Part shown: positions 1 through 64,000 of the stretch, piece after piece
How the letters are laid out: each line of letters starts with the position of its first letter
Numbering within the stretch: position 1 is the first letter of the stretch
Origin: a bacterium
GTDB taxonomy: Bacteria > Lindowbacteria > 2-12-FULL-62-27
Assembly (NCBI GenBank): GCA_016202645.1
Contig: JACQOF010000127.1
Span: 1 to 64,000 of the forward strand
Direction of reading: 5' to 3'
Length of the DNA: 64,000 nucleotides
The notes under the pieces: generated by a model
What the model was told of the DNA's origin: nothing
Database searches by the model: none
The model's input: the letters and a program-made list of their open reading frames with translations, nothing else
Made by a program: the position numbers and the translations under genes

Positions 1-15
1 ACCCCCCCCCCCCCG

Positions 16-489
16 TCAGGAGCCATGCACTTTAATCGCGTATGTCTCAAATAATATGTCTTCAATAACGCCGCCCGACAGAATCTTGTTTATTTCCACC
101 AGGAGCTCCCTTTCAATTTTTCCCAGGTTTTTTACGCGCAATTCTTCCTGCGATTTCGCGCCAAAAACATGGTAAACGACTTTTTTTAGATCAACCCTTC
201 TTGCTTCCAATTCCCTTTGAAAATCTAGTTCATGACTTTTTGGAGATGAATATCCGAGCGCCAAACTGAAGTACACATTTGTCGTCGGATCAGTTATGTA
301 CATCTTCATGCCGCGCAAATGAAACGTCGACAGAGTTGTGGTATCTCCCCCATAGTGTTCCTCGTATGAGTATCTGTACTTCCGTATCTTCTTTACGATT
401 TCAGGTGAAACAAAGGCGGCTATAATCGACAGAATAACAAACAGTTTGAAACCCATCCACATCCATTTTCCGCGCGCTTCATAAGTCAT
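16..489 (-). CDS. FliL-like single-pass membrane protein (integron cassette 3)
   Basis: The 157-aa product has a short charged N-terminus, one hydrophobic segment at about residues 13-30, then a soluble domain. That domain has the spacing of the FliL family: a strand near MYITDPTTNVYFSLALGY, an ELEARRVDLKKVVYHVFGAKS helix region, and a C-terminal LLVEINKILSGGVIEDILFE stretch. FliL is an inner-membrane protein around the flagellar stator, but no flagellar gene lies nearby, so a motility role cannot be assumed. It sits in cassette position 3, begins 14 bp inside the R' box at 503-509, and has poor ribosome-binding sequence. ATGs at codons 10 and 12 are alternative starts. Base composition is more A+T-rich than the core genes. 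Confidence 0.6.
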   Translation of the reverse strand: MTYEARGKWMWMGFKLFVILSIIAAFVSPEIVKKIRKYRYSYEEHYGGDTTTLSTFHLRGMKMYITDPTTNVYFSLALGYSSPKSHELDFQRELEARRVDLKKVVYHVFGAKSQEELRVKNLGKIERELLVEINKILSGGVIEDILFETYAIKVHGS

Positions 490-502
490 ACGGAATTCAA
501 CA

Positions 503-561
503 ATTCAACGCCTGGCACCATGACCTGGCACCATGACCCACGGTGGAGCAATTTGTTAGCC
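503..561 (-). other. attC site of the toxin-antitoxin cassette
   Basis: Read on the minus strand, this 59-bp site opens with R'' GGCTAAC (561-555), which overlaps the TAA stop of the toxin gene. It closes with R' GTTGAAT (509-503), which fits the GTTRRRY consensus. The R'' box is the exact reverse complement of GTTAGCC (1068-1062) at the other end of the same cassette, as required if the cassette once circularised. The centre contains a 13-bp direct repeat of the type GACCTGGCACCAT. Complementarity of the L boxes is weak. Confidence 0.7.
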
Positions 562-810
562 GATGATCTTGTCATAGTCCGAATGACTGCCGATCCAGAA
601 CCATTGAATTCCCTCTGAAACTTCATGCCCTAGCACGCGATAGTGAAGCCCCACGCGCGCCGAGCAGACTGGGCCGATACGTTTGAAATGTAGTGACGGA
701 TGGTGGAGATCGTTCTTGAGTAGCAGGAAGTTCTTGTCGGCAAGCAATCGAACCCCCTCGGGTAATCCTCCATAGAGCGCCCAAAATTTCGGCGACGCAA
801 AATGTTTCAC
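556..810 (-). CDS. RelE/ParE-superfamily toxin (cassette 2)
   Basis: The 84-aa product matches RelE/ParE-like toxins in length and in its C-terminal pattern: a HPSLHFKRIG segment, SARVGLHYRVLG, and the ending GIQWFWIGSHSDYDKII. Such toxins are ribosome-dependent mRNA interferases or gyrase poisons; the sequence does not say which. The start is taken as GTG at 810. It overlaps the antitoxin stop as GTGA, so the two genes are translationally coupled in antitoxin-toxin order. The stop codon lies inside the attC R'' box, as is common for cassette genes. Confidence 0.78.
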   Translation of the reverse strand: MKHFASPKFWALYGGLPEGVRLLADKNFLLLKNDLHHPSLHFKRIGPVCSARVGLHYRVLGHEVSEGIQWFWIGSHSDYDKIIG

Positions 811-1007
811 AGCTCCTTTGAACGACCGGCCCGATAATCCTCTTTGGATTCCTCGATCAATTCGTCGAGTTTGCCGGAGCCCGCATCCCGTTCTATTTGA
901 GCATCCCAATCCCGGGAGTCGCGTTCTATGAACCAGTCTCTAAGCTTGGAGACTTCCGAGGACGAAAGTTTCTGGATCTCTTGCTCAATTCGCGCCAAAT
1001 TCCCCAT
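807..1007 (-). CDS. Antitoxin of type II TA pair (cassette 2)
   Basis: This 66-aa acidic, mostly helical protein contains RIEQEIQKLSSSEVSKLRDW and a charged C-terminal tail ending EESKEDYRAGRSKEL. This is a pattern common among antitoxins paired with RelE-like toxins. The start is ATG at 1007 because a perfect GGAGGT lies 7 nt upstream; an in-frame GTG three codons earlier overlaps that SD. It is coupled to the toxin by a 4-bp GTGA overlap. The protein presumably neutralises the toxin through its C-terminal tail and may autoregulate, but no operator was identified. TA cassettes are frequent in integrons and may stabilise the array. Confidence 0.75.
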   Translation of the reverse strand: MGNLARIEQEIQKLSSSEVSKLRDWFIERDSRDWDAQIERDAGSGKLDELIEESKEDYRAGRSKEL

Positions 1008-1061
1008 GATCAACACCTCCAGACGTAATAATACAGAAAATTCATTCGATTTTCAAATATC

Positions 1062-1129
1062 GGCTAACGCCCAAGCTAAGCCGCAGGCCCGCCGGAGGCG
1101 GGACTGTCGGCTTGAGCGCCTTGTTGGGC
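1062..1129 (-). other. attC site of the Mrr-like cassette
   Basis: This 68-bp site, read on the minus strand, opens with R'' GCCCAAC (1129-1123) and AAGGCGCTCAAGCCG. It closes with CGGCTTAGCTTGGGC and R' GTTAGCC (1068-1062). The halves fold into a long imperfect hairpin (AAGCC/GGCTT, CAG/CTG, CCCGCC/GGCGGG) with unpaired bases, the structure recognised by IntI in single-stranded attC. The R'' box is the exact reverse complement of the GTTGGGC box at 1877-1883 that opens the same cassette. R' deviates at one position from GTTRRRY. The last codons and TAG stop of the nuclease gene lie inside this site. Confidence 0.83.
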
Positions 1130-1822
1130 GAGTCCGACTTGACGATTGTAGTCGTCCAACTTCGCTTCGAGTTCCGCTACCTTCCCCTCGACTAAACTCA
1201 CGATTTCTGTTGGCGACTGAAAGGACTTATCTTTTCCAAAGAGCGTAAGTACCTCTATCGCCTCACTCTGAAACGGGTAGACCCCTCGGAATGCACGAGT
1301 TAGTAGATCGGTGCACATATCAACAATGCGAGCTCCGGAATAATCATACTCACCAACATCTGCTCGGAGGCCATATTTGATTCGCTCGTCCTTGGGTATG
1401 TCCCAGTAGCGATCCTTGCAAATGTTAATTCGGTCGAATAGCTCACGAAGGCGCATGGCGTTGATACTTCCGCTCGCCAACTCGTGCATTTCACTGATCG
1501 ATGTCACTTGCACATTGGTCAGATTTGCAGCTTCTCGGGCACCGCTTTGAAACCCCGCTTCTGAAAGCAGAATTCCTCTATCAGCTCCGACATCCGCTAC
1601 GATCTCACGCAAGGCTAATACATGAAGTTTACTTACAGGCGTCTTCCAGTGTTTGCACTCAACAACCCACGTAATATCGAATCCGACGCGGTGTGACTTT
1701 ACAAGCACGTCTACGTCGTGGCTGGTTCTTACGCCAGAAACGGTGACATCTGTAGTTGCGTCGAGTCCTAGAGAGCGAAAATAGGACGCAGCGTCTTCTT
1801 GGTATTGTTTCCACGCCTTCAT
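1076..1822 (-). CDS. Mrr-like PD-(D/E)XK restriction endonuclease-fold protein (cassette 1)
   Basis: The 248-aa product has an N-terminal domain typical of Mrr_cat nucleases: a helix (WKQYQEDAASYFRSLG), the metal-binding aspartate region HDVDVLV, then WVVECKHWK carrying the E-x-K pair at about residues 54-56. A following helix ends in GADRGILLSEAGFQSGAREAA. Mrr proteins cleave modified DNA or act as general DNA-damage nucleases, so a defence cargo is plausible. The C-terminal ~100 residues are not recognised and end in a coiled coil. The last ~18 codons are encoded by the attC site, so the tail QQGAQADSPASGGPAA is probably incidental. There is no companion methylase. Confidence 0.72.
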   Translation of the reverse strand: MKAWKQYQEDAASYFRSLGLDATTDVTVSGVRTSHDVDVLVKSHRVGFDITWVVECKHWKTPVSKLHVLALREIVADVGADRGILLSEAGFQSGAREAANLTNVQVTSISEMHELASGSINAMRLRELFDRINICKDRYWDIPKDERIKYGLRADVGEYDYSGARIVDMCTDLLTRAFRGVYPFQSEAIEVLTLFGKDKSFQSPTEIVSLVEGKVAELEAKLDDYNRQVGLAQQGAQADSPASGGPAA

Positions 1823-1876
1823 AAAATTGGTTTATCTCATTTTCGCGTTCGTCTATCGCGCGTCGCGAGCCGACAC

Positions 1877-1936
1877 GCCCAACAGTAAATAGACTGACCA
1901 GCATAACACTCTGGGAACGTGTCTTTGGTCAGTCTA
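1877..1936 (-). other. Candidate attI / first-cassette junction with inverted repeat
   Basis: GTTGGGC (1883-1877, minus-strand reading) is the R'-type box at which cassette 1 joins the platform. Seven bases away begins a perfect 11-bp inverted repeat, TAGACTGACCA (1890-1900) and TGGTCAGTCTA (1926-1936), separated by 25 bp. It lies between the intI stop (2051) and the first cassette, where attI would sit in an inverted integron. The repeat could carry integrase binding sites or be a terminator; neither is shown. Confidence 0.5.
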
Positions 1937-2050
1937 TCCTGCCGACTGGAAAATGCCGGCGTATGGGACAATTTATGTATGTTCATCGAGTTGCGCAGAT
2001 CGGTTTTGATATTGATGGATGATATGCGGATCGGCATATACATATACAAC

Positions 2051-2356
2051 TCAAAGTCCGTCGACCGGGCTGCGAACGGCGGCAGGACCACGATTGAGAA
2101 CATGAGTGTAGATCATCGTCGTTTTCACGTCGCTATGACCCAATAATTCCTGGACAGTTCGAATATCAGAACCACTTTCCAAAAGATGTGTGGCGAAGGA
2201 ATGCCTGAACGTGTGGCACGAGGCCCGCTTCGTCAGTCCCGCAGTCGCCATCGCGTCTTTGACCGATCTTTGAACCAGTGATTCGTCGACGTGGTACCGG
2301 CCTTCCTCGCCGGTCTTCGTGTTTTTCCAACGATTCCCCTGCGGAAATATCCACAT
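2051..2356 (-). pseudogene. intI: 5'-truncated integron integrase (tyrosine recombinase, C-terminal part)
   Basis: The remaining 101 codons match the last third of IntI. They contain FPQGNRWKN, then [30 protein letters not shown] and [19 protein letters not shown], which closely resemble integron integrases rather than XerC/D. The box II His and Arg, the later His, and the catalytic Tyr (TMIYTH) are present. The N-terminal domain, the box I Arg and the IntI-specific extra helix are missing; homology begins at the FP that follows the extra domain. An ATG at 2356 with AAAGGAGG 8 nt upstream could express the fragment. It cannot be an active integrase alone. Confidence 0.85.
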
Positions 2357-2446
2357 CACCGACGCCTCCTTTCACTCCGACGCTGCGACGCTACCACTCC
2401 GCCAAATCCGTTGTCAACGCCGGTCAGACCGGGGAAGTTTTTTTTC

Positions 2447-3220
2447 TCAGAGCGGCGTCACATACGCCGCCGTGATGCCTCCGTCGACCTGGAGCGCGGC
2501 GCCCGTTACGAAGGATGAATCTTCCGACGCCAGAAACAGGGCGGCGCGCGCGATTTCCCTCGCTTCGCCGAAGCGGCCCATCGGGATGTGCACGAGGCGC
2601 CTCTGCCGCTTTTCCTCGGTGTCGAGAATTTTCATGAGGAGATCGGTTTTCAGGGGGCCCGGACAGAGCGCGTTCACCCGGATGTTTTCCCGCGCGTGGA
2701 CCACCGCCAGTTCCCGGGTGAGCGCGAGCACGCCGCCCTTGCTGGCCGTGTACGCGACCTGCGGCGTCGCGGCGCCCATGAGCGCCACGAACGACGCGGT
2801 GTTGATGATTGATCCGCCGCCCGCGCGACGCAGAGCCGGGATGCCGGACTTGCAGCCGAGAAAAACGCCGCGGAGATTCACCGCGAGAGTCTTTTCCCAG
2901 ACGTCGGACGGAGTGGAGACGGCATCGTCGTCTTTCGGAAGAAGGATTCCGGCGTTGTTAAATAGAATGTCCAATCGGCCGAACGCGCTCTCGGTTTCCC
3001 GAACCATCCGGTCGCAGTCTGCGGCCTGCGAAACGTCCGCCCGGATGACAAAGGCGGCGCCCCCGGCGGCGGCGATGCGGGTCTCTGTATCCTGTGCGGC
3101 GGATTCATCCACATCCACCACCGCCACCTTCGCGCCCTCCGACGCGAACAAAACGGCCGACTCCCGGCCGATGCCGCTCCCGGCCCCGGTGATGACCGCA
3201 ACCTTGTCCTTAAGCCTCAT
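2447..3220 (-). CDS. Short-chain dehydrogenase/reductase
   Basis: The 257-aa classical SDR shows the cofactor motif TGAGSGIG (residues 11-18), D37 after the second strand suggesting NAD preference, NNAG (88-91), and the catalytic Ser143, Tyr157 and Lys161. The ending VTGAALQVDGGITAAYV is typical of the FabG-like branch, but the substrate cannot be told. It stands alone, 90 bp from the intI fragment and upstream of a REP-type repeat pair. Its compact length and intact active site indicate a working enzyme. Confidence 0.88.
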   Translation of the reverse strand: MRLKDKVAVITGAGSGIGRESAVLFASEGAKVAVVDVDESAAQDTETRIAAAGGAAFVIRADVSQAADCDRMVRETESAFGRLDILFNNAGILLPKDDDAVSTPSDVWEKTLAVNLRGVFLGCKSGIPALRRAGGGSIINTASFVALMGAATPQVAYTASKGGVLALTRELAVVHARENIRVNALCPGPLKTDLLMKILDTEEKRQRRLVHIPMGRFGEAREIARAALFLASEDSSFVTGAALQVDGGITAAYVTPL

Positions 3221-3249
3221 TGTAGCACCTATTGAACTCTCGTCTCGCC

Positions 3250-3348
3250 GTCATTCCCGCGAAAGCGGGAATCCAGTTTGCTTTGCGATAGGTCGGGACG
3301 CACGCTGGAGTTTACCCCGTGCTGGATTCCCGCGTTCGCGGGAATGAC
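3250..3348. repeat. REP-type palindrome pair, copy 1
   Basis: GTCATTCCCGCGAAAGCGGG... (3250-3276) and its inverted partner (3322-3348) face each other across 45 bp. CGACCTGAATAGTTAC lies further right (3371-3386). The unit sits between the SDR and glutamine synthetase genes. It is one of five such pairs in the window (others at 5703, 33942, 38377 and 54258). Confidence 0.9.
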
Positions 3349-3451
3349 AGACACGAGGCGGGCATGTCGACCTGAATAGTTACTCATTGTACCGAATATT
3401 TTCTTCGTGGCCGTTTGAGGCCGTTCGTGTTCGTTCGTGGAGATGGGTTTG

Positions 3452-4816
3452 TCATATCCGCTCGAAATACCGCCGCCGCTCCCAGTCCGTCACGGCGCGG
3501 TCGTAGGCGGTCTGTTCGGTCCGGAAAAAATGCAGATAATGATCGACCACGTCAGGCCCGAATGTTTTCCGCGCAAATTCGCTCTTTTCGAAGAGCCCGA
3601 TCGCTTCGCCCAGGGTGCGCGGGACCCTCGGAAGTTTTTCGGCGGCGTAGGCGTCGCCCTCGAACATCGGCGGCGGCTCGATTTTTCGGCGGATGCCGTC
3701 CATGCCCGACGCGAGCGCCGCGGCGTAGGCGAGATAGGGATTACAGTCGGCGCCCGGGATCCGGCATTCGATCCGCAGGCTTTCCTTGTCGCGGCCCACC
3801 ACGCGGAATCCCGCCGTACGGTTGTCGAAACTCCACGCCAGGCCCGTCGGCGCCCAGGATGCGGGCTGGTAGCGCTTGTAGGCGTTGACCGTTGGCGCAT
3901 AAAACACCGAGAGTTCCCGCGCGTGGGCGATCCAACCGCCGAGAAACCACCGGAAAATATCGGAACACGGGATGCCGGATAGACTCCGGGTTCCCGGAAA
4001 AACATTCCGGCCGCCTCTCCATATGGATAAGTGCACGTGACAGCTCGATCCGGCGCCGGATTCGGCGACTTTCGACATGAACGTCACGCTCACGCCCATC
4101 CGGTCCGCGGTTTCCTTCAGGCACTGCTTGAAGATCGAATGCCGGTCGGCCATGTCGAGGACTTCGGCGTAGCGGACGTTGATCTCGTGCTGGCCAAGAC
4201 CCCATTCGCCCTTCGAATTTTCAACCGGAATGCCGGACCGCTTCAGCGCGCGGCGGACTTCGCCGGTGAAATCCTCCTCCCGCGCGCCCTGAAGGGCATG
4301 ATAGTCCTCGAGGTACCATCCGGCCGGATGAAGATCCCGGTAGTCGCGCGTCGCGGCGTCGCGATACGAATCGCGGTAGAGATAATACTCGAGTTCGGAC
4401 GCGCCCATGGCGGTGTATCCGAGCTTGGCGAGCTCACCGACCTGTTTTTTGAGGATCGACCGCGGAGCGACTTCGACCGGGTGATGCGTTTTGTCGTCAA
4501 TCAAGTCGCACAGCGCAAGCGCCGTCCGGTCTAGCCATGCGGCCGTGCGGAGTGTGGTGAGGTCCGGAACCATGTGGAAATCGCCGTAGCCCTTTTCCCA
4601 GTTCGCGTATCCGTACCCGGGAACCGGGACCATTTCCATATCGACAGTCAGCAGGTAATCGCAGGCGTGCGTGCCTTCTTTCAGCGCATGCTTCAAGAAG
4701 AAATCAGCGTCCAGACGCTTGCCCATGAAACGGCCGTAGAGGTCCGGAAACACCAGAAGCACGGTGTCGACCCGGCCCGATTTGGCCAGCCGGGACAATT
4801 CCTTGACGGTCAGCAT
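3452..4816 (-). CDS. Glutamine synthetase-family enzyme (GlnA/PuuA-like)
   Basis: The 454-aa product has the beta-Grasp N-terminal domain and the GS catalytic domain. Metal and glutamate signatures are visible: the glutamate in ELEYYLYRD, GQHEINVRYAEVLDMADRH, SSCHVHLS, the NAYKRYQPASWAPTG loop, and the arginine-rich RIECRIPGADCNPYLAYAA. It resembles the class that includes gamma-glutamylpolyamine synthetases more than housekeeping GlnA, since the adenylylation-site region is not GlnA-like. The substrate is therefore open. The start is placed at ATG 4816, where homology begins (MLTVKELSRLAKSG); an in-frame TTG three codons earlier is an alternative. It diverges from bolA. Confidence 0.85.
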   Translation of the reverse strand: MLTVKELSRLAKSGRVDTVLLVFPDLYGRFMGKRLDADFFLKHALKEGTHACDYLLTVDMEMVPVPGYGYANWEKGYGDFHMVPDLTTLRTAAWLDRTALALCDLIDDKTHHPVEVAPRSILKKQVGELAKLGYTAMGASELEYYLYRDSYRDAATRDYRDLHPAGWYLEDYHALQGAREEDFTGEVRRALKRSGIPVENSKGEWGLGQHEINVRYAEVLDMADRHSIFKQCLKETADRMGVSVTFMSKVAESGAGSSCHVHLSIWRGGRNVFPGTRSLSGIPCSDIFRWFLGGWIAHARELSVFYAPTVNAYKRYQPASWAPTGLAWSFDNRTAGFRVVGRDKESLRIECRIPGADCNPYLAYAAALASGMDGIRRKIEPPPMFEGDAYAAEKLPRVPRTLGEAIGLFEKSEFARKTFGPDVVDHYLHFFRTEQTAYDRAVTDWERRRYFERI

Positions 4817-4864
4817 GCCCTCAAGTATGCCGTGACTTGATCCAAAAAGAAAGGATGGGATGCG

Positions 4865-5137
4865 GTGGCGGATGTAGCGGAGCGGATCGTGGCGGCGCTC
4901 AAGACTCGGTTGAATGCCGAGTCGGTTGAGATCGCTGATGAGAGCGCAGGGCATGCCGGCCACGCCGGCGCGATGCGGGGCGGCGGGCATTACCGGGTGA
5001 CGGTGGTGTCCGGGGAGTTTGCGGGCAAGTCCCGCGTCGAGCGGCACCGCATGGTCTACGAGGCGCTGGAGTCGGAGATGGGCGCGGCGATCCACGCCCT
5101 GGCTCTGCGGACCCTCGCGCCCGATGAGCGGGCTTAA
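4865..5137 (+). CDS. bolA: BolA family protein
   Basis: The 90-aa product shows the BolA fold: N-terminal helix, a loop with several His (AGHAGHAGAMRGGGHYRV), and the C-terminal VERHRMVYEALESEMGAAIHALALRTL motif. BolA proteins partner with monothiol glutaredoxins in Fe-S cluster trafficking, and some bind DNA. The start is GTG at 4865 with AAAGGAT about 10 nt upstream; the nearby ATGs are out of frame. Bacterioferritin follows 72 bp downstream on the same strand, which fits a shared iron theme. Confidence 0.85.
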   Translation: MADVAERIVAALKTRLNAESVEIADESAGHAGHAGAMRGGGHYRVTVVSGEFAGKSRVERHRMVYEALESEMGAAIHALALRTLAPDERA

Positions 5138-5209
5138 GTTGCGAAATTTGCCGGATGTGGTAGGGTTGACGCGTCAGGTCAAAAAAACTCAGAGAGGTGA
5201 AGATCAACC

Positions 5210-5686
5210 ATGAAAGGGCACGCCGAGTCGATCAAGCTGTTGAACGAGATGCTCCGGTACGAGCTGACCGCGATCAACATTTATTTTGTCCAGGGCAAGA
5301 TGGCGAAGAACTGGGGATACGAGAAATTGAACGCGATTTTTCAGAAGGAGTCCATCGAGGAGATGAAGCACGCGGAGGCGATCATCGACCGGATTCTCTA
5401 TCTGGAGGGCGTTCCGAACATGGCGGCCTACAACAAGATGAAAATCGGGGCCGACGTGCAGAAGATGCTGCAGTACAACTGGGAAATCGAAAAGGCGGCG
5501 ATCGACTGCCTGAACCACGGCATCAAGAAGATGGTCGACATCGGCGACAACGGCACCCGGGAACTGGCGGCGAAAATCCTCATCGACGAGGAGGAACACG
5601 CCGACTGGATCGAAGCCCAGCTCCACGCGATCGGCGAAATCGGCCTCGCGCGGTACCTCACGGAGCACTTGCACTCCTCGACTTAA
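5210..5686 (+). CDS. bfr: Bacterioferritin
   Basis: The 158-aa four-helix-bundle ferritin has every canonical residue in canonical position: ferroxidase ligands Glu18, Glu51, His54, Glu94, Glu127 and His130, and the inter-subunit haem ligand Met52. It should assemble a 24-mer that oxidises Fe(II) and stores Fe(III). AGAGAGGTGA lies about 9 nt before the ATG. It is the second gene of a bolA-bfr pair and is followed by a REP-type palindrome pair. No Fur box was recognised upstream. Confidence 0.95.
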   Translation: MKGHAESIKLLNEMLRYELTAINIYFVQGKMAKNWGYEKLNAIFQKESIEEMKHAEAIIDRILYLEGVPNMAAYNKMKIGADVQKMLQYNWEIEKAAIDCLNHGIKKMVDIGDNGTRELAAKILIDEEEHADWIEAQLHAIGEIGLARYLTEHLHSST

Positions 5687-5702
5687 AGTAACTGTTCAGG
5701 TC

Positions 5703-5773
5703 GTCATGCCCGCGAAGGCGGGCATCCAGATCAATCTCAAAGCAGACTGGATTCCCGCTTTCGCGGGAATGAC
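5703..5773. repeat. REP-type palindrome pair, copy 2
   Basis: GTCATGCCCGCGAAGGCGGG... (5703-5729) and its inverted partner (5747-5773) are separated by only 17 bp. The left arm carries compensating changes (CCCGCG/GCGGGC) that keep the hairpin. TAACTGTTCAGG precedes it. It lies between the convergent bfr and uvrB genes and may also help terminate transcription. Confidence 0.9.
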
Positions 5774-5802
5774 GGAGAAGGCTGGATCGTAAGGGCTTAA
5801 AT

Positions 5803-7803
5803 TCATTTCTTTTGTTCCAGCTCCGCTATCACATCCCGCAACGCCGCCGCCTTCTCGAATTCCAGCGCGTCCGCCGCGGCGAACATCTCGCGCTCGAGAC
5901 GCCTCACAAGTTCCCGCTTGTCTTTGACCTTTTCCGCAATCTCGATGACATGGTCCTTTTCCACCAGATCGTCCTTCACGGCGCTCTGGATTGATTTGGG
6001 ATCGATGCCGTGCGCGCGATTGTACTCGGTCTGCTTCTCCCGCCGCCGCGCCGTTTCCTCGATCGCGCCCTTCATCGCGGCGGTCATCCGGTCCGCGTAG
6101 AGAATCACCCGGCCCCGCACGTGCCGGGCGGCGCGGCCGATGGTCTGGATGAGCGCAACCTTCGACCGCAGGAACCCCTCCTGGTGGGCGTCGAGTATCG
6201 CGACGAGGGAAACTTCCGGGAGATCCAACCCTTCCCGGAGCAGATTGATCCCGACGAGGACGTCGAACCGGCCAAGACGCAGATCCCGGAGAATCTTGAT
6301 CCGGTCTAGGGTATCGACGTCGGCGTGAAGATATTTGACCCGCATTTTTTCGCGGCACAAAAATTCAGTGAGGTCCTCCGCCATCTTTTTTGTAAGGGTC
6401 GTCACGAGCGTCCGCTCGCCGGCCGCGGAGACCGCCTGGATTTCCCTCATCAAATCGTCCACCTGGCCCGTCACCGGGCGGACTTCGATCCGGGGATCCA
6501 GAAGTCCCGTCGGCCGGACGATCTGTTCGACGACCTGCGCGGACACAGATCGCTCGTACTCGTCCGGCGTCGCCGACAGGAAAACAACCTGGCCGACGGA
6601 TTTTAAAAATTCGTCGTAACTGAGCGGGCGGTTATCATAGGCGCAGGGAAGGCGGAACCCGAAATCGACAAGATTTTTTTTGCGGGCGCGGTCGCCATTC
6701 AGCATGGCATGGATCTGCGGCAGGGTGACGTGACTTTCGTCGATGATCGTCAGAAAATCCGGGCGGGTCCGGGCGGCATTTGAAAAGTAATCCAGGAGCG
6801 TAAACGGCGGATCGCCAGGCGCGCGGCCCGATAGATGGCGGGAATAGTTTTCGATGCCTTTGCAGTAACCGATCTCCGACAGCATTTCCAGATCGTAGAG
6901 CGTGCGCGACCGGAGCCGTTCGGCGTAGAGGTCCTGGCCGGACTTTTTCAATTCGGCCAGGCGATCGCGCAGTTCCGCTTCGATGCCGGCCATGGCCGAT
7001 TTTCGCTTCTCGTCCGTCGTCACGTAGTGTTTGGCCGGGTAGATCACGGCGAAATCGAGAGTCTTGCGGGCCCGGCCCGTGATCGGTTCGACTTCGACGA
7101 TGCGTTCCAGCGTGTCGCCGAAAAACTCCAGGCGGTAGGCCGATTCGGAGTAGGCCAGGTAGACTTCCAGCAGATCTCCCCGGACGCGGAAACTTCCCCG
7201 GCGAAAATCGACGTGGCCGTTTTGATACTGCATCCGGACCAGCCGGTGGAGGAGATCCTTCCGGGGATAAGATTCGCCGGTCTTGAGGATCTGGACCATT
7301 TCGAGAAAGTCCTGCGGCGACCCGAGGCCGTAAATGCACGACACCGAGGCGACCACGATGACGTCCCGGCGCGACAGGACGGAGGCGGTTGCGGCCAGGC
7401 GCAGGCGGTCGATCCGGTCGTTGATGTCGGAATCCTTTTCAATGTAGGTGTCGGTCTGCGGCATGTAGCTTTCGGGCTGATAGTAATCATAGAAACTGAC
7501 GAAATAGTGAACTTCGTTCTTCGGGAAAAAATGCGTGAACTCGGAAAAGAGCTGGGCCGTCAGAGTCTTGTTGTGCGATACGACCAGCACCGGACGGCCG
7601 ACGCGGGCGATCACGTTGGCGAGGGTGAAGGTTTTTCCCGATCCGGTCACGCCGTGCAGGGTTTGAAATCGCGCGCCGGACTCGATCCCGCGCACCAGTT
7701 TTTCGATGGCCTGTGGCTGGTCTCCGGCCGGAGCGTATTCCGAGCTGATCTCAAACTGCCGCGCATCAGAGCCGGCGATCGCCGGCGGAGCATTCCGGGG
7801 CAT
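5803..7803 (-). CDS. uvrB: Excinuclease ABC subunit B
   Basis: The 666-aa full-length UvrB has Walker A GVTGSGKT (51-58), the beta-hairpin region around YDYYQPESYMPQTDTYIEKD, helicase motifs through GINLLREGLDLPEVSLV and QTIGRAARH, and a C-terminal UVR coiled coil (RRLEREMFAAADALEFEKAAALRD) for UvrC contact. It verifies lesions handed over by UvrA in nucleotide excision repair. It is the last gene of the alr-thiL-tsaE-tsaB-polymerase-uvrB operon and starts 3 nt after the preceding stop. uvrA and uvrC are not in the window. Confidence 0.97.
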   Translation of the reverse strand: MPRNAPPAIAGSDARQFEISSEYAPAGDQPQAIEKLVRGIESGARFQTLHGVTGSGKTFTLANVIARVGRPVLVVSHNKTLTAQLFSEFTHFFPKNEVHYFVSFYDYYQPESYMPQTDTYIEKDSDINDRIDRLRLAATASVLSRRDVIVVASVSCIYGLGSPQDFLEMVQILKTGESYPRKDLLHRLVRMQYQNGHVDFRRGSFRVRGDLLEVYLAYSESAYRLEFFGDTLERIVEVEPITGRARKTLDFAVIYPAKHYVTTDEKRKSAMAGIEAELRDRLAELKKSGQDLYAERLRSRTLYDLEMLSEIGYCKGIENYSRHLSGRAPGDPPFTLLDYFSNAARTRPDFLTIIDESHVTLPQIHAMLNGDRARKKNLVDFGFRLPCAYDNRPLSYDEFLKSVGQVVFLSATPDEYERSVSAQVVEQIVRPTGLLDPRIEVRPVTGQVDDLMREIQAVSAAGERTLVTTLTKKMAEDLTEFLCREKMRVKYLHADVDTLDRIKILRDLRLGRFDVLVGINLLREGLDLPEVSLVAILDAHQEGFLRSKVALIQTIGRAARHVRGRVILYADRMTAAMKGAIEETARRREKQTEYNRAHGIDPKSIQSAVKDDLVEKDHVIEIAEKVKDKRELVRRLEREMFAAADALEFEKAAALRDVIAELEQKK

Positions 7804-7806
7804 CGG

Positions 7807-8862
7807 TCAGAACCCCCGCAGGATTTCGAGGTCCGAACGCGGAGAGCCGTGGAGCTGGTACCGCTCGCGGTCGCAGACAATCTCGCAGACCGACAGGTTC
7901 AACTCCAAGGGCGCCGCCTCCGGCAGGAGATCCCTCATTTTTTTCAACATCGAGAGCGCTCCCACCAGCAGGGACGACGGGCGGCTCGTCGGCAGGAGAA
8001 ACCGGTAGCGGTGCGTGACGCGCTGGCCCCCGCCGGTCATCTCCAGCGTGAGGGCAAACCCGGCGTGTCCGTTTTTCTGGAGCTGATCGGAGAGTTCGCC
8101 GGTGAGGCGCGTCAGAATTTTCTTGTGGGATTCCGATCCCTCGGCCATCCGGAACATCCCGTTCCGGGACAGGCGGGTCGGTTTGGCGAAGGGCAGAACT
8201 TCGTGGTCGTCTTCGCCCCGGCCGAGCGCCGCCATGCGCCGGCCCTGCCCGGGAAATTTCTTTTCAAGAAGTTCCGCATCGAGGCCCCCGACTTCGCCGA
8301 TCTTCTCCAGACCCATCTTCTTGAATTCCTGGATCCACTTCCGCGGAATGCCCCAGAAATGCTTCAGATCAAGGCCGCTCAGGACGTCGCGGATGTGCGG
8401 ATCGGAAATGGTCCGGCCTGTCTCGTTCCCGAGTTTGGCGAGAAACTTGTTCCGGGATGCGTGGATGTCGACTCGGAAAGGATACGGGCGGCGGAAATTC
8501 TCCCGGAGAAGGTCTTCGGACCAGCCGTCCGGCTCCTCCGTCAGGTCGCTGAACCATTCATAGAAATCAAGTTGCTCCGTGAAAGGATACCGCTCGCGCA
8601 GGCTGCTGTTCAGCTGGTCCGATATCCGCGCGTAAGATTGATAGTCGGCGGGCACAAACACGCCGTCCGGCAGGGCCGCCCGGGCTTTGTCCAGCGGCAT
8701 CCGCCGCCGAACCCCCCGCGCCGCGGCGCTCTCGGAACACGCCACCACAAACCCGGGCTCATCCGGAAAATGCAGAGCCAACGCGGCCTCCTCCCCAAGA
8801 CCCAGCCGGGCCCGCTCGATTGTCAAATAAAAATCCCGCACCGACACATGAACGATCCTCAT
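7807..8862 (-). CDS. Y-family DNA polymerase homologue lacking catalytic aspartates
   Basis: The 351-aa product has the overall DinB/ImuB layout: palm/fingers start IVHVSVRDFYLTIE, a thumb HhH region near LDLKHFWGIPRKWIQEFKKMGLEKIGEVGGL, and a little-finger domain ending with strands (HAGFALTLEMTGGGQRVTHRYRF). The metal-binding motif that normally reads HxDxDxFF is HVSVRDFY, so both Asp are replaced (Ser7, Arg9). The second motif, normally SIDE, is DFYE and keeps only the Glu. Polymerase activity is therefore unlikely. ImuB proteins are similarly dead, but this one lacks ImuB's long C-terminal tail and no ImuA or DnaE2 is present. The start is ATG 8862. It lies directly upstream of uvrB. Confidence 0.8.
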   Translation of the reverse strand: MRIVHVSVRDFYLTIERARLGLGEEAALALHFPDEPGFVVACSESAAARGVRRRMPLDKARAALPDGVFVPADYQSYARISDQLNSSLRERYPFTEQLDFYEWFSDLTEEPDGWSEDLLRENFRRPYPFRVDIHASRNKFLAKLGNETGRTISDPHIRDVLSGLDLKHFWGIPRKWIQEFKKMGLEKIGEVGGLDAELLEKKFPGQGRRMAALGRGEDDHEVLPFAKPTRLSRNGMFRMAEGSESHKKILTRLTGELSDQLQKNGHAGFALTLEMTGGGQRVTHRYRFLLPTSRPSSLLVGALSMLKKMRDLLPEAAPLELNLSVCEIVCDRERYQLHGSPRSDLEILRGF

Positions 8863-8872
8863 CGCCGATATC

Positions 8873-9559
8873 TTATCGGTTCCCCCCTTCCCGCGCAACT
8901 GCGTTCCCCAGTGAAAAACGCTTCTTCCCGGGACCCAATGTCGCGCCCCGGAGATACATTGGCAACAATCTGATCGCATCCGTGGTTTCTCCCGCGGCCG
9001 CTTTGAGCGCCGCCAGACGCGGGAGGCCGAGATAGAGCCCTTCGGGATTGACCGCAACCAGCGTTGCGTCTTTGGGGATTTTTATCCGCAGGGCGCCCGT
9101 TGAGGAAACGGCCGCGGGTGCGCGTTCGCAGACCGGCATCCGGTCGCCCTCGATTCGGTAGCCGGCGATGTACTCCAGATCGCGGGCCGCCGGGAAGCGC
9201 ACAAAGAAGCGCCCGGAACGCCCGGCCATGAGATGGGCGCCGACGGCGGCCGCTTCCAACCGGTTCACGCCGACCATCGGCAGATTCAAGGACTGCGAAA
9301 CGGCCTTGGCCATCGACAATCCCACGCGAAGCGCCGTGAATCCTCCAGGCCCGACGCCTCCGGCGATAAATGCCAGTGAGGCGATCGCGACACCGGATTC
9401 GGATTGGATTTCTGAAAGAGCCCGGGTCAGCCATGTGAGAGATGTCGGTCCGGAAAGCGCGCGCCGCTCGGCCAGAATGCGGCCGCCGCCGTATATGCCG
9501 ACCAAGGCAATCCGATCAGCGGTATCGATCAACAGGAACCGATCTTGAGACTGATTCAT
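8873..9559 (-). CDS. tsaB: tRNA t6A biosynthesis protein TsaB
   Basis: The 228-aa ASKHA-fold protein opens with FLLIDTADRIALVGIY and carries GGVGPGGFTALRVGLSMAKA, the TsaB counterpart of GPGSFTGLRIG. TsaB is the non-catalytic partner of TsaD and TsaE in N6-threonylcarbamoyladenosine synthesis on ANN-decoding tRNAs. The start is ATG 9559, overlapping the tsaE stop (ATGA). The 83-bp palindromic element at 9563-9645 lies immediately upstream and occupies its leader, which may alter its translation. tsaD is not in the window. Confidence 0.9.
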   Translation of the reverse strand: MNQSQDRFLLIDTADRIALVGIYGGGRILAERRALSGPTSLTWLTRALSEIQSESGVAIASLAFIAGGVGPGGFTALRVGLSMAKAVSQSLNLPMVGVNRLEAAAVGAHLMAGRSGRFFVRFPAARDLEYIAGYRIEGDRMPVCERAPAAVSSTGALRIKIPKDATLVAVNPEGLYLGLPRLAALKAAAGETTDAIRLLPMYLRGATLGPGKKRFSLGNAVAREGGNR

Positions 9560-10041
9560 GGACCGCCCCCAACACGGAATGGAGAAATTTCCGTCCTGGA
9601 AATTTCTGAGACTGGAGCGTTGGGGACTGGACATCCCTGTCCGCCGGCCAGGCGCTTCATGCGGATGTCCCTCCGGGCGGGATCGGACGTGTGCCGGAAT
9701 GTTATTTCGAGACGCTGGCCCGGCATCAACGCTGGAAATTTGTCCGCCCACTCCACAAAAATCGCGGCGCGCGGGCCCGCCAGCAATTCCTCCCAGCCAA
9801 GCGACAGGACATCCTCCGCGGTATTCAGCCGATACCAGTCGAAATGATGGACCGGACCCTCCGGAAGGTCATATCGCGCATGGAGGATAAATGTCGGGCT
9901 GACCACCTGTTTCGCCAGACGGGCTGAGCGCTTCCGGACCCACTCCCGGACAAAAGTGGTCTTGCCGGCGCCGAGCGGCCCCACGAGCGCAACGATGGAC
10001 CCGGGAGGAATCTCGATTTTGCGGTGGGAGACGGCCATCAA
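9556..10041 (-). CDS. tsaE: tRNA t6A ATPase TsaE with element-encoded C-terminal tail
   Basis: The 161-aa P-loop ATPase has Walker A GPLGAGKT (21-28), a SPTFIL segment, HHFDWYRL and IFVEWADKF, all hallmarks of TsaE, which drives the TsaBDE cycle. The natural fold should end near residue 130. The last ~30 residues (GGQGCPVPNAPVSEISRTEI and on) are encoded by an 83-bp palindromic repeat that recurs inside the ogg gene. The real protein has thus gained a foreign tail. It overlaps thiL by 4 bp at its start and tsaB by 4 bp at its end. Confidence 0.9.
   Translation of the reverse strand: MMAVSHRKIEIPPGSIVALVGPLGAGKTTFVREWVRKRSARLAKQVVSPTFILHARYDLPEGPVHHFDWYRLNTAEDVLSLGWEELLAGPRAAIFVEWADKFPALMPGQRLEITFRHTSDPARRDIRMKRLAGGQGCPVPNAPVSEISRTEISPFRVGGGP
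9563..9645. repeat. 83-bp palindromic element, copy A (in tsaE 3' end)
   Basis: It contains two hairpins: GAAATTTCC-gtcct-GGAAATTTC and GGACA-tccc-TGTCC. A second copy of exactly the same length lies at 18582-18664. The first hairpin differs between copies by matched changes in both arms, so structure has been kept while sequence drifted. The element is translated here as the tail of TsaE. Confidence 0.85.
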
Positions 10042-11003
10042 AACCTGTGCAAAAACCCCTGGGCCATGAGGGGGACTTCCGGGCGCTTCTCCATATTATA
10101 TAGGCGGCCCCCACGGGCGGGGGCACGGCGGATCCGGCCGATGCAGGTGTACCGCGCCTGGATGATGCGCGGGATGGGCGGGCGCGCGGTAAAGAGAAGC
10201 ACGTAGTCTTCGCCGCCAATCGCGGCTTCCGAGATCGGATCCAGGCCCAGAGACGTGAAGGCCTTCCGGGTGGATGGAGACATGGGCAGACGACCGGGAA
10301 ATATTCCGGCGGCGACACAACTGGCGGCGCAAAGGCGATAGAGATCGAGAAGCAGTCCATCCGAAACATCCATCATGGCGGTAACGCAGGGCAGTTTCGA
10401 TAAAATCGCTCCAGCATTTTTCTGGGCCTTCGGCCGAAGATGGGCTTGGGCCAAATCTTTTGGAACCCGGCGGCGCGCCCGGAACAGGTGCAAGGCGGCG
10501 CGGGACGCCCCAACTTCGCCGGAGAGATAAATCAGGTCGCCGGGCCGGGCGCCCGACCTTGAAATGAATCGTTTTTCAAGTTTCCCCGCGACGGAAATAT
10601 CGACAAACAGTTTCGGCGCCCGCGTCACGTCACCGCCGACGATCGGCGTCCGGTACTCGCCGGCCGCCTGGGCCATGCCGGACAGAAGTTCCCGGACCTG
10701 TGGGAGCCGGACGCCTTTGGGAATGCCCACCGTAGCCAGCGCCGCCGACGGGCACGCGCCGCAGGCGTAGATGTCCGACACCGCGGCAGATACGGCCTTG
10801 TAGCCGACATCCGCCCAGGAAAAATATCGGAGATCAAAATCGACGCCCTCCTGCAGAGCGTCCGACGTCAGTACCACGTCGGTCTTGCCGATCCGCACCA
10901 GCGCCGCGTCATCCCCCGGGCCGATCCGCACGCCCAATTTCCGGGCGCGGGAATCCGCCTTGAACCGACGATAAACCTCCCCAAGGACTGTCTGCTCGTT
11001 CAA
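10038..11003 (-). CDS. thiL: Thiamine-monophosphate kinase
   Basis: The 321-aa AIR-synthase-superfamily protein has the ThiL signatures GPGDDAAL (28-35), TSDALQEGVDF with the Mg-binding aspartate, the helix KAVSAAVSDIYACGA, GGDVTRA, and MMDVSDGLLLDL. It phosphorylates thiamine monophosphate to the diphosphate using ATP. It overlaps alr upstream and tsaE downstream by 4 bp each. No TPP riboswitch was seen in the operon leader. Confidence 0.93.
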   Translation of the reverse strand: MNEQTVLGEVYRRFKADSRARKLGVRIGPGDDAALVRIGKTDVVLTSDALQEGVDFDLRYFSWADVGYKAVSAAVSDIYACGACPSAALATVGIPKGVRLPQVRELLSGMAQAAGEYRTPIVGGDVTRAPKLFVDISVAGKLEKRFISRSGARPGDLIYLSGEVGASRAALHLFRARRRVPKDLAQAHLRPKAQKNAGAILSKLPCVTAMMDVSDGLLLDLYRLCAASCVAAGIFPGRLPMSPSTRKAFTSLGLDPISEAAIGGEDYVLLFTARPPIPRIIQARYTCIGRIRRAPARGGRLYNMEKRPEVPLMAQGFLHRF

Positions 11004-12145
11004 GGCTTGTAAATCCTGGGCAGTCGTTTTCCGAAATCCGTCATGACTTCGTACGGAATCGTGCCGGTCACTTTCGACATCTCCCAGAAATCCGGCCCGC
11101 GGCTCTGAGCGGGAAACAGTCCATCGTCTCCCAGAATCAGGATGGGGTCGCCGACGGAAATATCATCCGCGACGGCCGTCAAATCCAGAAACGATTGGTC
11201 CATGCAGATCCGGCCCAGAAACGGCAGGGGCCGGCCCCGGAAATGCGCCACCGAATCCGCGCCACGCCGCCAATCCAGACCGTCAGCGTATCCGACCTGC
11301 ACGACCCCGACGGGCGTGAGTTTCCGGACGCGGCCGGCCAACCCGTACCCAACGCCCTCGCCGGGCTCGACCCATTTCACGGAGATGAGCCGCGCTTTGA
11401 CCACCATCGCCTCGGAAAGCCCCAAACGCGCGGCGTGAGACTCTTGGGGGGTTACGCCATAGAGACCCAGTCCCACGCGGGCCATGTCGTAATGAAAAGC
11501 CCGTGACACAAGAACGCCGCCGGTATTTGCCAGATGGCGGATGCGCGGGATCACGCCGAGACGACGCATCTCTTGAAGACTCCGTTCAAATCGACGGCGC
11601 TGAATCTGCATGAAGGAAGGGTTCTCCAGGGCCGTTGCCAAGTGTGAATAGACACCTTCGACGGAAACGCCCCGAAAGAGCCCAAGCCGCAGGCTGAAAT
11701 CTCCCGCCTGGCGCCAAGGCACGCCGAGGCGGTTCATACCCGAATCAATCTTGAGATGCACCACGGCGCGGCGGCCGGCCCGCGACGCCACGGAATCCAG
11801 TTCGTCGGCGAAGTCGATCGTAAACAACGTGAACGTCACATTTCTCAACAGCAGGTCCCGCAGATCACGGCGGTCGACGGGGCCCATGAGCAGTATCCGC
11901 GCGCGCGGACAAACGTCCCGCAGGCGGTGCGCTTCATCCCCCGTCGACACACAAAACCACCGCACACCGGACCGGTACAGCGCCGCCGACACGCCCTCGA
12001 TGCCGTGCCCGTACGCGTCCGCCTTGACCACAGCCGCCAGTTGCGCGCGCCCCAGTTTCCTCTGAAACAACCGCGCGTTAGCGGCGATCCGGTCCAGATA
12101 AATTTCAACCCACGCGGGCCGCCGCACCCGCCACTTCCGCCCCAT
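11000..12145 (-). CDS. alr: Alanine racemase
   Basis: The 381-aa fold-type III PLP enzyme has the PLP-lysine motif AVVKADAYGHG (Lys41), the RHLANTGG and MARVGLGLYG segments, the catalytic-Tyr region VGYGLAGR, and the C-terminal RICMDQSFLDLT motif. It supplies D-alanine for peptidoglycan. It is the first gene of the alr-thiL-tsaE-tsaB-polymerase-uvrB operon. The 108-bp gap to the divergent hydrolase gene should carry its promoter, though no clear -35/-10 pair was identified. Confidence 0.95.
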   Translation of the reverse strand: MGRKWRVRRPAWVEIYLDRIAANARLFQRKLGRAQLAAVVKADAYGHGIEGVSAALYRSGVRWFCVSTGDEAHRLRDVCPRARILLMGPVDRRDLRDLLLRNVTFTLFTIDFADELDSVASRAGRRAVVHLKIDSGMNRLGVPWRQAGDFSLRLGLFRGVSVEGVYSHLATALENPSFMQIQRRRFERSLQEMRRLGVIPRIRHLANTGGVLVSRAFHYDMARVGLGLYGVTPQESHAARLGLSEAMVVKARLISVKWVEPGEGVGYGLAGRVRKLTPVGVVQVGYADGLDWRRGADSVAHFRGRPLPFLGRICMDQSFLDLTAVADDISVGDPILILGDDGLFPAQSRGPDFWEMSKVTGTIPYEVMTDFGKRLPRIYKP

Positions 12146-12253
12146 TCCGCCACACTAAATTTTGAACCCGACGTTGTAAATCCCCCCAAAAGGGGACGGA
12201 GGCTAACAGATTAACAGTTGATGCCGGGTGGCCACTGGTGATAGTGTTTCCTC

Positions 12254-12997
12254 ATGAATGTGAAGGAAAGTTTCATCGACCTCGCGACACCCACCGGCCT
12301 CATGCGGACGCATGTCTTCGAGCCCGCCACGGAAACGCCCGCCAAGAAGTATCCCGGGCTGTTGTTCTATACGGAGATCTTCCAGGTCACAGGCCCGATG
12401 CGGAGGCTGTCCGCGCAGTTCGCCGCACAAGGATATGTCGTGCTGGTCCCGGAGATATATCACGAACATGAGGCGCCGGGCACGGTGCTGGGATACGACG
12501 AGCCTGGGAAATCGAAGGGAAACGCGTACAAGCACAAGACACGACTGACGACGTTTGATGAAGACGCGCGGGTGGTCATCCGGGCGCTGAAGGAGTATCC
12601 CGCCTGCAGTGGACGGCTTGGTGTGGTCGGTTTCTGCATCGGAGGCCATCTCGCGTTTCGGGCCGCACTCAACAAGGAAATCCTTGCGGCCTGCTGCTTC
12701 TATCCGACCGATCTCCACAGCGGCACCCTGGGTGAGGGACAGAATGCGGACTCGCTCCGCCGGGTCCAAGACATCCGCGGGGAACTTCTCATGATCTGGG
12801 GGAGACAGGATCCGCACATTCCCTATGAGGGGCGATTGGCGATTTACAAGACCCTGCATGAATCAGGCGCTCGATTCACCTGGCATGAATTCAACGCGGA
12901 ACATGCGTTTATGCGGGACGATGGCAACCGCCACAATCCGGCCGACGCCGCGCGCTGTCTCACCCTGGCTTACGATTTGTTTCATCGAACCCTCTGA
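12254..12997 (+). CDS. Dienelactone hydrolase family protein
   Basis: The 247-aa alpha/beta hydrolase has the DLH nucleophile elbow GFCIGG with Cys128, Asp186 in WGRQDPHIP, His217 in NAEHAFM, and Glu41 in TEIF, the residue that orients the Cys in DLH. Its natural substrate may be a lactone or ester. No aromatic-degradation genes flank it, so carboxymethylenebutenolidase should be read as family rather than pathway. It is monocistronic and diverges from alr. Confidence 0.88.
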   Translation: MNVKESFIDLATPTGLMRTHVFEPATETPAKKYPGLLFYTEIFQVTGPMRRLSAQFAAQGYVVLVPEIYHEHEAPGTVLGYDEPGKSKGNAYKHKTRLTTFDEDARVVIRALKEYPACSGRLGVVGFCIGGHLAFRAALNKEILAACCFYPTDLHSGTLGEGQNADSLRRVQDIRGELLMIWGRQDPHIPYEGRLAIYKTLHESGARFTWHEFNAEHAFMRDDGNRHNPADAARCLTLAYDLFHRTL

Positions 12998-13044
12998 CCT
13001 CATCGTTGACATCAGCAGCCAGGGCAGGATAGGGTCGCCGACGA

Positions 13045-13262
13045 ACGGAAGGTGCCTTGCTGCACGTGCGGCTGGGTAAACGGGAATCCCGTGACTCCGC
13101 TTTCTGCGGGGAAATCGGGAGCGGTCACGCCACTGTGAAGGGGTGCCGGCGCCGGATGCCACTGTCCTCCTTCGCCGCCTGCGATGATGTTCGCGCAGAG
13201 ACGGCTACGGAGGACGGGAAGGCGGCGCGGCGATACGCCTGAGCCAGGAGACCGGCCTTTCG
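13045..13262 (+). ncRNA. Cobalamin (B12) riboswitch
   Basis: This region fills the 301-bp gap before the CbiX-like gene. It contains the conserved core in order: GGTGCC near 13051, GGGAATCCCGTG (13082-13093), GGTCACGCCACTGTGAA (13123-13139), and the B12 box GAGCCAGGAGACCGGCC (13241-13257). This is the typical order and spacing of the AdoCbl-type riboswitch. The limits are approximate. The ATG follows within about 40 bp, so control is probably translational, by hiding the AAGGGGA ribosome-binding site. Confidence 0.9.
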
Positions 13263-13298
13263 GGACGATCAGATTCTCCTCGATGAAAGGGGAAGGCC

Positions 13299-13724
13299 AT
13301 GTCCTCCGGGAACGGATCCAAATCCATCAAGCATCCATCTTCAGCTCTCGTCATCGTTTCGCACCAGAGCCTCGTGCGGCGGGGCAGTCTTCAATTGCGC
13401 CGAATCGGCAGCCGGCTGCGCGCCGAGAGAAATTTTATCGCGATCTATGACGTGAACATCGCCGGAAAAGGAGGCTTGGAAAATCTCGCCCGAAAAATCG
13501 ATAAGTCAGGCATCCGGTCTGTACTGGTACTACCCTTCTTTCTGCACGATGGATATCATGTCCGTGTCGAACTCCCATCACGCCTTCGAACCTTGCGGCG
13601 CACACATCCCCGGCTCAAACTGCGGCTCCTGCCTCACCTGGGATCCCACCCGGACCTCGGGGATCTCGTTCGGGATATCATCATGTCTCCGGGACGACCG
13701 ACTGCAACATCAAGAGCGGAATGA
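13299..13724 (+). CDS. CbiX/SirB-type chelatase-like protein
   Basis: The 141-aa product matches the small CbiX-fold chelatases: SALVIVSHQS at the N-terminus (normally GHGS), VLVLPFFLHDGYHVRVELP carrying the second metal-site His, and HPRLKLRLLPHLGSHPDLGDLV. The class inserts Co2+ or Fe2+ into sirohydrochlorin. The upstream cobalamin riboswitch strongly suggests a cobalt/B12 role. The N-terminal His is kept but its GHGS loop is altered to SHQS, so the substrate could differ. SD AAGGGGA lies about 7 nt upstream of the ATG. No other B12 genes are nearby. Confidence 0.78.
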   Translation: MSSGNGSKSIKHPSSALVIVSHQSLVRRGSLQLRRIGSRLRAERNFIAIYDVNIAGKGGLENLARKIDKSGIRSVLVLPFFLHDGYHVRVELPSRLRTLRRTHPRLKLRLLPHLGSHPDLGDLVRDIIMSPGRPTATSRAE

Positions 13725-13806
13725 GGTTTGTTTTTCCGGGGGTTTTCTAGTATCTAGGATACAGAATGCGCCTGCCCCGCGCATCTATTTGCATGGAGGC
13801 AAGATG

Positions 13807-13840
13807 CCGTACGATGCCATGGATGGCATGCGTCGTACGG
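13807..13840 (+). repeat. Stem-loop upstream of tRNA-Arg
   Basis: CCGTACGA (13807-13814) pairs with TCGTACGG (13833-13840), and GCCAT pairs with ATGGC within. The hairpin ends 5 bp before the tRNA. There is no T-tract, so it is unlikely to be a simple terminator; it may be a processing structure. Confidence 0.7.
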
Positions 13841-13845
13841 TACAT

Positions 13846-13919
13846 GCGCCCGTAGCTCAGCTGGATAGAGCGACGGCCTCCGAAGCCGTAGGCCAGAGGT
13901 TCGACTCCTCTCGGGCGCA
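13846..13919 (+). tRNA. tRNA-Arg (anticodon CCG)
   Basis: The 74-nt cloverleaf has acceptor GCGCCCG/CGGGCGC, a D-arm GCTCAGCTGGATAGAGC, an anticodon stem ACGGC/GCCGT with loop CTCCGAA (anticodon CCG), and a T-arm AGAGG-TTCGACT-CCTCT. The discriminator is A. CCA is not encoded. No integration scar is evident downstream. Confidence 0.97.
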
Positions 13920-13963
13920 CAGGGGCAGGCGGGGATTGACAGAAATTCGGGGGGTTACTTACT

Positions 13964-14959
13964 GTGTTCGCGATGTATGCCAACAAAAGAATTCTTGTCA
14001 CGGGCGCTACAGGTCTGATCGGGAGGGCGCTTGTCAAACTGCTGATTCAGGCCGGCGCCAGGGTGCGGGCGGCGTCCTTGCGGGATCCGATAGATCCTCA
14101 CCCCGAAGCGGAATATGTTCAGGGCGATTTGATGAGCCGGGACGTTTGCGCCGGGATGACCCGCGGGATGGACTATGTTTTCCACCTGGCCAGCATCAAG
14201 GGTTCTGTAGGTGTTGGGCGGAAATACGCCGCGGATTTTTTTGTCAAGCCCATTTTGATGAACACCCACATGATGGAAGAATCCCGGAAAGCCGGAGTTG
14301 AAGCCTATTTGTTTGCCAGCAGCATCTGTGTTTACGCGCCCGCCCGGGTTTTTGTCGAGGAGAAAGCCTGGGACGCGCCGCCTCAGCAGGCCGACGCTTT
14401 CGCCGGCTGGGCCAAGCGTATGGGCGAGATGCAGGCCGCCGCCTACCGGGAGCAGTATGGCTGGAACAAAATTGCCATTGTCAGGCCCGTCAACATCTAC
14501 GGTCCCTATGACAACTTTGACCCCCAGACCGCTCAAGTGATCCCAGCGCTGATCGCCCGAGTCGTTCACGGCGAAAATCCGCTGTGTGTCTGGGGGGATG
14601 GAACCGCCGTCCGTGATTTTCTGTATTGCAGGGATGCCGCGAGAGGCATGATGCTGGCCCTCGAAAAATACGCGAATGGGTCCCCGGTGAATCTTGGCTC
14701 GGGGGTCGGGTTTTCCGTACGCGAAATCGCCGAGGCCATTCTGGCCGCGACCGGGCGGAACCCGGAGATTCGCTGGGACACCAGTAAAGCGACGGGAGAA
14801 AAATACCGCGTGGCCGACGCGAAGACAGCCCGCGAGCACCTTGGCTTTCAGCCTGAGGTTTCCCTGAGGGACGGCATTGCCGAGACCGTCAAGTGGTACA
14901 TGGACCATCGCGATGGCCGGAGCTTCAGGAAACCCAACTACAGCCCATCCCCTTCTTAG
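13964..14959 (+). CDS. NAD-dependent epimerase/dehydratase-like protein with altered YxxxK motif
   Basis: The 331-aa extended SDR has TGATGLIG (13-20), DYVFHLAS, ASSICVYAP, and the sugar-binding region RPVNIYGPYDNFDP. It is close to nucleotide-sugar epimerases and GDP-fucose-synthase-like enzymes. The expected catalytic YxxxK reads AFAGWAKRMGE: Lys151 is present but Ala147 replaces Tyr. Either a neighbouring residue substitutes or the enzyme lost redox catalysis. The start is GTG 13964, or ATG 13973. It heads a plus-strand group with an aldo/keto reductase and two glycosyltransferases, which suggests surface-sugar synthesis. Confidence 0.85.
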   Translation: MFAMYANKRILVTGATGLIGRALVKLLIQAGARVRAASLRDPIDPHPEAEYVQGDLMSRDVCAGMTRGMDYVFHLASIKGSVGVGRKYAADFFVKPILMNTHMMEESRKAGVEAYLFASSICVYAPARVFVEEKAWDAPPQQADAFAGWAKRMGEMQAAAYREQYGWNKIAIVRPVNIYGPYDNFDPQTAQVIPALIARVVHGENPLCVWGDGTAVRDFLYCRDAARGMMLALEKYANGSPVNLGSGVGFSVREIAEAILAATGRNPEIRWDTSKATGEKYRVADAKTAREHLGFQPEVSLRDGIAETVKWYMDHRDGRSFRKPNYSPSPS

Positions 14960-14979
14960 AACGTGCCCCGCGCCGCAAA

Positions 14980-15957
14980 ATGAAAAATCGTCTGCTCGGC
15001 AAGACCGGCTTGGCCGTTTCCGAAATCGGCTTTGGTACCTGGGGCATCGGCGGCGCCGCGGACGGCGACGTTGCGTACGGTCCGACCGACGATGAGGAAT
15101 CGAAACGAGCCCTGGAGCGGGCCTACGATCTTGGGGTTACGTTCTACGACACGTCCGATCTCTATGGATTCGGCCACAGTGAGCGTATCCTGGGGAGCGT
15201 ATTCAAGAAGGTCAGGGACAAAGTTGTCATTGCATCGAAATCCGGCTTCATCAGGCAAGACGGCGATCTAAAGCAGGATTTCTCGATCCAGCGTATCCGG
15301 CAATCTCTCGAGGAAAGTCTTCGGAGGCTGCAGACCGACTACATCGACCTGTACCAGCTGCACAGCCCGCCGGTTGATGTGATCGAACAGGACCCGGCGA
15401 TCCTCGAAACGCTTCGGTCACTTCAGCGGGCCGGCAAAATTCGGGCTTTCGGAATTTCAGCGCGTTCCCCGGACGAAGCCCGGTTGGCGGTTCAGAACTG
15501 GGGGGTTCCCTGTGTCCAGGTCAATTTCAATTTGACAGACCAGCGCGTCGTGGAAAATGGCCTCATGGATCTTTGCCGGAAGGAGGACACGGGGCTCATC
15601 ATTCGTACGCCGCTGTGTTTCGGGTTTCTTGTCGGCACCTACTCCGCAAACACCCCATTTGACCCCAGGGACCACCGCAGCAAATGGCCGGCACAGCAAC
15701 TCGAGGCATGGGCCGGCGCCCCGAATGTTTTCTCACCGCTGCTGAACTATCCACACCAGACCCCGGCCCAGTTGGCGCTCCGCTTCTGCCTTTCCTACTC
15801 CTCCGTGTCCACAGTCATCCCCGGCATGTTGACGGCGGACCAAGTCACCGAAAACAGTTCCGCCAGCGCGCTGGGGCCCTTCACGGACGCGGAACGATCA
15901 ACGCTTGAGGAGGCCTACAAGCGCCATACCTTTTTTGTGAAGAAATCCGGTTCCTGA
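14980..15957 (+). CDS. Aldo/keto reductase
   Basis: The 325-aa (beta/alpha)8 AKR has GFGTWGIGG, then YDTSDLYGFGHSE holding the catalytic Asp and Tyr, IASKSGF with the Lys, and YQLHSPP with the His. It should reduce or oxidise a carbonyl with NAD(P)H. It starts 20 bp after the epimerase stop, so the two are probably cotranscribed. Its context points to a sugar substrate, but that is inference. The C-terminal cofactor-binding loop (STVIPGMLTADQVTEN) is intact. Confidence 0.9.
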   Translation: MKNRLLGKTGLAVSEIGFGTWGIGGAADGDVAYGPTDDEESKRALERAYDLGVTFYDTSDLYGFGHSERILGSVFKKVRDKVVIASKSGFIRQDGDLKQDFSIQRIRQSLEESLRRLQTDYIDLYQLHSPPVDVIEQDPAILETLRSLQRAGKIRAFGISARSPDEARLAVQNWGVPCVQVNFNLTDQRVVENGLMDLCRKEDTGLIIRTPLCFGFLVGTYSANTPFDPRDHRSKWPAQQLEAWAGAPNVFSPLLNYPHQTPAQLALRFCLSYSSVSTVIPGMLTADQVTENSSASALGPFTDAERSTLEEAYKRHTFFVKKSGS

Positions 15958-16017
15958 TCAAGTGGGTTGTCGGCGCCTTGACATTTACGCGGGTCTGATA
16001 TTCTCTATGGGTCGAAG

Positions 16018-16743
16018 ATGAAAGTTACCCTTGTGATTCCCACGCGCGACGAGATCGTCGGAATGCGCCAGATTATTCCCCGCATACGGCCTGAATGGTA
16101 TGACCAGGTGATCGTTTTGGACGGAGGGTCCACGGATGGCACCGTGGAGTTCGCCCGTGAACGGGGATTCGACGTCCATATCCAGCGCGACCACGGCCTG
16201 CGGCTCGGGTACGCCGAGATCTATGACAAGATCCAGGGCGACGTGGTGATCACCTTCAGCCCGGACGGCAACTCCGTGCCCGAGGTCCTGCCGGATGTCA
16301 TCGCGAAGCTTCGAGAAGGCTATGACTTGGTGATCGCGTCGCGCTATCTCCCGCCGGCCCGAAGTTACGACGACACCGCCCTGACAAGGATTGGAAATTA
16401 TGTTTTCACCAAGATGATCGGCTGGCTCTTCGGGTATCCCTACACCGACTCCCTTGTGATATTTCGCGGGTATCGTAAAACCGTGGTGCGCGATCTGGGC
16501 ATTCTCGACCGCCGCTCACCTTTTTACGAATACTGGATCGGTCTCTACATCAGCTGGGAACCTCAGTTGTCGATCCGCGCCGCCAAGCGGGGCCTTCGGA
16601 TCGCCGAGGTCCCCGGTGACGAACCGGTGCGCGTGGCGGACGACAGCAAAAAATCCATCTTCCTGCCGCAGACCCGGATTAGCCACTTCAAATCCGGCCT
16701 GGCCTGCCTCTACCTTGTCATCGAGGAGCGCCTTCGGCCATGA
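16018..16743 (+). CDS. Glycosyltransferase family 2
   Basis: The 241-aa GT-A enzyme has VTLVIPTRDE at the nucleotide-sugar site, VIVLDGGSTDGT, and the metal motif region ITFSPDGNSVPE (DGN in place of DxD). It has a C-terminal helix-rich tail but no clear membrane segment. The family includes dolichol-phosphate-mannose-synthase-like enzymes. It follows the epimerase/AKR pair by 60 bp and precedes a GT9 enzyme, so it probably adds a sugar to a surface glycan. Confidence 0.88.
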   Translation: MKVTLVIPTRDEIVGMRQIIPRIRPEWYDQVIVLDGGSTDGTVEFARERGFDVHIQRDHGLRLGYAEIYDKIQGDVVITFSPDGNSVPEVLPDVIAKLREGYDLVIASRYLPPARSYDDTALTRIGNYVFTKMIGWLFGYPYTDSLVIFRGYRKTVVRDLGILDRRSPFYEYWIGLYISWEPQLSIRAAKRGLRIAEVPGDEPVRVADDSKKSIFLPQTRISHFKSGLACLYLVIEERLRP

Positions 16744-16810
16744 CGGCGCGCCGGTAGAGTTTCCGGCGCAGCCGGCGTCTATTTCTTCTGTCCGAGAAGG
16801 ACCCATCCCC

Positions 16811-17857
16811 ACGAACATTCTCGCTATCAAATTCCGCCATATCGGGGATAATCTTCTCGCGGCGGCGGCCCTTCGGATCCTGAAACGACGGTATTCGGAA
16901 GCAAGTATCGATTATCTCGTGCCTGAAAGCGGCGGCGGATCGGATCTGCTCAGGCTCATTCCAGCGGTCGATGAGGTGATCGATTTTCCGTCCGACTACC
17001 GCCGGCGATGCCGGCTGGCCCGGAGGGTCCTGGCCAAGCGGTACGATCTAACCGTCGATTTTTCCTGGGACACCCGGAGCGCGGGCTGGGGCCTTCTAAC
17101 CGGCGCGGCAATCCGACTTGGATACTATTTCCGAAAACGCGTACCAGCCTGGCCCTTTTACACCCGGGCCTGTCCGATGGGCAAGGCCCATACAGCCCAG
17201 GCGAACATAGACCTCGTCGGGCTGGCGGGCGCGAGGCCTCATGACGCGGAGGACTTGAGACTCAGGCTCGATATTCCGGACACGGCGATGCGCCGTGCGG
17301 AAGAGGTTCTTCGGGACTGCGGGATTGGCGCGGGCGAGGATATTTTTGTTCTTCACCCGGCATCCCGGTGGGCCTTCAAGATGTGGACGGACGCGGGTAA
17401 CGCGGAATTTTTGGACATGTCGAGGCGTCTGGGCCTCCGTCCCGTTGTCACGTGCGGGCCGTCCGATCCGGAACGCAAAAAACTTTCGAGAATCCTTGAG
17501 CTGTGCCGGCACAAACCGGTCATGATTCCCGGCAGACTGGATCTTCCAGCCTTCGCGGCTCTTCTCCAGCGCGCGAAACTTTTCGTCGGCGTCGACAGCG
17601 CTCCGGTCCACATCGCGGCCGCCGTCGGCACGCCGGTCGTCGCCTTGTTCGGGCCTTCGGGCCAGAAGGAATGGTATCCTTGGCAAGTTCCTCACCGGAC
17701 GATCCAGCGCCTGTCGTGGTCGTGCTGTCCCTGCGGGCAGGACGGCTGCGCGGGCACGAAGCGTTCGCTATGTCTGGAGGACATCCGGCCGGAGGAGGTG
17801 TTCCGGGCCGCGGAGGAACTCATCAAGGAGACAAAAAATCCCATGGAGGTGATGTGA
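16811..17857 (+). CDS. Glycosyltransferase family 9 (heptosyltransferase-like)
   Basis: The GT-B enzyme begins NILAIKFRHIGDNLLAAAALRILKRRY, the usual GT9 opening, and holds VLHPASRWAFKMW and the nucleotide-sugar motif [28 protein letters not shown]. It resembles LPS core heptosyltransferases. No ATG, GTG or TTG occurs at the expected start; ACG at 16811 sits exactly there, 9 nt after AAGGA. In-frame TTG (16715) and GTG (16616) lie inside the upstream gene. The C-terminus has Cys-rich CCPCGQDGCAGTKRSLCL. It overlaps queD by 1 bp. Confidence 0.85.
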   Translation, partial: TNILAIKFRHIGDNLLAAAALRILKRRYSEASIDYLVPESGGGSDLLRLIPAVDEVIDFPSDYRRRCRLARRVLAKRYDLTVDFSWDTRSAGWGLLTGAAIRLGYYFRKRVPAWPFYTRACPMGKAHTAQANIDLVGLAGARPHDAEDLRLRLDIPDTAMRRAEEVLRDCGIGAGEDIFVLHPASRWAFKMWTDAGNAEFLDMSRRLGLRPVVTCGPSDPERKKLSRILELCRHKPVMIPGRLDLPAFAALLQRAKLFVGVDSAPVHIAAAVGTPVVALFGPSGQKEWYPWQVPHRTIQRLSWSCCPCGQDGCAGTKRSLCLEDIRPEEVFRAAEELIKETKNPMEVM

Positions 17858-18258
17858 TGTTCACGGTAACCAAGGAAATCCACTTCTGCTACGGGCACCG
17901 CCTGATGAATTATGACGGGGCCTGCCGGCATCCGCACGGTCACAATGGGCGGGCGGCGTTTGAGATGAAGGCCGCGCGGCTGGACGATCTGGGGATGGTC
18001 AAGGATTTTACGGAGATCAAGACGGTCCTCAAGGACTGGATCGACCTCGAGATCGACCACAAGATGCTTCTGAGAAAGGATGACCCGGCGCTTGACGCGT
18101 TCCGGAAACTCGGCGAGCCCGTGTTCGTGATGGACGAGAATCCGACGACCGAAGCGATCGCAAAACTTTTTTTTGAAAAAGCCAAGAGCGTGGGATTCCC
18201 GGTCAGCCAGGTGCGGGTATGGGAGACTGAGACAAGCGTCGCGTCGTATTCGGGCTAG
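17857..18258 (+). CDS. queD: 6-carboxytetrahydropterin synthase QueD-like
   Basis: The 133-aa T-fold protein has FCYGHRL, ACRHPHGHNGR carrying the zinc histidines and the catalytic Cys, EIDHKMLL, and the C-terminal VRVWETETSVASY containing the pterin-anchoring Glu. It converts dihydroneopterin triphosphate to 6-carboxytetrahydropterin in queuosine (7-deazaguanine) synthesis. The next pathway enzyme, QueE, lies separately at 38485. GGAGGTGA precedes the ATG, and the start overlaps the GT9 stop (TGATG). It converges with and overlaps ogg by 4 bp at the 3' ends. Confidence 0.9.
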   Translation: MFTVTKEIHFCYGHRLMNYDGACRHPHGHNGRAAFEMKAARLDDLGMVKDFTEIKTVLKDWIDLEIDHKMLLRKDDPALDAFRKLGEPVFVMDENPTTEAIAKLFFEKAKSVGFPVSQVRVWETETSVASYSG

Positions 18259-19316
18259 TCCCGCGCGAAGAGCTTCCGCCTCAGGCGCTCGGCCGTGAAG
18301 AGGAACTGCTGGGCGTAGCCGGCCCAGCGGCCGAAGCGGCGCCGGTAGAAGCGGCCGATCCGTTCGTATTCCCGGAGGCTCAGAAAATCGGCGTCCTTCG
18401 CGCGAAGACCCCGAAGGTTCCGGCGATACAGCCGGAGTGTCGCGTTGAACACATGCACGTCCACGGGGACGGCTTCGGTCAGCCCCAGCCCGAAGAGGCA
18501 CACGCAGTCGGCCACTTTCGGGCCGGCGCCCATGCAGGTTTCACGAAGACGCCGGTGGGTTTCCTCATAGGTGTGCGATGCCCTCCCCCTTCGCAGATTG
18601 AAGAAAATCCCGTCCTGGGATTTCCTGAGTCTGGAGCTTCGGGGACTGGACATCCCTGTCCGCCAGAAACCCGGGTCCCGGGCGACTTCGCGGAATGTCC
18701 GGATGATGTTTTTCGCCTGCGGGCGGCCGTACCGCAGACCGCATTTCGCGAGGCGTACGGACCGGGCGCGCGCGAGAATTTCCGGACCCGGGGGCAGATA
18801 GAATGTTCCCCAGGGCGATTCGACGCGGCGGCCATAAGCTCGGCCGACCTCGTTCAAGATCCGCGCGATTTTGAGGATCCTGTTTTGCGGCGAACACAAG
18901 AACGTCAGCAGACACTCCATCGGCTCGACCCGAATCAGCCGGAGACCCGGCAGTGCGCGGTACGCCGCCGCCACATGCGGGTCTTTCTCCAGCACGGGCG
19001 CAATGTCCGAGAATTTTTCCTCCATGCGGAAATACCATCTCACGAATTCATCGGGTGTCTTGCACGGACCGATCTGCCTCGCTCCGCATTCCAGTTCGAT
19101 CTCGCGGGCGGCCGGCTGTCTGAGCCGGACCACGGTTCCATACGTCGGCGCCGTGAACCATCCGTCGGCGTCCGGTTCGCCGTAGGACAGAAGCCGGCCC
19201 CGGCGGTCGTACCGGCCCCATCCGAAGGCGGCGCCGCTGGCGAGGGTTGAACGCAGATCAAAGGGTTCGTCCAGATGAAGGACGGACCGGAACGCGGACT
19301 TCGCGTGGATAGTCAG
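18255..19316 (-). CDS. ogg: 8-oxoguanine DNA glycosylase (OGG1-type), with in-frame repeat insertion and CTG start
   Basis: The 353-aa product has an OGG_N-like N-terminal domain, then an HhH-GPD domain. This includes CSPQNRILKIARIL and GAGPKVADCVCLFGL with the catalytic Lys267, and AVPVDVHVF with Asp286. It should excise 8-oxoguanine and nick the AP site. Residues ~218-245 are encoded by an 83-bp palindromic element inserted in frame just before the HhH motif. No ATG/GTG/TTG lies near the expected start; CTG at 19316 overlaps the upstream stop as CTGA, like the ATGA junctions in this operon. It is the last gene of the metK operon. Confidence 0.85.
   Translation of the reverse strand: MTIHAKSAFRSVLHLDEPFDLRSTLASGAAFGWGRYDRRGRLLSYGEPDADGWFTAPTYGTVVRLRQPAAREIELECGARQIGPCKTPDEFVRWYFRMEEKFSDIAPVLEKDPHVAAAYRALPGLRLIRVEPMECLLTFLCSPQNRILKIARILNEVGRAYGRRVESPWGTFYLPPGPEILARARSVRLAKCGLRYGRPQAKNIIRTFREVARDPGFWRTGMSSPRSSRLRKSQDGIFFNLRRGRASHTYEETHRRLRETCMGAGPKVADCVCLFGLGLTEAVPVDVHVFNATLRLYRRNLRGLRAKDADFLSLREYERIGRFYRRRFGRWAGYAQQFLFTAERLRRKLFARD
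18582..18664. repeat. 83-bp palindromic element, copy B (inside ogg)
   Basis: Same length and layout as copy A at 9563-9645. Hairpin one is AAATCCC-gtcct-GGGATTT where copy A has AAATTTCC/GGAAATTT, so both arms changed together. The hairpin GGACATCCCTGTCC is identical. It is read in frame through the glycosylase. Confidence 0.85.
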
Positions 19317-19891
19317 ACGCGCAGGAGGATCTGGAAGACGGACCAGAAAAAGGAAACGCCGAGACTGGCCCAGACGAATCCGTCCATCAGGACGAGAACG
19401 AGAATCGACCAGGCGGCCGAAAGACCCGCGGTGGACCGAAGGCCCTTGTAGAGGAGCGCGTACATCCAGATCATCAGGACCAGAAGGCCGGGCACCCAGA
19501 CGCCCCAGAAGGCGTTGCAGTAGCGCGCGACCAGGGCGATCGGCGCGGTCAGAATGGCGGGCAGAAATCCCAGAAGACCCAGCCGGAAAATCATCCGGCC
19601 TTCGATTCGACCGGGGCCGGCCCAGGCAATGACGAGCGTGGCGAAGGCGGCGAAACCAACCATGTACAAGACATACTTCATGAACAGCAGAGCCGTGCTT
19701 CCGAAGAGCCAGAAGGCCGGCATGTCGCTCGCCGTTTCGGCCATGACCATCTCTCCGACCGCCTGGCTGAAAACGGCTCCCAATGTCCAGACGAGAAGCG
19801 CTCCCGTCGGCGTGTCCCGCACATGCTCCTCGGATACCCACCGGTCAGGCTCAAAGAAAAGAGAAAAATAGTCCAGCCGCGCGGGCGTCAC
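19313..19891 (-). CDS. Yip1-family membrane protein
   Basis: The 192-aa product is very hydrophobic, with about five membrane segments (near residues 28-50, 60-85, 100-122, 128-148 and 158-188). A short soluble N-terminus, YFSLFFEPDRWVSEEH, resembles the Yip1 domain. The function of bacterial Yip1 proteins is unknown. It overlaps sppA by 4 bp upstream and ogg by 4 bp downstream, so it is in the middle of the operon. Confidence 0.7.
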   Translation of the reverse strand: MTPARLDYFSLFFEPDRWVSEEHVRDTPTGALLVWTLGAVFSQAVGEMVMAETASDMPAFWLFGSTALLFMKYVLYMVGFAAFATLVIAWAGPGRIEGRMIFRLGLLGFLPAILTAPIALVARYCNAFWGVWVPGLLVLMIWMYALLYKGLRSTAGLSAAWSILVLVLMDGFVWASLGVSFFWSVFQILLRV

Positions 19892-20934
19892 GGAAGTTCC
19901 CGCGAAGCCAGAGCGGCCAGGAGGCGCGCGAATTGCGCGGACGACAGAGCGCCGCCGGACGGATCGTAGAGATAGGACACGGGAAGCGGCCCGGCCATGG
20001 GACCCTCCAACATTCCGCCCTGCCGGTGAAATGTTCCGGCCACCAGCATCGAGAAGAGATCAACCGGGGTGGGCCTTTCCTGAATAACGTGCGGCGGATC
20101 TTTCAACCCCGCCATCTGTCCGGCCAGGGCGATCGCGTCCTGCAGTGTGCCGACGCGGTCCACCAGCCCGGCCGCCAGCGCTTCCTCGCCGCTCAGGATT
20201 GACCCGTCCGCCAGGCTTTCCACTTGACGGACGCTCAGGCCCCTTCCCGCCGACACGGCCCCGACGAACTGCCGGTAAATCCGGTCGACGGTTTTCTGAA
20301 GCATCTCGCGTTCCCTCGGCGTCATTTCCCGCCAATACGCGAGAATGTCCTTGTGCTCTTTGCTTTTGATGATGTTAAAGCCAATGTCCCAGCGCTTGAG
20401 AAGCCGCGAAAGATCGATCGACCCGACGATGACGCCGATACTGCCCGTGACAGTGCCCGGATTGGCGACGATCGAATCAGCCGCGCAGGAAATGTAGTAG
20501 CCGCCGGACGCGGCCAGGTCTCCGAAGGAGGCGACGACCGGGACACCCGAGCGCCGGATTTCCCGCAGGGCTTCGTACAATTCCTGCGAAGCGCCGACGG
20601 ACCCGCCGGGACTGTTGATCCTCACGACCAGGGCTTTGACGCGTTTGTTTTTCACGAATCTCTGGAGACGCCGGACCATCATGTCCGCGCCCGCCGCGCG
20701 CACGCCGAACGGCCCGCCTTCGCTCTCGATCTGCAGAGGTCCGTAGATTGAAAAAAGTCCAACGCCGTCCTGAAATCCGCCGGCGAAATCCCACGGCACC
20801 ATCGGAAGTTCGGCCGGAAAGGGATCGACCGGCGCCGCCGCGTCCTTCTTCTGAAACACCAGAATGACGCCGATCACGACGGAAGACGCGACCAGCAGGC
20901 TCATCGCCGCTCCGAAAAAACGCCGGCTGTTCAT
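19888..20934 (-). CDS. sppA: Signal peptide peptidase SppA (short form)
   Basis: The 348-aa inner-membrane serine protease has one N-terminal membrane anchor (residues ~8-28) and an S49 peptidase domain. This shows INSPGGSVGAS, GDLAASGGYYIS with nucleophile Ser143, TGSIGVI, and a general-base Lys in SKEHKDI (Lys195). It degrades signal-peptide remnants in the membrane. It is the short SppA type (one S49 domain). The start is ATG 20934, overlapping the preceding gene by 4 bp. Confidence 0.93.
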   Translation of the reverse strand: MNSRRFFGAAMSLLVASSVVIGVILVFQKKDAAAPVDPFPAELPMVPWDFAGGFQDGVGLFSIYGPLQIESEGGPFGVRAAGADMMVRRLQRFVKNKRVKALVVRINSPGGSVGASQELYEALREIRRSGVPVVASFGDLAASGGYYISCAADSIVANPGTVTGSIGVIVGSIDLSRLLKRWDIGFNIIKSKEHKDILAYWREMTPREREMLQKTVDRIYRQFVGAVSAGRGLSVRQVESLADGSILSGEEALAAGLVDRVGTLQDAIALAGQMAGLKDPPHVIQERPTPVDLFSMLVAGTFHRQGGMLEGPMAGPLPVSYLYDPSGGALSSAQFARLLAALASRELP

Positions 20935-21764
20935 GCCGCCGCCGGGCCGACGCGCCGGCCCGCCGTCCGGGCAAGCGTGCCCAGGACCGCGATGACGAAA
21001 GAGGCCACCAGCCCCCAAAACCAGAGATTCCGGTTCATGAGGTATCCCAGAGTTTCAAGAGCGGCCAGCCCCGTGAGGGCGTAGATCGAAATCCGAAAAA
21101 GGGCCGGGTAGGCATACGCGCGCTTGCCCACTTCATTCGCGATCACGGCGCCGACGGAAAGCGCGCCGACTGTGACGAGCTTGGTAAGCAGATGGAACAC
21201 AGACAGAATCAAAATCCACAGGACGGCGATAAAATCCGCAAACTGGTGAGCCCAGTATTCCGCCTCTTTCGGCCCGACCGTCAAGGGCTCAGCCTGCTCC
21301 GGAAATTTTGTCGTTTCGCCGCCGACAACGGCATTCTTGGCGATGATCCCATCCCGGGAGAGAATCAGGGCGAAATCATAATTTCGGTCGGAAAGTTTTC
21401 CCTCGACGTCCACAGCCAGCACGCACTTCATCCCGCTCCAATCCCCCTCCAGAATGACGTGGGGCCCGGGCTGTTCCGTCGACGCGCGCCCGTTCTCGAT
21501 CCGGACCACCGGCATCCGCTCCTTGAGCGCCGGCAATATAACCTGGAGCCCCTGCTCGATCTGCCGGAACGTCTGGTACGAATGCGCGACCCATACGATG
21601 GCCACGATCAGAAGGAAATAGGCAAAACATCTCCCGATGGGAATCCCCGGCACCCCGGCATAAAAATCGATTTGAGCGACACTCCGGTAAAGCGACACCC
21701 AGTGCCCGGGCGGCGCCGGTTCCAAAGTCGACGGACTGCCTGTTGGCGGCGGTTGCATAATCAT
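20931..21764 (-). CDS. DUF1189-like multi-pass membrane protein
   Basis: The 277-aa protein has a DFYAGVPGIPIGRCFAYFLL opening with the first membrane segment (about 43-60), a ~110-residue extracytoplasmic domain, then about four membrane segments in the C-terminal half (175-200, 200-222, 228-245, 248-268). The pattern resembles DUF1189, whose function is unknown. It overlaps sppA by 4 bp and follows recO by 9 bp, so it is part of the operon. Confidence 0.65.
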   Translation of the reverse strand: MIMQPPPTGSPSTLEPAPPGHWVSLYRSVAQIDFYAGVPGIPIGRCFAYFLLIVAIVWVAHSYQTFRQIEQGLQVILPALKERMPVVRIENGRASTEQPGPHVILEGDWSGMKCVLAVDVEGKLSDRNYDFALILSRDGIIAKNAVVGGETTKFPEQAEPLTVGPKEAEYWAHQFADFIAVLWILILSVFHLLTKLVTVGALSVGAVIANEVGKRAYAYPALFRISIYALTGLAALETLGYLMNRNLWFWGLVASFVIAVLGTLARTAGRRVGPAAA

Positions 21765-21773
21765 AGCGTCACT

Positions 21774-22547
21774 TCATCCACCGCGGCTTGTCAAGTTGGG
21801 AGCGCCGGCGAAATCGACGCCGGTGTGGACAGCCATGTACCGATGAAAAATCGTGCGGATGAACCTCTCGTGGCGGGCGTCGATTTCCAGGCCGGCTTTG
21901 AGGCGCGGCGGCAAAACAAGGGCGGAAAGGGCGCGGGCCTGATCGAGGGAGAGGGTGATCCGATCTCTCAGTCCGGCCGGGGGGTGCGGATCGTCGGATC
22001 GGCAGGCCGGGCACCGGATGCGTCCCGAGGAGAGGTCCAATTCGTGCGGGCCGTCGATTGCCGGCATTTTTCTGCAGACCGCGCAGGCGCCGACGTCGAG
22101 TTTCCAGCCGAGAGCGGAGAAGGCGCGGAGATGGAAGGAGAGTGTCAGGCAGTCGGCGCGGCCGCCCTCGCAGGCGGCGGCCAGGAGGGCCTCGAAGAGA
22201 TCGAAGACTTCGTATTCGGGGACGCCGCGGGGGAGGACTTGCATGAGGAACGCGGCGGCGTCGGTGAGGCGCGTGAAGTCGTCGAGGTTTCGATAGAGGG
22301 CGAAGCGGGACACGAGGACTTTCAGGTCCTGGATGAGCGGGAGTTTTCCGGGGCGGCTCTGATAGACGGAAAACTCGGCGCGGGTGAAAGGCTCCAGCCC
22401 GCCGACCAGCCGGCGGCGGCTCCGGAACGCGCCGCGGGCGACGAAGGTCTCGAGGCCGCGGCTGATCGTCAGGACGTCGACCATGGCGTCGCTTTCCCCG
22501 AAGGGGCGCTTGGCCAGGACGGTCCCCTCCATTTTAAAGGTGGGCAT
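21774..22547 (-). CDS. recO: DNA repair protein RecO
   Basis: The 257-aa product has the N-terminal OB fold (EGTVLAKRPFGESDAMVDVLT) and the C-terminal helical domain with a four-Cys zinc site (CAVC ... CPAC). RecO anneals ssDNA coated with SSB and loads RecA with RecR. It lies between the CorC-like gene (5-bp gap) and the DUF1189 gene. Confidence 0.92.
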   Translation of the reverse strand: MPTFKMEGTVLAKRPFGESDAMVDVLTISRGLETFVARGAFRSRRRLVGGLEPFTRAEFSVYQSRPGKLPLIQDLKVLVSRFALYRNLDDFTRLTDAAAFLMQVLPRGVPEYEVFDLFEALLAAACEGGRADCLTLSFHLRAFSALGWKLDVGACAVCRKMPAIDGPHELDLSSGRIRCPACRSDDPHPPAGLRDRITLSLDQARALSALVLPPRLKAGLEIDARHERFIRTIFHRYMAVHTGVDFAGAPNLTSRGG

Positions 22548-22552
22548 CCGCG

Positions 22553-23857
22553 TCAGGCTCCCGGCCGGGTGAACTCCATTTTGATTTTGGATATTTTCTT
22601 TTCGTCCGATACCACGACGGTGAACTTGAGGTCGTTCAGCGTGATGACGCTGCCCTTCGGCGGGATGGCGCCCGCGCGCTCGACGAGGTACCCGCCGAGG
22701 CTGTTGGCCATCCGGCTTTTGAGCGTGACGGAAAATTTTTCATTGAACTCCTGCAGGGGCAGGGCGGCGTCGATCACGTAGGACCCGTCCGACAGGTGCG
22801 CGATCTTGTCCATTTCTCCCTCATCCGTCTCGTCCCGGATCTCCCCGACAATCTCCTCGATGATGTCCTCGATGGTGATGATCCCCGACACGCCCCCGTA
22901 CTCGTCGACGACGATGGCCATGTGCGTCCGCTGGCGCTTGAAATCCTGCAGGAGGAGGTTGACCTTTTTGGCGGCGGGCACGAAGAGGGGTTTGCGGAGG
23001 TGTTTGCGGAGATCGACGCTCACGGCGCCCGACCGCCAGAGATCGAGGAGATCCTTGGCGTAGAGAATGCCGAGGACGTTGTCGAGGCTTTCCTCGTAAA
23101 CCGGCAGGCGCGTGAACCCGGACTCGGAGATGGCGGCGAGGACCTGGGGCAGACTGCTGGTAACTTCGACCGAAACGACGTCAACCCGCGGGATCATGAT
23201 CTGCCGCACGAGGGTGTCGTCGAACGCGAAGATGCTGTGAAGCATTTCCAATTCGTGTTTTTCGATGAGGCCCTCCCGGGAGGAAACCTTCATGAGATTT
23301 TTCAGCTCGGCTTCGGTGATGAACGGCGTTTCCTGGATGCGCTTGCCGCCGATGGCGCGGATGAGGAGGTTGGAAACGAACGTGAATCCCCGCACGATGA
23401 TCCGCAGAATACGCGACATGCGGTAGATCACCCCGATGACCATCTGCGCGATCCCCTCGTAATGCTGTTTGGCGAAGGTCTTGGGCGTGATCTCGGCGAA
23501 GACCAGCAGGACAAAGGTCATGACGCCGGTCGACAGGCCGACGATGCGGCCGGCCGACTGCGCCCAGCCGAAATGGTTGAGAAGATCGATGGTGAGAATG
23601 GTGGCGAGGGACGACGCGGAGATGTTGACGACGTTGTTTCCGATGAGCAGAGTCACCAGGTATCGTTCCGGGTGTTCGAACCATTCCGTGTAATATTTTT
23701 TCCGGTCTGTCTTCTCCCGCTCGATGATTTCCTTCAATTTCAGCTTCCCGAGCGACGTCACGGCCGTTTCGGCGGCGGAGAAAAACGCGGAGAGCGCGAC
23801 CAGCGCGGCGAGGATGAAGAGCTCGATCCAGAATTCGATCCAGAAACGTTCGGTCAT
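22553..23857 (-). CDS. CNNM/CorC-type transporter-associated protein with CBS pair
   Basis: The 434-aa protein has an N-terminal DUF21/CNNM membrane domain with about four segments, signature AFFSAAETAVTSLGK. Two CBS domains follow (MIPRVDVVSVEV... and THMAIVVDEYGGVSGIITIEDIIEEIVGEI), then a C-terminal CorC_HlyC domain. Family members function in Mg2+ (and Co2+) efflux; 'hemolysin' is a historical label. The start ATG 23857 overlaps ybeY by 4 bp. Confidence 0.9.
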   Translation of the reverse strand: MTERFWIEFWIELFILAALVALSAFFSAAETAVTSLGKLKLKEIIEREKTDRKKYYTEWFEHPERYLVTLLIGNNVVNISASSLATILTIDLLNHFGWAQSAGRIVGLSTGVMTFVLLVFAEITPKTFAKQHYEGIAQMVIGVIYRMSRILRIIVRGFTFVSNLLIRAIGGKRIQETPFITEAELKNLMKVSSREGLIEKHELEMLHSIFAFDDTLVRQIMIPRVDVVSVEVTSSLPQVLAAISESGFTRLPVYEESLDNVLGILYAKDLLDLWRSGAVSVDLRKHLRKPLFVPAAKKVNLLLQDFKRQRTHMAIVVDEYGGVSGIITIEDIIEEIVGEIRDETDEGEMDKIAHLSDGSYVIDAALPLQEFNEKFSVTLKSRMANSLGGYLVERAGAIPPKGSVITLNDLKFTVVVSDEKKISKIKMEFTRPGA

Positions 23858-24348
23858 TCTGCTTCGCCTTCTGCTCCGCCGGGAGTACGCTTGCGCTTTT
23901 GAGGGCTTCGCAGAATGGAAGTCACTTTGCGCGACATGGCGCGGCGGCCGGCCGGCGTGTGATCCTCCATGCCGAGGGTGTGGAGGAGGCCGTGGAGGAC
24001 GAGGATCGCCAGTTCCTTCGCGGGGCTGTGGCCCAGATGCCGGGCCTGCCGGCGGGCGATGTCCCAGCAGACGATGACGTCTCCGAGGAGAAGTTCCGTA
24101 TCGGCTCCGGATTTCCGCCGGAGGGCCAGTTCCCGCGGCGTCGACTGCGGGACCGCAATCACGTCGGTCGGTTCGGCCCGCCCGAAAAACCGGCGATTGG
24201 CCGAGACCATGGCCGGCTCGTCCACGACCAGCACTGAAAGTTCCGCGTGTTTCAAATCCAGCCTTGCCAGCGCGCGCTCGACGGTCCGGCAAAGCCGCCG
24301 GCGCGAAAAGCCCCGCTCGGCGGACCGCAGGATGGCCGGCATCGTCAC
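23854..24348 (-). CDS. ybeY: Endoribonuclease YbeY
   Basis: The 164-aa product has the YbeY core TDVIAVP and the zinc site HGLLHTLGMEDH (His119, His123, His130). The site has one extra residue compared with the usual HGxLHLxGYDH. YbeY matures 16S rRNA 3' ends and takes part in ribosome quality control. The phoH-(pgpH)-ybeY-corC order is a conserved bacterial neighbourhood. The ~20-residue basic tail (PQKRKRTPGG) is lineage-specific. Confidence 0.9.
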   Translation of the reverse strand: MTMPAILRSAERGFSRRRLCRTVERALARLDLKHAELSVLVVDEPAMVSANRRFFGRAEPTDVIAVPQSTPRELALRRKSGADTELLLGDVIVCWDIARRQARHLGHSPAKELAILVLHGLLHTLGMEDHTPAGRRAMSRKVTSILRSPQKRKRTPGGAEGEAE

Positions 24349-26573
24349 GATCCGTTCTCTTCCTTGCGGCCCTTTTCCTTCTTCTTCAGTTCATCGTCCG
24401 TCGGATAGGCGACGCGCGTGTGGTACATGCTGGTCAGAACGCCCGTGAAGGCTTCCTCCACTTTTCTCAGGTCCTTGAGGGTGATGGGCGATTCGTCCAG
24501 CTCTCCGTCCGAGACCTTGATCTGGATCAGCCGTCGGACTTCCTCCTCGATCCGGTGCGGGGTCGGGTTGTTCAGGGACCGGACGGCGGCCTCGACGGTG
24601 TCGGCGAGCATGACGACGGCGGTTTCCTTGTAGCGGGGTTTCGGCCCGGGATACATGAAACTTTCCCGCTCGATCGTCTCGTCCTCGCCCGCATGGGAGA
24701 GGGCCAGATCGTAGATCGATTTCATCAGAGATTTGCCGTGGTGCTGTTCGATGAAATCGATGATGATCCGCGGCAGGCGCGCCTCCTTCGCCAGCTCCAC
24801 CCCGAGTTTGACGTGAGACTTGAGGACCGACGCGTAGAGGGTCGGCTTGATCTCCTTCGTCTCCTTCCCGATGATCTCCCCCTTCTCGTCGATGATGTAT
24901 TTCTGGTTTTCGGTGAAGTATTCGGCCTTTTTCATCTTGCCGATGTCATGGTAGTAGCTTCCGACACGCGCCAGAAGAGAATTCGCGCCGATGGATTCAC
25001 AGGCCGCCTCGGCCAGGATCGAAACGGTCTGGCTGTGCTGGTAGCTTCCGGGCGCCTCGAGAAGCATCTGCCGGAGAAGCGGGTGATTCAAATCCGACAG
25101 TTCGAGGATCTTGAAATCCGAAGGGAGGCCGAAGAGGATCGGGATGAAGTGGACGAGGCCAAAAGTCAGAAAGGGAACGAGGATGAGGCCGGAGATGCCC
25201 CCGGCGGCGGCGGAGTAGAGGACTTCGCGCGTGACGTTCGAATCGATCATGACAAAATGCGACGCGAGAACCGCGATGGGCGAAATCAGCCCGAGAAAAA
25301 GGCCGGTCTTGACGATGTCTCCCATGGTCCGGGTGTGGCGGACGACAAAGACGGAAGCGACGCAGGTGATGGTGAGGACCAGCATGAGCTGAAAATGACT
25401 TCCGTACAGGAGCGCGATGGCGACCGCCAGGAATGGAGAGGATAGCATCGCGACTCTCGGGCGGTAAAAAATCGTCACCAGCATCGCGTAGGCCGGGGCC
25501 GGTATGGCGAAGGCGAACGCGGCGCGGCTGTCGGTCAGCGTCCAGAGGACCCGGGCGATGCCCAGCATCAGGACAAAGAGCGTGACGATGAACCACATCC
25601 AGCCGGTGTCCTTCAGCCGGTCCGGCTGGTAGATCCGCAGGTACTGCAGTAAAAGAAGCGTGAGGAGGCTCAAAATAGCGAAGGCCGAAAGGCCCGTCGC
25701 CGTGAGGCGCGTCCGGTCGGCCTGCTGCATTTCGCGGATGGCGACCAGATGCGATTCGGTCACGGTCTGACCCTCCCGCAGAATCAGGTCGCCCGTCTGA
25801 TATTCGCGCCAGATCGGGCCGATGTCCGCAAGCGCCTTCTGGCTTTCAATCCGAAAATGCTCGACGTCGAAAAATTGATTGGGTCTGGCGACCTTCAAGA
25901 CCACCGCCGTCAGAATCGGCGTGCCCCGGACGTTCGGGTAAATGGCGTCGATCGACGTGTTCAGATAACCGCTCAGGCTCTTCAAGTCCAGAAGCTCCGG
26001 CGCGCCGCGGACCCGCTTCAGCGAGGCGGGTCCGGCCTCGTTGATGTAGCGGATTTCATGCTGGGGATGGCGGTGGATGTCCATCTGCAGGGCGGTGGCG
26101 GCTTCCTGAAGAAGTCCCTTCTCGCTCAAAAATTCATGGATGAGGGAGCGGATCGCCTTGCGAAGCTCGGCCCAGTCCGGATCGGTCAGATGCAGGGACT
26201 CCTTTTCCACGTTCTCGTCGGCCCACGCCGGAACTTGCGCCGGAAGGCCGGACGACGTGATCCGTGCGGATTCCTTCAAGTCCTCCAACATCCGCGACGC
26301 CTCCTCCTGCGCCTTTTTCTCCACAGCCCGGTCCCGCATAAACCGGGGAGGGACCGAGAGGACCCGCGCCGTCTTGACGGCGCCTTCCTCCTCGAAATTT
26401 CTCACCTGAAACGCATGCCGCGCGACGACCTTTCCGGGCGAGGGAGAACCAACCATGAGCTGGTAGCGGGTGAGGTCGAAGAGAGGCGTGACGAGGAGGG
26501 TGGAAACCAGGACGAAGAGAAAACCGGCCGTCCCGAAATAAATTTTCCGGCGGATGGATTTCCGGGGCGCCAT
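24345..26573 (-). CDS. pgpH: 7TM-HD phosphodiesterase, PgpH-like
   Basis: The ~742-aa protein starts with a membrane anchor, then an extracytoplasmic 7TMR-HDED domain (residues ~45-265), seven membrane helices (~290-480), and a cytoplasmic HD domain. The HD domain holds [27 protein letters not shown], an H...LG/H segment and EQHHG. Characterised members hydrolyse c-di-AMP. The start is ATG 26573, or GTG 26588 overlapping phoH. No c-di-AMP cyclase lies in the window. The HD ligands look intact. Confidence 0.9.
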
Positions 26574-26580
26574 CGAAAGG

Positions 26581-27576
26581 TCAGCCACGCCGGGCCGGCC
26601 TTTCCGTCTTTTGGTTCCGCGGCGATCCGACGCCGTCGAACGCGCGCAGGATCCGGGTGACCAGTCGGTGCCGGATGACGTCGACGTGATCGAACCCGCA
26701 GATCGCGATGCCGTCGACTTTTTTCAGGCGGCGCGCGGCCTCGACCAGCCCGGAAGACACGCCAGGCGGCAGGTCGGTCTGCGTGACGTCTCCGGTGACG
26801 ACGATCCGGGCGTCGGCGCCCATCCGGGTGAGGAACATGAGCATCTGCGGGGGCGTGGTGTTCTGCGCTTCGTCGAGAATCACAAAGGCGTCGTTGAAGG
26901 TCCGGCCGCGCATGTAGGCGAGGGGCGCCATTTCGATGATTTGTTTTTCGAGAAGGGCCATGAACTTTTCGGGCGTGAGCTGGTCGAACATCGCGTCAAA
27001 GAGGGGCCTCAGATAGGGATTTATTTTTTCCTGATAGCCGCCGGGCAGATACCCGAGCCGCTCGCCGGCCTCGACGACGGGCCGCGTGAGGATGATGCGC
27101 TTGACTTTGCCCTCCCGCAAAAATTCCAGCGCCGTCGCGACCGCAAGGTAGGTTTTGCCGGTGCCGGCCGGGCCGATCGCAAGCGTGAGGTCATGGCGAC
27201 GGATGGCTTCGACGTAGGCTTTCTGGTTCCGGGTCTTGGGCTGGATGAGCTTGCCGGTGATCGTGATGCCGACCTTGTCCTCCGGCCCGACCCCTCCGGC
27301 CAGCGCGCGGACGTCGTCCTGGGAAAAGGAGCGGCCGCGCGCGGCGTCTCTCATCATTTTTTTCAACACGTCGCGGGCGCGGTCGGACTGTTCCGTCGAG
27401 GCCGCGTCGATTTGAAAGCCGCCGGGGACCGAGCGGAGGCGGACGCCGAAGAGTTCCTCAACGAGCGTCAGATTCCGGCCGAGAGGGCCGGTCGCCCGCT
27501 GAAGGATCGGGACGATTTCCGGGCTGTCCTCCGGGACGCCGGCGTCGGCAAGCGTCACGGAAACGGCGGACTTCAT
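26581..27576 (-). CDS. phoH: PhoH-like ATPase
   Basis: The 331-aa product has Walker A GPAGTGKT (135-142), Walker [16 protein letters not shown], and a [12 protein letters not shown] motif. An N-terminal KH-like RNA-binding segment is suggested by residues 1-80. PhoH/YbeZ proteins are nucleotide-driven RNA-associated ATPases that work with YbeY, which is encoded two genes downstream. It overlaps aspS by 4 bp. Confidence 0.92.
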
Positions 27577-29342
27577 CCGTCCGATTTCTTCGTCTCGCGC
27601 AAACGGATTCCCAGCTCGCGCAGCTGGAGGTCTTCCACGGGGCTCGGCGCGTCAAAGCACAGGTCCGCGCCGCGCTGGTTCTTGGGAAACGCGATGACCT
27701 CCCGGATCGACTCGGCGCCCAGCATCAACATCAGGATCCGGTCGAGGCCAAGCGCCACCCCGCCGTGCGGCGGAGCGCCGAAGGAAAGCGCCTGGAGCAG
27801 AAACCCGAATTTTTGCCCGACTTCCTCGCGCTTGAGCCCCAGCGCGTCGAAAACTTCCTCCTGCCAGTCGACCCGGTGGTTCCGAATACTGCCGCCGCCG
27901 ATTTCGGTTCCGTTGAGGACAATATCGTACGCTTGGGCCTTCACCTTGAGCGGGTCGGTCCGGATCAGGTCCCGGGTCTCGGCGGTGGCGGCCGTGAAGG
28001 GATGGTGGACGGCGACACAGCGTTTTGCCTCGTCATCGTACTCGAAGAGCGGGAAATCGATCACCCACACGAACGCGTTTTTGCCGCCAATCAACTTGAG
28101 TTTCTCGGCGAGGACGCCCCGAAGATGCGCGAGGACCTGATTGGCGGCGGCGGCCGGTTCGGCGACGAAACCGACCACGTCCCCCTCCTCCGCAGCCATC
28201 CGTCCGTGGATTTTCGCCAGAAGGCCCTCGTCGAAATATTTGGCGATATTCGACGCGAGTTTTCCCTCGGTAATTTTGAAATAGGCGAATCCGCCGGCTC
28301 CCGCTTTCTGGGTTTCCGCCACAAGTTCGTCCAGTTCCTTCCGGCTGAATTTCCCGCCTCCCGGGATCCGGATGCCCTTGACGATGCCGCCGGACTCGAT
28401 GGCCCGGAGAAACACGCCGAACTGACTCGCTTTGGCGAGATCGGTAATCTCCGTCAGCGGAAGATCGTATCGCAGATCCGGCTTGTCGGAGCCGTATCGC
28501 GCAATCGCCTCGGCGTGGCTCAGGGTCGGAATGGGCGTCGGCACTTCAACGTCCTGGCACTCGCGGTAGAGCCGCACGAGCAGGCGGCTCACGACGTCCA
28601 TCACGTCTTCTCTCTCGACGAAGGACATCTCGACGTCGACCTGCGTGAATTCCGGCTGGCGGTCGGCCCGAAGGTCCTCGTCGCGGAAACACCGGGCGAT
28701 TTGAAAATAGCGGTCATACCCGGCGACCATGAGGAGTTGTTTGAAGAGCTGGGGAGACTGGGGCAGGGCGTAGAAATTTCCGGGCAGGAGGCGCGACGGC
28801 ACGAGGAAATCCCGGGCGCCTTCGGGAGTGCTCTTGGTGAGAAAGGGCGTTTCGATTTCAAGAAAATCATTTTCAACAAGAAAATTCCGGATGAGGGCGG
28901 TCGCTTTCGAGCGAAACGCCAGACTGTTTTGCATGAGCGGGCGGCGGAGGTCCAGGAAGCGGTGTTTGAGACGGACTTCCTCGTTCAGATGCCCGTGCGA
29001 GATCTGGAACGGCAGGGCGCGCGATTGGTTGAGGACCTCGAGCGTGCGGGCCGCCACCTCGATCTCGCCGGTGGGAAGATTGGGATTGACCGTTTCCGGC
29101 GAGCGGGCCACGACTTCGCCGGACGCCTCGATCACCCACTCTGAGCGGACGGCCGCGGCCTCCGCGTGGATTTTGGGATCCCGCGCCGGATCGAAGACCA
29201 GCTGGAGAAGACCGGTCCGGTCGCGAAGGTCGATGAATATCAGTCCGCCGTGGTCACGGACGCTTTCGACCCAGCCCGAAACCGTTATCGTCCGGCCGAG
29301 ATCCGTTTTCCGGAACGTGCCGGCGTAACCGGTCCGCTTCAT
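27573..29342 (-). CDS. aspS: Aspartyl-tRNA synthetase
   Basis: The 589-aa bacterial-type AspRS has the N-terminal OB anticodon domain (GWVESVRDHGGLIFIDLRDRTG), class II motif 2 (YFQIARCFRDEDLRADRQPEFTQVD), the bacterial GAD insertion (about 290-400), and motif 3 GGVALGLDRILMLMLG. The end SIREVIAFPKNQRGADL is typical. Whether it is discriminating or also charges tRNA-Asn cannot be settled without knowing if AsnRS is present. It overlaps hisS by 4 bp. Confidence 0.97.
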   Translation of the reverse strand: MKRTGYAGTFRKTDLGRTITVSGWVESVRDHGGLIFIDLRDRTGLLQLVFDPARDPKIHAEAAAVRSEWVIEASGEVVARSPETVNPNLPTGEIEVAARTLEVLNQSRALPFQISHGHLNEEVRLKHRFLDLRRPLMQNSLAFRSKATALIRNFLVENDFLEIETPFLTKSTPEGARDFLVPSRLLPGNFYALPQSPQLFKQLLMVAGYDRYFQIARCFRDEDLRADRQPEFTQVDVEMSFVEREDVMDVVSRLLVRLYRECQDVEVPTPIPTLSHAEAIARYGSDKPDLRYDLPLTEITDLAKASQFGVFLRAIESGGIVKGIRIPGGGKFSRKELDELVAETQKAGAGGFAYFKITEGKLASNIAKYFDEGLLAKIHGRMAAEEGDVVGFVAEPAAAANQVLAHLRGVLAEKLKLIGGKNAFVWVIDFPLFEYDDEAKRCVAVHHPFTAATAETRDLIRTDPLKVKAQAYDIVLNGTEIGGGSIRNHRVDWQEEVFDALGLKREEVGQKFGFLLQALSFGAPPHGGVALGLDRILMLMLGAESIREVIAFPKNQRGADLCFDAPSPVEDLQLRELGIRLRETKKSDG

Positions 29343-30613
29343 GACCGGGGCACACCCATGGTTTCGAGCAGACGGGGCAGGTCCGGCTCGGCGATCTCGA
29401 CCTGCTCGCCGCTTGACATATTCTTGACCGACACACAGCCCTTCTCAGATTCTGCCTCGCCCAAGATCACGACGGCGCGCGCGCCCGATTTGTCCGCGGC
29501 GCGAAACTGGCTCTTGAAACTTTTACCGTCGAGGAGAGGCAAAACCGAGGAGAACCCCTCGGACCGGAGACGCTCAGTGAGGCGGAAGGCTTTCCGCCGG
29601 AGTTCCGGCGAGTCGGCGGAGACGAGGTAGACATCTCCGGCGGAGACCTGCGCGTCAGATGCGGGCGCATTCAGTTTCAGAAGTTCGATCAAGCGTTCGA
29701 TCCCCCCCGCGAATCCCGTCGCGGGCACGTCCGGGCCGCCGAGGGACTTGACGAGACCGTCGTACCGGCCGCCGGCGATGACGGCGTCCTGGGCGCCGAG
29801 ATCCGACGTGACGAATTCGAAAACGGTCCGGACGTAATAGTCGAGCCCCCGAACGAGACGGTCCGCGGCCGCGAACGCGATGCCGGCGTCGGCGAGCAGT
29901 TCCTTCAGGGTTTCGTCATGCCGCCGGCAGGCGTCGCAGAGCGTCGAGGATATTTTCGGCGATTCTTCGTAGGTTTTGGCGCAGGCCTCGCGCTTGCAGT
30001 CCAGACACCGGAGGGGGTTGGCGTCGATCCGGCCGCGGCAGTCCTCGCAGAGTTCGGCCGAACGCGCGCGCAGAAAGGATTGGAGTTTCTCCATGTAGGC
30101 GGGGCGGCAGGCGGGACAGCCGACGCTGTTGAGGAGAAGCCGCGTGCGGGACTCGATGCCGAGCTTCGCGAGGAGCGACCGGCCGACGGCGATGACCTCG
30201 GCGTCGGCGGCGGCGGACGCGGCGCCGAAATATTCTATCCCGAATTGATGGAACTGCCGGTATCGCCCGGCCTGGGGACGGTCATAGCGAAACATGGGGC
30301 CGAGATAAAAAACTTTGAGGGTATCGGTGATCTGGATTTTTTCCTCGATGAGAAACCGCACGACCGGCGCCGTGCCTTCCGGTCGGAGACTCAGGCTCCG
30401 GCCTTTGCGGTCCGCGAAGGTGTACATCTCCTTCGAGACGATGTCGGTTTCCTCGCCGATGGAGCGCGTGAAGAGAGACGTTTCCTCGAAAATGGGCGTA
30501 CGGACCTGCCGGATGCCGTAGCGCCGAAAGGCGGCGAGGGCGGCGGACTCGACCCGGGCGAAGAGCGCCTCGTCCGCGCCGAAAAAATCCCGCGTCCCGC
30601 GGACTTTCTGAAT
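29339..30613 (-). CDS. hisS: Histidyl-tRNA synthetase (ATT start proposed)
   Basis: The ~424-aa class II synthetase opens with QKVRGTRDFFG and holds RYGIRQVRTPIFEETSLF, the motif 2 region FRYDRPQAGRYRQFHQFGIEYFG, and the HisA/HisB motifs LVRGLDYYVRTVFEF and AVIAGGRYDGLV. It has a C-terminal anticodon domain. No ATG/GTG/TTG exists at the expected start. ATT (30613-30611) overlaps the metK TAA as TAATT, the near-cognate of a TAATG junction; an upstream CTG inside metK is an alternative. The Cys cluster (CPAC, CEDC, CLDC, CDAC) in the middle looks like an inserted zinc-binding segment. Confidence 0.9.
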   Translation of the reverse strand: MQKVRGTRDFFGADEALFARVESAALAAFRRYGIRQVRTPIFEETSLFTRSIGEETDIVSKEMYTFADRKGRSLSLRPEGTAPVVRFLIEEKIQITDTLKVFYLGPMFRYDRPQAGRYRQFHQFGIEYFGAASAAADAEVIAVGRSLLAKLGIESRTRLLLNSVGCPACRPAYMEKLQSFLRARSAELCEDCRGRIDANPLRCLDCKREACAKTYEESPKISSTLCDACRRHDETLKELLADAGIAFAAADRLVRGLDYYVRTVFEFVTSDLGAQDAVIAGGRYDGLVKSLGGPDVPATGFAGGIERLIELLKLNAPASDAQVSAGDVYLVSADSPELRRKAFRLTERLRSEGFSSVLPLLDGKSFKSQFRAADKSGARAVVILGEAESEKGCVSVKNMSSGEQVEIAEPDLPRLLETMGVPRS

Positions 30614-31764
30614 TAACGACAGAGTCGCGCCAGGGCGGCGGCTTTGTCCGTCTTTTCCCACGTGAATTCCGGCAGGGCGCGGCCGAAATGCCCGTAGGCG
30701 GCGGTCTTGTAGTAGATGGGCCGTCGGAGATTGAGCATGTCCATGATCCCGCGCGGCGTGAGGTCGAAGACCTTGCGGATTGCCTTCGCGATCCGGTCGT
30801 CCGAAACAACTCCCGTGCCGAATGTCTGGACCATGACGCTGACCGGTTCCGCGACCCCGATGGCATACGCGACCTGGACTTCGCATTCCTCCGCCAGTTT
30901 GGACGCCACAACGTTTTTCGCGATGTACCGGGCGGCGTAACAGGCCGAGCGGTCGACCTTCGTCGGGTCCTTGCCGGAAAACGCGCCGCCGCCATGCCGG
31001 CCAAGGCCCCCGTACGTGTCGACGATGATCTTGCGGCCGGTCAGGCCCGCATCGCCCTGGGGGCCGCCGACGACAAACCGGCCCGTGGGATTGACATAGA
31101 TTTTCGTGCGGCTGTCCATGAGATTCGCCGGAATGACCTTGCGGATCACCTTCTTGATCAGGATCGGGCGGATCCGCTGAACGGTCGAATCGGCGCTGTG
31201 CTGGGTCGAGATAACAACCGCCTGGACGCGGCGGGGGCGGCCCCGCACGTACTCGACGGTCACCTGGGATTTTCCGTCCGGCCGGAGAAAATCGACTTCG
31301 CCGCGTTTGCGGATTTTCGTCAGCTGTTCGCAGAGCCGGTGGGCGAGGGTGATCGGAAGCGGCATGAGCTGGGGCGTCTCGTTGACCGCATAACCGAACA
31401 TCAGCCCCTGGTCTCCGGCGCCGCCGGTGTCGACGCCCATCGCGATATCGGGCGACTGCTGTTGGACGGCGACGAGGACGGAACAGGTCTCGGCGTCGAA
31501 TCCGAACTTGGCGCGGTTGTACCCGATATCAGCAACGGTGTCGCGGACGATTTTCTGGTAGTTCAACTGGGCCTTCGTCGTGATCTCGCCGGCCAGAACC
31601 ACCATGCCGGTTTTCAGAAGCGACTCGCAGGCCACCCGCGAAAATTTGTCCTTCCTCAAGCACTCGTCCAAAATCGCGTCGGAAATCTTGTCGGCCATCT
31701 TGTCCGGATGGCCCTCCGTGACAGACTCCGACGTAAACACAAAACTCCGGTTAAAATGCGGCAT
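30613..31764 (-). CDS. metK: S-adenosylmethionine synthetase
   Basis: The 383-aa enzyme has [24 protein letters not shown] at the N-terminus, [18 protein letters not shown], the P-loop-like [25 protein letters not shown], and three-fold MAT domain organisation. It makes AdoMet from Met and ATP. It is the first gene of the 12-gene operon. GAGGAGGA is about 11 nt upstream of the ATG. The 85-bp gap to the preceding gene shows no recognised SAM riboswitch. Confidence 0.96.
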
Positions 31765-31849
31765 ACCTGATGTGTCCTCCTCAGTCGTGATCAGTTTCCC
31801 ACTCCCGGCCCGGGCCAAAGGCGGCCTCAGGGCAAGAACCCCTCTTGTA

Positions 31850-32773
31850 TCACAGGGAGGTTGCCTCTTCAAGAACTTCCCAGACACCATCCGCTGAAAT
31901 TTCTCCCATAGCGCCTGCCCTCACGATCCGCCGCCGCTCCGTGTACGGGCCGACCTTTTCCGGATCCGTGGGCCCGAACAGCGCCACGACTGGGACGCCC
32001 AGCGCGGCGGCCAGGTGCATCGGGGCGCTGTCGACGGTGATGCAGGCTTTGGAGGCGGCGAGAACCGCGCACAGGACCGGAAGGCTCGTGCGGTTGATGA
32101 GGTCGACCCACGGGGCGGTACGCCACGATTCAGGGCGGCATCCATCGGACTCTCCGAGCCGGCCGACCACGACAACCCGTTTTGCGGCGCGGCGCGCGCG
32201 ATCCGCCAATTCGACCCACCTCTCCGGCGGCCAAAGTTTTCGGGCCTGCCGGGATGTCGGCGAAAAAACGAGATACGCGCCTTCACCGGTCAGCGCCCGC
32301 GCCTCGCGAACCGACGCGGCCGGAATGTTCAGGGGGAAGACCTTTCCCGATGCCGCAACACTGAGGGAAGACAGCACGGACCAGTACCTGTCCACAGCGT
32401 GCCGCGTTCCTTCAGGATAACGAGCCACGACGTTGTAAAAAAACATGGAGCCTTCCCGGGAATCGGGAAGGCCGACGCGCGTGTCCGTCCGGGCGAACGC
32501 CGCCGCCAACCCGGACCGCAGGAGTCCCTGAAGATCGATGACGGCATCGTAATCGCGCGCACGCAGATCGCGGACGAAGTGCGGCACGTCCGTCCACGCA
32601 GATGGGAAGTCCAGTACCGTGAATACGGACGGCGACATCTCAAGAAGCGGGCGATACTCCCGGCGCGACGAGAAGTGCACTTCGAACCCGTCCGACGCCA
32701 GGGCCGCCGCGACCGGCAGGGAATGGACGATATCGCCGAGCGAACTCGGCTTGAGGATCAGCGCCCGAGGCAC
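31850..32773 (-). CDS. Glycosyltransferase family 9, heptosyltransferase-like
   Basis: The 307-aa GT-B enzyme begins [22 protein letters not shown], then [34 protein letters not shown], and the C-terminal [34 protein letters not shown]. It resembles WaaC/WaaF. The start is GTG 32773, overlapping the upstream glycosyltransferase by 16 bp, so the pair is coupled. It probably builds the inner core of a lipopolysaccharide-type glycan. It differs from the GT9 gene at 16811. Confidence 0.9.
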
Positions 32774-33903
32774 GAGAGGATTTCCTGGGCGTTGCGCTCG
32801 ATCGTCAGATGAGCTGTTTTTTCCCGGAGGCGGCGGCCCATTTCCGGCAGGTCGGCGGCAAAGGCGGCCCTGAGAAGGCGCGTGAGGCCGGCAATGTCGT
32901 CCGAGCGGTTCAGAACAAATCCCTCGCCGTCGCCAATCCATTCCGAAAACCCGTTCCGCTTCGTCGTGATCACCGGCAAACCGGCGCGCGCGGCTTCGAG
33001 GCATACCCGGGCCAATGGATCGTAGCGCGTGGGCAGAACAAAACAATCCGCCGCCGGGAAAACGTCCGGCATCTTCACAGGCCCCAGAAATCGGACGGCG
33101 GCGGTCAAGCCCAGCCGGTCAACGACCAACTGGGACCCGCAAACGTCCCCGCGGCCGGCGACCAGCAGAGTGATGGGACGGCCGGCGTCAGAGACGCCGG
33201 CACTTGGGGCGCCGGAGGCACTGACCCGCCCGGTGTCGCCGACTCTGGCCAGGGCCAGCGCGTGGAGGAGCGTGTTTAAACCCTTGCGTTCGAAATTATG
33301 TCCGGCAAAGAGGCAGACCCGGTCGGCCGGCGGAACCGCGAGGCGCGCGCGCGCGTCTTCACGGGTGATCATCGGCGAGGTTTCGGACGGTAATCCCGTA
33401 TAGACAACCTGAATGCGGTCGTCCCGGACTCCGTACTCGGACCTGATTTCATCGGCGACCATTTTTGAGTTCGCGAAGACCATCCGGAGGCCCGGATGCG
33501 TGAAGGCGCCATGTTCGAGGGAAAGCAGGACCCGGTGTTTGATCGAGAATTTCGCGGCAAGCGTTGATCCCATGGACGCCAGATAGGCCCGGTGACTGCC
33601 GTCCCCGGCGCGGATGTACGGCGCACCCGGAATGCGGTCGAAGGCAATAAGTCTCAGGCTCGGATCGGAGGAAAGGCGCCGCCGGACGGCGCGGGCGAAT
33701 GAGACGACGCCGCCAATGTTGGTCGGCCATGCCGGCGCGCGGTGAACCGCGAACCCGGCACCAGCCGTCGCCGGGTCCACCTCCTGCGCCAGAAGTGAAA
33801 CGCTCGCGCCTTCCAAGCGAAGCGCCCCCGCGAGCATCGCGACGTAGCCTTCCGCGCCGCCGAAAGTCTCACCGATGCGTTGCCGGGCGAGAAGAAGTTT
33901 CAA
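32758..33903 (-). CDS. Glycosyltransferase family 4 (WaaG-like)
   Basis: The 381-aa GT-B enzyme has the opening MKLLLARQRIGETFGGAEGYVAMLA, LFAGHNFERKGLNTLLHAL, and the nucleotide-sugar motif VLPTRYDPLARVCLEAARAGLPVITTKRNGFSEWI. It resembles LPS core glucosyltransferase WaaG. A Gly/Ala/Ser-rich stretch (DTGRVSASGAPSAGVSDAGRP, ~220-245) is encoded by DNA with a perfect GCCGGCGTC/GACGCCGGC hairpin and may be a small insertion. Its 3' end overlaps the GT9 gene by 16 bp. REP copies lie upstream. Confidence 0.9.
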   Translation of the reverse strand: MKLLLARQRIGETFGGAEGYVAMLAGALRLEGASVSLLAQEVDPATAGAGFAVHRAPAWPTNIGGVVSFARAVRRRLSSDPSLRLIAFDRIPGAPYIRAGDGSHRAYLASMGSTLAAKFSIKHRVLLSLEHGAFTHPGLRMVFANSKMVADEIRSEYGVRDDRIQVVYTGLPSETSPMITREDARARLAVPPADRVCLFAGHNFERKGLNTLLHALALARVGDTGRVSASGAPSAGVSDAGRPITLLVAGRGDVCGSQLVVDRLGLTAAVRFLGPVKMPDVFPAADCFVLPTRYDPLARVCLEAARAGLPVITTKRNGFSEWIGDGEGFVLNRSDDIAGLTRLLRAAFAADLPEMGRRLREKTAHLTIERNAQEILSCLGR

Positions 33904-33941
33904 GCGAACTGGTGTAGTGTCCCAGAAGTCTCTTTACATTT

Positions 33942-34021
33942 GTCATTCCCGCGAAAGCGGGAATCCAGGCAGTAGCTGAATCGGATACGGCTGCCTGGAC
34001 CCCCGCTTTCGCGGGGGTGAC
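33942..34021. repeat. REP-type palindrome pair, copy 3
   Basis: The two facing arms are 33942-33968 and 33995-34021, the second with a compensated CCCCCGC/GCGGGGG hairpin. An outer inverted repeat CTTTACATTTG (33931-33941) / CAAATGTAAAG (34029-34039) encloses the pair. It lies between rmuC and the glycosyltransferase gene. Confidence 0.9.
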
Positions 34022-34059
34022 GGGCTTTGCAAATGTAAAGAAGCGTTGGATACACCACA

Positions 34060-35424
34060 CTAGCCCGGTTCGAGGTGTCTGGGAGTAATCTCAACCGGCT
34101 CCAACTCTACAATATCCTTTTTACTGCCTGCGCCCAATGTCTTAAAGCGCCGCGCCGACGGCAGGACTCTCGTCTCCACAGACGACACCGCTTTGTTGTA
34201 GGCTTCGACACTGCGGCCCAGACTGTCGCCGATGTGCTGGAGATGCTCGGCCAGGACCGCCATCCGGTCGTGGAGTTCCTCGCCAAGACGGCTGATTTCC
34301 TTGGCGTTTTCGGCGACCTGCTCCTGCCGCCATCCGTAGGCGACGGCCCGAAGAAGCGCGATGAAGGTCGAGGGCGTGGCGATGACGACGCGCTTGGCGA
34401 GGGCATGCTCGACGAGCGCCGGGTCGCGTTCGGCGGCGGCGGCGAGGAATGAGTCGTTCGGAATAAAAAGGACGACGAACTCCGGCGCCGACTCGAACTG
34501 GTCCCAGTATTCCTTGTTCGAAAGTTGCGATACGTGGCGCTTGATCTGCTCGACGTGCGACTGCTGGGCCTTCTCGCGCTCATCGTCCGTCCGCGCCTCG
34601 AGCGCCAGAAGATACGCCTCCAGGGGAACCTTCGAATCGACCACGACTTCGCGGCCCGCCGGAAGCTTCACAATCATGTCGGGGCGGAGCCGGCCGTTTT
34701 CAGATTCGACGGACTGCTGTTCGAAAAAATCGCAGTGGTTCGCCATGCCCGCCAGCTCCGCGCACCGCCGCAGGGTGATCTCGCCCCACCGCCCGCGGAC
34801 CTGCGGCGCGCGCAGGGCATTCACGAGTTTGGCGGTCTCGCCCTGGAGCGTCGCCTGCGCGCCGGCCAGGGACCGGAGCTGTTCGCCGACGGCGGAATAT
34901 TCCCGGAGGCGCTTCTCCTCCATGACCTGGGATTCGCGTTGATACAAATCGAGGGTTTCTTTCAGGGGCCGGACCAAATCCTCGATCGCGGCTTTCCGGT
35001 GTTCCAAGTCCGTGCTGGCCTCCTTCTGCAAAGATCCGAAAACCTGCCTGGCGAGGTCAATGAAATTCTGGTTGTTCCGGGATAGAGCGTCGGCCGCGAG
35101 GGACTTGAACGCGTCGGAAAGTTTCGTTCGGGCCTCGTCCAGCATCCCCTTCTGCTCCAAAATGGCGCGCTCCGCGTCCTCCACACGGGCCGCCGCCGCG
35201 CGCTCGCTGTCGGCCTTGCGGAGCGCATCCTGAAGCTGGGCGGCTTCGGCGCGGAGGGACTCGATCTGTTTCCGAAGCTCATCCGCCTGCGCCTGCGACG
35301 CTCGCGCGCGGCCGTCGAGATCCATGAGCGCGCGGTCCGCGGAGGCGCGGGTGCGGTAGAGGGCGATGAACCAGCCGATCAACAATCCAAGAGCGAGACC
35401 CAAGGTCAAAAAAATCCAATTCAT
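34060..35424 (-). CDS. rmuC: RmuC-like DNA recombination protein
   Basis: The 454-aa product has one N-terminal membrane anchor (residues 2-24), a long coiled coil (~25-200), and the RmuC nuclease-like domain with VRGRWGEITLRR, PDMIVKLPAGREVVVDSKVPLEAY and EFVVLFIPNDSFLAAA. RmuC limits inversion at short inverted repeats in E. coli, which is interesting in a genome so rich in them. The start ATG 35424 overlaps brnA by 4 bp. Confidence 0.92.
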   Translation of the reverse strand: MNWIFLTLGLALGLLIGWFIALYRTRASADRALMDLDGRARASQAQADELRKQIESLRAEAAQLQDALRKADSERAAAARVEDAERAILEQKGMLDEARTKLSDAFKSLAADALSRNNQNFIDLARQVFGSLQKEASTDLEHRKAAIEDLVRPLKETLDLYQRESQVMEEKRLREYSAVGEQLRSLAGAQATLQGETAKLVNALRAPQVRGRWGEITLRRCAELAGMANHCDFFEQQSVESENGRLRPDMIVKLPAGREVVVDSKVPLEAYLLALEARTDDEREKAQQSHVEQIKRHVSQLSNKEYWDQFESAPEFVVLFIPNDSFLAAAAERDPALVEHALAKRVVIATPSTFIALLRAVAYGWRQEQVAENAKEISRLGEELHDRMAVLAEHLQHIGDSLGRSVEAYNKAVSSVETRVLPSARRFKTLGAGSKKDIVELEPVEITPRHLEPG

Positions 35425-35648
35425 GCGGATTGCACTTTGAGCCGCTCGGAGATCCAGACCTTGATGATCGACTGGCGCGTCACGCCCATCCGGCCGGCCT
35501 CCTTGTCGAGCGAGTGGATCATCCACGAAGGAAAATCCACATTGACGCGTTTGGGCGTCTGGTTCGTCCGGCGGGCGCGGGTCAGATCAAGGAATTTTGT
35601 GATATCTTTGCCCGAATCAAAGTTCCTGTCAAATTCCTTAGCTTTCAT
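35421..35648 (-). CDS. brnA: BrnA-type antitoxin (ribbon-helix-helix)
   Basis: The 75-aa product has TPKRVNVDFPSWMIHSLDKEAGRMGVTRQSIIKVWISERL, an RHH/CopG DNA-binding motif at the C-terminus in the arrangement of BrnA. It should neutralise BrnT and repress the pair. It overlaps brnT by 11 bp and rmuC by 4 bp, so rmuC may be partly transcribed from the TA promoter. Confidence 0.85.
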   Translation of the reverse strand: MKAKEFDRNFDSGKDITKFLDLTRARRTNQTPKRVNVDFPSWMIHSLDKEAGRMGVTRQSIIKVWISERLKVQSA

Positions 35649-35898
35649 ACAATTCCTTCTCCTCCTTCCGCGATCTCCTTGCCGAAATGATCCGAATCTT
35701 CCCCCGCCTGTACGTAATCACCGCCGACCATTGTACGTCTTGAATTTTTCCGATACACAGGAATCTCTCTTCATCCGTCGTCCTTGCCGGAATCTCCAGG
35801 ATATCCGGGTCACTCCACAGCGCTTGCGCCCCGATGAAATCGATCCCGTGTTTGGTCTTGTTCGCCCGGCTCTTGGCCCCGTCAAACTCAAATTCCAT
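35638..35898 (-). CDS. brnT: BrnT-type ribonuclease toxin
   Basis: The 86-aa product opens MEFEFDGAKSRANKTKHGIDF, the BrnT hallmark, and includes EERFLCIGKIQDVQWSAVITYRRGKIRIISARRSRKEEKELY with the catalytic Arg/His-type residues of RelE-fold BrnT. The start is ATG 35898, where homology begins; a codon ten residues earlier is possible. It precedes brnA, the usual toxin-first order of BrnTA. Confidence 0.88.
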   Translation of the reverse strand: MEFEFDGAKSRANKTKHGIDFIGAQALWSDPDILEIPARTTDEERFLCIGKIQDVQWSAVITYRRGKIRIISARRSRKEEKELYES

Positions 35899-35979
35899 AT
35901 CTGTATAGAATATATACCATTTTTGCAAACCGAGTCAAGCCGCCAATACCTCGGTGAGTTCGGCCTTCGCCATGGCCTT

Positions 35980-36951
35980 CTACCTGCCCGCATTCATATT
36001 TTTTCGCCGCGACTTTGACCCCAGGAAACAGCGGGTGCGCCAGGCCCGGACGTAACAGCCGCATTCCAAAAACAGCCGGGCGAAGGCGCCGGGAGCACTG
36101 AGTAATAAATATAGAAGGAGCGCGAGGTCCATCGCCCAGATGAGCGGCAGTCTCAGGAGATAGTCGGCCGGGCGCTCGTTCTTGATCATCGTCAGCCAGC
36201 GGTTTTTGACGATGTGATATTTCAGGCCGGCCGGGCGGCCCGCCATCCGCGTGAGACGCGTCATGGGCCCGCGGAAGATTTGACTGCCGCCGCGGAAATG
36301 ATACGCAACCGCGGACGGGACATAGACGGCCTTCCACCCAAGCCGCCGCGCGCGCCAGCCGACGTCCATGTCCTCCCAGAACGCGAAATGGTCCTCGTCG
36401 AAAAGCGCGTCGTTCTCCAGCAGAATCTCTTCGATCATTTTGCGCCGGTAAAACGCCATAGCCCCGCAGACGGCGTCGATCTCCGCGGGCGCGGCGTACT
36501 GACCGCGATCGGCCTGCCCGAACCCGCGGTCCCGGACCATACGCGCAGCCGTGAGAATCTGCCCGGCCGAATCGATGGTCCGGCGGTCGAACCGGAGGAG
36601 TTTTCCCGAGACCATACCGACCATCGAGTCGACGCCGAACGCCGCGCCGGCCTCCTGGAGATAGGTCGGTTCCAGCCGGGTATCCGGATTGGCGAAGAGG
36701 ACGAGGTCGCCGTAACTCTGTTTGTAGCCGATGTTGTTGGCCCGGCAGAATCCGGTGTTCGCCCCAAGTTCGATGATTTCGACTTCGGGGCGCCGGGCGC
36801 GCGCGATCTCTAGGGTGCGGTCGGTCGATCCGTTGTCGACCAGGAGGGTCTGCATGGGAGGCACGGTCTGCCGTTCGAGCGAATCGAGGCAGTCGGCGAT
36901 GAACCGTTCGGATTGCCAGGTCACGATCACGCAGGAGACCGGAAGCGTCAT
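35980..36951 (-). CDS. Glycosyltransferase family 2 (rhamnosyltransferase-like)
   Basis: The 323-aa GT-A enzyme has SCVIVTWQSERFIADCLDSL, LLVDNGSTDRT, the metal motif FANPDTRLEP, and EDMDVGWRARRLGWKAVYVPSAVAYHFRGGS, typical of WbbL/rhamnosyltransferase-like proteins. A hydrophobic stretch at ~275-300 (WAMDLALLLYLLLSAPGAFARL) suggests membrane association. It probably builds O-antigen or a related glycan. It diverges from the GAF-EAL gene. Confidence 0.9.
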   Translation of the reverse strand: MTLPVSCVIVTWQSERFIADCLDSLERQTVPPMQTLLVDNGSTDRTLEIARARRPEVEIIELGANTGFCRANNIGYKQSYGDLVLFANPDTRLEPTYLQEAGAAFGVDSMVGMVSGKLLRFDRRTIDSAGQILTAARMVRDRGFGQADRGQYAAPAEIDAVCGAMAFYRRKMIEEILLENDALFDEDHFAFWEDMDVGWRARRLGWKAVYVPSAVAYHFRGGSQIFRGPMTRLTRMAGRPAGLKYHIVKNRWLTMIKNERPADYLLRLPLIWAMDLALLLYLLLSAPGAFARLFLECGCYVRAWRTRCFLGSKSRRKNMNAGR

Positions 36952-37018
36952 ATCCCGGCCAGCGTAGCTTGCCGGTTCTTGAGCGGCAACTTGACGCTGA
37001 CGCCGCCCGCTTGATTCC

Positions 37019-38308
37019 ATGCGTGTCATGGACGTTCAGGCGAGACTCCGGGACTTGTTGAAAACCGCCATCGATCCCCAGACGGCGCAGGATTTCATCG
37101 TGGACAGCGTGAAGGAAGCTTTCAAGATCAGCCGCGCCACGATCATGCTGTACAACAAAACGGAGCGGCTCCTCGAGGCGACGGCCAGTTCCGGGCATCC
37201 CAACAAGGATTTCCGGGCGATCCGGGTGCCGATTTTGCGGATGGAGGGCATCGGGTCGCGGGCGGTGGAGTGCCGGGCGTTTCTGGACAACCGCACGATC
37301 GTCATCCGGGACCGGACGCCCGACCCGGAATACCGGATGCGGCACAAGTTCCCGCACAAACAGTACGCGCGGGAGTTCGGCGTGTTTCCGCTGGAGGCGC
37401 ATTCCCGGAAAATCGGCATCCTGGCCGTCGCGGTCGACGACGGATGCGCAACGGGACTTACGCCGGCCCTCAACCGGAAAATTCGGAGGCTCACGGGTCT
37501 CATCGCGCGGATCATTCTGGCCACACGGCCGAAACCTCCGTCGGACAGGTTCCTCGCCAAAATCATGAAAGACATCCTGCAGGACGGGCTGATGTGGATG
37601 GCCTACCAGCCGATCGTCGACGTGCGGAAGAAAACCGTCCACAGCTATGAGGCCCTGCTTCGGATAAACCATCCGGTGATCAAGGACACGTCGGAGTTTC
37701 TGACGTATGCCGAAAAATTCAACCTCTTCCGGGACGTTTCTCATTTCGGAAACCGCCAGGCCCTTCGCGCCCTCCCGCGCCTCGGGCACGGACAGAAATT
37801 GTTCCTGAACCTGCACCCCGTCGATTTCCGGGAGTACGGAGACCTGGACGACCGCGCGAACCCTTTTTACAAGCAGGATCTCTCCCGCATCGTTTTTGAG
37901 ATCACCGAACGGCAGTACGTGAAAGACACCGCATGGCTGAATTCCAAGATGAAATTCTTCAAGGGTCTCGGCGCGGGCATCGCGATCGACGACCTCGGGA
38001 GCGGCTATTCCTCCTTGGAGATGCTCACCCAGCTTGAGCCCGACTACATCAAGCTCGACATGAGCCTGATCCGGAACATCCACCAGAGCGACCGCAAACA
38101 GAAACTCATCCGGTCCCTGCTCTACTACGGCGAACAGATCGGCGCGCGATGCATCGCCGAAGGCGTCGAAAGCATGGAGGAACTCGAGACGCTCATGTCC
38201 ATGAAGTGCAGTCTCATCCAGGGATTCCTGCTGGCCAGGCCGGCGGCCGGGCTCACCCCCATGAAAGACATCAGGAAAAACCTGCGGGTGGCGGCGGAGA
38301 CGGTGTGA
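37019..38308 (+). CDS. GAF-EAL cyclic-di-GMP phosphodiesterase
   Basis: The 429-aa protein has a GAF-like sensor (residues ~15-170) and an EAL domain (~185-425). The EAL catalytic residues are present: EALLR (Glu211), the Asn of FLNLHP, EITER, DDLGSGYSS, KLDMSLI and EGVE. It should hydrolyse c-di-GMP to pGpG in response to a ligand or redox signal sensed by GAF. No GGDEF cyclase is in the window. It diverges from the GT2 gene, suggesting but not proving a link to surface glycans. Confidence 0.9.
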   Translation: MRVMDVQARLRDLLKTAIDPQTAQDFIVDSVKEAFKISRATIMLYNKTERLLEATASSGHPNKDFRAIRVPILRMEGIGSRAVECRAFLDNRTIVIRDRTPDPEYRMRHKFPHKQYAREFGVFPLEAHSRKIGILAVAVDDGCATGLTPALNRKIRRLTGLIARIILATRPKPPSDRFLAKIMKDILQDGLMWMAYQPIVDVRKKTVHSYEALLRINHPVIKDTSEFLTYAEKFNLFRDVSHFGNRQALRALPRLGHGQKLFLNLHPVDFREYGDLDDRANPFYKQDLSRIVFEITERQYVKDTAWLNSKMKFFKGLGAGIAIDDLGSGYSSLEMLTQLEPDYIKLDMSLIRNIHQSDRKQKLIRSLLYYGEQIGARCIAEGVESMEELETLMSMKCSLIQGFLLARPAAGLTPMKDIRKNLRVAAETV

Positions 38309-38376
38309 TGGGAAAGTATTTGAAGATTGAGAATTGCGGTAACTGTTCAGGTTCCCCGGGCTATTGCATTCTGCCC

Positions 38377-38453
38377 GTCATTCCCGCGAAAGCGGGAATC
38401 CAGGGCTTTGCCCTCGGTAAACCGGGCTGGATTCCCGCTTTCGCGGGAATGAC
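38377..38453. repeat. REP-type palindrome pair, copy 4
   Basis: Arms 38377-38403 and 38427-38453 face each other. The flanks GTAACTGTTCAGGT (38339-38352) and ACCTGAATAGTCAC (38455-38468) form an outer imperfect inverted repeat also seen at copy 5. Lies between the GAF-EAL and queE genes. Confidence 0.92.
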
Positions 38454-38484
38454 GACCTGAATAGTCACGAATTGCGCCGGAATC

Positions 38485-39156
38485 TTGCCCACAACAGCCA
38501 AGCCGTTCTCCGACGATCCCGAGACCCTGCTCCTCTGCGAATGCTACTTGTCTCTCCAAGGAGAAGGCACATTCATGGGCGCGCCGACCGTGTTTCTGCG
38601 GACGACGGTATGCAACCTCCGGTGCGCGTGGTGCGACTCGGAATTCAGTTTTACGGAAGGGGATTATATCCGGCTGGACGCGCTGATGGAGAAAATCCGG
38701 TCATTCCCGGCGCAGCGGGTCTGCCTCACCGGCGGCGAGCCTCTTCTGCAAAAGCAAAGCTTCACGCTTTGCGAACGCCTGCTGGCCGCCGGGTTTCATG
38801 TCGTCGTCGAAACCGGCGGGTCGATTTCCATCCGCGGCCTGCCAAAGCACCAGAACCTGTCCGTCAGTCTTGATGTGAAGTGCCCTTCATCAAAAATGGA
38901 GGCGCGAATGGACTGGGACAACCTCAAAGCACTCGCGCCCGGAGACCAGTTGAAATTCGTCATCGCAGGACGCGCCGATTATGATTATGCCCGGGACGTT
39001 TTGCGGCGTCATGAAATTCCATGCCCCGTCATTTTCCAGCCGGAATCCGGCACGAAACTCCTGCCGCTGGCCGACTGGATCCTTGCGGACGGATTGGACG
39101 TCCGGCTCCTCCCGCAACTCCACAAACTCATCTGGGGCGACCGCCGCGGCGTCTGA
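38485..39156 (+). CDS. queE: 7-carboxy-7-deazaguanine synthase
   Basis: The 223-aa radical-SAM enzyme has CNLRCAWCD (CxxxCxxC) for the 4Fe-4S cluster, the SLQGEG motif, LTGGEPLLQ, and the C-terminal QPESGTKL. It converts 6-carboxytetrahydropterin (the QueD product) to CDG on the way to queuosine. The start is TTG 38485, 11 codons before the conserved LLLCECYLSLQGEG. queD is 20 kb away, and no queC or queF was found here. Confidence 0.93.
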   Translation: MPTTAKPFSDDPETLLLCECYLSLQGEGTFMGAPTVFLRTTVCNLRCAWCDSEFSFTEGDYIRLDALMEKIRSFPAQRVCLTGGEPLLQKQSFTLCERLLAAGFHVVVETGGSISIRGLPKHQNLSVSLDVKCPSSKMEARMDWDNLKALAPGDQLKFVIAGRADYDYARDVLRRHEIPCPVIFQPESGTKLLPLADWILADGLDVRLLPQLHKLIWGDRRGV

Positions 39157-39164
39157 TCCGGCGA

Positions 39165-39611
39165 TTACTTGCCCGACGACGCGGTCGATTTCGGCAGCTC
39201 CTGCATCCGCAGCCGGTACAGCCCGTCGCTCTTGACGTCGACGACAATCTTGGCGCCGGCTTTCAGTTCCTTGATGAGCCGCACCTGTTCCTCATCCACC
39301 ACGAGCTTGCCGGCGATCAAAACCATCCGGGGCAAAATCTGGACCTTCTGGCCCTTGAGTTTCGCCGGCTTCTTCGCCTTGCTCCCCGCCTGCGCCTTCG
39401 CGTCATCAACTTTCAGAACCCAACTGCCTTCCTGGACATCCGTGGAAACCACTTTCCCCGTCAAGATCCCAACAAATCCACGCGCCTCAGCCGGCACCTT
39501 CATCTCCGGTGCCTTCTTCTCCGCGGCCGCAGCCACCGCGGCGCCCTGACCCGCCAACATCGCCAGTCCAATCAACATCCACCCCGAAAATCCAAACCAT
39601 TTGTCTTTCAC
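39165..39611 (-). CDS. Small secreted protein of unknown function
   Basis: The 148-aa product has a signal peptide (hydrophobic 9-23, AVA-AAA cleavage area at ~27-30) followed by a Lys/Ala-rich domain, GFVGILTGKVVSTDVQEGSWVLKVDDAKAQ. The predicted beta-strands and RMVLIAGKLVVDEEQVRLIKELKAGAKIVVDV suggest an OB-like small beta-barrel. No family is recognised. It converges with queE, 8 bp away. Confidence 0.65.
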   Translation of the reverse strand: MKDKWFGFSGWMLIGLAMLAGQGAAVAAAAEKKAPEMKVPAEARGFVGILTGKVVSTDVQEGSWVLKVDDAKAQAGSKAKKPAKLKGQKVQILPRMVLIAGKLVVDEEQVRLIKELKAGAKIVVDVKSDGLYRLRMQELPKSTASSGK

Positions 39612-39857
39612 GGCAGTTCCGCCTTTCTTTTTTAAAATCCCGCATCGAAAATCGATGCCCGATGAATGTCATTGGAGCAAAACGCGAACCCGAAAAGGCG
39701 CCACCGGACGAAATCCCAGAACTTACAGACAATCTATCGGTTACAAGAAACATGGGATGTCAGGGGGCCGGCTGTGAGACGTTAAAGGTAAACAGTGCGC
39801 GTTAAGCGTTAAGTTATATTGGGAATCAGTTGCCAGGAAATAAGGATCTGATATAGA

Positions 39858-40595
39858 ATGCGCTCCGTGAACCGGGTGTTGGTAGCGGATGATGATCCGT
39901 CCATGCAGAGACTGATGACATCCGCTCTGGCGAAGAACGGATTTGAAGTTGACATCGCGCAGGATGGCCGTGGGTGTGTGCTCCTGGCGCTGACGCGGCG
40001 GCCCCGGGCGGTCCTGATGGACATCCAGATGCCCGTTCTGGACGGGCTCCGGGCGGTTGCGCTCTTCCGGAAGCTCGAATCGCTTCGAGACATTCCGATC
40101 CTCATGCTGACGGCGTTGAAGTCGAAGGACGACGTCATGGAGGCCATTCAACGCGGGGCGCAGGATTATGTGGTCAAGCCGATCGAGGATTTCAAGGTGG
40201 TGGCGGACAAGATCCAAAAATTGATTTCAAAGGAAGCGCGGTCGGACCGCCCGATCTATAACAACCTGTCGTACCGTCTAAGTTCCGAACGCGACATCCT
40301 GCGGTTCCACCTGGCCGAAACCCTGACGGCCGACGCCGCCGCGGACCTGGACCGACTCATCGAATCCCTCTCTTCCCTCCAACCCTTGAAAATCGAATTC
40401 GATTTCCAGAACGTCCGAGACATCGCCGCCGGCGCCCTGGCCATCCTATCGGAAACCCGGGAAAATATCCTGGACGACGGCGGTGGCGCCGACCTCACGC
40501 ATTTCACCTACCTCAAGGACAAGGATATCGGCCGACAGCTCCGGGAGATTTTCTCAGGCCCGCCAAGGACCGGCAAAAAACGCCGGAGGGCCTAG
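39858..40595 (+). CDS. Response regulator with C-terminal STAS-like domain
   Basis: The 245-aa product has an intact REC domain (Asp11-13 acidic pocket, phospho-acceptor Asp55 in VLMDIQMP, LTAL, VVKP). The linker is followed by a ~90-residue domain, LRFHLAETLTADAAADLDRLIESLSSLQPLKIEFDFQNVRDIAAGALAIL, with the alternating pattern of a STAS or anti-sigma-antagonist-like fold. It probably relays phosphorylation to a protein partner, not DNA. It lies opposite the five-gene signalling cluster, separated from it only by the RAYT element. Confidence 0.8.
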   Translation: MRSVNRVLVADDDPSMQRLMTSALAKNGFEVDIAQDGRGCVLLALTRRPRAVLMDIQMPVLDGLRAVALFRKLESLRDIPILMLTALKSKDDVMEAIQRGAQDYVVKPIEDFKVVADKIQKLISKEARSDRPIYNNLSYRLSSERDILRFHLAETLTADAAADLDRLIESLSSLQPLKIEFDFQNVRDIAAGALAILSETRENILDDGGGADLTHFTYLKDKDIGRQLREIFSGPPRTGKKRRRA

Positions 40596-40613
40596 CCGCT
40601 ATCGAGATTGCGA

Positions 40614-41642
40614 GATTGGTATCAGACTTCGAGATTGGTATCAGATTGGTATCATATCAGATTGGTATCAGACTTTGAATTATTGAATTATTAGGGTAGT
40701 CTACTCGTTGCATGGGCTATATAGTTCGTGAATACGTCACAGGTTACTGGTATCATGTATATACGCGCGGTCAGCGCCGAGAACCCCTATTTTTTTCTCC
40801 GGGAGATCGCGTTCGATATCTCAGTTTACTTGATCAAGAACTCTACAGACGCGGCGGAAACATCGGCAGTTTTACGCTGATGACCAATCATGTGCACCTC
40901 TTGTTGAGGATGGGTAAGACGCCCCTCGGAGACATTCTTCAATTCGCACATTCACAATATGCCAAGGACTTCAACGCACGACGTGGGACAGTTGGACACG
41001 TCACCCAAGGTCGGCCCGGAGTCAAAATTGTTCTGGATGACGCCTACCTATGGGCACTGGTTGGCTATTTGCATCGTAATGCCCTCGAAGCCCGAATCGT
41101 GAAGCGCGTGACAGACTATAAGTGGAGTTCGTGGTATTGGTTTGAAGGCCAGAAGTGCGATTGGATCAAGTTGAAAAGTTGGCGTTTTCCGCCAGGATTC
41201 GACGGGCGCAAAACCAGGACAGCTTTTCGGAATGCCGTGGATCGAGGCGAACACGACTGGCCGGAAGGAAGGGGCTTCGTCGGAACACAGGATCAATGGG
41301 ATATGCTCGAGCGGAGAAGACAGGTGGGACGACCCGCACAAAAGTACAAAGAACGGCGGGGGCGAAGGGAGATGGCAGAGATTGCGGCAGACTTGGTCAA
41401 GGCCACCGGACTTACCATACAAGAACTACAGGGGCCAAGCCGAAAGCGAGATGTCAGCAGTGTACGGCATCGTGTGATGGCCCTGATGTTTGAGGAAGGC
41501 TATGGAGCTTCGGAGATCGCAAGATGGTTTGGCCGCACTCCTGGAATAGTCTCCAAGACCCACGGAAGCTGAACCCCGAAATCCTAATAATTCAATAATT
41601 CAAAGTGTGATACCAATTCGGATACCAATTCGTGATACCAAT
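40614..41642 (+). mobile_element. RAYT element with 35-bp terminal inverted repeats and iterons
   Basis: A Y1 transposase gene is flanked by near-perfect 35-bp inverted repeats at 40661-40695 and 41583-41617 (one mismatch). Outside these lie GATTGGTATCA iterons: four on the left (40614, 40633, 40644, 40660) and three inverted copies on the right (41608-41642). The right iterons encode the final residues of the neighbouring REC-PAS gene. The unit's repeats differ from the REP pairs found elsewhere in the window. Confidence 0.88.
40712..41572 (+). CDS. REP-associated tyrosine transposase (RAYT, Y1_Tnp) with C-terminal HTH
   Basis: The 286-aa HUH transposase has YWYHVYTRGQRREPLFF, the HUH pair TNHVHLLL (His60, His62), and the nucleophile Tyr83 in SQYAKDFNARRG followed by VGHVTQGR. 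The C-terminal ~90 residues end with RHRVMALMFEEGYGASEIARWFGRTPGIVSK, a DnaA-domain-IV-like helix-turn-helix found in many RAYTs. It nicks ssDNA at hairpin structures. Flanking iterons and inverted repeats form its likely substrate. Confidence 0.92.
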   Translation: MGYIVREYVTGYWYHVYTRGQRREPLFFSPGDRVRYLSLLDQELYRRGGNIGSFTLMTNHVHLLLRMGKTPLGDILQFAHSQYAKDFNARRGTVGHVTQGRPGVKIVLDDAYLWALVGYLHRNALEARIVKRVTDYKWSSWYWFEGQKCDWIKLKSWRFPPGFDGRKTRTAFRNAVDRGEHDWPEGRGFVGTQDQWDMLERRRQVGRPAQKYKERRGRREMAEIAADLVKATGLTIQELQGPSRKRDVSSVRHRVMALMFEEGYGASEIARWFGRTPGIVSKTHGS

Positions 41643-42436
41643 TCGGGGCGGGCCGATGAGGCGACCGGGCGGGTCCTGCGATGCGTCACCACGCCTTCGT
41701 AGTAAAGGACATTTCCGGTTTCGTCCGTGGCGGACCGCACCGACTCTGAAATGTTCACCGGGTGGCCGTCGAACCTGCGCCACGTCATCGCCAAGTCCTG
41801 CACGGCGCCCTTCCGTGCCATCAGGTATTGCCAGCGACTGCAATCCGCGGGTTGGGCAATGAGGTCCCGGAACAAATTGGCGGCGAAAAGCTCCCGACGG
41901 CCCGGATACCCCAGCAGCGAGGCCAGGGAGTCGGTGCAGTCCAGGATCTCGCCCGTCAGGGACGCCCGGTACGTTCCGGCCGACGTCTCGCCAAAGAGTC
42001 CCGGATCGGCCGCCTTCTGGAGTCTTTTTTCCAACTGATCGACGCGCGATTCCAGGCCCGTCTGCGTCAAAACCGTCCGGGCCGCCGCCTGCAGACGGGC
42101 CAGGAATTCCTCGCGGTCGAAGGGTTTTCGGACGTAATCGTTCGCGCCGGACTGGATGCCGGACACGACGTCGAGGACGGTGTTTTTGGCCGTGAGAAGA
42201 ATGATGTATGTCCGGCGGCCGCGCGAGGACGCGCGGACTTTGCGGCACAGTTCCACCCCGTCCATGCGGGGCATCATCCAGTCCAGGATCGCCCATTGCG
42301 GAGGATCGACCGTCTGGAAACTCCGCCAAGCCTCGACCCCGTCCCGGGTCACCGTTGATTCGATGCCCATCCGGTCGAGCAGACTTTTCAAAAGGCGTCG
42401 GCACGCCGGGTCGTCGTCCGCGATCAGGGCTTTCAT
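41600..42436 (-). CDS. Response regulator with PAS-like domain (3' end within RAYT repeats)
   Basis: The 278-aa product has a REC domain (Asp52 in AILDWMMPRMDG, KP pair in VRKPFDREE), a short coiled coil, and a PAS-like segment (SAGTYRASLTGEILDCTDSLASLLGYPGR ... VLYYEGVVTH). The final SRIGIRIGITL is encoded by the inverted GATTGGTATC iterons of the RAYT element. The original 3' end was therefore replaced, and a kinase or other C-terminal domain may have been lost. It starts 22 bp after the REC-kinase stop. Confidence 0.82.
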   Translation of the reverse strand: MKALIADDDPACRRLLKSLLDRMGIESTVTRDGVEAWRSFQTVDPPQWAILDWMMPRMDGVELCRKVRASSRGRRTYIILLTAKNTVLDVVSGIQSGANDYVRKPFDREEFLARLQAAARTVLTQTGLESRVDQLEKRLQKAADPGLFGETSAGTYRASLTGEILDCTDSLASLLGYPGRRELFAANLFRDLIAQPADCSRWQYLMARKGAVQDLAMTWRRFDGHPVNISESVRSATDETGNVLYYEGVVTHRRTRPVASSARPELVSRIGIRIGITL

Positions 42437-42458
42437 GACGTCGATTTCTTCTTCTCGG

Positions 42459-43673
42459 TCATGAGGGTATCTCCCTCTCAGAAATTCCCGCCGGGCTGAA
42501 TACCGGCAGGGTCACGACAAACCGGGCGCCCCGGGGGATATCCGTATCTCCGAATAGAGTCTCCGCCGTCACGGTTCCGCCGTGGGCTTCGATGATGCCG
42601 CGGACGATCGACAAGCCCAGTCCCGCGCCCTTGATCGGGCCGCCCGGTTTTTGCCGGCCCCGATAAAATTTATCGAAAATATGCGGGAGGTCGGCGGGAT
42701 CGATGCCCGGACCGTCATCCAAGACTTGAATTTGGCATCCGTCCCGGCCGCCGATGAGAATGATCTGTACGCGACGGGCCGCGAAGCGGACGGCGTTGTG
42801 AATGAGATTGACGACGGCCTGTTCCAGGCGGTCTCGATCGACCATCGCCCAGAACCCCGACCCGTTCGAGTCAGAGGGCCGGTCGGCATCCCATCCGTCC
42901 GTGGCCGCCCATTCCAGATGAATGCCGTGATGTTGGGCCAGGGTTGACTGGGCATGGCAGGCCGACCGGACCACCTCCCGAAGATCGGTCCATGCCGGAC
43001 GGATATCGAAGCGGCCGGAGTCCATTCGGGAGAGATCAAAGACATCGGAGGAAAGGCGCAGGATTCGCTCGAGGTTTCGGCGGATGATCGCCGCGTAGGC
43101 CGGGCCTGCCGCGCCGGTTTGCCGGATCGTCCCCTCGATGAGGTCCAGCGCGCCGAGGGCGGATGAGATGGGATTATTGAGCTCGTGACCGATCATGGCG
43201 AGAAACTCGTTTTTCAGACCGTCAATTTCCAGTCTGCGCGTCTGGGCCTCCCGCAACTCCTGGAAAGCTTTCTTGCATACCAGTTGGGCCTGGATGCGGG
43301 CCAGCACGACCGGGACGTCGAAGGGTTTGATGACGTAATCGTTCGCGCCGGCCGCCAGGCTGTCCAGGATGGCCGGGCGGCTCCGGTTACCGGTGACGAC
43401 GATAACCGGCATGTCAGACGCCGCGTGATCCGCCCGAATTTTTTTCAGAATGTCGATCCCGTCCGCATCCGGAAGGCGCAGGTCCAGAAGAACCAGATCG
43501 AACGACCTCTGCCGGACTTGGGCAAGCGCCTCCTCTCCCCCCTCTGCGGTCGTAACCGTGTATCGCGCCTTCCAGAGAGTATGCGAAAGCAGTTTCAAAA
43601 TGGCCGGATCGTCATCCACCACCATGACGTGGGATTCGCCGGCCTGGTGTTCCACCAATGTTCCATTGTCCAT
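42459..43673 (-). CDS. REC-histidine kinase (response regulator-sensor fusion)
   Basis: The 404-aa protein has an N-terminal REC (Asp64 in LVLLDLRLPDADG), a coiled coil, HisKA with the H-box MIGHELNNPI (His163), and HATPase_c (NLIHNAVRFA, DDGPGIDP, GAGLGLSIV). There is no membrane segment. REC at the N-terminus implies that the kinase is itself controlled by an upstream phosphodonor, perhaps the hybrid kinase in the same cluster. A 155-bp gap separates it from the NtrC gene. Confidence 0.92.
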   Translation of the reverse strand: MDNGTLVEHQAGESHVMVVDDDPAILKLLSHTLWKARYTVTTAEGGEEALAQVRQRSFDLVLLDLRLPDADGIDILKKIRADHAASDMPVIVVTGNRSRPAILDSLAAGANDYVIKPFDVPVVLARIQAQLVCKKAFQELREAQTRRLEIDGLKNEFLAMIGHELNNPISSALGALDLIEGTIRQTGAAGPAYAAIIRRNLERILRLSSDVFDLSRMDSGRFDIRPAWTDLREVVRSACHAQSTLAQHHGIHLEWAATDGWDADRPSDSNGSGFWAMVDRDRLEQAVVNLIHNAVRFAARRVQIILIGGRDGCQIQVLDDGPGIDPADLPHIFDKFYRGRQKPGGPIKGAGLGLSIVRGIIEAHGGTVTAETLFGDTDIPRGARFVVTLPVFSPAGISEREIPS

Positions 43674-43828
43674 TGCTCACCTCCGAGTACATGGAGTGAG
43701 CAAGAATCGGGCCGGAAGCCCCGGCGGATGATAAAAAAATCAATTCGGTCGAAATCAGGAAATTATGGACGGGCCGGATCCGGCCGCGCGGATTAAGGCG
43801 GCGGATGTTAAGGCGCGGACGTTAAGAA

Positions 43829-45226
43829 TTAAGTCTGACTGTTAAGCTGAATGTCGAATCGGCGGATTTTTTTCCACAAGGTGACCCGGCTGATGCCGAG
43901 TTGTTTCGCCGCGACGGTCCGGCTGCCGCCGGCTGCTTGAAGAGCGGAAATGATCCGCTCCCGTTCCTGACGGTCATCCCCGGAAAGAACGTCCTCGGAC
44001 TCCGGTTCATGCCGGACAGACACGGGCGTTCGGATTTCGCTGGGAAGATCTTCGAGCCTGATCCGGTCGCCCGTCACGGTGACGAAGGCGCGCTCCACCG
44101 CGTTCCTCAGTTCGCGGATGTTGCCGGGCCAGGCATACTCCATCATCCGCCGGAGGGCCTGCGGGTCAATGCCCTTGACCGGTTTTTGAAACGTCCGCGA
44201 AAACTCCGAGATGAAATGGCCGACGAGGAGCGGGACATCCTCCTGCCGGGACCGGAGCGGCGGGATGAGAATTTCAAACACCCGGATCCGGTAATAAAAA
44301 TCCTCCCGGATCGCGCCGCTGGACAGCAGGGCCGGGAGGTCCCGGTTCGTCGCGCAGATCAGCCGCACGTCGACCTTGACCGGGCGCTCGTCTCCGACCC
44401 GCTGGACCTCTTTTTCCTGAAGCGTCCGAAGGAGCTTCACTTGAAGGTTCGGCGACATGTCGCCGACTTCGTCCAGAAACAGGGTCCCGCTGTCCGCCGC
44501 GCGGAAAACGCCGGCGCGGTCCCGGATTGCGCCCGTAAAGGCGCCCTTGACGTGGCCGAAGAGTTCGCTTTCCAGAAGCGTTTCGGGGATGGCCGAACAG
44601 TTGATGCCCAGAAACGGGCGGGTCTTCCGGGCGCTTTGCGCGTGAATGGCCCGCGCGGCCAGCTCCTTGCCTGTGCCGGATTCGCCCAGGATCAGGACGC
44701 TCACGGCGCTCTCGGACGCCAGCCGGATCCGGCGGAACACCTCCTGCATTGCGTCGCTCCGGCCGTCCAGCCCCTCGAACACGACCCGGCTCTTCGACTG
44801 CTCCTCGAGCAGCGTGATCCGCTCGTTGGCTTCGGCCAATACCGTCCGGTCGAGCACCCGCCGCTCGGCGATCGCCAGCCGGACCTTGAACAATTTCATC
44901 TCGATGGGCTTGGCCACATAGTCGTCCGCGCCGGCGTCCAGCACGGCCTGCAAATCTTCCGCGCTGTTTTTGGACGTCACCACCACGACCGTGCAGTACG
45001 GCCCGTGGTCATGCGCGCGGATGTTGCGGCACATCTCAAGGCCGCCCATCCCGGGCAAAACCAAGTCGAGAACCACCAGCGGATCACGCTCCTTCTGGAA
45101 GCCCTCCCAGGCATCCTCGGCCCGCGTAAAGGAGTCCACCGCATGTCCCGCGTCTTTCAGCACCGTCTCCAGAAGGCGGCGCATGGGATCGTCGTCCTCG
45201 ACCAGCAGGGTTTTGTATCGGTTCAT
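43829..45226 (-). CDS. NtrC-family sigma54-dependent response regulator
   Basis: The 465-aa activator has REC (Asp54 in LVVLDLVLPGMGG), AAA+ (Walker A GESGTGKE, GAFTGA sigma54 loop, LFLDEVGDMSP, and the R-finger region), and a Fis-type HTH (GGSRTVAAKQLGISRVTLWKKIRR). It should drive sigma54 promoters when phosphorylated. A short acidic coiled coil joins REC to AAA+. It is the third gene of the cluster, 7 bp after the REC-MBL gene. Its target promoters were not identified. Confidence 0.95.
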   Translation of the reverse strand: MNRYKTLLVEDDDPMRRLLETVLKDAGHAVDSFTRAEDAWEGFQKERDPLVVLDLVLPGMGGLEMCRNIRAHDHGPYCTVVVVTSKNSAEDLQAVLDAGADDYVAKPIEMKLFKVRLAIAERRVLDRTVLAEANERITLLEEQSKSRVVFEGLDGRSDAMQEVFRRIRLASESAVSVLILGESGTGKELAARAIHAQSARKTRPFLGINCSAIPETLLESELFGHVKGAFTGAIRDRAGVFRAADSGTLFLDEVGDMSPNLQVKLLRTLQEKEVQRVGDERPVKVDVRLICATNRDLPALLSSGAIREDFYYRIRVFEILIPPLRSRQEDVPLLVGHFISEFSRTFQKPVKGIDPQALRRMMEYAWPGNIRELRNAVERAFVTVTGDRIRLEDLPSEIRTPVSVRHEPESEDVLSGDDRQERERIISALQAAGGSRTVAAKQLGISRVTLWKKIRRFDIQLNSQT

Positions 45227-45233
45227 GAAACCG

Positions 45234-46548
45234 TCAGAGATATTCTTTCATCCCGTCGAAGCCATGCGCGGCGGTCGCCGGGCAGTCCAGTTCTTTCAGA
45301 AGACGCCGGGTGAGGTTGAGTTTGCGCTGGAGGAAATCGTCGTCATGCAGAGGGTCGTGATGGGTGACGATCCACCGTTTGACCCGCGCGACTTTGGCGA
45401 AGAGACATCCATTGGAGAGCGACGAATGGCCCCAGCCGATCTTCGAGCGGTATTCGTCGTTCAGGTACTGGGACTCGCCGATGAGTACGTCGGCGTCCGA
45501 GGCGAACCGGATCAGTTTCTGGTACGGAAACAGAAGTTCGGGCTCTTTGGCGGCCGACGACGGGTGACCCAAGAAACCCTTGAGGAACTCGTTGTCGCTC
45601 GCGTAGACGATCGTTTTTCCGTCGACCTCAATCTTGTATCCGACCGTCGCCCCCGGATGGTGCGTGAATTCCGCCGTCACCGAGCACCGGCCGATCCGGA
45701 CGGGCTTGTCGTCCAGGTGCCGGAACTCGATCCCGGCGCGCATGTCTTCGATCTGCACCGGAAAATAATCCCGGTCGAGCTGGCCCCGGAAGATCGATTT
45801 TAAATCCTTGCCGAACCCGGACGCGCCGTAGATGATCAATTCAAAACCGGGCACGTAGGCCGGGATGAAGAATGGAAATCCCTGGATATGGTCCCAATGG
45901 GTATGCGTGACGAAGATGTGGATCCGCCGGGGTTTCTGGGAAACAAGCGTCATGCCGAGTTCACGGATCCCGGTGCCCGCGTCAAAGACGAGCAGGTCGT
46001 CCCCCGAGGAAAGTTCCATGCAGGAGGTGTTGCCGCCGTGGCGCGCGTATTTCTGACCGGAGACCGGAACAGAACCGCGCGTTCCCCAGAGGCGGTAGAA
46101 AAGATCGCCGGTTTCGAGCGCGGGCAGATACGGCTCGCCGGCCGGGCCCGCGGATGGCGCCGCCGTGCCGGCGGAATCGGACGACGGAACACCCGAGAAA
46201 AAATCCCGGATCTTGCGGATAAACTCTCCAGGCTCGAACGGCTTGACGATGACGGCGGCCGCCCCGGCATCGTGGGCATGGTCCAAGTCCGGCTTGTAAC
46301 TTTTCGCGCTGCACACCATCACCCCGATCGATCGCGTCTCCGGATCGGCCTTGAGGCGCTTCAGGGCGTCCAAGCCGTGCAGTTTCGGCATCATGATGTC
46401 GAGAATGATGAGATCCGGCCGGAATGTTCCGACCTTCTCGATACACGCCTCCCCGTCCTCCGCTGTTTCGACGGTGTAGCCCTGTTTGACCAGAAGGCCC
46501 ACCATCAGTCTCGACATCGCCTCGGTGTCTTCCGCCACGAGAATTTTT

Positions 46549-46556
<8 letters not shown>
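45234..46556 (-). CDS. Response regulator with metallo-beta-lactamase output domain
   Basis: The 440-aa product joins REC (Asp53 in LIILDIMMPKLHG, VKPFEPGE) to an MBL-fold domain through a Ser/Ala/Pro linker (122-150). The MBL part has LWGTRGSVPVSGQKYARHGGNTSC, FDAGTGIREL, the zinc motif HTHWDH (218-223), SDNEFL, GWGHSS and THHDPLHDDD. The fold is of the phosphodiesterase/RNase Z-like group. It overlaps the hybrid kinase by 8 bp, suggesting direct pairing. A paralogous MBL domain is fused to TPRs at 54945. Confidence 0.9.
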
Positions 46557-48447
<1,891 letters not shown>

Positions 48448-48686
48448 GCGCCTCGAAACGCGCGATCCGATACATTTGCACCGAGGTTAACAAGGCATGG
48501 AGACTTGTTCAATACAATCATCGTAGGATACACCAGCAAATTGAATGCCGGGCGAACACCGGGTCGGAGAAGTAAAAAAATATAGTCTGTATATCAAAAA
48601 CTTACAAAAATAGAATTTATATTCTCCGTGATCTCTGTGGCTAATAAGGGGGTTTTCAGCACCTTGTTAACGTTAACACGTAAACC
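48448..48686. other. A+T-rich intergenic region
   Basis: This 239-bp stretch separates the hybrid kinase gene from the ferredoxin-like gene. It contains an A+T-rich block (48575-48625) with TATAGTCTGTATATC, unlike the G+C-rich surroundings, and is the likely promoter region for the signalling cluster. There is no ORF, tRNA or recognised RNA structure. Confidence 0.5.
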
Positions 48687-49097
48687 TCAGTGCCGGTCTC
48701 GATACGGCTCCGGAGACGGCGGCGGGCCGACTTCGTCCGCGGCGATGGCGCCGTAGACTTGGCCCTGCAGGGGCTCCGGCACGTCCGCGCCCCAGCCGCG
48801 GCGGTCCACGTCGGCGGCGAAATCGGCGACGCGCTCGCCGAGGTCCGTGGAGTTGACGCCGGCGAAAACCACCGCGTCAATCCCCTCCCGGCGCACCACC
48901 ACCATGTTGCCTTTGGAACACGGCCCGAGACATCCCGTTTTCCGAATGGGAATCTCCGCCCGCCCGGACATTTTGAGCCGCGCCTGCAAGGCCCCCCGGA
49001 TCCGGTCGACCGGCTCGCGTTTCGGCTTCCACTTCTGATCGACCGCCGTGACGCCGCAGCAACATCCGTAACACATCCACACTTCGGTTTGATTCAC
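48687..49097 (-). CDS. [2Fe-2S] thioredoxin-like ferredoxin-domain protein
   Basis: The 136-aa product has the four-cysteine pattern of thioredoxin-like [2Fe-2S] ferredoxins: CYGCCCG near the N-terminus and GCLGPCSKGNMVVV in the middle, then a hydrophobic VVFAGV strand. Such proteins act as small electron carriers and sometimes accompany cobalamin enzymes. The start is GTG 49097. The acidic-to-basic tail (QGQVYGAIAADEVGPPPSPEP) has no recognisable motif. It follows the secreted-protein gene at 49148 by 50 bp on the same strand and may share its operon. Confidence 0.8.
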   Translation of the reverse strand: MNQTEVWMCYGCCCGVTAVDQKWKPKREPVDRIRGALQARLKMSGRAEIPIRKTGCLGPCSKGNMVVVRREGIDAVVFAGVNSTDLGERVADFAADVDRRGWGADVPEPLQGQVYGAIAADEVGPPPSPEPYRDRH

Positions 49098-49147
49098 GCG
49101 TCAATGCTACCACGGCCGACATTGAATCGAAAGCCGCCCGGGGATCG

Positions 49148-50008
49148 TCAGGGCAGGGGGATGTTCTCGAAGACGAACGGGATTTCCGTTTCGGCGCGGC
49201 CGGCGACCCACGAAACCGCGATGCCGAGGATATGCCCGGGTTTTCCATCGTAATCGAATTCCGGGTTGAATTTCAGGACGTCTCCCGAATAGCCGGTCGA
49301 CAGGCTCCGGGACGGTATGGATTTGCCGGTCCGCAGTACAAGTTCCCACTCGTACAGATCCTGGAGGCTCTCGTCGAAGGATTCCAGTGAGCGGCCGTCG
49401 ATTCGGGCGATGGTCCGGCCGCGGGACTCCTGTACGACCTCCTGAAGCGTCAGCCGGACCATGCCGGCCGCGGCGGCGCGTTTCGGATCCTCCGGATCGG
49501 TGAGCGCAAGAAACGCGGTGTCCCGCGGCGGTTCCCTGAAAAGCGCGGTGATCGATCCCTCCAGACGCTCGATCTCCGTGGCCTTCCGATCCGGCAGGGG
49601 GAGGACAATCTGGACGGTGAAACTGTTGTTGTTTCTGCCAAGCTTCGAGTGGCGGCGACTTTCGTGGAGCGGTAGGAAATCCTCCGGCGACGGCTGCCAT
49701 CCGCGGTCGTATCGCACCGACTGGACTTTCGCGTGGCGGACATATTCGTAAGGCGTGTGATCTGGATCCGTCCGGCACTGAACCGATATCGTCAGGCTCG
49801 GCGGACGGGAGAGATTGACGAAGGAAACATTGGACGTCAGCGTGTGGATCTGCAGGTAAACACCCTGCGAAACGGCGGAGAGCGAATCGAGGGAGACATC
49901 CATCTGCCGGCTTTCGATTTTTCGGGTACGCATACGGGCGGCGGCGGGGTCACACCACGCCGCGAACAGGGCAACGGCCAAGATCGTCAATAACGCCGAA
50001 CGGTTCAT
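49148..50008 (-). CDS. Secreted protein of unknown function in ECF-sigma cluster
   Basis: The 286-aa product has a signal peptide (SALLTILAVALFAAWCDPAAA) and a soluble domain of ~260 residues, probably beta-rich. It includes RQMDVSLDSLSAVSQGVYLQIHTL and the LEGSITALFREPPRD region. No family is recognised. It overlaps the anti-sigma gene by 4 bp, so its product is co-made with the sigma factor pair. This hints at an envelope-stress or surface role, but no direct evidence supports it. Confidence 0.72.
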   Translation of the reverse strand: MNRSALLTILAVALFAAWCDPAAARMRTRKIESRQMDVSLDSLSAVSQGVYLQIHTLTSNVSFVNLSRPPSLTISVQCRTDPDHTPYEYVRHAKVQSVRYDRGWQPSPEDFLPLHESRRHSKLGRNNNSFTVQIVLPLPDRKATEIERLEGSITALFREPPRDTAFLALTDPEDPKRAAAAGMVRLTLQEVVQESRGRTIARIDGRSLESFDESLQDLYEWELVLRTGKSIPSRSLSTGYSGDVLKFNPEFDYDGKPGHILGIAVSWVAGRAETEIPFVFENIPLP

Positions 50009-51258
50009 TCTTCATTCCTCCTTGGGATTCCGGTATTCGTTCGAAACCGGATTTCGATGCGGACGCCGGTCTCGGCGGTCATCCGCTGAAAGATTGGGGC
50101 AAGGCGGGTCAGGATATCTTGAGGGTCCGGATGGTGGACCGTCCATTCACCCGCGCCGGTGATTTCCATCCGGGCGCCCAATTCGCGGACGGCCGTATCG
50201 AGCGCCGCGCGGAACGCCGGGGGATCGGCCACCCGAAGGACAACCCGCGCGGGTGTGGCCAGGAGGCTGGGCGCGGGAGCCGCAGCCGGCGTGGGCGTTC
50301 CGTTTGTCCTGGTGTACGCCACGAACATCGGATCCTTGGCGGCCTCGGCGGGGGTGTCAAGATCGGACGATGTCCCCGCAAACAGCGCGTATCCGGCAGA
50401 CGCCGGCGCCTCCTTCTTTTCCTGCGGAGTCTGCGGCCCCGCGGGCGGCGGCGCCGATGCGGCGACCTCCGGGCTTTCAGTCTGGCTGAGACGATCCATG
50501 TAGACGCCCTTCGCCTTCATCGCAGTCCTCCGGGTCGCCATCTTTTTCGGCGTGGGTTTCGCCGGTGCCGAAGGCACTGTTTTCTCCATCGGGAGGATAC
50601 CCGCGGCCTCCACTCGGTCCTCCTGCCCTTCGACTGAAACGTCAGCCGGTTCGGTGGCCTCCCACACCGATTTCTCTTCACTCCTCGCCGGTACTGCCTC
50701 GGCGATTTCCGGGGCCGGGGTTTCCCGTACTGTCTCATCCTCCCCCCGTGAGGGGGAGGGCGGGAGGGGGGTGCCCTGAATGGATGCGGCGGATGAGCCC
50801 CCCCCTTCCAGCTTCCCCCTCAAGGGGGGAAGAGGTTGATGGCGCTCCGCGGGCGGCAGGGATTCGACCGGCAAAACATCAGCCGTGGGAACCGTCTCCG
50901 ATGGCGACAGCGGGATATGGGATTCGTCCCGCAACCGGAAAAGGACAACCGCCGTGAGACAGACCATTGCCGCCATCGCCCAGAGGTGTGGGTTGAAACG
51001 GCGGGATGGCGCCGCAACCCGAATGCGCCCGAGGATCTTCTCGTCGAGATTCGCCGGAACCGCCGGTTCCATCCGAAGGCACGCCAGAATGTCGCGCGTC
51101 TCACGGATGGACGAGAGATCCGCCCGGCAGGCCGCGCAGGATTCCAGATGAGCCTGTATTTCCCGGGTCTCTTCAGCCGTCAGTCGCCCGTCCAGATATT
51201 CTGAAAGCTGTTCGGGTCTTTCGTGAGGATTCATTCGGTTCGTCATCCTGTCGGTCAT
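50005..51258 (-). CDS. Anti-sigma factor with zinc-finger domain and repeat-encoded linker
   Basis: The 417-aa membrane protein has an N-terminal ZAS-type domain (EYLDGRLTAEETREIQAHLESCAACRADL) and one membrane helix (~91-107, HLWAMAAMVCLTAVVLF). A long disordered linker and a C-terminal ~100-residue periplasmic domain ending PARVVLRVADPPAFRAALDTAVRELG follow. It should bind and hold the ECF sigma factor. Residues ~140-170 (PLPPLRGKLEGGG ... GTPLPPSPSRGED) are encoded by an interspersed palindromic repeat (50740-50840) inserted in frame. Confidence 0.87.
   Translation of the reverse strand: MTDRMTNRMNPHERPEQLSEYLDGRLTAEETREIQAHLESCAACRADLSSIRETRDILACLRMEPAVPANLDEKILGRIRVAAPSRRFNPHLWAMAAMVCLTAVVLFRLRDESHIPLSPSETVPTADVLPVESLPPAERHQPLPPLRGKLEGGGSSAASIQGTPLPPSPSRGEDETVRETPAPEIAEAVPARSEEKSVWEATEPADVSVEGQEDRVEAAGILPMEKTVPSAPAKPTPKKMATRRTAMKAKGVYMDRLSQTESPEVAASAPPPAGPQTPQEKKEAPASAGYALFAGTSSDLDTPAEAAKDPMFVAYTRTNGTPTPAAAPAPSLLATPARVVLRVADPPAFRAALDTAVRELGARMEITGAGEWTVHHPDPQDILTRLAPIFQRMTAETGVRIEIRFRTNTGIPRRNEE
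50740..50840. repeat. CCCCCTC-type palindromic repeat inside anti-sigma gene
   Basis: The + strand reads CCTCCCCCCGTGAGGGGGAG, GGGAGGGGGG, then CCCCCCCTTCCAGCTTCCCC and CTCAAGGGGGGAAG. These are inverted G/C-tract arms around short loops. This is a REP-like interspersed repeat common in many genomes, here read through as a Pro/Gly-rich peptide in the linker. Confidence 0.7.
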
Positions 51259-51824
51259 GCGTCCTCCACTTTCACGATGCCGCGGGCGGCGAATTGTTCC
51301 CTCAGTTGTTTTCGCGCGCGGTGCAGGCGGACTTTAAGGTTTTCAAGACTGATCCCGATCGTGGCCGCGGCCTCTTCGTAAGTCAGGCCTTCCAAGTCCA
51401 CCATCACGACCGTCTCCGCGAATTCGGCGGGCATCCGCGCAACTTCTTCCATCACCATCCGGCGCCGGTCGACGTCGACGGCACGCCGCTCCGGGTTGTC
51501 CGTGGAAGGGCGGTCGGGAGGACCGTCCGGAAAAAACGCTAGTTTTCTGTTTGATCGGACGTGATCCAGCGCCCGCCGTACAGCCATCGTCCGTATCCAG
51601 CCGCCAAACGCGGCGGGACGTTCAAGCCTCGGCAGATTCCGCCACGCGCGAAAATACGTTTCCTGCGCGATATCCTCCGCCAGCGACGCGTCCCCAACAA
51701 TCCGGCGGGCCGCACCGAATACAATCCGGGACGTCTCCCGGACCAGTTCCGCGAACGCCCCCTCATCGCCCCCACGCGCCATGCCCACAAGTCCTTCCAT
51801 CCGTTCCATCCGCAAATCCGCCAT
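51255..51824 (-). CDS. ECF-type RNA polymerase sigma factor
   Basis: The 189-aa sigma-70-family protein has region 2 (AFAELVRETSRIVFGAARRIVGDASLAEDIAQETYFRAWRNLPRL) and region 4 (MPAEFAETVVMVDLEGLTYEEAAATIGISLENLKVRLHRARKQLRE). The start is ATG 51824; ATGs six codons later or an ORF extending upstream are alternatives. It is coupled by a 4-bp overlap to its anti-sigma. Its targets may include its own operon, but no promoter was identified. Confidence 0.95.
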   Translation of the reverse strand: MADLRMERMEGLVGMARGGDEGAFAELVRETSRIVFGAARRIVGDASLAEDIAQETYFRAWRNLPRLERPAAFGGWIRTMAVRRALDHVRSNRKLAFFPDGPPDRPSTDNPERRAVDVDRRRMVMEEVARMPAEFAETVVMVDLEGLTYEEAAATIGISLENLKVRLHRARKQLREQFAARGIVKVEDA

Positions 51825-51869
51825 CGGATCCCAAGGTAGCAGGGGCCAACTCGCGGTCAAGGCCAATTC

Positions 51870-51934
51870 AGCGGAGCCTTAAGGCTCCGCTGATGATATC
51901 CCCCTGGGTATACACGGAGGAGCCTTAAGGCTCC
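51870..51934. repeat. Two GGAGCCTTAAGGCTCC palindromes
   Basis: A 22-bp perfect palindrome (51870-51891) and a 16-bp core copy (51919-51934) share GGAGCCTTAAGGCTCC and lie 27 bp apart. They fill the gap between the VIT-vWA stop and the sigma-factor start. They could be operator half-sites or a terminator/attenuator pair. Confidence 0.85.
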
Positions 51935-54213
51935 CCTGCTGGTGCTGCTGGTGCCGGATTCCGCTCCGGCTCCGGCATGATCCGCAGGATCCGGCCGTTG
52001 TGTTCCATGAGGACGTTTTCGCCCACGCTCAGGTACTTTGCAAGGATTGCGTCGGAAAAGATCAGGTCGTAATACGCGTCGCTGCCAAAAACGATCGTCT
52101 GGATCGGCTTCACGCCTGGGCGGCCGATGAGCGCCGCGTCGGTCCACACGCCGTCCTTCAGGATAAAGGTCTTGTCGCCGGCGCGGCGGATTTCTTCCGA
52201 CTCGTTCCGCTCCATTTCATCCAATGACTCAGTCGCCTTGGCCTGCTTGAGCGCACGGCTCGCCTCAAAGGCCGCGACGCCGTCGGTCCGGCTGTAGGCT
52301 CCCGCGAGTTCCGCCTTTCTGGTTGGCTTGGCCTGCGGCACGGACGGCGCCGGAAGGGTCATATCCCCGGCCACCGCGCGCTCCTTTCGAACGACGGCCG
52401 AAGCCGGCCGGCGCGGTTCCCGCGCGCGCTCGCTGAAAGCGAGGCCCTCCGGTTCCTTGACCAGAAACGACGTGTAGGGCGTGACGATCCCGTGGCGCGT
52501 GCCGAGGGTCTTGATTTCCTCGACGAGTTTGGAGTCCTCGCCTTCGTGCCGGATCTGCTCGATAAGATGCGCGACCTTTTTTCTCGCCCAAAGAGTCGGA
52601 ATGAAATCGTTGTCCCTCCGGTTTTCCAGGGCCTTTTCGGGAATCCGGATGTACGACCGGACTTCCTCATCGCCCTCCAAGCCCCGGACGACCACAGAGA
52701 CCGGGCCGGTTCCGCGTTTGAGTCTTCCGAAGAGAAGAGCGCGGCTGCCGGAAAAGAGAACTTTCGGGACTCGGGGATAAATGTCCTCCATCTCGACGCC
52801 CTTCCATTCCAGCGTCACCTCGTGCAGAAGCGGCGCGGAGAAGGACCGGTACAAATCCGAGATTTTGACTTCGATGTCCTCCTTCTCCTCCAGCAAAATC
52901 CCCTGCGCGCGGGTCCGGCGCGTCAGGACGTCCAGCAGGACGGCATTCACGTCCACGCCGATTCCGACCGTGAACACGAACGGCCCGCCGTCGGTCAGAG
53001 ACTCAAACGCCGGCTGATCCTTCGGCCCCACTGTGGGCTTGCCGTCCGTCACGAGAAGCACAAACCCGGGCCGGTTGGATTTATTGGACAGCGCCTCCCT
53101 GGCGATCTGCAGGCCCTCGTGCAGGTTCGTGCCGCCCTCGGCTTCGGTCTCGTCCAGAAAATTTTTGGCTTCCGTCACCGCCGACGCATCCGCCTTCTTC
53201 AATCCCTCCCACACGGGCCGAGCCATGCCCGAAAAAGGGATGAGGGTGAACCGGTCCGAAGGGTTCAGATGTTCGAGAATGAACCGGATCGCATTCTTGG
53301 CGCTGGCGAGCTTGTCCCCGCTCATGCTGCCCGACACGTCCAGCACGATCGCGACGTCTTTCGGCTCGACCCGGCGGCTTTCCGGGATCGAGAGCGCCAG
53401 CATCCCATACTCGGCGTCGGCGCGGTGGACCAAGAGATCCGCCCGGATGTCCTTGCCCTCGTCAGCGGAGAAATAGACTGAGAAATCGCGGGTGACCCGC
53501 GCGTTCTCCAAGTCGAGACTTATCTTGGCGGTCTGGTCGGACGGCCGGTCCACCTTCACATCGTACTCCGGCACATAGACGGTTCGAACCGCCGCATTGG
53601 ATTTGAGTTCGGTCTTCAGGGAAACCTTTCCCACCGGTTTGGACCCGGCATCGCAGGCCGACAGCGGAAAAACAAACCGGTCCATCCCGCCGGTCTTGTC
53701 GACCGGCGCGACGTACGACAGGGTCACCTTCACGTCCGCGTGCGGCTCGATGGGAAAAATGCTGGCGCGCACAAGACCATGCCCCGCATACTCAAGCAGG
53801 GCGGGATCGCGCAGACTCCGGACAATTTTTTCGTATATCCCCCGGGCTTCGTCCCGGTCGAGCAGTTCCCCCTTGACCTCCCGGCCGTTGATCTCCATCG
53901 TGAAATCCTTGATCCCGGACTCCGCCGGCACCGGAAACAGATACGTGCCTTCGATCCGCGACCCCGTGGGATTATGAAAAACTTCCTCCGACTTCACCCG
54001 CGCCACGGCGTTCTCGATGCCGATCCATACCTCCTGCTGTTTTAGATCCAAATAGCGACCGCGGTCCGGCGCGACCGGAACCGCAACCCGCCGTTCCGGA
54101 CGGGGCTGATCCTCGATCACCACAAAGCCTTCGGCCGCCGTCCCCAATGAGAGCCCCGCCATAGCCAGCGCGATTGCCCTGCCCATCCACATCCATCCCG
54201 ATCGCTTCAGCAT
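51925..54213 (-). CDS. VIT and von Willebrand A domain secreted protein
   Basis: The 762-aa protein has a signal peptide (MWMGRAIALAMAGLSLGTAAE), a VIT domain (~47-180, ending VTLSYVAPV), and a vWA domain with the MIDAS motif DVSGSMSGDK (~295-304) and TDGKPTVGP. A long C-terminal region of unknown fold follows. VIT-vWA proteins resemble inter-alpha-trypsin-inhibitor heavy chains and probably bind partners on the cell surface. It lies just upstream of the ECF sigma factor on the same strand. Confidence 0.9.
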   Translation of the reverse strand: MLKRSGWMWMGRAIALAMAGLSLGTAAEGFVVIEDQPRPERRVAVPVAPDRGRYLDLKQQEVWIGIENAVARVKSEEVFHNPTGSRIEGTYLFPVPAESGIKDFTMEINGREVKGELLDRDEARGIYEKIVRSLRDPALLEYAGHGLVRASIFPIEPHADVKVTLSYVAPVDKTGGMDRFVFPLSACDAGSKPVGKVSLKTELKSNAAVRTVYVPEYDVKVDRPSDQTAKISLDLENARVTRDFSVYFSADEGKDIRADLLVHRADAEYGMLALSIPESRRVEPKDVAIVLDVSGSMSGDKLASAKNAIRFILEHLNPSDRFTLIPFSGMARPVWEGLKKADASAVTEAKNFLDETEAEGGTNLHEGLQIAREALSNKSNRPGFVLLVTDGKPTVGPKDQPAFESLTDGGPFVFTVGIGVDVNAVLLDVLTRRTRAQGILLEEKEDIEVKISDLYRSFSAPLLHEVTLEWKGVEMEDIYPRVPKVLFSGSRALLFGRLKRGTGPVSVVVRGLEGDEEVRSYIRIPEKALENRRDNDFIPTLWARKKVAHLIEQIRHEGEDSKLVEEIKTLGTRHGIVTPYTSFLVKEPEGLAFSERAREPRRPASAVVRKERAVAGDMTLPAPSVPQAKPTRKAELAGAYSRTDGVAAFEASRALKQAKATESLDEMERNESEEIRRAGDKTFILKDGVWTDAALIGRPGVKPIQTIVFGSDAYYDLIFSDAILAKYLSVGENVLMEHNGRILRIMPEPERNPAPAAPAGEP

Positions 54214-54257
54214 CTCGAAGCGCCTCCATCTGGATTTGTTACTATTCAGCCCCCTCC

Positions 54258-54328
54258 GTCATTCCCGCGAAAGAGGGAATCCAGATTGATTTGCGATTAG
54301 TCTGGATTCCCGCTTTCGCGGGAATGAC
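54258..54328. repeat. REP-type palindrome pair, copy 5
   Basis: Arms 54258-54284 and 54302-54328 face each other across 17 bp. GTTACTATTCAG (54238-54249) and CCTGAATAGTCAC (54331-54343) form the outer inverted repeat. Lies between the divergent VIT-vWA and EVE genes. Confidence 0.92.
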
Positions 54329-54438
54329 GACCTGAATAGTCACCTGGATTTTATCGTATTTCCCCTACAGGGATAAGACGCCGGAGGGCCAAAAAAAGTT
54401 ACAAAAAGATTTTTGGGGTAAGATAGGATGAACCCGCA

Positions 54439-54948
54439 ATGGGACGAGGCAGAGCTTGCTGGCTGATGAAATCCGAACCGGGTGTTTTCTCGATCGAGAA
54501 CCTCCAAGCGGCCAGGAATCAAACGGCCGGATGGGACGGGGTCCGGAACTATCAGGCGCGGAATTTTTTGAGAGACGACGTGAAGCCCGGCGACCGGGTG
54601 CTGTTCTACCACAGCAGTGTTGTCCCGCCCGGCATCGCGGGGGAGGCGGTGGTCGTCCGTGAGGGCTATCCCGATCCGACCGCATGGAATCCCGAACACG
54701 CGCAATACGATCCGAACGGCTCGCCGGAAAATCCCATCTGGTACATGGTCGATGTCCGGTTCGTCCGATCCTGCCGGTTCATCCCGCTGGACCGGCTCCG
54801 CCAAATTCCGGAACTGAAGAACATGGTTCTTCTCCGGCGCGGGACGCGTCTTTCCGTCCAGCCGGTGACGGCCGGCGAGTGGCGGGCGATCCGTGGGCTT
54901 CCGGAATGGGCGAACGCCGAAATTCAGGCGGCGGGAACGGACCGATGA
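54439..54948 (+). CDS. EVE-domain protein
   Basis: The 169-aa product has the EVE hallmarks: CWLMKSEPGVFSIENL at the N-terminus, GWDGVRNYQARNFLRDDVKPGDRVLFYHS, WYMVDVRFV and LLRRGTRLSVQPVTAGEW. EVE domains belong to the PUA-like superfamily and are thought to read modified bases in DNA or RNA. Its stop overlaps the TPR-MBL start as ATGA, so the two proteins are produced together. Confidence 0.93.
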   Translation: MGRGRACWLMKSEPGVFSIENLQAARNQTAGWDGVRNYQARNFLRDDVKPGDRVLFYHSSVVPPGIAGEAVVVREGYPDPTAWNPEHAQYDPNGSPENPIWYMVDVRFVRSCRFIPLDRLRQIPELKNMVLLRRGTRLSVQPVTAGEWRAIRGLPEWANAEIQAAGTDR

Positions 54949-57284
54949 CCGTCAACAAATCCGACCTGAAAGCCTTGATGAGACGGATCGCGCGCGACAA
55001 GAGCCGGACGTTTGCGGTCGTCGGATCGCACTGGAGTCAAAAACACCGGCTGGTGGAGGAAGTTCTCCGAGGCCGGCTGAGCCGGTCTCCGGCCGGGGCG
55101 GTCGAAGTTCTGGATCCGACGCGGCCGCCTCTGACGCCGGCGGACCTTGCCCGGTGCGCGCGGCCGTTCCTGGACATCCCGGAACGCCGGGCCGGCGCGG
55201 CGAGACTCTGGGTGGAGCGTCTTCAGAAAAAATGTTCCCGAAATCCCCTCATCCTTGTCTTTCGGACGCCCGTCATCCTTTCTCCGGAGACGGAACGCCT
55301 TCTTCTGGACCTTCTCACGTCCTACAAACTATTTTGCCTGATCCTGGTCTTTGATCTCTCCTGGAAAAAAGAGCTGATCCCGAACCCCGGAAACCGGGAG
55401 GCCCGGCGAAACAACGAGCGGATCCTGCAGTGCATCGACACCGTCGGGCATCTGCTCCGTCAGGCCCGCCGGTGGGACGCGGCGCAAAATGTCTACGACT
55501 ATCCAAGCCGAATTCTCTTCAAAATCCGCGACACTTTCTTCCGCGGCGTCATCTGCCTCAATCTGGCGACGCTCCTGCAGCGTCGGGCGCACGCCATCCG
55601 GCCGGCTCTGAAGCTTTATCGAAGAGGCATCGAAGACATCCGGCTGGCGGACCCGAACCACGAACTTCTGCGCGCGGCCTGCAACAACCTCGGCAACCTC
55701 TACATCTCGCTCGCAAAATACGCCGAGGCCGAGACGCAGTTCAAAATGGGACTGGAATACGCGCAACGGACCCAGGACGATTACTCGATGGCGGTCGCCT
55801 ACTCGAGTCTCGGCCGAAACTATATCCGCATGGGCGAACACGAAAAGGCCGAGGACGCGCTCTGGACCGCCGCCGTGCATCTCATCCGGTCCACCCGCTA
55901 CGACGGGGTCCACTATATCCTGAATTCCCTGGGCCAGATCGCGATTCACCGAAAACAGCCCCAGGAAGCCCTCGGATTTTTCCAACAGTCCCACCAGATT
56001 TCGAAACTGCTGCGCCATGCGGAGGCGATCGGCATGAGTTTGATGTACAGGGGCGTCGCCCTCGGGCGCCTCGACCGGGCGGCCCAGGCAAAAGAGTCCT
56101 TCGACGAGGCGCTGGAAATCTTCCGCAAACTTGGACGGCTCTACGACGCCGCCTTTACCCACCATTATTATTACCGGTTCGCCCTCCGCATCGGAGACGC
56201 CCAGCTGGCCCGGCGGCATTTCGACGCGGGACTCCGGCTGACCCTGGAAAATCACTTCGAGGATATGCGCGCCCTCTTCCGGAAGGCCCGGTTCCGGAAA
56301 TTTTCTTTGGGAGAGAAATCGGAGGCGCCGGCGGCGCCCGCGGCGGTTGCCCCTCCGAAGGTCCCCGCGGCGGGGAAACCGTCCATGGAAATCCGGTTCT
56401 GGGGCACGCGCGGATCCATTCCAACATCGTCCGAACGACATACCCGCTACGGCGGCAACACGTCCTGCGTGTCGATCCGGATCGGCGGCCGCCTCCTCAT
56501 CCTCGACGCCGGAACCGGAATCCGGTTCCTTGGACAGGAAATCCTCAAAGACCCGTCCCTGGACCCGCGCCTGACGATCTTCATCAGCCATACCCACTGG
56601 GACCATATTCAGGGCTTTCCGTTTTTCACGCCGGCGTATCTTTCCAAATTCACGATCAACGTCTGGGGACCCGAACATTACAACCGCACGATCGGCGAAG
56701 TCTTCCAGACCCAGATGCGCTATGAGTTCTTCCCGGTCCGTCTGGATTCCATGCGGGCGGACATTCATTTTTTTCGAACGCAGATGGGCGACCTTCAAAC
56801 CGGCCTGCCCTGCCGCGTCAGCGCCTTTGTCCTCAATCATCCCGTCCTCATCTACGGGTACCGGATCGAACACGCCGGCCGCTCGGTCGTTTTCGCGACG
56901 GATTCGGAATGTCTCAGGCCCAACCGGCCGCCGCTGGTCAAGGGCCGGACGGCGCCGAACATCAAGGCCTATAATTTTCTGGCCGAAATCGTGAACCGGC
57001 GCCTCGATCCATTCTTCGCCAACGCCGATCTGCTCATCTGCGACGCCCAGTACACCGAACAGGAAATCGAGGACAAAACCGGCTGGGGACACAGCACCCT
57101 CAATGACGCGTTGGACCTCGCCACCCGAAGCCGCGCCAGGCGACTCGTCCTCTTCCACCACGACCCGACGCACGAAGATCGCCAGATCGAGGAAATGGAA
57201 GCCACCATCCGCAAAACCGCCCACAAACGCCGCATCCCCGTACAAATCGAAGCCGCGAGGGAAGGCCGTGTGATCCGGGTTTAA
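54945..57284 (+). CDS. TPR-metallo-beta-lactamase fusion with STAND-like N-terminus
   Basis: The 779-aa product has an N-terminal segment (1-150) with weak similarity to a degenerate STAND/AAA-type ATPase (FAVVGSHW; ILVFRTPV; LILVFDLSW), about six TPR-like repeats (~195-450), and an MBL-fold domain (481-779). The MBL has FWGTRGSIPTSSERHTRYGGNTSC, the zinc motif HTHWDH (549-554), ATDSECL, GWGHST and FHHDPTHED. It is paralogous to the REC-MBL protein at 45234. The nuclease or phosphodiesterase substrate is unknown. It is coupled to the EVE protein by ATGA. Confidence 0.85.
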   Translation: MTVNKSDLKALMRRIARDKSRTFAVVGSHWSQKHRLVEEVLRGRLSRSPAGAVEVLDPTRPPLTPADLARCARPFLDIPERRAGAARLWVERLQKKCSRNPLILVFRTPVILSPETERLLLDLLTSYKLFCLILVFDLSWKKELIPNPGNREARRNNERILQCIDTVGHLLRQARRWDAAQNVYDYPSRILFKIRDTFFRGVICLNLATLLQRRAHAIRPALKLYRRGIEDIRLADPNHELLRAACNNLGNLYISLAKYAEAETQFKMGLEYAQRTQDDYSMAVAYSSLGRNYIRMGEHEKAEDALWTAAVHLIRSTRYDGVHYILNSLGQIAIHRKQPQEALGFFQQSHQISKLLRHAEAIGMSLMYRGVALGRLDRAAQAKESFDEALEIFRKLGRLYDAAFTHHYYYRFALRIGDAQLARRHFDAGLRLTLENHFEDMRALFRKARFRKFSLGEKSEAPAAPAAVAPPKVPAAGKPSMEIRFWGTRGSIPTSSERHTRYGGNTSCVSIRIGGRLLILDAGTGIRFLGQEILKDPSLDPRLTIFISHTHWDHIQGFPFFTPAYLSKFTINVWGPEHYNRTIGEVFQTQMRYEFFPVRLDSMRADIHFFRTQMGDLQTGLPCRVSAFVLNHPVLIYGYRIEHAGRSVVFATDSECLRPNRPPLVKGRTAPNIKAYNFLAEIVNRRLDPFFANADLLICDAQYTEQEIEDKTGWGHSTLNDALDLATRSRARRLVLFHHDPTHEDRQIEEMEATIRKTAHKRRIPVQIEAAREGRVIRV

Positions 57285-57315
57285 AGTAAGGGTGGATTGG
57301 GATTGGATTGGGATT

Positions 57316-57374
57316 GGGGCCGGGTATTGACATTATTGACATTCCGAATGTCAATAATGTCAATACCCGGCCCC
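57316..57374. repeat. 59-bp perfect palindrome (28-bp arms, 3-nt loop)
   Basis: Arms 57316-57343 and 57347-57374 are exact reverse complements around CCG. Each arm holds two ATTGACATT direct repeats. It lies between the convergent TPR-MBL and alaS genes, next to a GGATTGGGATT tandem repeat (57292-57318). It should act as a strong bidirectional terminator, or be an extruding cruciform. Confidence 0.97.
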
Positions 57375-57392
57375 AAATGGCCATACTTTCCC

Positions 57393-59984
57393 CTAACCGG
57401 CGATCAGTTTTCTGACAGTCGAGAGCGCTCGGTCCAGGTTTGCGGCGTCTTTGCCGCCGGCTTGCGCGAAGTCCGGGCGGCCGCCGCCTTTGCCGCCAAC
57501 CGCCGCCGCGGCTTCCGCGATGATTTTTCCGGCGTGGATTTTGTCGGTGAAATTTTTGGGGACGGCCATGACGAGTTGCGCGACGCCGCCCGATCGGGCG
57601 GCCAGGAAAACCGGGCCGGAGATTTTGTCCCGGAGACGTTCGGCCAGGCCCCGGAGGGTTTCCATGTCGAGGTCGCCGGCGTCGGCGACGATGAAGTTCA
57701 GATCGCCACGCGTTTCCTTTCCCGCCAGAAAATCGTCCGGCGACGGGCCGCCGCCGCGTTTGGCCTCCTTCAACTTCTTTTCAAGGTCCTTCTTCTCCTT
57801 CTGGATTTTTTCGACGAAGGCCGGCACGTCGGCGATCGGCACTTTAAGGGCTGATTCCGCGTCGCGGATGCGCCCGGCCATCGCCTGCACGTGCTCGACG
57901 GCGGCGCGGCCCGTCACGGCGACGATCCGGCGGGTACCGGCGGCGATGGCGGTCTCGGAGACGATTTTGAAGAGGCCGATTTCGCCCGTGGCCGCGCAGT
58001 GCGTGCCGCCGCAAAGTTCCACGGACTCGCCGGATCCCACGGTGACGACACGGACGCGGTCGCCGTATTTTTCGTCGAAGAGCATCATCGCGCCGGTCCC
58101 ACGGGCCTTCTCCATCGTCATTTCGTCCACCCGCACCGGAAGATTTTTCAGGATGAGGTCGTTGACCTGAAGTTCCACCTCGGCGGCGCGGTCGCCGAGG
58201 CCGGACTTGGCCGTGAAATCGAACCGCAACAGGTCCGGCGACACCAGCGAGCCGGCTTGATGGACGCTCTCGCCGAGAAGGCCCCGCAGGACTGCGTGGA
58301 GAAGATGCGTCCCGGTATGATTCCTCAGGATGGCGGCGCGGCGCGCGGGGTCGACTTCCAGACGTATCGGCCGGCCCGTTTGGATACGGCCTTTCGATAT
58401 TTTCGAGCGGTGAACCGACACGACGCCGACCGGCATGCAGGATTCGACGACGACTTCGGCCTCGCTTGACCGGGCAATGCCGCTGTCGCCGACCTGGCCG
58501 CCACGCTCGGCGTAGAAGGGCGTGCGGTCAAACACGATTTCGACGGATTCGCCTTCCGCCGCCGATTCGACAAACGCGCCGGCCTTCACGATCTTCACCA
58601 CTCTCGCATCGACCGACAGTTTTTCATAACCGTCGAAAACGGTCGCCTCCGGGATCGAGACGAAAATCGCCTCGGCGCCGCCGTGGTCCGCCTCCCAGGC
58701 CGCGCGCGCGCGGGTCTTTTGCGCGTCCATCTCGCGGGTGAATCCCGCAAGATCCACCGAACAGCCCTGCTCCAGCAGGACCTCCTGGGTGAGGTCGAGC
58801 GGGAAGCCATAGGTGTCGAACAACTCGAAGGCTGTCCCGCCCGGGAGGATCTTGCGGCCGTCCTTTCGAAGATCCGCCACGGCGCGCGTGAGCCGTTCCA
58901 GGCCGACGTCGAGTGTCTTCGCGAAGCGCTCCTCCTCCGCGCGCAGTTCTGATTCGATCTGTTTGCTCTCCTTTCGGAGTTCCCCGTACGGATCGACGAA
59001 CATCTCGACGACGCGCGGCGCCAGCTTGTAGAGCGCGGGGCCCGACACGCCGAGTTTGTGCATCGCCGCGGCGGCGCGCCGGATGAGGCGCCGGACGACG
59101 TAGCCGCGGTCCTCGTTGGACGGCCGGGCGCCGTCGGCGAGCAGAAATGAAACCGCCCGCGTGTGATCGGCGATGACGTTCAGGGCAACACGCCGCGCCC
59201 GACCGGTCACGCCTCCGGTCGAGAGAGCTTCGGCGGCTTCGATCAGCGGGTACAGGAGGTCGGTGTCGAAATTGGATTTTTTGTTCTGGAGGATCGCCGC
59301 GAGCCGCTCCAGACCCATGCCGGTGTCGATGTTTTTTTTGGGCAGGGGATGGAGTTTGCCGTCGGCCTGGTTGTATTCCATGAAGACGAGATTCCAGACT
59401 TCGAGGTACCGGTCGCAGTCGCACCCCGGCGCGCAGTCGGGCTTGCCGCAGGAAAACTCCGGACCCTGATCGTATAACAATTCTGAGCACGGTCCACAGG
59501 GGCCGGTCGGGCCGACTTCCCAGAAATTGCCCTCCTTGCCGAGACGGATGATCCGGTCCTCCTTCAGGCCCGCGATTTCCTTCCACAGACGGAAAGACTC
59601 CTCGTCCTCGCGGTAGATGGAGGCGTAGAGGCGGTCTTTCGGAAGCGACAGCGCGCCCGTCAAGAATTCCCAGGCCCAGCCGATCGCCTCGCGCTTGAAA
59701 TAATCGCCGAAGGAAAAATTCCCGAGCATTTCGAAAAAGGTGAGGTGCCGGGCGGTCGTGCCGACTTTTTCGATGTCGTTCGTCCGGATGCATTTCTGGC
59801 TGGTCGTGGCGCGGGGATGCGGCGGGGCGACTTCGCCCAGGAAATAGGGCTTGAACGGCACCATGCCGGCGATGTTGAAGAGGAGCGTCTTGTCGCGCGG
59901 GAGAAGAGAGGCGCTGGGCATAACCGCGTGGCCGCGTTTTTCAAAAAAGGCCAGAAAAGTCTTGCGAAGGTCGGATCCCCTCAT
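57393..59984 (-). CDS. alaS: Alanyl-tRNA synthetase
   Basis: The 863-aa full-length AlaRS has the class II core (LFNIAGMVPFKPYF, RTNDIEKVG, TFFEMLGNFSFGDYFK), the C-rich region PDCAPGCDCDRYLEVWNLVFMEYNQ, the editing domain with the zinc motif (NHTGTHLLHAVLR, CGGTHCAATGEIG), and the C-Ala domain. It charges tRNA-Ala and clears Ser/Gly mischarging. The ATG start fits homologues. Confidence 0.97.
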   Translation of the reverse strand: MRGSDLRKTFLAFFEKRGHAVMPSASLLPRDKTLLFNIAGMVPFKPYFLGEVAPPHPRATTSQKCIRTNDIEKVGTTARHLTFFEMLGNFSFGDYFKREAIGWAWEFLTGALSLPKDRLYASIYREDEESFRLWKEIAGLKEDRIIRLGKEGNFWEVGPTGPCGPCSELLYDQGPEFSCGKPDCAPGCDCDRYLEVWNLVFMEYNQADGKLHPLPKKNIDTGMGLERLAAILQNKKSNFDTDLLYPLIEAAEALSTGGVTGRARRVALNVIADHTRAVSFLLADGARPSNEDRGYVVRRLIRRAAAAMHKLGVSGPALYKLAPRVVEMFVDPYGELRKESKQIESELRAEEERFAKTLDVGLERLTRAVADLRKDGRKILPGGTAFELFDTYGFPLDLTQEVLLEQGCSVDLAGFTREMDAQKTRARAAWEADHGGAEAIFVSIPEATVFDGYEKLSVDARVVKIVKAGAFVESAAEGESVEIVFDRTPFYAERGGQVGDSGIARSSEAEVVVESCMPVGVVSVHRSKISKGRIQTGRPIRLEVDPARRAAILRNHTGTHLLHAVLRGLLGESVHQAGSLVSPDLLRFDFTAKSGLGDRAAEVELQVNDLILKNLPVRVDEMTMEKARGTGAMMLFDEKYGDRVRVVTVGSGESVELCGGTHCAATGEIGLFKIVSETAIAAGTRRIVAVTGRAAVEHVQAMAGRIRDAESALKVPIADVPAFVEKIQKEKKDLEKKLKEAKRGGGPSPDDFLAGKETRGDLNFIVADAGDLDMETLRGLAERLRDKISGPVFLAARSGGVAQLVMAVPKNFTDKIHAGKIIAEAAAAVGGKGGGRPDFAQAGGKDAANLDRALSTVRKLIAG

Positions 59985-59986
59985 GG

Positions 59987-60083
59987 AACACGAATGACAC
60001 GAATCAAACGAATGAGACGAATAAAAAATTTACCTGCCCATGAGAATATTCGTGACATTCGAACCATTCGTGCCATTCGTGTT
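59987..60083. repeat. ACGAATG-type inverted array
   Basis: Left part: AACACGAATGACACGAAT then further ACGAATGA units (59987-60027). Right part: ATTCGTGACATTCG, ATTCGTGCCATTCGTGTT (60048-60083). The two halves are largely reverse-complementary. It lies between alaS and the cyclase-like gene. Confidence 0.85.
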
Positions 60084-60090
60084 AGGCGGG

Positions 60091-61197
60091 CTATTTGAAC
60101 AACAGGATGGCAACCACGAGAAAGAGCAGGATGACAACCCCGACCGCGCCGAAAACGGCGACCCAGGTCGACATCGGAGCGCCGCCGATCTTGACCTGCA
60201 CGGGGTTCTCCCCGTCAAACTTCTGCATCTGGGGCGTCTGGATGGTTTTCATGGCGTTGAGATAGGCGCGGTCGTAGTTGGTGCAGAGCCGAAGAGACGA
60301 GCGAATCCGGCCGTAGGCCATGGTGCCGTCGGGGAGATTCACGACGAGAACGCCGAAATCGTCCTCAAGGCGGGACAGAGTGACCCGGCCCTCGGAGAAG
60401 ACGCCGGAGGGGCGCTTGATCCAGATGACGCCGCCCAGCTCGATTTCCCGGAAAGACTTTCCGTTGACGATGTCCAGTACCGGCGTGAACTTTTCCATCC
60501 CCCGGAATTCCTCCGGGACGTCGGCGTCCGATTCCGGGGCGGGCGCGCCCGGGATTCCCGTGTCGACGGCGTAGCGGTACAGCTGAATTTGTTTGGCCTC
60601 CCAGAACTTGTCCTTGACAAAAAGCCCCTTGTCGCCGAGGGTGTCGAGCGTGGCCTGCGTGATGAGGACCTCGCCGCCGCGGCCCTCCTTCTGAAGATGC
60701 CCGGCGGTGTCGATGACGGCGTCGAAAAGTTCCCCGATACTGCGGCTCTTGTCGATGAGGACGCGACCGGTATTGAGGCCGATCCGGAGGACCATCGGTT
60801 TTTTGAGGCGGTTGACGATCTGATTGAACTCGGGCATCCCGGTCTGGATTTTGATGGCGGCTTTGCAGGCGGCGCCGGCGTCGTCGAAGACGCACATGAT
60901 GCCGTCCCCGGCGGTCTCGTGGACCTGGCCGGCGTTTTCCTCGGTGGCGCGCCGCACGAGCTGGTGATAGCCGTCGAAGGTCAAAAACACGTCATCCTGG
61001 TTTTTGCCCTTCTTGAGATCGGCAGACTTCTGAACGTCGATCGCCATGAACGTCTTCTCGCGAAAATACTCATCCTGAATCTTCGCGTCCAGATCGACTT
61101 TCTGCTTCAAGAGGTCGGCAAGCCCGGCCTGCGGCGCGGTCCGGGAGGACGCGCCTCCGCCTTCCTGCCCCAGCGTGTTCGGTTGACTCAAAGCCAA
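60091..61197 (-). CDS. Tail-anchored class III cyclase-like protein (degenerate)
   Basis: The 368-aa product has a cyclase homology domain (~48-205): TFMAIDVQKSADL with the first metal Asp, GQVHETAGDGIMCVFDD with the second metal Asp, LRIGLNTGRVLID. The transition-state segment, normally N-x-x-x-R, reads VIDTAGHLQ, so the usual Asn and Arg appear as Asp and His. An ~120-residue domain of unknown fold follows, and a single C-terminal membrane helix (~345-367) ends the chain. It may be a non-catalytic sensor or use an unusual substrate. It follows alaS on the same strand. Confidence 0.8.
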   Translation of the reverse strand: MALSQPNTLGQEGGGASSRTAPQAGLADLLKQKVDLDAKIQDEYFREKTFMAIDVQKSADLKKGKNQDDVFLTFDGYHQLVRRATEENAGQVHETAGDGIMCVFDDAGAACKAAIKIQTGMPEFNQIVNRLKKPMVLRIGLNTGRVLIDKSRSIGELFDAVIDTAGHLQKEGRGGEVLITQATLDTLGDKGLFVKDKFWEAKQIQLYRYAVDTGIPGAPAPESDADVPEEFRGMEKFTPVLDIVNGKSFREIELGGVIWIKRPSGVFSEGRVTLSRLEDDFGVLVVNLPDGTMAYGRIRSSLRLCTNYDRAYLNAMKTIQTPQMQKFDGENPVQVKIGGAPMSTWVAVFGAVGVVILLFLVVAILLFK

Positions 61198-61277
61198 TGC
61201 CTCCCTGCTGTCAAAGTCCGCTCTCGATCAGGGAATTATACCGAAAAGAGGCGCACGCCGCAAGGAATTTCTGTTGC

Positions 61278-61363
61278 CCGGTAACCGGTAACCGGTAACC
61301 GGTAATCGGTGACCGGTCATCAGGTTTACCAGTTACCGATTACCGGTTACCGGTTACTGACAG
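61278..61363. repeat. GGTAACC tandem array in inverted arrangement
   Basis: Five CCGGTAA-type 7-bp units run rightward (61278-61320) and are followed by units in the opposite orientation (61325-61363), forming an imperfect 86-bp palindrome. It lies between the cyclase-like gene and fabF. Confidence 0.9.
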
Positions 61364-61377
61364 GACGCAACCGGTCG

Positions 61378-62613
61378 TCAGAAATATTTCTTGAACACCA
61401 CAGTCGCATTATGCCCTCCAAACCCAAACGCATTCGAAATCGCGTGGGTGATGGGGTGGGCGGCTTTGACATTCGGCGTGTAGTTTAGATCGCAGTCCGG
61501 GTCCGGGTTCGTGTAGTTGATCGTCGGCGGCACGACGCCCTCGCGCATCGCCATGACGGCCGCGACGGCTTCGACGGCCGCGCCCGCGCCGAGCAGGTGG
61601 CCGTGGACGGATTTGGTCGAGCTGATGCGGACTTGCCGGGCGTGCTCCCCGAAGACGTCCTTGAGGGCGGCGGTCTCGGCCTTGTCGTTCAGCTGGGTCG
61701 ACGTGCCGTGGGCGTTGATGTAGTCGATGTCCGTAGGCTTGAGTCCCGCGTCCGCCAGCGCCAGGCGCATGACGCTCCGGGCGCCGTCGCCGTCCGGGCA
61801 CGGCGCTGTGATGTGGTGGGCGTCGCTGTTGGCGGCGTACCCGATGATTTCGGCCAGAATCGGCGCGCCGCGGCGCCGGGCGGTTTCAAACTCCTCCAAC
61901 ACCAGCGCGCCGGCGCCTTCCGAAAGAACAAACCCGTCACGGCCCTTGTCGAAGGGCCGGCTGGCCTCCTGGGGAGCGTCGTTTCGGGTCGAGAGCGCGC
62001 GCATGATGGAAAATCCCGCCAGAGAAATATGCGTGATGCCGGCTTCGCTCGCGCCCACGATCATCGCGTCGGCGTCGCCGCACTGGATGGTCCGAAGGCC
62101 AAACCCGATGCAGTGGTTGCCGGTGGTGCAGGCCGACACCATCGACGTATTGGGGCCTTTAAAGCCGTGCCGGATGGCGATCTCGCCGGCGGCGATGTTG
62201 ACGATCATCATGGGAATGAGAAAGGGATTCACGCGTCGCGGGCCGTTTTCCAGAAGCCGCTTGTGCTGTTCCTCGATCGTCGAAAACCCGCCCATGCCCG
62301 ACCCGAAGACCACGCCGATCCGGTCCTTCGGGACGCCGCCGTCGATCCGCGAGCCGGTCACAGCCTCGCGGCAGGCCACAAGCGCAAACTGCGCGAACCG
62401 GTCCAGCCGGCGGGCCTCGACTTTCTCAAAAAAATTCAACGGATTAAAATCGGAAATCTCGCCGCCAAACCGCGTCGGATACGGCGCCGGATCGAGAATC
62501 GTGATGGTCTTGATCCCGCTTTTGCCCTCCCGCACCGACTCCCAGAACGCCGGCACGCCGATCCCGCATGGCGCAATAACGCCCATGCCGGTGATGACGA
62601 CGCGCCGTTTCAT
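61378..62613 (-). CDS. fabF: 3-oxoacyl-[ACP] synthase II
   Basis: The 411-aa KAS II thiolase-fold enzyme has the active-site Cys162 in SACTTGNH, the His in NAHGTSTQLND, and the second His in KSVHGHLLGAGAAVE. It condenses malonyl-ACP with acyl-ACP. acpP lies 40 bp upstream on the same strand, the usual acpP-fabF pair. GAGA replaces the common GAAG after the second His, a minor change. Confidence 0.96.
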   Translation of the reverse strand: MKRRVVITGMGVIAPCGIGVPAFWESVREGKSGIKTITILDPAPYPTRFGGEISDFNPLNFFEKVEARRLDRFAQFALVACREAVTGSRIDGGVPKDRIGVVFGSGMGGFSTIEEQHKRLLENGPRRVNPFLIPMMIVNIAAGEIAIRHGFKGPNTSMVSACTTGNHCIGFGLRTIQCGDADAMIVGASEAGITHISLAGFSIMRALSTRNDAPQEASRPFDKGRDGFVLSEGAGALVLEEFETARRRGAPILAEIIGYAANSDAHHITAPCPDGDGARSVMRLALADAGLKPTDIDYINAHGTSTQLNDKAETAALKDVFGEHARQVRISSTKSVHGHLLGAGAAVEAVAAVMAMREGVVPPTINYTNPDPDCDLNYTPNVKAAHPITHAISNAFGFGGHNATVVFKKYF

Positions 62614-62653
62614 GATTGTGCTATTGGCTGATAGCTAATGGCCAATGGCGACG

Positions 62654-62911
62654 TTACGAATTGTGCGACGACGCCAGACAGGATTCGACAAACAGGACAA
62701 CACGGCCCACGGTCGTGAGCTTCTCGATCTGGTCGTCCGGGATCTTGAGGTTGAATTCCTCCTCGACCGCGAGCACCAGCTCCGTCAGCTCGAGGGAATC
62801 CGCGCCGAGATCGTCCAGAAAAGAGGCGGTCTCGGTGATTTTATCCTTTTTCACGTCCAGACGGTCAAGCACAATCGCCCGGACGCGCTGTAAAATCTCG
62901 TCATGCGTCAC
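62654..62911 (-). CDS. acpP: Acyl carrier protein
   Basis: The 85-aa acidic protein has the DSL phosphopantetheine site GADSLELTELV (Ser39) with flanking helices. It carries acyl chains for fabF and other enzymes. fabD, fabG and fabH are not nearby. The ATG is at 62911. Confidence 0.95.
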   Translation of the reverse strand: MTHDEILQRVRAIVLDRLDVKKDKITETASFLDDLGADSLELTELVLAVEEEFNLKIPDDQIEKLTTVGRVVLFVESCLASSHNS

Positions 62912-63001
62912 GTCAAATCTCCTTGGTTGATGAAATTGTCCACGCCCCGGAGGAATCCTACGTTTATTGGGGGGGGGCTGTCAACAAAAAACGAAAGGGA
63001 A

Positions 63002-63109
63002 GGGAGAGAGGGAGAAAGGGAGATAGGGAGAGAGGTTAAACATATCTTCAGAAATGCTGTCTTCCGGTTCCCGACTTTCTCCCTTTCTCCCTCTCTCCCT
63101 TTCTCCCTG
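63002..63109. repeat. Purine-tract inverted repeat (GGGAGA/TCTCCC)
   Basis: A 34-bp purine run on the + strand (63002-63035, GGGAGAGAGGGAGAAAGGGA...) is matched by a pyrimidine run (63076-63108, TTTCTCCCTTTCTCCCTCTC...). The arms are near-complementary and each is also a mirror repeat, so both a cruciform and an H-DNA form are possible. It lies in the 214-bp gap upstream of acpP. Confidence 0.9.
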
Positions 63110-63125
63110 CTCCAGTTCGGTTGTT

Positions 63126-64000
63126 TTATATCTTGTCCAGTTTCCACTCCGCGCCGTCGAACTGGAAAACCGCGGTCTGCATGCCGGCGTTGTTGTACGT
63201 GGTCACGCGTTCGGTCTTGGTGACGGTCGCCTCGTCCCCGTTGAAGTCCACGGATGTGTTGTCGTCGCCGTGCCGGAATTCGAGTTCCGAAACGACCCAG
63301 AGCTTGACCCAGACCCGGGACCCCGGCTTCTCCGGGGATTCGGCGGCGATCTGAACGATCCGCCAGGTCCATTTCTTGTATTGCTGCTTTCGAAAGAATT
63401 CTTCGAGCATCGGAAACTGCGGCGAGGCCGGCGTCATCCGGGATTTCAGGAACTTGATATCCGCTTTCACCAGCGCATCGGCCGTCGTTTTGACCAACGG
63501 CTCAAACTTCCCGCGGAGTTTCGCCTGTTCCGCCATCCACGGAGCGTGCGTGTCATACCAGTCCGCGTAGTACGCCTTGCGAGGCGCGCCGCCGGGGATC
63601 TGATCCAGCGCGGCGTGAAGATCCGCAAGGGCCGACCGCGCATCTTCAGGCTCGGCCGCGAAAAGATGCGCCCGGACGCGCGTGGGCTGATATTGCTCAA
63701 TGCCGAAACCGACGTAGGTGTCGCGTTGAACGAGATCGGGCCGTTTCTGGAGCATATCCCGGACCAGGTCACGTGTTTCCCGAAGGGATTTCAGCGCCTC
63801 ATCGGCCTCGCCGCGGGCCAACTGCACTCGCGCCTTCGCGACCGTCCCGGCCAGGAGAGTCCGGTCGTCGATGATGTCCTTCGCCCAGGAAAAAAACTGG
63901 TCCACCAGGATGACCGGATATTCGGTCGCGCCGCGGTCGGTCATCGCCAATTGTTCGAAAAAAGACGCGCAGGTAAGCTGTGAAACCTCATTCCGAATCT
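63126..64000 (-). CDS. Hypothetical protein, 5' end beyond window
   Basis: At least 290 codons are open to the window edge with no stop (the frame continues upstream of the ATG-like codon at 63950: QLTCASFFEQLAMTDRG). The C-terminal part includes a segment with a TIM44/SnoaL-like feel, PEKPGSRVWVKLWVVSELEFRHGDDNTSVDFNGDEATVTKTERVTTYNNAGMQTAVFQFDGAEWKL. The N-terminal half is helical with TPR-like repeats (AKARVQLARGEADEALKSL). It has no recognised function. Confidence 0.6.
   Translation of the reverse strand, partial: IRNEVSQLTCASFFEQLAMTDRGATEYPVILVDQFFSWAKDIIDDRTLLAGTVAKARVQLARGEADEALKSLRETRDLVRDMLQKRPDLVQRDTYVGFGIEQYQPTRVRAHLFAAEPEDARSALADLHAALDQIPGGAPRKAYYADWYDTHAPWMAEQAKLRGKFEPLVKTTADALVKADIKFLKSRMTPASPQFPMLEEFFRKQQYKKWTWRIVQIAAESPEKPGSRVWVKLWVVSELEFRHGDDNTSVDFNGDEATVTKTERVTTYNNAGMQTAVFQFDGAEWKLDKI

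What the first reader, a model, noticed from the sequence alone, without database searches (positions are those of the whole stretch)
1..2360. Inverted integron with co-oriented intI and cassettes
The intI fragment and all three cassettes read the same way, with the cassettes downstream of the intI 3' end. Most described integrons have divergent intI. The only described alternative that fits is the inverted layout of Treponema denticola-type integrons. Two complete cassettes have R'/R'' boxes that match exactly (GTTGGGC/GCCCAAC and GTTAGCC/GGCTAAC).
Basis: partly seen in the sequence, partly recalled or inferred. Interest (0 to 1): 0.85.

Follow-up and report, generated by a model that had tools for sequence, protein, structure and literature searches.

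The report
Inverted integron with broken integrase gene
The start of this contig is the remnant of a known, rarer kind of bacterial gene-capture system in which the captured genes sit behind the integrase gene instead of in front of it; the integrase is reduced to its last third, but its docking site still carries a paired DNA signal that also marks other such docks, most of them without an intact integrase.

Summary
The layout is real. The C-terminal 101 positions of an integron integrase (window 2051-2359, minus) are followed on the same strand by an attI core (1877-1883), a Mrr-type nuclease cassette with a strong attC (1062-1129; 42.4 bits with a model built only from other genomes) and a toxin-antitoxin cassette. 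The second predicted attC (503-561) has the right R'' box but no supported hairpin; the third ORF runs to the contig end and is unproven. On an IntI tree the side of the array (19 rows downstream, 23 upstream) needs one change; the fragment lies in the downstream ('inverted', 'reverse') group, which is already described. So the kind is known, and this copy cannot encode a whole integrase.

Not met in the papers searched: in close relatives the intI-attI interval carries two palindromes, TTATRCNG-N3/4-GYATAA, usually 133-135 bp apart, the second beside the core. The window has exactly two, 133 bp apart. A search for the pair in 294 Planctomycetota genomes found 24 sites; of 22 classified, 1 has an intact intI, 3 a broken one, 10 a 20-131-residue C-terminal stub, 8 none detectable. 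The window belongs with these integrase-less attI platforms. Whether they still work, served in trans, is untested.

The parts
2051..2359 (-). intI remnant: C-terminal part of IntI (102-codon ORF; similarity may reach about 2374, past an in-frame TGA at 2372-2374)
   Evidence: TIGR02249 160.1 bits, positions 215-315/315; 209-315 with one TGA; aligned to L047 IntI residues 266-366, 85% identity over 102 columns
2022..2039 (-). palindrome A, ATATGCCGATCCGCATAT, 12 bases after the intI stop
   Evidence: 11 of 13 consensus positions; 1 of only 2 such sites in the 64 kb
1889..1906 (-). palindrome B, TTATGCTGGTCAGTCTAT, 133 bp from A, 5 bases before the core
   Evidence: 11 of 13 consensus positions; alignment A3
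1926..1937 (-). 12-base arm that pairs with 1889-1900, so that B is also one arm of a longer inverted repeat
   Evidence: fold z -4.61, 0 of 200 shuffles as good
1877..1883 (-). attI core site GTTGGGC = start of cassette 1
   Evidence: sequence; position matches relatives
1076..1822 (-). cassette 1 gene: Mrr_cat-type restriction endonuclease homologue
   Evidence: PF04471 50.2 bits, E 3.2e-13, cut-off 21
1062..1129 (-). attC of cassette 1 (GCCCAAC ... GTTAGCC)
   Evidence: 42.4 bits, E 6.3e-8 with model R1, whose 19 seeds come from other genomes; fold z -4.25
807..1016 (-). cassette 2, first ORF: putative antitoxin
   Evidence: ORF only, no Pfam or NCBIfam match; promoter-like TTGAAA-17-TATTAT at 1056-1028, in a scan that found 3 sites against 2.5 expected
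556..909 (-). cassette 2, second ORF: ParE-like toxin
   Evidence: PF24732 29.2 bits, cut-off 24.4
555..561 (-). R'' box GGCTAAC, exact partner of the GTTAGCC that starts cassette 2; end of cassette 2
   Evidence: sequence; the hairpin expected next to it is not supported
16..489 (-). third ORF, FliL-like, cassette status unproven
   Evidence: PF03748 23.8 bits, below cut-off 24.6; NF005175 45.5 bits, below cut-off 218
2447..3220 (-). flank: complete SDR dehydrogenase gene; not part of the integron
   Evidence: PF13561 E 6.9e-68; orthologue beside the same synthetase-like gene in G001, followed there by another ORF and no attC hit

Best explanation
Window 1-2375 is the remnant of an inverted-type integron: attI lies behind the 3' end of intI, and cassettes inserted there read in the same direction as intI. 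Shown: stub, attI core, one complete cassette with attC, a second cassette with matching boxes, attI interval with two palindromes as in intact relatives. Inferred: the 5' two thirds of intI were lost by deletion or replacement up to about 2375, the attI interval stayed, and the cassettes can now move only if an IntI acts in trans. The paired palindromes are most likely accessory binding sites of IntI, playing the part that DR1 and DR2 play at attI1 (recalled).
For: IntI C-terminus 85% identical over 102 columns to L047, with which it pairs at 99/80 in the tree, inside sets of 13 rows (100/92) and 18 rows (100/96). Array side on the tree needs one change among 42 labelled rows. attC. A, B and core at +12, +145, +168 after the stop, against +6 to +10, +139 to +144 and +163 in intact or nearly intact relatives. 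No shuffle of 500 gives two such sites in the interval. The same A-B-core, found by motif, lies 10 bases from IntI 3' ends in G064, two of them internally deleted, and next to stubs in 10 of 22 classified Planctomycetota sites.
Against: The motif consensus was read off these loci, the window included. It is absent or weak in the more distant inverted loci, including the Treponema denticola and cyanobacterial ones, so it marks a subclade. Second attC unsupported. The 2.4 kb differ in composition (GC 0.496 against 0.613), so the junction near 2375 could be an assembly chimera. No IntI binding was or can be measured here; many platforms found by the motif lie in genomes whose only full-length IntI shows no A/B motif beside it.
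Confidence: 0.75

Rival explanations
1. The palindromes are an operator: a dimeric regulator (or IntI as repressor) binds A and B and controls the cassette promoter Pc, whose -10 box overlaps B.
For: 17-18 bp palindromes have the size of a dimer operator; in the ACAG type the right arm of B reads CTGTATAAT, a perfect -10 hexamer just before the core. PMC7691350 (passage) puts a putative transcription start at the 3' end of attI in T. denticola. Conservation after loss of intI is easier to understand if the site drives expression.
Against: No regulator gene travels with the sites; outside attI the strict motif is rare, e.g. exactly two sites in the 5.6-Mb genome of L045, both in attI. A and B change together with the IntI subclade.
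Confidence: 0.35
2. Assembly or binning artefact: the left 2.4 kb belong to another organism and were joined to this contig near 2375.
For: GC and tetranucleotide step at the junction; tetranucleotide correlation 0.489, below the 1st percentile (0.531) of 48 pieces of equal size; odd run of C at position 2-14; G001 has no integron at this place.
Against: Cassettes and integrons are normally of foreign composition. Stubs followed by intact attI are common in other genomes, including long contigs of 3.5-4.4 Mb, so the odd junction is what this class looks like. If true, the layout reading would stand but the host would be unknown.
Confidence: 0.15
3. An ordinary divergent integron whose intI end was flipped or moved so that it only looks co-oriented.
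For: intI is truncated, so a rearrangement did happen.
Against: The stop-A-B-core spacing is the native spacing of intact inverted relatives; the fragment falls inside the inverted group, where no row has attC on the other side.
Confidence: 0.04
4. The platform and its likes are dead relics: attI is retained only by chance and has no present use.
For: No intact inverted IntI was found in this bin; about a third of intI genes are pseudogenes (abstract and passages of PMC2426708); several satellite genomes show no intact IntI with an A/B interval. The motif search demanded intact palindromes, so their intactness in the hits proves nothing by itself.
Against: Several platforms per genome, with attC hits downstream in 6 of 22 classified; trans mobilisation of integrase-less arrays is accepted in the literature (passage of PMC12444791, section of PMC9668308).
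Confidence: 0.45

Closest known systems
Reverse (inverted) integron of Treponema denticola and other Treponema
   Same: intI transcribed towards attI, in the direction of the cassettes (passages of PMC3607928, PMC7691350, PMC4909258); same IntI group in the tree
   Different: Here intI is truncated. The A/B palindromes are not seen at >=12 of 13 in the T. denticola-titled locus L083. That paper reports putative S1, S2, DR1 and DR2 in the T. denticola attI (passage); I did not compare letters.
Inverted integrase group of IntI (Planctomycetota, Chlorobi, Cyanobacteria, Spirochaetes and others)
   Same: Membership by tree; [quoted passage not shown]
   Different: The window's phylum is represented by only 3 held genomes and is not identified by name; paired palindromes shown here for a subclade
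[quoted passage not shown]
   Same: Cassettes without a working integrase
   Different: Keeps an attI with core and palindromes and a stub of intI; only one attC passes the model, and IntegronFinder 2 asks for two (passage of PMC9024848)
Decayed Xanthomonas integrons
   Same: Integrase inactivated by frameshifts, stops or large deletions, array kept (passage of PMC12444791)
   Different: Divergent class, one fixed site; here several platforms per genome occur in relatives of the inverted class

Membership tests
Integron | integron-type tyrosine recombinase | tested here: inconclusive
   C-terminal third only, 160.1 bits against a cut-off of 265 for the whole protein; the part before profile position 209 is missing
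Integron | attI with a GTTRRRY core beside intI | tested here: met
   GTTGGGC at 1877-1883 after an interval aligned with 6 relatives
Integron | cassettes with attC sites | tested here: met
   one attC at E 6.3e-8; second unsupported
Integron | integrase-dependent cassette movement | not testable with these tools
   needs a recombination assay
Inverted (reverse) integron | cassettes downstream of the intI 3' end, same direction | tested here: met
Inverted (reverse) integron | IntI in the inverted clade | tested here: met
   99/80 with L047, 100/92 and 100/96 in larger sets; only 32% of columns filled
Inverted (reverse) integron | intact integrase gene | tested here: not met
   hence filed as a remnant, not as a complete reverse integron
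CALIN | two or more attC sites without intI | tested here: not met
   one attC passes on this contig; others lie on other contigs of the bin
Divergent (class 1-like) integron | attI and cassettes on the 5' side of intI | tested here: not met
   the 5' side is an SDR gene conserved in G001; no attC hit above 13.1 bits elsewhere in the window

The most novel reading that the evidence does not exclude
The inverted layout breeds satellite platforms: copies or remnants that keep attI (palindrome A, palindrome B, core), a stub of the adjoining intI 3' end and cassettes, scattered through the genome and served in trans by one remaining IntI, so that one integrase runs several docks. The window is such a satellite. 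The paired palindromes are the recognition signal that lets one IntI find them all.
Probability: 0.25. Interest if true: 0.75.

Novelty: new variant of a known kind. Interest (0 to 1): 0.5.

Why it matters
Inverted integrons are known mainly from their odd orientation. A conserved, searchable attI signal makes their docking sites findable by DNA alone, without the integrase, and shows that in the Planctomycetota genomes sampled most such docks have lost it. If IntI acts on them in trans, one genome has several insertion points instead of one; if not, they are well-preserved fossils, and why the palindromes persist is then a question about promoters. Either answer can be tested with standard attI x attC assays and promoter fusions.

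Tried and rejected
Rfam at gathering thresholds over the window gave only a cobalamin riboswitch and a tRNA, no attC. A strict RYYYAAC/GTTRRRY search missed the window's attC because its R' is GTTAGCC; a relaxed search gave too many hits, 12 in 20 kb of ordinary sequence; hence a covariance model. Its seeds: 26 candidates, 19 used, 7 left out by hand before any search. G000:C47:7-123, at first noted as a third intI end, lies ahead of no cassette array that I could tie to it and reads as a XerC/D-like end (my judgement), so it is not counted. The motif at up to 2 mismatches is not enriched in the window's genome: 31 rows against 110 for the reversed pattern; only the paired arrangement is telling. 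Unpaired strict motif sites in relatives (six places checked) had no intI nearby and are treated as background; some others were not fetched. A query for the gene that follows SDR in G001 found nothing in the bin, with no positive control. The plasmid search found 52 records with partial matches, none covering 80% of the query; 47 rows were not listed and I did not look at them. The label 'downstream' of L032 in the tree rests on contig geometry, not on an attC; the other 18 have attC hits. L079 and the four XER rows were dropped from the careful tree. Of the 24 pair sites, L210 and L213 were left unclassified. The p-value computed for invariant columns used region borders set after looking, so I do not rely on it.
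Full report
What is there. The window is the first 64,000 bases of contig C106 of an unnamed bin of 2.9 Mb, 146 contigs, 82% complete. Its phylum has 3 held genomes, all in one family; I could not name it. On the minus strand, a complete SDR gene ends at 2447; about 70 bases on begins an open frame of 102 codons (2051-2359) that is the end of an integron integrase: TIGR02249, 160.1 bits, positions 215-315 of 315. Similarity may reach back to position 209 across an in-frame TGA. The rest of the gene is not there. Behind the stub follow an interval of 168 bases, the core GTTGGGC (1877-1883), and genes on the same strand: a Mrr-type endonuclease homologue, an antitoxin-like and ParE-like pair, and a FliL-like ORF cut by nothing but followed only by the contig end.

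attC sites. I built a covariance model R1 from 19 attC of other genomes, with the classical R and L stems (84.8% of cells paired, slid controls 20-47%). On the window it gives one hit, 1062-1129 minus, 42.4 bits, E 6.3e-8; the runner-up has 13.1 bits. The other strand scores 8.9, so the site is oriented as the genes are. The second site (503-561) gets no hit with filters off and does not fold better than shuffles. Its R'' box GGCTAAC is the exact partner of the GTTAGCC that opens the same cassette and is the only copy on that strand of the window, so the cassette end is plausible and the hairpin perhaps spoiled by the 13-base tandem duplication; that is inference.

The layout in relatives. With R1 at E <= 0.5, attC hits lie only upstream of intI in 23, only downstream in 16, on both sides in none, and nowhere in 41 of 80. 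Downstream loci carry record titles of 11 phyla; upstream ones are 21 Pseudomonadota, 1 Thermodesulfobacteriota, 1 Cyanobacteriota. On a careful tree of 84 rows the two sides need a single change (19 downstream, 23 upstream; the same in the quick tree). The window stub (32% of columns) pairs with L047, a Planctomycetota MAG, at 99/80, inside sets supported 100/92 and 100/96. The three best IntI matches among 60 sampled genomes show the same geometry: L033 and L034 with attC behind intI, L032 with the contig ending there.

A paired palindrome in attI. In the close relatives the stretch from the intI stop to the core holds two copies of TTATRCNG-N3/4-GYATAA: A starts 6-12 bases after the stop, B at 139-145, core at about 163-168 in the window, L045, L046, L047 and L049 (L046, L047 and L049 have atypical cores); A-B distance 133-135. 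L056 and L067 have 119 and 116; L048 has A, and B only below the threshold. The window's two copies (11 of 13) are the only ones at that level in its 64 kb; 0 of 500 shuffles of the interval give two, 11 give one. In the 23 upstream loci no site of 12 or more occurs in 283,675 bases; at 10 or more, 6 of 23 have one stray site behind intI and none has two. Against generality: the Treponema denticola, other spirochaete and cyanobacterial inverted loci do not have it at 12 or more, nor do most of the more distant inverted loci at 10 or more. In alignment A3 (7 rows) 19 of 23 invariant positions lie in A or in B plus core.

Tests with the motif alone. In seven relatives' genomes the strict motif is scarce: two sites in the genome of L045, both in attI; three pairs at 134-135 bp in that of L049 (G064) plus single sites. 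A later IntI search showed that each of the three pairs sits 10 bases behind an IntI 3' end, one intact and two internally deleted. G064 has a fourth place with a 27-residue stub; G063 one with a 49-residue stub and one without (only 415 bases upstream on the contig); G065 three with none. Next, the pair pattern in 294 Planctomycetota genomes hit 13 genomes at 24 places, three of them the known ones of G064; the reversed control pattern hit once. Of 22 places that I could classify (a GTT within 16 bases behind B was required), tblastn over up to 1,700 bases upstream gives 1 intact intI, 3 broken, 10 C-terminal stubs of 20-131 residues, 8 nothing at E 1e-3; in several of the 8 the last codons are visible by eye. 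R1 hits at E <= 0.02 lie downstream in the same direction in 6 of 22, and in the unclassified L210; one weaker hit (L207:154-207, E 0.093) lies upstream. Five places in four genomes share the same junction in front of the stub (L152, L197, L199, L200, L201), so they are not independent events. Because the search demanded intact palindromes, it cannot show that palindromes outlive intI more often than chance.

Is it one genome? The 2.4 kb have GC 0.496 against 0.613 and an outlying tetranucleotide make-up. G001, of the same family, has the SDR and the synthetase-like gene in the same order and another ORF behind the SDR, with no attC hit. So the integron is either an insertion in this lineage or a chimeric join. 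The bin holds more cassette DNA on small contigs: attC hits at E <= 0.02 on C3 (two), C47, C5 and C128 besides the window. C128 also carries an internally deleted, frame-shifted IntI with two attC behind it on the same strand, i.e. a second broken inverted platform; whether these contigs are rightly binned is open (tetranucleotide correlations 0.83-0.87, low but inside the range of 18 6-kb pieces). No intact IntI was found in the bin; 18% of the genome is estimated missing.

How it most likely works. Shown: order and direction of parts, one good attC, native attI spacing, loss of intI. Inferred from integron biology: IntI would insert cassettes at GTTGGGC from the folded bottom strand of attC; this copy can no longer make its own IntI. 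Inferred with less confidence: A and B bind IntI, as DR1 and DR2 do at attI1 (recalled; the review PMC10500605 mentions the two attI1 sites, passage). The rival, an operator over Pc, is close behind, because the right arm of B reads as a -10 box in many relatives.

What is known. [quoted passage not shown] its supplementary figure was not seen and may show part of the same conservation). Searches for attI repeats, palindromes, reverse integrons, anammox integrons and truncated intI listed no paper whose listing or passages I saw describe the A/B pair or integrase-less attI platforms; most hits were seen only as listings, and most subscription papers are not held. Verdict: a known kind of integron, in decay, belonging to a variant class not met in what I could read.

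Noticed in passing
L029 / G000:C128:1-6054: Second broken inverted platform in the same bin: internally deleted, frame-shifted IntI, then a Shedu (SduA_C) cassette and a DUF4365-like cassette with attC of 31.9 and 26.3 bits.
   Followed up: partly
G000:C3, C5, C47 (L133, L134, L135): Further small contigs with attC hits; cassette ORFs include an FRG-domain protein and another Shedu C-terminal domain, so nuclease-like and defence-like genes recur.
   Followed up: partly
L205 (G154:C1:3076500-3089000): Two stub-attI platforms in the same direction 4.2 kb apart, as if an attI lay inside or behind another array.
   Followed up: no
L152, L197, L199, L200, L201 (G064, G188, G115, G219): Five platforms in four genomes share the same sequence in front of a 27-residue intI stub: one old satellite lineage, inherited or spread.
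   Followed up: partly
L214, L216, L217, L218: Planctomycetota genomes with inverted attI platforms have full-length IntI elsewhere with no A/B motif behind it and attC hits on the 5' side: both integron types in one genome.
   Followed up: no
window 1889-1937: Besides the palindrome, a 12-base perfect inverted repeat (arms 1889-1900 and 1926-1937) just before the core, fold z -4.61; not examined in relatives.
   Followed up: partly
window 1-14: The contig begins with a run of 13 C, possibly an assembly artefact.
   Followed up: no
window 13033-13274 and 13846-13919: Cobalamin riboswitch (78 bits) and a tRNA on the plus strand.
   Followed up: no

Follow-up and report, generated by a model that had tools for sequence, protein, structure and literature searches.

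A 78-bp palindromic element with two GGA-loop hairpins, inserted in frame in many protein-coding genes of a Lindowbacteria genome

Two genes of one DNA stretch, tsaE and the gene of an 8-oxoguanine DNA glycosylase (OGG), share a palindromic segment inside their open frames, raising the question of what this segment is and how both proteins accommodate it. The stretch (hereafter the window, 64,000 nucleotides) belongs to a MAG (G000) of 2.92 Mb in 146 contigs, 82% complete, whose missing 18% could hide genes. It was compared with Candidatus Lindowbacteria RIFCSPLOWO2_12_FULL_62_27 (G001), a sister genus, and with the third member of the family (G002), used as a second sister genus for orthologues. 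Gene calls are our own iterated codon-model predictions on the draft MAG, replacing a discarded codon-usage attempt that lacked strand resolution.

An earlier note had located the two copies at 9563–9645 and 18582–18664. These positions are right; both copies lie on the minus strand, are 82% identical without indels and, as claimed, are inserted in sense within the open frames of TsaE and OGG. Their lengths are equal as described, but the figure of 83 bp has to be reduced: the common core measures 79 nt (9565–9643 and 18584–18662), and the insertion relative to empty orthologues is 78 bp, or 26 codons. The outermost 2–3 bases per side (GG / GG) lie outside the element and represent a target preference. 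Coordinates are collected in Table 1.

Table 1. Features of the window and loci of diverged relatives of the element
Feature	Position	Strand	Details
tsaE	9556..10038	-	Pfam TsaE (5.3e-28) at residues 10-121; element at residues 132-159
Element copy 1, class 1	9565..9642	-	78-bp insertion, GQGCPVPNAPVSEISRTEISPFRVGG frame; covariance score 106 bits
Copy 1 hairpin 1	9629..9642	-	GGACA-GGGA-TGTCC
Copy 1 hairpin 2	9583..9607	-	AGAAATTTCC-AGGAC-GGAAATTTCT
Copy 1 outer helix, 5′ arm	9617..9627	-	GTCCCCAACGC
Copy 1 outer helix, 3′ arm	9565-9575	-
Predicted insert-derived peptides			TsaE, GQGCPVPNAPVSEISR; LeuRS, DVQSPK
OGG1-like 8-oxoguanine DNA glycosylase gene	18255..19316	-	HhH-GPD at residues 79-237
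Element copy 2, class 2	18584..18661	-	78-bp insertion in OGG, read as RTGMSSPRSSRLRKSQDGIFFNLRRGR; 91.6 bits
Copy 2 hairpin 1	18648..18661	-
Copy 2 hairpin 2	18602..18626	-	AGGAAATCCC-AGGAC-GGGATTTTCT
tRNA-adjoining relatives	G001 L140, L141, L142, L144, L146, L212, L218, L220; G000 L132, L134, L205
Terminator-adjoining relatives	L207, L208, L211, L214, L216, near position 1501
Y1 (IS200-like) transposase domain	40736-40981		between 35-bp inverted repeats 40661-40695 and 41583-41617
REP-like repeats, inverted pairs	3243-3363, 5696-5788, 33935-34036, 38370-38468, 54251-54343		CGTCATTCCCGCGAAAGCGGGAATCCAG
Cobalamin riboswitch	13033-13274
tRNA-Arg(CCG)	13846-13919
Perfect inverted repeat, 31 bp	57314-57376		1-nt spacer
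Repeated palindrome	61281-61357		GTAACCGGT type

Copy 1 supplies the C-terminal 26 aa of TsaE, and the stop codon of tsaE overlaps the start of tsaB; the TsaE proteins of both relatives end without this tail. Copy 2 falls between two OGG blocks matching human OGG1, immediately ahead of the HhH motif (the start codon of this gene is uncertain, as the conserved frame reaches ~19316 and the gene predictor puts the start at 19133). OGG of G002 is uninterrupted. That of G001 (L192:1462–2535) has ~19 extra residues in the same loop, a few positions from the G000 insertion site, encoded in frame by an unrelated palindrome (CCCTCTCCCGCCTCAGGCGGGAGAGGG...; CCCTCTCCC...GGGAGAGGG) present in dozens of copies in G001. 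Since two unrelated elements occupy one OGG loop in sister genera, this loop is permissive. The AlphaFold model of OGG (pLDDT 43) is too poor to display the insert as a loop, and a homologue scan of genome contigs with the OGG protein as query gave no match.

The repeat is real, and the phenomenon is far larger than two copies. BLAST with copy 1 returned 42 matches in G000, down to E = 3.5e-40, which is far beyond chance. A covariance model trained on 15 copies recovered 50 strong full-length copies in G000, 3 in G001 and none of the main type in G002. As main type we define the 79-nt copies with ends of the GTCCCC/GGGGGC form, set apart from a diverged 80-nt type (model R2); all of them run from CGGACAGGG to GGGGGC with zero indels. 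An exact 21-base motif scanned against 84,980 species genomes matched only in Candidatus Lindowbacteria RIFCSPLOWO2_12_FULL_62_27, no element match was found in phages, plasmids or viral contigs, and no Rfam family matches the element, with hits confined to flanking tRNAs. The main-type family is thus found only in Lindowbacteria-type genomes. The earlier note had proposed searching the genome and relatives and comparing orthologues, and had named as the contrary outcome an element absent elsewhere and present in all orthologues as ordinary protein sequence; this fails on both counts, because the element is present elsewhere and missing from orthologues.

Most G000 copies lie in genes: 39 of 50 are wholly genic, 5 extend past the end of a gene and 6 lie between genes, slightly fewer genic copies than the coding density of 0.89 predicts (p = 0.02). 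Hosts identified by Pfam or alignment include, besides TsaE and OGG, a glutaredoxin-thioredoxin reductase fusion, inositol monophosphatase, a GcvT-like protein, CobD, RecG, NAD-GDH, ribosomal protein S2, E2 acyltransferase, LeuRS, ValRS, a RecF-like protein, RibF, SMC and a UvrD-type nuclease-helicase; an S1-domain protein (also listed as ribosomal protein S1) and a spermidine synthase-like protein carry two copies each. Pfam domains split by a copy are still recognised on either side. Orthologues of 14 host genes were taken from the sister genera using one concatenated query. The gaps are exactly 26 residues in LeuRS, an AmmeMemoRadiSam-like radical SAM protein, the YgfZ/GcvT-like protein (both relatives), CobD (both) and E2 (G002), and ~25 residues or less clean in RecF, RibF and TrxR, among others. 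The idea that these are ordinary conserved protein segments alike by chance, i.e., convergent low-complexity linkers, draws on the first impression given by the Gly/Pro-rich peptides; it is refuted by DNA that is near-identical across all frames and both orientations and missing from orthologues, leaving it next to no probability.

The element has a compact predicted fold comprising hairpin 1 (GGACA-GGGA-TGTCC), hairpin 2 (ten base pairs enclosing AGGAC) and an outer helix (GTCCCCAACGC/GCGTTGGGGGC), which in class 2 copies is short of three pairs (GAA against GAA). Both hairpins nearly always present a GGA loop. Among 52 copies (44 distinct), 91.9% of cells pair, compared with 31–54% (at most 53.5%) on sliding, and both sides have changed in 49 cells, compared with 17 in shuffles. 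In the diverged relatives many stem bases are swapped with pairing kept at 97.3%, and loops nearly always retain GGA. The two hairpins and outer helix are therefore supported by compensatory changes, and the compensating arms noticed earlier in the window copies (GAAATTTCC/GGAAATTTC versus GGAAATCCC/GGGATTT(T/C)C) are backed by covariation across the family.

The genic copies of G000 are unevenly distributed over the reading frames: sense frames are used 5/13/11 times and antisense frames 0/1/9 times. The frame with zero genic use is the sole stop-containing one, closed in 49 of 50 copies; each of the other five is free of stops in 46–49 of the 50. The sense-to-antisense ratio of 29:10 departs from 1:1 (p = 0.003), and only marginally from 3:2, the ratio that open frames predict (p = 0.07). 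Favoured frames read GQGCPVPEAPDSG..., DRDVQSPKLQTQ... and PPPSQIEGNPVLG..., are rich in Gly, Pro and Ser and contain more disorder-promoting residues than rare frames, and frame use tracks the predicted flexibility of the five peptides (on a disorder-propensity scale). Third codon positions are favoured among the departures from consensus (17 of 33). Taken together, the frame statistics and this bias argue for an insert that is probably translated and under selection as peptide, and speak against its removal at the RNA level.

Such removal, whether by post-transcriptional splicing of a mini-intron or by ribosomal skipping of a bypass element, would leave the host proteins normal. It would fit the stable fold, the copies in essential genes and domain interiors, and genic insertion nearly as common as coding density predicts. 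However, a removed element need be neither a multiple of three nor stop-free, whereas here the length is always 78 and the stop frame is unused in genes; for the roughly 10 antisense copies, an RNA processing signal specific to one strand would fail, and the aligned positions resemble loops, linkers and tails. We reject both versions on the frame statistics and regard them as very unlikely.

The paired GGA loops suggest another function, namely that the element represents paired CsrA binding sites retained for regulation. CsrA selects the SELEX consensus RUACARGGAUGU (PMC3856055). Its sequence feature, GGA in the loop of a short hairpin, is present: hairpin 1 retains CANGGANG in all 52 main-type copies (core GGA), several tRNA-type relatives with other stems match the consensus exactly in hairpin 1, the hairpin 2 loop is mostly AGGA or ANGGA, and csrA is present in G001. 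Yet G000 has the most copies, and csrA was not found in this 82% complete genome or in G002. The copies are scattered in coding regions away from ribosome-binding sites, a quarter of them antisense, and a transposase dimer reading both hairpins would equally predict similar loops. A role as CsrA sites is improbable, if slightly less so than RNA removal.

What best explains these data, with high probability, is a short non-autonomous mobile palindromic element, spread genome-wide and tolerated in genes as a harmless in-frame linker. An insertion of 78 bp never shifts the reading frame; the Gly/Pro/Ser-rich peptides of the favoured frames are probably flexible; and copies landing in loops, linkers and tails would survive, none being seen in the stop frame (loop placement is judged from alignments). 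As the hairpins are kept by compensatory change despite coding, a function at the nucleic-acid level probably maintains the fold. Most likely it is recognised by a mobilising enzyme, which would act in trans.

The flanks bear on how such an enzyme might work. On the left, G, G and then C G G are near-fixed; to the right of C79, G follows in 42 of 47 copies and then G in 35 of 47, giving GGC^GGR as the empty site. Target-site duplication is not accepted as a rule: the left CGG is near-invariant and the right side varies in 12 of 47 copies, with one locus (L113) having CGT on both sides, which fits duplication. Insertion at GGC^GGR without clear duplication suggests single-strand (HUH/Y1-type) transposition or site-specific recombination, the likeliest kinds of mobiliser, presumably acting on the folded strand; the first of these, taken on its own, we consider possible, though with less than even chances. 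None of the Y1/RAYT transposase genes examined in this 82% complete MAG is flanked by the element. A longer parent sharing its ends was also sought and discarded, as nearly all of the 57 sites matching the left-end pattern in the assembly lie within complete copies. The window itself contains a tyrosine transposase of the Y1 (IS200-like) type flanked by terminal inverted repeats.

The diverged relatives occupy different sites. In G001 the 80-nt type sits flush against tRNA genes, at the 3′ end of Leu-CAG, Leu-TAG, Lys-TTT, Lys-CTT, Arg, Trp and Met and also, on the opposite strand, at the 5′ end of Gly; in G000 it adjoins the 5′ end of Glu and a tRNA-like 3′ end on C65. Mostly the hairpin-1 end touches the tRNA 3′ end (L134 is 72 nt distant), and the first base pair of hairpin 1 takes in the tRNA discriminator base. 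At L205 (~1430–1500), a tRNA-Val(CAC)-like 3′ half lies just ahead of a tRNA-type element, with no complete tRNA predicted. In five cases an element of a subtype with ATCCC/GGGAT ends comes straight after the T-tract of an intrinsic terminator, with a strong hairpin just upstream of the tract in four. No main-type copy was found near a tRNA.

Elements ending in C have a C immediately to their left, and those ending in T a T, so that one guide base could pair with both positions; this suggests, from few subfamilies, that the target may be chosen by pairing. We tentatively speculate, at rather long odds, that a Lindowbacteria superfamily of double-GGA-hairpin elements picks its sites by end-target pairing: GTCCC/GGGAC ends at the C of tRNA ends, ATCCC/GGGAT ends at the terminator T, and GTCCCC/GGGGGC ends at GGC^GG, mostly genic. 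If so, the superfamily would represent a novel type of minimal mobile element, guided by hairpins and including a branch that tolerates coding sequence. The tRNA- and terminator-linked relatives offer a natural experiment on target finding.

Among known systems, elements of the IS200/IS605 type (HUH/Y1, single-strand) have hairpins near both ends, make no target duplication and insert beside a short fixed flank that could pair with an internal guide. The present element may share the hairpins near its ends, insertion beside a short fixed sequence and the lack of clear duplication; it differs in that no transposase with these ends was found in the 82% complete MAG, and guide-target pairing is suggested by few subfamilies. 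Most bacterial MITEs are bounded by terminal inverted repeats and duplicate their target. Like ERIC, Correia/NEMIS and RUP, the element is small, non-autonomous and hairpin-forming, and such MITEs are sometimes fused in frame to ORFs; unlike most MITEs, it has ends (CGGACAGGG and GGGGGC) that do not form an inverted repeat, its pairing lies inside the element and target duplication is not clearly seen.

GTAG/CGTC-tagged REPs are single hairpins of 20–40 bp, mostly intergenic, although some sit in ORFs (repair genes, tRNA synthetases), and RAYT Y1 transposases are the presumed mobilisers of some (PMC3733652). Our element is likewise a hairpin repeat with copies within ORFs, but it is 78 bp long, has two hairpins and an outer helix, is mostly genic, has different ends and shows no RAYT association. 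The window separately carries repeats resembling CGTC-tagged REPs, alongside the perfect inverted repeat, repeated palindrome, riboswitch and tRNA-Arg gene listed in Table 1.

The closest parallel is that drawn in the earlier note, to the Rickettsia palindromic elements (RPE-1 and others; Ogata 2000, 2002). These are Rickettsia-specific, 105–146 and up to ~150 bp long, roughly half genic, and each family encodes one conserved peptide, i.e., uses one frame (reviewed in PMC2229807 and PMC10969869). The likeness holds for behaviour: in both cases small palindromic repeats lie in frame in many unrelated conserved genes, and host proteins are retained. It does not extend to membership, as no sequence relation was shown, the length is 78 rather than 105–150 bp, the phylum and ends differ, and five frames in both orientations are used (13, 11, 9, 5 and 1 copies) instead of one conserved peptide, with ~78% of copies genic instead of roughly half. 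The element thus behaves as an RPE does without being a member of that group.

High-frequency entry of mobile DNA into proteins has its best documentation in Rickettsia, whose members are obligate intracellular bacteria with reduced genomes. In the present ~2.9 Mb genome, from an uncultured phylum, the same outcome appears independently, with a higher genic fraction and in essential genes; and since the element is translated in silico in five frames, the choice among them gives a direct view of selection on the added peptide.
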